From Gammaproteobacteria bacterium (GTDB lineage: Bacteria > Pseudomonadota > Gammaproteobacteria > SZUA-152): 15,835 nt of DNA. The notes below the pieces were generated by a model. It was not told the origin of the DNA. It did not search any database and was given only the letters and a program-made list of their open reading frames with translations. The stretch spans positions 1-15,835 of the forward strand of contig QIGJ01000081.1 in NCBI GenBank assembly GCA_003229995.1, written 5' to 3'. Positions 1 through 15,835 of this stretch are shown in pieces; the first letter of the stretch is position 1, and each line of letters starts with the position of its first letter. Position numbers and translations under genes: made by a program.

Positions 1-3000
1 TCCGGTGTGTCCAGTGCTTTCATCACATCATCAACTGTCTCCAGTGTGCTTTCTTCTGTTATCTCTTCCACCACTTGTTCTTCTGTTGTTGCCGGTTCTT
101 CGGTCTGGATATCCAGCGTTGATGGTGCTTCCTCTAATACTTCAGCCACAGGAGCTTCAATCACGGGGGGCACCGCTACAACAGGTGCCGCCACAGGCTT
201 CGTTTCCACATTCGTTTTTTGGGCTGCTTCAGCCTTGATTGATTCCAAGCGCTCACGTAAACGCGCCATGGCTTCTTTGCTTTTGGCATCCTTTGTATCA
301 GAACTGGCCGATGTTTCAGGTTCAGACTGGCCTATTTCACTAATGGTTGAGGTTACTTTGTCGGTAATTTCACTCAGTGTCTCTGTCCCTTGATTCACCA
401 CAGCCTTCAATTTTTCCGGTGCATCACTGTCGGAAAGATAAAACCAACCCACCCCGGAAATGATCAGAAAAAATAACGCAACGCCTGCCATCCATTTCAC
501 ACTTGGGCTACGTTTCGACTTCCGCGTTGTCACATCTTGCTGTGGGCGAATCGACCGATTGATTTCCTGCGTCTCAAACAATGGCTTTTGCGTCGCCGGT
601 TTATCGTCCAATTTTACTGATGGGTTTTGTGTGACTGTTTCCTGCCGCACTTTTTCCTCGGCAATTTTTTCTGCTTTTTGGTTGCGCTCGTCTTCAACAC
701 CCACAGAGTCTGCCGGTGAACCAACGGCATCGACATGTGGATCATCACGATAGCCCAATGTGGCTTCCCAGATAAAATCGTCCGATACCCACTGGCGCTT
801 TTGTTCCTGTTTTTCGACCTTCATCACTTCACGGGGATCAATCAGGTTTGATCGGTCTTTGGCGCGTTCGGTAATCTCTTTTTCATCCACGGTGATAGTG
901 TGTTCCACTTCGGCAATTTTTTCCGCCGCCGCTTCCAACTCCATAAAGTCATCCAGACCTTCTTCACTTTTGCCAATTGCCTTTAGCGCTGCTTCGCGTG
1001 CTTCGCGGGTCCGACGTGCTTTATCGGCATCGACTTTTTTGCGTTGCTGAATGGCGGCGGCCTTTTTTGCCTTAGCCTGTGCTGCCAGTTTGATTTTGTT
1101 TTTATCCACCTCACGCCGTGCGGCAATAATGGCGCGTTTGTGCTCCAACTCAGCCTGTAAGCGTGAGGCTTCCGCTTCTGCTTTCAGGTGTTTGATTTCC
1201 TCTTCCGCCTCCTGGCGCATTTTTTCGGCGACCTGTTGTGCTCGTACAGCCTCTTCTTTGGCGATACGTGCAACGTCTTCCATTTCCTGTTTGCGGCGTA
1301 TGATTTCTATGTTGGCCAGACGCTCCTGTTCAGCTAATGCTTCGACTTCTTTTTGTTGCTGCGCCTGTTGTTGTGCAATTACTTCGGCAGCTTCGTGTTT
1401 TTTACGCTCGGCATCCATGGCTGCCCAGCTATTTTTTTGTGCCTCTTCGGCTTCAACCTTTTGTGCTGCCGCAAACAGTCGTGCCTGTTTTTCCACTTGC
1501 TCGCGTGCTGCCGTCGCTTCGGCGCGTAACTGCGCCATTTCATTTTCCATTTGCTGGCGAGCTGCTTCGGCCTCATGAGCGCGATTCGATTCTTCGGCGG
1601 CGCGTCGCTCGGCCTCTTCGGCTTCGGCCTGACGACGGATAATTTCATTTTCGGCTCGTTGCCGTGCGGCATCGGCTTCTTCCGCACGCGCCGCTTCTTC
1701 CTCGGCACGACGGGCAATTTCTTCCAACTGAGCCTGTTGTTGAACCAGTTCTTCGGCACGTAGGCTTGCTGCTGCGCGTTCTGCTTCGCTACGTGCGGCA
1801 TCTGCGGCCAAACGTGCCTGTGCCTCAGCGGCCAGACGTGTTTGCTCTGTTTCAGCTTCTAGGCGTTCCAATTCATGCACCGCCTGTAGACGGGCTTCTT
1901 CGGCGGCTTGTGCGCGCAGGGCTTCACGTTCTGCATCAGAACGTGCAGCATCAGCAACACGTTGGGCCTGTTCTTCCAGCTGCATGCGTGCTACTTCGGC
2001 ATCGACCTTCAGCCGCTGAATTTCGGCTTCAGCGTGCAAGCGAGCTTCTTCAGCCGCCCGGGCTCGATGTGCCTCGTCTTCTGCCTTGCTCGCCATTTCT
2101 TCGCGCTCGGTTTGCAAACGGCCCATTTCCTCAGCACGTTGTGCAGCCATTTCACGTTCTGCTTCACTGCGTGCTTGATCCGCTGCCATGCGCGCTTGTG
2201 CTTCGGCTTGAAGTCGCGCCTCTTCTGCCAATTTTGTCAGGCGTTCAACTTCACTCTCTGCGGCTTGCGCGCGGGCTGCTTCGGCTTCGGCTTTGTGTAC
2301 GGCATCTTCCAGTTCTTCCTGTTGCTCGGCGAGATCTTCGGCGCGTTGCTGGGCAGCATCACGCTCAGCTTCGGAGCGCGCTTGATCCGCTGCCAAACGA
2401 GCTTGTTCTTCCATTTCGCGCTGGGTTTCTTCAGCACGGGTACGCATGCGTTCGGCTTCGTCTTCGGCCTGTTGCCGTGCCGTTTCGGCCTGTTGAGTGC
2501 GCATAGCCTCAATTTCGGCTTTTTGCAAAGCGTTTTCAGCGTCTTGTTGATGGCGACTGACTTCTTCAGTACGCTGAAGCGCCATTTTGCGTTCTGTTTC
2601 GGAACGTGCCGCATCAGCGGCCAGCTTGGCCTGTTCTTCAACGCGCCGACGCGCCATTTCGGCTTCGGCCTTGAGGCGGATAATTTCGCCTTCCGTCTCT
2701 TTTTTCGCGGTATCCGCCGACTGACGTGCCTGGGTTTCCATTTCACGACGTGCCTCGGCGGCATCTTGTTTGAGACGCTCAATCTCGCTCTCGGCTTTTT
2801 TCTGTGCTTGCATTGCCTGTTCGGCTCGCGCAGTTTCTACTTCTGCCCGCTGTACGGCGGCTTCACGCTCGGCCTGTTCAGCGGCCAGATCATCGGCTCG
2901 TTTTTGTGCAGAGGCACGTTCTGCCTCACTGCGCGCGTGATCTGCTGCACGCCGTGCTTCGTCTTCGGCTTTTTCGCGTGCAACCGCAGCTTCTTCCTTG

Positions 3001-4322
3001 AGGCGTGCGACTTCGGATAACGCCTGTTTGCGGGCATTATCTGCTGCCTGGGTGCGTTGCATTTCCTGTTGCACACGCTGCTTGGCCTTGCTCATCAAGG
3101 CTTCCACACGACCATCGCTTTCCGCACTGGTTGTGGCTTCGCCATGCAGGCTGACGACGTTATCTTCTGGTTTCAGGGTGGGCACATCCTGCTGTTTTGC
3201 CTGTGTGCTTGTTTGCTCGGGTGTTTGTGTTGTTGTAACAGGTGGTTTGTCTGCCTTTTTTTCCAGTGCAGATGCCGAAACGGCATTCAGACCGTCACGC
3301 AATACAAAAGCATCCAGTCCATACTGGTTAAGCAAAAATACGGCCGCCGCTGCGCGACTGTTACCGTCACTGAAAACAATGTATTTGTGTAATTTGTTCA
3401 GCTTGCGCAGTTGTAAACGCATTTCAGCCAACTGGATATTGCGTGCGCCGGGCAGGCTGCCCCGGGAGTATTCAGCCAGTTTGCGCACATCCAGCCATTG
3501 CACATCCGGGCTTGTCATGGCTTTGGCTTCATCAAAAGACACATATTGCAGGATAGGGGTGACCAGCAGGCTGATAAAATCTTCTTTTGACAGCCGCATC
3601 AGCGTGCCGTCTTCTATCATGGTCACCGAGGCATTACGCTTGCCATTGCTGATCAGCGCTTCTTCACCAAAACCGGTGCCAGGCGTCAAAATTGCCAGTT
3701 TCATTAGCGGTGCATTCGACGCTACCCGGCGGGCAACTTTCGCCTTTCCTTTGGCAATAATGTAATAGTTGTCATCGTTGTCATCCTGGTTGATCACAAC
3801 GGTATTTGCGCGCACGTTGACTTCCTCCATGCGCATCATCATGGACTGGATATTTTCGGCACGCAGTTTGAGGAAGACCTTAGATTGCAGGAAACGACTC
3901 ATCCAGTCGGTGTCATCCTTTTCTTCTACTGTCAGACTGGATACTTCGTAAGATTGTTGTTTGCCGCCCCAGTTGAGTAGCATTTCCAGCAGGTCAGTAT
4001 CGATGTTCAGCAAAGAAACGGGTGTCTTTGCAACAGCGGTAACGGTGTGGGGGGATTCGGAGTCCAGCGGTTGGCGTGCTTGCTTGCTGTTGGCGGCTAA
4101 CTTTGAGGTTTTTCCCGAAGCATCGGTAAGCTCCAGCTTGCCAGCCACAAGATACAGAGTACGGTGATCCCGCTCTCCCTGTTTGAAAATTGTTGCGCCA
4201 GTCACTACTTGGGTCACCCGTGATTTATCACTGAGCTCAGCGAGCATATCAGGAGACAGGTCACACAGTGGCGACAATGATCTCAGCAACTTGTGATCCA
4301 GTAGTTGTTTGGCAGCGCTCAT
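1..4322 (-). CDS. Giant cyclic-nucleotide-binding / rhodanese-like / coiled-coil / transmembrane protein (3' end outside window)
   Basis: One frame stays open from ATG at 4322 to the window edge: 1440 codons, no stop. Residues 12-117 resemble a degenerate cyclic-nucleotide-binding domain. Residues 140-250 are a clear one, with the phosphate-binding-cassette pattern FGEEAL...RNASV near 215-233. Residues 255-345 are a rhodanese fold (WLDVR, GSLPGARNI, final LRDGL) with Ser318 in the catalytic Cys position. Residues 400-1120 are Ala/Glu/Arg/Gln-rich coiled coil. A Trp/aromatic segment (QWVSDDFIWEATLGYR) lies near 1175. One transmembrane helix spans about 1276-1296, preceded by Lys/Arg, so the long N-terminal part should be cytoplasmic. 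The remaining tail is acidic and Pro/Val/Glu-rich. An in-frame TAA directly precedes the ATG, fixing the upstream limit; there is no good Shine-Dalgarno. Function unknown; a membrane-anchored sensory or scaffold rod is my inference. Confidence 0.85.
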   Translation of the reverse strand, partial: MSAAKQLLDHKLLRSLSPLCDLSPDMLAELSDKSRVTQVVTGATIFKQGERDHRTLYLVAGKLELTDASGKTSKLAANSKQARQPLDSESPHTVTAVAKTPVSLLNIDTDLLEMLLNWGGKQQSYEVSSLTVEEKDDTDWMSRFLQSKVFLKLRAENIQSMMMRMEEVNVRANTVVINQDDNDDNYYIIAKGKAKVARRVASNAPLMKLAILTPGTGFGEEALISNGKRNASVTMIEDGTLMRLSKEDFISLLVTPILQYVSFDEAKAMTSPDVQWLDVRKLAEYSRGSLPGARNIQLAEMRLQLRKLNKLHKYIVFSDGNSRAAAAVFLLNQYGLDAFVLRDGLNAVSASALEKKADKPPVTTTQTPEQTSTQAKQQDVPTLKPEDNVVSLHGEATTSAESDGRVEALMSKAKQRVQQEMQRTQAADNARKQALSEVARLKEEAAVAREKAEDEARRAADHARSEAERASAQKRADDLAAEQAEREAAVQRAEVETARAEQAMQAQKKAESEIERLKQDAAEARREMETQARQSADTAKKETEGEIIRLKAEAEMARRRVEEQAKLAADAARSETERKMALQRTEEVSRHQQDAENALQKAEIEAMRTQQAETARQQAEDEAERMRTRAEETQREMEEQARLAADQARSEAERDAAQQRAEDLAEQQEELEDAVHKAEAEAARAQAAESEVERLTKLAEEARLQAEAQARMAADQARSEAEREMAAQRAEEMGRLQTEREEMASKAEDEAHRARAAEEARLHAEAEIQRLKVDAEVARMQLEEQAQRVADAARSDAEREALRAQAAEEARLQAVHELERLEAETEQTRLAAEAQARLAADAARSEAERAAASLRAEELVQQQAQLEEIARRAEEEAARAEEADAARQRAENEIIRRQAEAEEAERRAAEESNRAHEAEAARQQMENEMAQLRAEATAAREQVEKQARLFAAAQKVEAEEAQKNSWAAMDAERKKHEAAEVIAQQQAQQQKEVEALAEQERLANIEIIRRKQEMEDVARIAKEEAVRAQQVAEKMRQEAEEEIKHLKAEAEASRLQAELEHKRAIIAARREVDKNKIKLAAQAKAKKAAAIQQRKKVDADKARRTREAREAALKAIGKSEEGLDDFMELEAAAEKIAEVEHTITVDEKEITERAKDRSNLIDPREVMKVEKQEQKRQWVSDDFIWEATLGYRDDPHVDAVGSPADSVGVEDERNQKAEKIAEEKVRQETVTQNPSVKLDDKPATQKPLFETQEINRSIRPQQDVTTRKSKRSPSVKWMAGVALFFLIISGVGWFYLSDSDAPEKLKAVVNQGTETLSEITDKVTSTISEIGQSEPETSASSDTKDAKSKEAMARLRERLESIKAEAAQKTNVETKPVAAPVVAVPPVIEAPVAEVLEEAPSTLDIQTEEPATTEEQVVEEITEESTLETVDDVMKALDTP
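1775..2950 (-). repeat. Coding repeats of about 76 residues in the coiled coil
   Basis: The motif AADxARSEAER and variants recurs at about residues 459, 568, 644, 713, 789 and 839 of the giant protein. A weaker copy (SADTAKKETEG) lies near 535. The spacings are 76, 33, 76, 69, 76 and 50 residues; 69 is 76 minus one heptad. At DNA level the copies are diverged (for example around 2170-2205 and 2375-2410), so the expansion is not recent. Because they are in frame inside a long open frame they are protein repeats, not a CRISPR or intergenic array. Confidence 0.7.
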
Positions 4323-4339
4323 TTATTTAATCATCGGTT

Positions 4340-4506
4340 CTAGGAGCCTGTCGGACTTAGGATGAATCTACGGCGGAAAATTCATTTTGGCCCATTTTTT
4401 CGATCCTTTTCGTTGAATATGTGCAATCTTCGCCTCAAACGATCAAAAAAATGGACTCAAAATGATTTTCCCTCGTTACGATCCCCTAAGTCCGACAGGC
4501 TCCTAG
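4340..4506. repeat. MITE-like imperfect palindrome with 22-bp perfect terminal inverted repeats
   Basis: The outer ends, 4340-4361 and 4485-4506, are exact reverse complements (core GAGCCTGTCGGACTTAGG). Inner arms also pair: 4375-4388 with 4459-4471 (one indel) and 4392-4405 with 4441-4454 (one mismatch), leaving a loop of about 35 nt. The whole 167 bp therefore folds into a long hairpin. It has no coding capacity, as expected of a miniature inverted-repeat element or a long REP-type repeat. Which transposase family might move it cannot be told here. It ends 17 bp before the giant gene's start codon, so it is transcribed in, or displaces, that gene's leader. Confidence 0.75.
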
Positions 4507-4546
4507 CAGGCTAAAAAGACAGCAAAGTCGGCGACTTTCCCTGCAA

Positions 4547-4552
4547 AGTATA
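4547..4552 (-). promoter_or_regulatory. Candidate -10 box for the giant gene
   Basis: TATACT reads on the minus strand at 4552-4547. There is no good -35 hexamer at 16-18 nt, as in activator-dependent promoters. The predicted start near 4540 would put the centre of the CRP-like site (4632.5) at about -92, a helical-phase position used by class I CRP promoters. This is inference from spacing only. Confidence 0.35.
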
Positions 4553-4624
4553 ACGGCAGAGAAGACGAAAGGTTTACAGCAAAAAACCCTGATTTGTCGT
4601 GTAAAGTTGGCCGACTGGCCGTAC

Positions 4625-4640
4625 CGTGACGAGTGTCACA
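4625..4640. promoter_or_regulatory. CRP/Vfr-type operator candidate
   Basis: The sequence CGTGA-CGAGTG-TCACA matches the CRP consensus TGTGA-N6-TCACA at 9 of 10 defined bases and is nearly symmetric. It lies in the intergenic region upstream of the giant cyclic-nucleotide-binding-domain gene and downstream of the SPOR gene. CRP family sites are well established in gammaproteobacteria; whether this organism has a CRP or Vfr protein is not visible here. Confidence 0.5.
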
Positions 4641-4650
4641 ACGTGTCAGA

Positions 4651-4671
4651 AGCTGACCCTGAGGGTCAGCT
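4651..4671. terminator. Hairpin downstream of the SPOR gene, possible terminator
   Basis: A 9-bp perfect stem (AGCTGACCC / GGGTCAGCT) with a 3-nt loop lies about 100 bp beyond the SPOR gene stop. No run of T follows it on the minus strand, so it is not a classical intrinsic terminator. It could be a Rho-associated 3' end, an mRNA stabiliser or an operator. Confidence 0.3.
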
Positions 4672-4774
4672 GTGATAGCGCATAAAAAGACTAAAATATG
4701 AATTACTACTTATAACCGCCCAATACACCGGAACGATTGTCCGAGAATTTAAGCTCTATTCCTTAGCCCTTAAT

Positions 4775-5350
4775 TCACATTTTAGCCTTGAGCACAATTG
4801 GGTCTATGGATTGTGCCCGCAAACGGTTACGCACTATGTCCATTTTGCGTGCGCTTTGGAAAGGGCCAACCCGTACCCGATACCAGGTCTGGCTGTTATT
4901 AATGGTGACGCGCTGTACATGAGACTCAATATTATTTAATGCCAACTGGGCGCGCATGCGATCAGCATCTTTCGTGCGGCGGAAAGAGCCCACTTGCAAA
5001 TAATAGGTAATGGCATCCTCCGTTTTGCGCTCGCGTTCCGTTGCCAGCTCTTGCGGTGGGATAAACACTTCCATTTCCGGCAATAAGTTATAAAAGTCGA
5101 AGCGTGGTTTTTCGTCTGTTTGTTCCTTCAGTTTTTTATTCATTGTTGTTTGTTGGGGGGCAGCTTGACTCTTTTCCACCACCGGTGCAGGTGTTGCACG
5201 CTCACTACCCATTTGTAAATCATCTCTGAGATACACCAGTAGCGCGACCAGTAAGCCAATCAATAAACCACCGAGCATCCACACCCAGCCCGGTGTTGGC
5301 TTGGGAGGTTTGCTTTTGGGTCTGGCAGTATTTTTGTAATCTTTGGCCAT
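4775..5350 (-). CDS. SPOR-domain inner membrane protein, FtsN-like
   Basis: A 191-residue bitopic protein. It has a short basic cytoplasmic N-terminus (residues 1-20), one membrane helix at about 22-40 (GWVWMLGGLLIGLLVALLVY), a low-complexity periplasmic linker, a conserved-looking short motif FDFYNLLPEMEV at 85-96, and a SPOR domain at about 115-190 (YYLQVGSF..., WYRVRVGPF...). SPOR domains bind denuded septal peptidoglycan, so a role at the division site is likely. A SPOR gene directly after argS is a familiar arrangement; in Pseudomonas that gene is the FtsN homologue. The protein is shorter than E. coli FtsN (319 aa), and I cannot tell FtsN from a DedD-like paralogue. The gene starts 15 nt after the argS stop, so the two are probably cotranscribed. 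Confidence 0.88.
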   Translation of the reverse strand: MAKDYKNTARPKSKPPKPTPGWVWMLGGLLIGLLVALLVYLRDDLQMGSERATPAPVVEKSQAAPQQTTMNKKLKEQTDEKPRFDFYNLLPEMEVFIPPQELATERERKTEDAITYYLQVGSFRRTKDADRMRAQLALNNIESHVQRVTINNSQTWYRVRVGPFQSARKMDIVRNRLRAQSIDPIVLKAKM

Positions 5351-5365
5351 AACCGGGACAGTGCT

Positions 5366-7138
5366 TTACATGGTTTCCGGTGCCGATACGGCCAATAGGC
5401 CCAAGCCGTTAGCAAGCACCTGCCGTGTCGCTTTGATCAAACACAGGCGCGCATCACGCACGGTGACATCATCCACCAAAAATGGATGGGCGTTGTAATA
5501 TGTGTGGAAATCATTGGCCAGCTCGCGCAGGAAATGCGCCAACTGATGCGGCTCATGATTCAGCGCTGCAGCTTCCACCACTTCCGGGTAGCGTGAAAGT
5601 CTGGTCAGCAGGGCTTGTTCATGTGTTTCACTTAATATCGCTAAATTGGAAAGACCGTTGTCGCTATTGTGAGTCAAGGCTTTTTCAGCCAGTTGGCGGA
5701 GCACACTGCATATTCGTGCGTGGGCATATTGAATGTAATACACCGGGTTGTCGCTGCTCTGAGACTTGGCGAGATCGAGATCAAAATCCATGTGCTGTTC
5801 GCATTTGCGCATCACGTAGAAAAATCGTGCCGCATCGTTGCCTACTTCTTCGCGCAATTCACGCAAGGTGACAAATTCACCGGAGCGGGTAGACATCTGC
5901 GCTTTTTTGCCGCCGCGATACAAAATTGCAAACTGTACCAGCAGTACGTCAAGCTTGTCGGCATCGTCACCCAGCGCAGTAAGTGCGGCTTTAACGCGTG
6001 GCACATAGCCGTGATGATCGGCACCCCACACGTCAATAACACGATCAAAACCACGCGCCAGTTTTTGCATATGATACGCAATATCTGATGCAAAGTAGGT
6101 GGTCTGGCCGTTGTCACGTACCACTACGCGGTCTTTTTCATCCCCAAAATCAGTGGAACGAAACCACCATGCGCCGTTTTTTTCGTACAGGTGACCCGCC
6201 TCTTTGAGACGTTCAATGGCACGTCCTATTGCACCCGACTCAGTGAGCGAGCGTTCGGAAAACCATTCTTCGTAAACCACACCGAAATCTTCGAGGTCAC
6301 GGCGGATGTCATCAAGAATACTGTTGAGCCCGGCATCAAACACCGTGCGAAAGGCGGTATCACCCAACAGCTCTTTAGTGCGATTGATCAGGGCATCGAT
6401 GTATTGCTCTTTGTCGCCACCTTCGCTCTCGTCGGCGGGCAGATTCGTTAGTGCGATTTGTGCCGTATGTCGAAAAGCATCACCATGTTCACGCTGCAAC
6501 GTGGCAGCAATATCCCAGATGTAATCCCCCTTGTAACCGTTAACGGGAAACGGGAGTTCATCGTTGACATTTTCACCGCACAGGTCAAGGTAACGTAGCC
6601 ATACGCTGGTGGCGAGAATATCCATTTGTCGCCCCGCATCGTTGACATAATATTCACGGTGTACCTTGAAGCCCACTGCCGCCAACAGGTCCGCCACTGC
6701 CGCACCATAAGCTGCACCACGGCCGTGGCCCACATGCAGCGGGCCGGTGGGATTGGAAGAGACAAACTCGACCTGCACGGATTTATCACCACCGATGGTG
6801 GAGTGCCCGTAGGCCTTGCCTGTTTCCAGCACCGTCCCCACTACGGCGTACACTGCCGCATCAGTGAGCGTAAAATTAATAAAACCTGGCCCGGCAATGT
6901 CGACTTTTGCGACCTGATTGGAAACGGGCAATGCGGCAACAATTTTCTTTGCCAGATCACGGGGTTTGCAACGTACCGGTTTAGCCAGCATCAGCGCAAT
7001 ATTGCAGGCGTAGTCGCCGTGACTGGCGTCGCGGGTGCGATCAATCTGGATGTTCGGTGACAGATCCGCAGGTAACACGTCCTGAGATTTCAGTGTATCG
7101 ATGGCGGTTTGAATCAGGGAAGCGAGCTGTGGTTTCAT
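5366..7138 (-). CDS. argS: Arginyl-tRNA synthetase
   Basis: A 590-residue class I aminoacyl-tRNA synthetase that charges tRNA-Arg with arginine using ATP in the cytoplasm. The N-terminal arginyl-tRNA-specific domain covers about residues 1-90. The HIGH signature appears as HVGH at 135-138 inside [15 protein letters not shown]. The KMSKS-type loop is QMSTRSG near 414-420, in the degenerate form common for ArgRS. The C-terminal helical DALR anticodon-binding domain covers about 465-590. Length is normal for the family and no key residue is missing. The ATG at 7138 gives a family-typical N-terminus ([13 protein letters not shown]), though the Shine-Dalgarno is weak. The SPOR gene follows after 15 nt. 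Confidence 0.97.
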
Positions 7139-7167
7139 TTTGGCAGTTGTGGCGGGGAAGGCACGAC

Positions 7168-7197
7168 ATTATCGCTTGAGCATGTGATCAAGTACAA
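7168..7197 (-). promoter_or_regulatory. Candidate argS promoter
   Basis: On the minus strand, TTGTAC (7197-7192) and GATAAT (7173-7168) are separated by 18 nt. The -10 matches TATAAT at 5 of 6 positions; the -35 is poor. The start of transcription would fall about 25 nt upstream of the argS ATG. Weak evidence on its own. Confidence 0.3.
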
Positions 7198-7362
7198 GCC
7201 GACATCCATTTTTCTGCTATTGCAACCCGGTTTCTCACCGATCATGAAATCTGGACACGTATTTCACCGGGAAAACTGTTGGTATTTGTGGATAGAAAAT
7301 CTCTGGATTATAGGTATGCCCACCTCAATGAGCCCGCAGACATATTGGTTGCCTCTGACTAG
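7180..7362 (+). pseudogene. Possible 3' remnant of a truncated gene (uncertain)
   Basis: After a TGA at 7177-7179, a plus-strand frame runs 60 codons to TAG at 7360-7362 with no ATG. Its translation has a protein-like composition, for example HEIWTRISPGKLLVFVDR and YRYAHLNEPADILVASD. The only possible starts (TTG or GTG near 7280-7290) are far inside. The TAG is followed at once by an AGAGGA Shine-Dalgarno and the ATG of the small frame at 7373, like an operon junction. This would fit the tail of a gene whose 5' part was lost when it came to lie next to argS. I do not recognise the sequence, and an open frame of this length can arise by chance. Confidence 0.22.
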
Positions 7363-7372
7363 AGGATAAACC

Positions 7373-7528
7373 ATGAGTATCAGTGCGACGTTGGAGTCAG
7401 CCAGTTTTTATGCGTCGAAATTCTTTACAGTGATTGTTTTTGGCCATGTTGTAAGCATCTATCTTATTGTAAATACTAATAATAATTTATTTGGCACGAT
7501 GTATGCTTATGATCAGGCAGCCAAGTAA
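7373..7528 (+). CDS. Possible small membrane protein, 51 residues
   Basis: ATG at 7373 is preceded by AGAGGA (7361-7366) at a spacing of 6 nt, a strong ribosome-binding site. The frame encodes 51 residues ending in TAA at 7526-7528. It has an amphipathic start, one hydrophobic segment at about 17-33 (FFTVIVFGHVVSIYLIV) and an Asn-rich, tyrosine-containing tail. No family is recognised. It lies between argS and the PEP-CTERM gene, on the PEP-CTERM strand, and its last codons overlap the sigma-54 promoter of that gene. It could be a genuine small inner-membrane protein or the second half of a decayed operon with the remnant at 7180-7362. Confidence 0.35.
   Translation: MSISATLESASFYASKFFTVIVFGHVVSIYLIVNTNNNLFGTMYAYDQAAK
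7490..7507 (+). promoter_or_regulatory. Sigma-54 (RpoN) promoter upstream of the PEP-CTERM gene
   Basis: The sequence TTTGGCACG-ATGT-ATGCT fits the sigma-54 consensus YTGGCACG-N4-TTGCW with one mismatch in the -12 element. The -24 GG (7493-7494) and -12 GC (7505-7506) are separated by exactly 10 nt, the spacing sigma-54 requires. Transcription would start near 7518, giving a leader of about 44 nt before the ATG at 7562. PEP-CTERM genes are known to be controlled by the PrsK/PrsR two-component system, in which PrsR is a sigma-54-type activator. Confidence 0.72.
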
Positions 7529-7561
7529 ACCTATAGTTTCACTGTTGAGGTAAGAAGTATC

Positions 7562-8260
7562 ATGTTTAAACATTTAACCGCCGTCACACTTTTTTCAGTC
7601 ACATTATTGAGTCTGTCTTCACCGATTTCTGCTGGATTGATTCTTGAGTCATATGCATCGGGCACAGTAACATCCAGCACAATTGGTGGTTACGCGATGA
7701 CTGATTTTGCCATCACCAACGGCGTAGGCGGTGGCACAACGAATGTGCTGTCACCCATCAGTGGTTCGCTAAATTTTCTTGATCAAAATAACAACTCTTT
7801 GTCCATGAGTCGTCGTTTAGCGAATGATGTAAGCTGGTGGAACAATGGTGAAGCCAACGATTATGATATCTACACAACAAGCAACTATCTGATAACGATC
7901 TTGCTTCCAGAAAACACGCGCGCTTTTTCTTTTAGCGTTGGCGCTAACCTGAGCAGCAGCGGTAACAATGCATGGCTGACTGCGACAGAGTCCGGCGGCT
8001 TAGGAATCGACGATGAGTATTGGTTCAATGTTAACCGTAATAACACTCCTGGTTTTGGTCTTTACGCCGACAATAGTAATGGTCGTTGTTCGGCCATTAC
8101 TTCCGTTACCATTGACCCAGAGTATTGGGGGCTAGGTAATTTCTCAATCAATCAGGATCCTTGCGCAACCACAACCAGCATACCAGAGCCTTCATCTGTT
8201 GCATTACTTGCTTTAGGCTTGCTCGGTTTTAGTCTTTTTCGCCGTAAAAATAACGCATAG
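7562..8260 (+). CDS. PEP-CTERM sorting domain protein
   Basis: A 232-residue exported protein. Residues 1-24 form a signal peptide (hydrophobic core, then SPISAG). The C-terminus is a PEP-CTERM tripartite signal: PEP at 208-210, a hydrophobic helix (SSVALLALGLLGFSLF) and the basic tail RRKNNA. Such proteins are recognised by an exosortase, cleaved at the PEP region and released to the surface or the exopolysaccharide matrix. The mature part is rich in Asn, Ser, Thr and Gly, as expected of a beta-rich extracellular domain, and has two Cys (GRCSAI, QDPCATT) that may form a disulfide. The ligand or function of the ectodomain is unknown. GAGG at 7547-7550 is the ribosome-binding site. It is the only identified plus-strand gene apart from the doubtful small frames just upstream; no exosortase or EPS gene is in view. 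Confidence 0.9.
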   Translation: MFKHLTAVTLFSVTLLSLSSPISAGLILESYASGTVTSSTIGGYAMTDFAITNGVGGGTTNVLSPISGSLNFLDQNNNSLSMSRRLANDVSWWNNGEANDYDIYTTSNYLITILLPENTRAFSFSVGANLSSSGNNAWLTATESGGLGIDDEYWFNVNRNNTPGFGLYADNSNGRCSAITSVTIDPEYWGLGNFSINQDPCATTTSIPEPSSVALLALGLLGFSLFRRKNNA

Positions 8261-8290
8261 AAACCATCGGGTTTCGCCCGGGGTTGATTG

Positions 8291-8329
8291 ACACAAAATG
8301 CCACTCGATATGAGTGGCGTTTTTTGTGT
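8291..8329. terminator. Bidirectional intrinsic terminator between the PEP-CTERM gene and ubiB
   Basis: GCCACTC (8300-8306) pairs with GAGTGGC (8312-8318) around a 5-nt loop and is followed by TTTTTT (8320-8325) on the plus strand. The stem is extended by ACACAAAA pairing with TTTTGTGT, so the minus strand also ends in a T-rich flank. It lies 30 bp after the PEP-CTERM stop and about 88 bp beyond the ubiB stop, between convergent genes. Confidence 0.85.
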
Positions 8330-8416
8330 GGCAGCCTAAGGAGTGGAACACAATAACTTATACTATGCTCGTGGCGATTGAGATTTAGGTGTCACTGCAC
8401 GTCCTCCGGGTGTACG

Positions 8417-10096
8417 TCAACTGCGGTGACTTGGCCAGGAAAATAACAGGACAAAACCACCCAGCCCACCCAGCATCCAGGTCAGGAAGGGTGCATTGCC
8501 TAGCATGGAGGTTGTTGTGGGGTCGGCATAGACGTAAATGATGGAGGCGCTGATGACAAAAGCAGAACCGACAATGGCGCGGAACAGACGGCGATTGGCG
8601 CGACGGATTTCCCAGCGCATTGCGGTTAGTTCTTTTAGCGCATTACCGGAATCAGCCCCCGTTTTTTGACTGCCTTGATGTTCTGTCTGCTGTGTCAACC
8701 ATTGATGCAACAGCACAGGAATTTCCGGCAGTTTTTCGCTCCATTCCGGCGCGTTGCGGCGCAGTGAGCGTATAATCGAGCGCACACCTATCTGTTCACT
8801 CATCCAGCGTTCAAGATAAGGTTTGGCCGTTTGCCACAAGTCCAGTTCGGGGTATAACTGTCGACCTAAACCTTCGATGTTCAACAGGGTTTTTTGCAAC
8901 AGTACCAGTTGTGGCTGTATTTCCATATTGAAGCGCCGTGCCGTTTGAAACAGGCGCAATAATAAAAGACCAAATGAAATATCTTTCAGGGGACGTTCAA
9001 AAATGGGTTCGCACACGGTGCGAATCGCGGCTTCAAATTCTTCCACCCGCGTATCTTCCGGCACCCAGCCGGATTCCACATGCAGCTCTGCCACCTTGCG
9101 ATAGTCACGCTGAAAGAATGCCAGGAAGTTACCCGCCAGATAATGCTGGTCATCATGACTCAGTGTGCCCATGATGCCAAAATCTACGGCAATATAACGG
9201 CCGCTAGGCTCAACAAAAATATTACCGGGATGCATGTCGGCATGAAAAAAATTATCGCGAAATACCTGGGTGAAAAAGATTTCCACACCGTGCTCAGAGA
9301 GTGTTTTAAGATCAACACCCTGTTTTTTCAACATGTCCACATTACTCACAGGAATACCGTGGATACGCTCCATCACCATCACATTGCCCCGTGTCAATGG
9401 CCAATGGACTTCAGGAACATATAACAAATCAGAATCCGCGAAGTTACGTCGCAATATGGAGGCCGAACTGGCTTCACGCATCAGGTCCAGTTCATCCAGT
9501 ATGGTTTTTTCAAACTCTTCCACCACTTCGAGTGGGCGCAGGCGTCGGCCGTCGGCCCAGTAGCGCATCGCCAACTCGGCGAGGGTATGCATCAAAGCAA
9601 GATCACGACGAATGGTTTTTTCAATATCGGGACGCACCACTTTGACCACCACTTCCCGACCATCCAGCAAACTGGCGGTGTGTACTTGTGCGATGGACGC
9701 CGAGGCCAGTGGCTGTTCGTCAAAACGTGCAAACACTTCCGTCACTGATTGACCGAGACTCTCTTCAATGATCATGCGTGCTTGACTGCCGGGAAAAGCG
9801 GGGACGTTATCTTGTAACTGTGCTAGTTCATCCGCAATATCGTCGGGTAACAAATCACGGCGCGTAGAAAGTATCTGGCCAAACTTGATAAAAATGGGAC
9901 CAAGATCTTCCAGACTGCGACGAATACGCGCTCCCCGGGGGAGTCTTTCACGCCAAAACCAGCGCCAGGGGGACAGGTATTGTAAAAACCGCACCGGACG
10001 GAACAGGTGGGTGGTAAAAATGATTTCATCGAGCCCGTGGCGACCCAAAACATTATTGATGTGTAATAAACGCAATGCCTGCCGAAACCCGATCAC
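8417..10096 (-). CDS. ubiB: UbiB, ubiquinone biosynthesis atypical kinase/ATPase
   Basis: A 559-residue member of the ABC1/ADCK/UbiB protein-kinase-like family. It is an ATPase needed for aerobic ubiquinone biosynthesis and works with the UbiJ-UbiK accessory factors and the Ubi complex. Visible motifs are KFGQ at 71-74 (the family's KxGQ), the Ala-rich nucleotide loop ASASIAQVH at 131-139, Lys152 in [15 protein letters not shown] at 285-292 with Asp287 and Asn292, and DFG at 305-307. Two C-terminal membrane helices (about 508-526 and 537-554) match the family. The start is GTG at 10096, overlapping the ubiJ TGA as GTGA, which points to translational coupling. Length is near that of E. coli UbiB (546 aa). 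Confidence 0.96.
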
Positions 10097-10743
10097 GCGA
10101 CCTCTCCGTTATTTTTGGGTGTCGGCTTGTTTTTCAGCGAGTTTTCCAACCGCCGTACACGCGCTTCCATACGGTCCACATCGGTACGTAACACATCCAC
10201 TTGTGATATATAGTTTTCCACTTCATCACGATTGGGTAGCGTTTCATTTTCTTCCTGTAAATATTCTGCAACATTCTGCCCCAGCGTATCCACAGTCTGT
10301 TGCCCCCAGGACAAGGCACTGCGCACCGCATTGCCCAGCTTATGTGCGACCAGGTCACCCGTAAAATGTGAGAGGTGTTCTTCCCAGTCAATGTCCAGCG
10401 TATCGAGAATTTCGCTAAATTGTTGCCCTAGTTCCACATCGCCACTGATTTCCACATCGCCTGCAAACAATACGTCACCCGCATGTTTGACCAGCCCCAT
10501 GCGCATCAATGCCACAGGCGTGCCACGCAACACCGTGTCTGGTTCACCTTCAATGCGACCATAAATGGATAATTTATCCGGAGCGGGAATCAGGTACAGC
10601 GACACATCCAACCCACGCACTTCGATGGCAATCACTTTCCCCTGGAGGTCTTGTAGGCGGGCAAGGGTGTCTTCGTCTAACTGCAAGACGCGGTTTACGG
10701 CCATTTCGATACTGGCGGTAATTGCCGTGGGCAGGTGATTCAC
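10093..10743 (-). CDS. ubiJ: UbiJ, SCP2-domain ubiquinone biosynthesis accessory factor
   Basis: A 216-residue protein with an SCP2-like lipid-binding domain at about residues 10-115 ([19 protein letters not shown], ...[34 protein letters not shown]) and a C-terminal coiled coil at about 165-205 ([21 protein letters not shown]). UbiJ binds the hydrophobic ubiquinone intermediates and, with UbiK, supports the soluble Ubi complex. The sequence pattern, length and position directly before ubiB all fit. Its start overlaps the RDD gene's end by 4 nt, and its stop overlaps the ubiB GTG. Confidence 0.93.
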
Positions 10744-11219
10744 CGTAATTCACCCATCAATTGCGTAAGGCTTTTTTGCGATTCATCATCAGCTTCAATA
10801 CCCGCTTTGTATAACACCACGGTGTTGGCAATTTTGTCGTGAAAAGCTTGTTTGCGTTTGTCCCGCGCCACCCATAAAAAACCCAGCAATAAAGGCAGAA
10901 TGGAGGCAAGATAGGCAATATAACGCAAAGCAGCCTGTTTGACTGACATGGGTTTAAAGCTGTCCGCATCCACGACCTGGCAATCCAGCAGCAACTTTCC
11001 CGGTGTGCCAAGGAATTTGAGCCACAAAATAATGGTTAACAAAAACCCCACCGCTGTTCGCACTAAACCGTCGCTGGTCAATAATCCTGCGCCCATAACA
11101 ACCGGTCCCATCAGCAGACCAATAATAATCGTAAACAGCAGGCTATCGATAAGCGTTGCACCCACCCGCCGCCAGAAACCAGCATACTGAAACGGGGCGG
11201 CTGGCCGATTAACGTTCAC
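10740..11219 (-). CDS. RDD-family membrane protein within the ubi operon
   Basis: A 159-residue multi-pass membrane protein of the RDD family. Arg17/Arg18 and Asp25 ([15 protein letters not shown]) lie in the first conserved segment. Hydrophobic helices are at about 23-45, 52-70 and 100-117, and the conserved [16 protein letters not shown] segment is at 71-86, with [13 protein letters not shown] near 126-138. RDD proteins are mostly uncharacterised; some have been linked to ion transport, which I cannot infer here. It overlaps ubiE and ubiJ by 4 nt on each side, so it is an integral member of the operon. That placement suggests, but does not prove, a role connected with membrane quinone synthesis. 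Confidence 0.88.
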
Positions 11220-11986
11220 AATTTGTAACCCCGATGCAGGGCAACGATGCCTCCACTGAGATTAAAATAATCACAGCGTTCAAGACCCGCTGCTTCCATC
11301 ATCGTTTTCAACTCATCCTGACTGGGATGCATGCGAATGGATTCGGCCAGATAACGATAGCTTTCTTCATCTTTGGCCACTAGTTTGCCCATCAACGGCA
11401 ATAATTTGAATGAATAGGTATCGTAAATCGCGGCAAGTCCCGGTGTAACGGGTTTGGAAAATTCCAACACCAGCAACCGGCCACCCGGTTTGAGTATGCG
11501 CTGCATAGAGTGCAATGCAGCATCTTTGTCGGTGACATTACGCAAGCCAAAGGCAATAGTGATGCAATCAAAATAATGGTCAGGAAACGGCAGGCATTCG
11601 GCATTAGCCTGTACATATTCCATGTTAGACAACACACCGCGATTAATCAGCCGCTCGCGTCCCACCCGGAGCATGGACTCATTGATGTCCGCTAGCACCA
11701 CTTCACCACGGTCTCCCACCAGCGCGGAAAATTTTGCCGCCAGGTCGCCCGTACCACCGGCAATATCCAGCACCCGTTGGCCCGCACGCACGCCGCTCAT
11801 TTCGATGGTGTAACGCTTCCACAGACGATGCACGCCCATGGACATCAGGTCATTCATGACATCATAATTGTTGGCAACAGAATGAAATACCCCGGCAACC
11901 CTGTCTGCTTTTTCTTCGGCGCGTACCTGCTCGTAACCAAAGTGCGTGGTGTTTTTCGCGTCTTCGTTATCGGCTGTATTTCTCAT
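11216..11986 (-). CDS. ubiE: UbiE, ubiquinone/menaquinone C-methyltransferase
   Basis: A 256-residue class I SAM-dependent methyltransferase that C-methylates demethylmenaquinone and the corresponding ubiquinone intermediate (2-methoxy-6-polyprenyl-1,4-benzoquinol). Family signatures are [17 protein letters not shown] at 41-57, motif [10 protein letters not shown] at 72-80, acidic LADIN at 98-102, the [10 protein letters not shown] segment near 127-136, and [15 protein letters not shown] near 165-179. Length matches E. coli UbiE (251 aa). It heads the ubiE-RDD-ubiJ-ubiB run. The ATG at 11986 has only a weak ribosome-binding site, but the motifs require a start near it. Confidence 0.96.
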
Positions 11987-12020
11987 ATCAATGATGTTGC
12001 CTTTAAATGTGAATTAAGCG

Positions 12021-12048
12021 ATAAAAATGTCCAAACGAACAAAATCAA
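12021..12048 (-). promoter_or_regulatory. Candidate ubiE promoter
   Basis: On the minus strand, TTGATT (12048-12043) and TTTTAT (12026-12021) are 16 nt apart, with an AT-rich leader before the ubiE ATG. The match is modest (4 of 6 in each box), so treat it as tentative. Confidence 0.28.
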
Positions 12049-12132
12049 TGACTTTCACCATAACTTTCACCGCAAAGGGCACGAAGGAACGCGAAGACCG
12101 GAAACGGTGATTTAGCCCTTAATCCACGTTTT
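12047..12132. repeat. Dispersed-repeat-like sequence upstream of ubiE
   Basis: The stretch contains TTTCACCGCAAAGGGCACGAAGGAACGCGAAG, given here as adjoining pieces TTTCACCGCAAAGGGCAC and GAAGGAACGCGAAG, which resembles a widespread intergenic repeat type in proteobacteria (CGCAAAG/CACGAAG strings). ACTTTCACC is duplicated just before it. The adjoining TTAGCCCTTAATCCACGTTTTA segment recurs, with two mismatches, at the 3' end of the SPOR gene (about 4764-4785). The element lies between the DUF971 gene and ubiE. Only genome-wide comparison can confirm the family. Confidence 0.4.
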
Positions 12133-12159
12133 ATTGATGGTTCCCCGACATTAAGTCAC

Positions 12160-12522
12160 TCACACCTTGCGTTTATACCCGGCCTTTTCCAAACGATTCA
12201 GATACTCGGCCCACAATTCAGATTTATCACGCCCCAATGTATACAATATGTCCCAGGAATAAATACCGGTGTTGTGTCCGTCATCAAATTCCAGTTGGAT
12301 GGCGTAATTACCCACCGGTTCAATGCCTGCAATATTGACATTTTCCTTACCCGTTTGCAGCACTTCCTGACCGGGACCGTGTCCCCGTACTTCTGCCGAG
12401 GGTGAGTACACACGCAGGTATTCGCAGGGGTATTCAAAATGACTGTCGTCGTCAAAAACAATTTCCAGTACACGCGAGGCTTGGTGTAAATTGATGTCTG
12501 TAGGCTTTGGAGCCGTGCTCAT
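12160..12522 (-). CDS. DUF971 / GBBH-like N-terminal domain protein
   Basis: A 120-residue protein that is essentially one gamma-butyrobetaine-hydroxylase-like N-terminal domain (DUF971). Recognisable segments are PTDINLHQASRVLEIVFDD, FEYPCEYLRVYSPSAEV, VGNYAIQLEFDDGHNTGIYSWDILYTLG and a final charged helix. The catalytic dioxygenase part of GBBH is absent, as is usual for these stand-alone bacterial proteins, whose function is not established. Location next to hslU and ubiE is commonly seen. GGAGAA lies 6 nt before the ATG at 12522, a good ribosome-binding site, and the gene begins 32 nt after the hslU stop, so cotranscription with hslVU is likely. Confidence 0.9.
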   Translation of the reverse strand: MSTAPKPTDINLHQASRVLEIVFDDDSHFEYPCEYLRVYSPSAEVRGHGPGQEVLQTGKENVNIAGIEPVGNYAIQLEFDDGHNTGIYSWDILYTLGRDKSELWAEYLNRLEKAGYKRKV

Positions 12523-12554
12523 GGTGATTCTCCGTTAATCGCTATTGGTCGGCG

Positions 12555-13934
12555 TTATAAAATATACCGGCTCAAATCTTCGTTTTTGGCCAGTTCGCCA
12601 AGGTGCTTGTCCACGTATTCCACATCCACGGTGACATGGGTACCGCTTTGATCTGCGGCAACAAAGGAGATTTCTTCCAGCAAGCGTTCCACAACGGTGT
12701 GCAAACGGCGCGCGCCAATATTGTCGGTGCGTTCATTCACCTGCCAAGCCACTTCAGCGATCCGCGAAATCCCATCATCGGTGAAGGTGAGTGTGACACC
12801 TTCGGTGGCCAACAGAGCGCTGTACTGTTCTGTTAATGAGGCATCAGGTTCGGTGAGAATGCGTACAAAATCTTCCACGCTCAACGCGCTCAGTTCAACA
12901 CGAATGGGTAAGCGCCCCTGCAATTCAGGAATCAGGTCCGATGGCTTGGATAAATGAAACGCACCGGAGGCAACAAACAAAATATGATCTGTTTTTACCA
13001 TGCCGTATTTGGTGGACACCGTGCAGCCTTCCACCAGTGGCAACAAATCCCGTTGCACACCTTCACGCGAGACATCTGGTCCGGAGCTTTCCCCACGTTT
13101 GCAGATTTTGTCCATCTCATCGAGAAACACAATACCGTTTTGTTCGACATTATCCACGGCACATAATTTAATTTCTTCTTCGTTGAGCAACTTACCTGCC
13201 TCGTCATCGGTCAGCAGTTTAAAGGCGTCTTTGATTTTCAGTTTGCGGGTGGTGGTGCGGCCACTGCCCATATTCTGAAACAACCCCTGTAACTGGTTGC
13301 TCATTTCTTCCATGCCTGGCGGTGCCATGATTTCCACTCCCACAGGACTGGCGCTTAACTCCACTTCAATTTCCTTGTCGTCGAGATCACCTTCCCGCAA
13401 CTTTTTACGAAATTTCTGCCGGGTGCTCGATTCTTCAGTGGATTCTTTCTCCGCTCCATCGTCACCCGTACCAAAACCAAAATTACCGCCGCGTGCCGGG
13501 CGCAACAGGATGTCAAGAATGCGGTCCTCTGCCGCTTCTTCAGCGCGGAAGCGTACTTTTTTCACTTCCTGTTCCCGCACCAGTTTGATGGAAATATCAA
13601 TCAGGTCACGAATAATGGATTCCACATCGCGCCCCACATAGCCCACCTCGGTAAATTTGGTGGCTTCCACTTTCACAAACGGTGCATTGGCCAGTCTGGC
13701 CAAACGTCGGGCAATTTCAGTTTTGCCTACACCAGTAGGACCGATCATCAAAATATTTTTCGGGGTAATTTCGTTCTTCAGCGCATCATCCACCTGCGAG
13801 CGCCGCCAGCGGTTGCGCAGTGCAATGGCCACAGCACGTTTGGCATCGTCCTGGCCGATAATGTGCTTGTCCAGCTCCTGCACGATTTCGCGAGGGGTCA
13901 TTTGTGAGCTGATTTCTGTTGATATTTTTGACAT
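12555..13934 (-). CDS. hslU: HslU, ATPase/unfoldase subunit of the HslVU protease
   Basis: A 459-residue AAA+ ATPase that unfolds substrates and feeds them to the HslV peptidase. Walker A is GPTGVGKT at 65-72, the pore loop GYVG at 98-101, Walker B IVFLDE at 268-273, and the ELQGRLPIR segment with the arginine-finger region near 333-341. The intermediate (I) domain lies between about 110 and 240 and contains a Gly/Glu-rich stretch near 149-170. The C-terminal tail EDLSRYIL is the HslV-activating end; the conserved final hydrophobic residues are present. The start ATG overlaps the hslV stop as TAATG, so translation is coupled. Length is near E. coli HslU (443 aa). Confidence 0.97.
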
Positions 13935-14500
13935 TAACTTGCCTTCCCTTTCCCTGACTCATCCGGATGTAATTCTTCGATGGTGAAATGATCGTTGGTA
14001 TAAACACAAATTTCCGAGGCAATGGTTAATGCCTTTTCGCAGATGGTGCGTGCGTCCAGCTCGGTATTTTGCATCAATGCGCGTGCAGCGGCCTCAGCAA
14101 AAGAGCCTCCGGAGCCGATGGCGATCACATCATGCTCAGGCTCGATCACATCACCATTGCCGGAAATCACCAGCGAAGCGGTTTCATCGGCCACCGACAA
14201 CAGCGCTTCCAGTCGGCGCAACATGCGGTCAGTACGCCAGTCTTTGGCCAGCTCCACCGCAGCACGCGTTAAATGCCCCTGATGCTTTTCCAGCTTGCCT
14301 TCAAAACGCTCAAACAAGGTGAAGGCATCCGCCGTGCCACCGGCAAAACCGGCAATCACCTTGTCATGATACAAGCGCCGCACTTTGCGCGCATTGCCCT
14401 TCATGATGGTATTGCCCATCGACACCTGACCGTCGCCACTGATCACCACTGACCCGTTACGACGCACCGAAAGAATTGTAGTACCGTGAAATTGTTCCAA
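13934..14500 (-). CDS. hslV: HslV, peptidase subunit of the HslVU protease
   Basis: A 188-residue N-terminal-nucleophile peptidase of the proteasome beta family, forming double hexamers capped by HslU. The sequence begins [16 protein letters not shown]. Thr7 would be the catalytic Thr1 after removal of a six-residue propeptide; Asp23 and Lys39 then correspond to the conserved Asp17 and Lys33, and GSGGS lies near 128-132. E. coli HslV lacks this short propeptide, whereas related MEQF/MEQYHG forms occur in other proteobacteria. The start codon is TTG at 14500. It is supported by GAGGAA at 14511-14506, 5 nt upstream, and by the propeptide match; the ATG farther upstream is in another frame. Confidence 0.96.
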
Positions 14501-14505
14501 CGTGA

Positions 14506-14511
14506 TTCCTC
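14506..14511 (-). promoter_or_regulatory. Ribosome-binding site fixing the TTG start of hslV
   Basis: GAGGAA on the minus strand lies 5 nt upstream of TTG at 14500. No ATG in the hslV frame precedes the catalytic Thr, so this site decides the start. Confidence 0.75.
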
Positions 14512-14569
14512 ATAAACTCGATAAAAACAGGGTGGAAAGTTTACACCATATCGACAGCCAACAGGCTGT

Positions 14570-15480
14570 TCAGGGTAATTTCCTGGACTTGCCCTTGCGG
14601 ACAGTGTCTTTTCTGGCTCTGGGGTGTGCCTTGTCATAGACCTCGGCAAGGCGCTGAAAATCCAGGTGGGTGTAAATTTGTGTGGTGCTGATATCGGCAT
14701 GCCCCAACAATTCCTGTACTGCACGTAGATCACCACTGGACTCCAGCAGGTGGGCGAAGGCATGGCGCAATTTGTGCGGATGCACCCGACTGGTTATGCC
14801 TTGCTGAATACCCCGCTGATGAAAACGCTGTTGCACGGCACGGGATGTGAGTCGTCCGCCACGCTGGCTGACAAACAGAGCCGGTTCATCCGCATTGGCC
14901 AACGCCGCACGCTGCTGCTGCCAAGCAATAATAGCCTCACGCGCATATCGTCCCACCGGTACTACCCGTGCCTTGTTGCCTTTGCCTAGCACCTCGACAC
15001 TGCCATCAGCCAGATCAATCTGCCCCACATCCAGCGACACCAGCTCAGCCAGACGTCATTGTCACGCACAACCAATGGATCATCTCCATCAGCCGCTGTT
15101 GACAGCAACCGAGTCATTTCATCCACATCCAGTGGTTCAGGTAATTTACGCGGTGCTTTAGGTGCTTGCACTCCTTGCGCCACATTTTTTTGCAGATGGC
15201 CTTCACGCATCAAAAACCGTAAAAAACTGCGCAAGGCAGACAATGCCCGCGCCAGACTCCGGCCGCCAATGCCCTGCCGGTGACGGGCCGCCAGCCAGGC
15301 CCGCACATGTTTGGCATCCAGCGACGCCCAGTCTGTCACTTCAGCAGCATCACAGTAAGCAATGATGCCGCGCAAATCACGCTGATAATTACTGAGGGTG
15401 TGCGGCGACAAGCGCCGTTCGGTGTTGAGGTGTTGCAGGAAACGGTCGATCCATTGCCGTGCGGTGTGTTGCATCGACAC
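14570..15480 (-). pseudogene. xerC: xerC, tyrosine recombinase, disrupted by a deletion and frameshift
   Basis: Two frames together make up an almost complete XerC, the recombinase that resolves chromosome dimers at dif with XerD. The first (GTG at 15480 or ATG at 15474, down to about 15058) carries the SAM-like core-binding domain and the start of the catalytic domain, ending DPLVVRDN. The second (15055 to the TGA at 14570) resumes [12 protein letters not shown] and contains the beta-hairpin Lys ([10 protein letters not shown]), HPHKLRH, LLGHA and the nucleophile Tyr in TTQIYTH. Against E. coli XerC, 11 residues (AMLEVMYGAGL there) are missing at the junction and only 2 nt remain in their place, a net loss of 31 nt. 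The conserved ATH after HPHKLRH.F also lacks its Thr, an in-frame loss. Either the gene is inactive or the assembly has an error. Confidence 0.85.
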
Positions 15481-15493
15481 CGCGCCTTGCCGA

Positions 15494-15835
15494 CTAGGGA
15501 GTATCCAGATATTGACCCATGGCGACCGTGATCACTTCCGCCAGGTTATCCAGAAAACTGGTATCCATACTGGTGTGATAACGGTCTTTTTCAAAACTGC
15601 CAATGGCCAGCAAACCCAGATCGCCCTGCTTACCCAGCGGCAGCACAGCACTGGAGGCAATACTCTCAGCCTGCTCGCCAAACAGCTGCTCATCATTCAA
15701 CGGCCCGCAATGGGGCTTGCCTGCGCTGAGCAGGCGACGGAACAGGCCACGGAAGGCATCGGCATCCGCAGGAAATTCGTTACGGGAAACCGACTTGCCA
15801 TCACCCGGCCTCACTAGCAGACGCAACGCCACCCG
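15494..15835 (-). CDS. DUF484 (GAF-like) family protein, 5' end outside window
   Basis: The C-terminal 113 residues of a larger protein are visible, open to the window edge. Segments such as FRGLFRRLLSAGKPHCGPLNDEQLFGE, IASSAVLPLGKQGDLGLLAIGSFEKDRYHTSMDTSFLDNLAEVI are typical of the DUF484 family, whose fold resembles a GAF domain. In E. coli the DUF484 gene yigA lies between dapF and xerC; here it directly precedes xerC, with 13 nt between its stop at 15494 and the xerC GTG. Function is unknown. The Met codons inside the visible part are probably not the true start. Confidence 0.88.
   Translation of the reverse strand, partial: RVALRLLVRPGDGKSVSRNEFPADADAFRGLFRRLLSAGKPHCGPLNDEQLFGEQAESIASSAVLPLGKQGDLGLLAIGSFEKDRYHTSMDTSFLDNLAEVITVAMGQYLDTP

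Follow-up and report, generated by a model that had tools for sequence, protein, structure and literature searches.

A Giant Rod Protein of Gammaproteobacteria with a CRP-Like Upstream Site as a Candidate Membrane-Anchored cAMP Effector with a Possible Link to an Agl/Glt-Type Envelope Complex

The window, by which the whole analysed stretch of 15,835 nucleotides is meant, carries at one end a giant open frame on the minus strand (window 3..4322) that begins with ATG, comprises 1440 codons and leaves the window at base 1, where contig C3 ends. The source genome is a 2.2-Mb, 392-contig, 81.6%-complete assembly, and the gene calls used throughout are mechanical ORFs. Seven relatives with 90–92% identical cores span 1534–1544 aa, and therefore about 100 residues are missing from the window protein. 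Because these relatives are of equal length and lie on other contigs, an assembly fusion or artefact, which the original prediction had named as one finding that would refute it, is ruled out. The single frame of at least 1440 codons described in that prediction, which was made from the sequence alone, was recovered, and its domain order of two cyclic-nucleotide-binding (CNB) domains, rhodanese, rod, transmembrane helix and tail agrees with Pfam, AlphaFold2 (AF2) and hydropathy. Upstream of the gene lie a CRP-like site, a MITE-like element and a SPOR-domain gene (Table 1).

Table 1. Features of the giant gene and its upstream region, with positions in the window
Feature	Position	Strand	Remarks
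Giant ORF, 1440 aa visible	3..4322	minus	3' end lies past the contig end
Acidic tail, presumably periplasmic, incomplete	3..434	minus	residues 1297-1440
Transmembrane helix	435..491	minus	residues 1278-1296; hydropathy 2.03, positive-inside
Conserved pre-membrane motif EINRSIRPQ	540..566	minus	residues 1253-1261; window-clade alignment
Conserved pre-membrane motif WVSDDFIWEATLGYRDDP	738..791	minus	residues 1178-1195; alignment of 18 window-clade proteins
Pro-free Ala/Glu/Arg/Gln rod with weak 76-residue repeat	837..3167	minus	residues 386-1162
Rhodanese-like domain	3273..3551	minus	residues 258-350
Rhodanese active-site loop IVFSDGNSRA	3351..3380	minus	Ser318 at the expected catalytic Cys position
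CNB2, PKA/PKG-like	3558..3911	minus	residues ~138-255; Pfam, AF2, PDB structure matches
CNB2 phosphate-binding cassette GFGEEALISNGKRNASVTM	3618..3674	minus	residues 217-235, including E220 and R229
CNB1, degenerate (no G-E; His92 for the usual Arg)	3969..4313	minus	residues ~4-118; Pfam, AF2, alignment
MITE-like element, 163 bp, perfect 18-bp terminal inverted repeats	4342..4504		between the CRP-like site and the ATG
Possible -10 element TATACT	4547..4552	minus	read from sequence
CRP-like site TGTGACACTCGTCACG	4625..4640	minus	1 mismatch to TGTGA-N6-TCACA
SPOR-domain protein	4775..5350	minus	upstream neighbour; judged outside the system

The giant protein had been thought to have no recognised counterpart, and this view has to be given up as far as homologues are concerned. 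A protein search with residues 1–400, in which the best 7991 candidates were scored, returned at least 166 matches, of which 120 were listed; scanning the contigs of genomes supplied the best 80 of 555 confirmed loci; and in a sample of the class, a match to the core alignment (E <= 1e-20) was present in 196/369 genomes, among which the weak matches may be rod-only because the core model includes rod columns. Orphan status is ruled out by these matches. A description of the family was not found in searches of the CC-licensed literature, which is itself only part of what is published. Among these matches, the family takes several forms: the window type, with a long rod, a membrane helix and an acidic tail; a type with a shorter rod and a membrane helix, whose gene stands behind TolQ-TolR-TolR-AgmX genes (the sister clade); long coiled-coil proteins with an FGE-sulfatase tail; long or ~800-aa proteins in which no membrane helix is predicted; and proteins of ~350 aa that consist of the head only, a paralogue of which is also encoded by the genome of the window (L006, 1198..2256). 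When 56 cores were placed on a careful tree, the window clade (13 rows, support 98/92) and the motor-linked sister clade (19 rows, 100/99) each formed one branch, and both were jointly separated from the 24 other cores with support of 100/99. A quick tree of 84 cores gave the identical split, with an SH-aLRT of 94 for the window clade. Near-copy or partial loci left off the trees were given their clade by a representative or by their neighbours, and the 80 loci comprise 19 of the window clade, 27 of the sister clade and 34 others.

Pfam detects two cNMP_binding stretches and one rhodanese in the window protein, and the AF2 model of the head (mean pLDDT 83, pTM 0.58) places the three domains at the residues listed in Table 1. 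Both predicted CNB-type domains therefore exist, but CNB2, whose fold is of the PKA/PKG type, alone retains the ligand residues. Its phosphate-binding cassette contains the invariant Glu and Arg, and E220 and R229 are kept in 202/202 rows of the core alignment, which consists of the window protein, the short paralogue from the same genome, the 120 listed proteins and the 80 loci, with some proteins present twice. CNB1, as the alignment shows, is without the G-E of such a cassette, and position 92 is His in the window protein and Arg in 177/202 rows. The rhodanese-like domain was likewise confirmed as a fold by Pfam and AF2, and the closest rhodanese fold among the structure matches is that of NADH-dependent persulfide reductase. 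The catalytic Cys of an active sulfurtransferase is missing from the active-site loop of the window protein, where Ser318 takes its place, as Ser does in 20/20 window-clade rows; the Cys is retained in 23/27 sister-clade, 7/7 FGE-tailed and 20/20 short cores.

The rod contains no proline and consists of 25% Ala, 20% Glu, 12% Arg and 9% Gln, with a weak 76-residue repeat (autocorrelation 0.28, mean 0.147). It had been described as about 700 residues of coiled coil, a description that finds no support in the canonical sense: the heptad periodicity of large hydrophobics reaches only z = 1.7 over shuffled composition, compared with −0.6 to 3.8 in the rods of eight other window-clade proteins and 15.9–23.9 in eight FGE-tailed relatives. 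Once Ala is scored as apolar, z rises to 5.2, and thus either a coil of the Ala type or one long helix is possible. The sequence is consistent with a long helix rich in Ala, which may form such a coil, rather than a canonical coiled coil; if it were straight and helical throughout, 680 residues would measure ~101 nm (0.149 nm per residue).

A single hydrophobic segment follows the rod. The 15 residues preceding it carry a net charge of +4 and the 15 that follow it one of −1, in line with the predicted topology in which the sensor and the rod are inside and the tail is outside. The predicted single helix and acidic tail were thus both confirmed, and the 144 visible residues of the tail hold 33 D+E versus 13 K+R. 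A recognisable tail domain was found neither in two full-length relatives (P0002, P0004) nor in the precomputed Pfam annotation of the window clade, so the conserved tail domain hoped for in the original prediction did not materialise there; an FGE-sulfatase domain holds that place in another branch of the family. Between the rod and the membrane, the window and sister clades carry different aromatic/acidic motifs at a similar position (WVSDDFIWEATLGYRxDP and riLEGxeDiFiFkxP), and these clade-specific motifs may serve as docking sites.

The CRP-like site of the window gene is the sole such site in the window, where 0.64 would be expected by chance; being no rarer than chance, it means little when taken alone. 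Its recurrence among relatives is a different matter. A scan of the 260 bp that precede the match start, allowing at most one mismatch to TGTGA-N6-TCACA, found a site in 16/18 window-clade loci (5 perfect) and 26/27 sister-clade loci (20 perfect), that is, in 42/45 loci of the two clades pooled versus 12/496 neighbouring ORFs of 100 aa or more at the same loci. The site is absent from the window-clade loci L020 and L023, and L091 has one with 2 mismatches. Outside both clades, 9/34 loci carry it. Six control patterns, also with at most one mismatch, were found in 0/18 window-clade and 0/34 other loci, and two of them occurred in one sister-clade locus each; in shuffled upstream regions, the rate of CRP-like sites was 0.6% of 1650. 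After dereplication, 9/9 window-clade and 23/24 sister-clade rows have the site, with 9 and 20 distinct N6 spacers, respectively, a pattern of conserved half-sites around a drifting spacer. The dereplicated others have it in 6/14 long forms and 3/20 head-alone forms, and a phylogenetically independent comparison of the site with rod architecture yields one independent pair only. Before the motor and cyclase genes, the site is rare: AgmX 0/43, TPR632 0/27, FHA-AC 0/25, 'CHASE2-AC' 0/16, ApbE 0/4, TolQ 1/36 and TPR950 2/35 (a single locus seen twice), and it precedes c16, the first gene of the motor cluster, in 6/18 cases (one genome counted twice).

The genome of the window encodes CRP itself (NCBIfam equivalog, 355.5 bits against a cut-off of 266), and the two sequence signs of CRP control, a conserved upstream site and a CRP in the genome, are thus both present. 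The promoter scan found no sigma-70 pair and no terminator. The MITE-like element, which is absent at the equivalent place in six relatives, makes the leader longer and may change expression in this strain. Taken together, the cAMP/CRP part of the interpretation appears well supported by these sequence patterns.

Neighbouring genes were counted at the 80 loci with HMMs built from our own clusters, using only loci with enough flank, and each cluster was identified by scanning one representative against Pfam and NCBIfam. In the sister clade, AgmX lies <=1.3 kb upstream of the giant gene in 19/25 loci, TolQ lies within 3.5 kb in 16/22, a convergent DUF2914 gene lies within 900 bp in 18/22, and a cyclase recognised by the FHA-cyclase HMM lies within 6 kb downstream in 17/18. 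SPOR, which is found within 900 bp in 16/18 window-clade loci, occurs in 0/25 sister-clade loci, and the SPOR/argS setting is therefore judged an incidental site and neither product a partner. The conserved neighbours to which the original prediction had pointed were thus uninformative within the window (argS, SPOR) and informative in the sister clade (AgmX 19/25, cyclase 17/18). Window-clade giant genes adjoin DUF2914 in 9/15 loci and have AgmX (0/17), TolQ (0/13) and cyclase (0/13) nowhere near; outside both clades (34 loci), the counts are 0/32 for AgmX, 0/24 for DUF2914 and 7/13 for a cyclase within 6 kb. In three of these seven, a head-alone gene has the cyclase convergent at 14–15 bp.

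In 16 aligned FHA-cyclases, two Asp residues and a Lys/Asp pair are retained, which we take to be the metal site and the adenine-selecting pair, respectively. The genome of the window contains three class III cyclase domain matches, and one of these proteins is FHA-cyclase-like (29% by BLAST). No cyclase is claimed from the label 'CHASE2-AC' next to AgmX, which came from a mixed BLAST cluster with kinase-like members; one member, the 888-aa protein of L105, resembles a Ser/Thr kinase with an FGE domain. The DUF2914 proteins begin with a signal-like stretch (judged by eye), and their domain is modelled as an Ig-like sandwich (mean pLDDT 85), and the product is therefore probably periplasmic. 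Because DUF2914 is common in the class sample (98/369 genomes), its adjacency rather than its presence is informative. It was not found in the genome of the window, which is 81.6% complete and has the giant gene at a contig end.

The sister-clade cluster comprises one TolQ, two TolR, an AgmX/GltG-type TonB-like protein and TPR proteins, the AgmX-type domain being NF033768 and GltG a partial match. This domain exceeds its cut-off in 17/19 window-clade genomes, the exceptions being G001 and G018; the base rate in the class is 84/369 genomes. The relevant contig of G001 ends shortly past the third TPR gene, and G018 is a 0.7-Mb record. In the sister clade, ten of the 27 loci were tested and eight genomes passed the cut-off; G020 (L034) has no AgmX match at all, and G022 (L042, the isolate Thiohalophilus thiocyanatoxydans) has a sub-threshold match only. 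Among genomes with other long forms, 3/11 are over the cut-off. In the domain scan of the window's own genome, the AgmX domain gave no match, and yet the motor is not missing: contig C132 carries three TPR genes, one of them partial, together with TolQ, two TolR genes and the start of AgmX (181 residues), where the contig breaks off ahead of the C-terminal domain. The genome that encodes the window protein thus encodes the complex as well. Across the class sample, AgmX accompanies 70/196 genomes with a core match versus 14/173 without (Fisher p 8.5e-11, uncorrected for relatedness). For giants of all kinds among the matches listed (to about E 1e-139), AgmX is present in 24/62 genomes (p 0.002), and this association is weak. 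All these co-occurrence counts, including the 17/19 and 84/369 above, are uncorrected for relatedness. The giant gene is encoded beside TolQ-TolR-TolR-AgmX in 19/25 sister-clade loci and 0/17 window-clade loci, and a link between the giant protein and the motor can be called moderately supported by gene content and gene order.

The best reading of these data, to which we give roughly an even chance, is that of a CRP-controlled, cAMP-binding inner-membrane rod that regulates or places the TolQ-TolR-TolR-AgmX envelope complex. On this reading the protein would be a membrane-anchored cAMP effector, and its likeliest partner would be the envelope complex of the Agl/Glt type found in Gammaproteobacteria, which is proton-driven. 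The earlier idea that a small-molecule signal is linked to the membrane was strengthened by the CNB2 ligand residues, the CRP-like sites and the nearby adenylate cyclases, and the simplest account of these three would be an effector of cAMP that is itself produced under the control of cAMP-CRP. The Agl/Glt-type complex is the leading candidate partner because of the sister-clade linkage and the genome content shared by the window clade. In the proposed sequence of events, adenylate cyclases would raise cAMP, and cAMP-CRP would turn on the giant gene. CNB2 would then bind cAMP, which we infer to be its ligand, and the grip of the CNB1-CNB2-rhodanese head on a cytoplasmic partner could change. 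The single helix would anchor the rod in the inner membrane, with the head at the rod's other end; given a length of ~100 nm for a fully helical rod, the head could be located at the cytoplasmic face of the inner membrane or up to ~100 nm away. The conserved aromatic/acidic motifs beside the membrane helix could dock on the motor, and the acidic tail would extend into the periplasm, where it may be bound by the Ig-like DUF2914 protein, the product of the adjacent gene in many relatives. As an outcome, the envelope complex would be gated or placed according to cAMP.

Against this motor-linked reading stand the separation of the window-clade giant gene from the motor (AgmX 0/17, TolQ 0/13) and from the cyclase (0/13), and the two of ten tested sister-clade genomes without clear AgmX. 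Other points against it are the loci in which the CRP-like site is missing or has 2 mismatches, the DUF2914 gene not found in the genome of the window and present in only 9/15 window-clade loci, and, for the window itself, a one-mismatch site parted from the start codon by the MITE-like element. The lack of motor linkage in the window clade and the two sister-clade genomes would also suit a CRP-controlled, cAMP-binding positional scaffold that anchors cytoplasmic proteins, for example at the pole like CbpA, with an incidental TolQR-AgmX linkage. The entire cAMP/CRP evidence is compatible with such a scaffold, and a review (PMC7247823) names CbpA as a cAMP receptor at the cell poles. We regard it as possible but rather doubtful, considering that an incidental linkage fits poorly with AgmX standing <=1.3 kb upstream in 19/25 sister-clade loci versus 0/32 outside both clades, and with its presence in 17/19 window-clade genomes versus 84/369 in the class.

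Two further explanations centre on the unusual head. Two of its three domains resemble pure binding modules, because CNB1 is without a cassette and the rhodanese without its Cys (lost in 20/20 window-clade rows), and the rod is long, Pro-free and ~101 nm per 680 residues if fully helical; both traits would be expected of a rod that acts as a mechanical spacer or in a cytoskeleton-like manner, its CNB and rhodanese domains serving as assembly modules without nucleotide binding. The invariance of E220 and R229 (202/202), the upstream CRP-like site and the nearby cyclase are unexpected for an inert module and make this explanation improbable. A sensor of sulfur or persulfide, in which the rhodanese carries or reads a persulfide and CNB modulates it, would be in keeping with the NADH-dependent persulfide reductase as nearest fold, with the Cys kept in sister-clade, FGE-tailed and short cores at the counts given above, and with the names of some hosts of relatives outside the window clade, which are thiocyanate or sulfur bacteria (Thiohalophilus, Thiohalobacter, Thiogranum). 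The replacement of the Cys by Ser in every window-clade row leaves it very improbable for the protein studied here.

If the motor-linked reading holds, cAMP would act directly, via a ~100 nm membrane-fixed rod whose supply depends on CRP, on a trans-envelope machine of the TolQR/AgmX type that is driven by protons, and a relative of the Myxococcus gliding motor controlled by cyclic nucleotides would exist across Chromatiales-like Gammaproteobacteria; in this extended form the proposal is tentative, and we place it somewhat below an even chance. In most bacteria, cAMP is said to work through CRP alone (PMC7247823). The giant protein would be a second, membrane-anchored cAMP effector, apparently under CRP's own control, and the core of its family is widely distributed (196/369 class-sample genomes). 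It would also give a testable way into a question that has stood since 2011, namely, the role of the Agl/Glt core complex in Gammaproteobacteria.

In the part of Luciano et al. (2011, PMC3169522) that deals with it, the gammaproteobacterial Agl/Glt core complex is given as AglR, AglQ, AglS, GltD, GltE, GltG and GltC, its function is called unknown, and motility on its own is thought unlikely. The TolQ, two TolR, AgmX/GltG-type and TPR proteins of the sister clade form a similar kind of set; the same part of that paper mentions no CNB or rhodanese protein, although it does mention one unnamed additional gene. In the sister clade the giant gene is an addition beside this set; in the window clade it stands at another place in the genome. 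The homology with Myxococcus rests on the AgmX-type domain, and the other parts of the cluster are likened by kind.

AglZ, a gliding regulator of Myxococcus xanthus, has a coiled coil and a pseudo-receiver domain and is not known to have a transmembrane helix, whereas the giant protein combines CNB domains, a rhodanese and a transmembrane helix. AglZ forms foci at motor sites, and aglZ is counted as regulatory rather than structural (PMC3169522). The giant protein may work alike, as a rod protein with a regulatory head at an Agl-type motor, the likeness being functional. CbpA of P. aeruginosa, described in a review (PMC7247823) as a polar cAMP receptor distinct from the homologue of CRP, is likened here by description only; another paper terms it a DNA-binding protein.

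Closer at hand, the short CNB-CNB-rhodanese proteins (~350 aa) have the whole head in common with the giant, including the CNB2 ligand residues, and both Pfam domains were found in 118 of 120 matches listed. They have no rod, membrane helix or tail, keep the rhodanese Cys in 20/20 cases and show a CRP-like site at 3/20 loci. The FGE-sulfatase-tailed proteins (1342–1867 aa among those listed) share the same head, a long rod and usually one predicted membrane helix, and have an upstream CRP-like site in 5/7 loci. They differ from the window type in the canonical heptad coiled coil noted above, in the FGE-sulfatase domain past the helix and in the Cys kept in all seven, and on the tree they stand outside the window and sister clades.

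The short inverted repeat beside the CRP-like site upstream of the core gene is almost invariant across six relatives. The terminal repeat of the MITE-like element found in the same window has 12 matches in the genome when up to two mismatches are allowed, against one for the backward control, and these 12 matches include three inverted pairs with a spacing of 145-146 bp. When the insertion site was compared across relatives, the element was not present at the corresponding position in six of them.

Positions of additional features in the window and in loci of relatives
Feature	Location	Strand or orientation	Remarks
MITE-like element	window 4342-4504		163 bp long; its 18-bp terminal inverted repeats match perfectly
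Inverted repeat GACCCT-C-AGGGTC	window 4655-4667		immediately upstream of CRP-like site
PEP-CTERM protein gene	window 7562-8260	+	between argS and ubiB
CHASE2-adenylate cyclase gene	L040, L059, L062	convergent	downstream of core gene
Putative Ser/Thr kinase + membrane segment + FGE-sulfatase-like domain gene	L105 12663-15329		read by eye

Four close relatives also have a gene related to the PEP-CTERM gene in the vicinity of argS (L012, L014, L016, and L025; cluster 43). At the three cyclase loci, the core gene encodes the head-alone CNB-CNB-rhodanese form, from which the cyclase gene is separated by 14-15 bp. Contig LFWV01000005.1 (L029) is titled as a Crenarchaeota-group archaeon and is probably misbinned, because it bears priA, argS, SPOR, and a gammaproteobacterial core gene.

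The Agl/Glt-like motor cluster begins with c16, and in 6 of 18 cases a near-CRP site (TGTGA-N6-TAACA or similar) lies upstream of this gene, the carriers being L131, L133/L035 (identical to each other in sequence), L036, L046, and L090; in some lineages, CRP may thus control the motor cluster as well. In one relative, the kinase-FGE gene of L105 adjoins TolQ-TolR-TolR-AgmX. As read, this gene is another case of a cytoplasmic signalling domain fused to an FGE domain, the latter possibly periplasmic.
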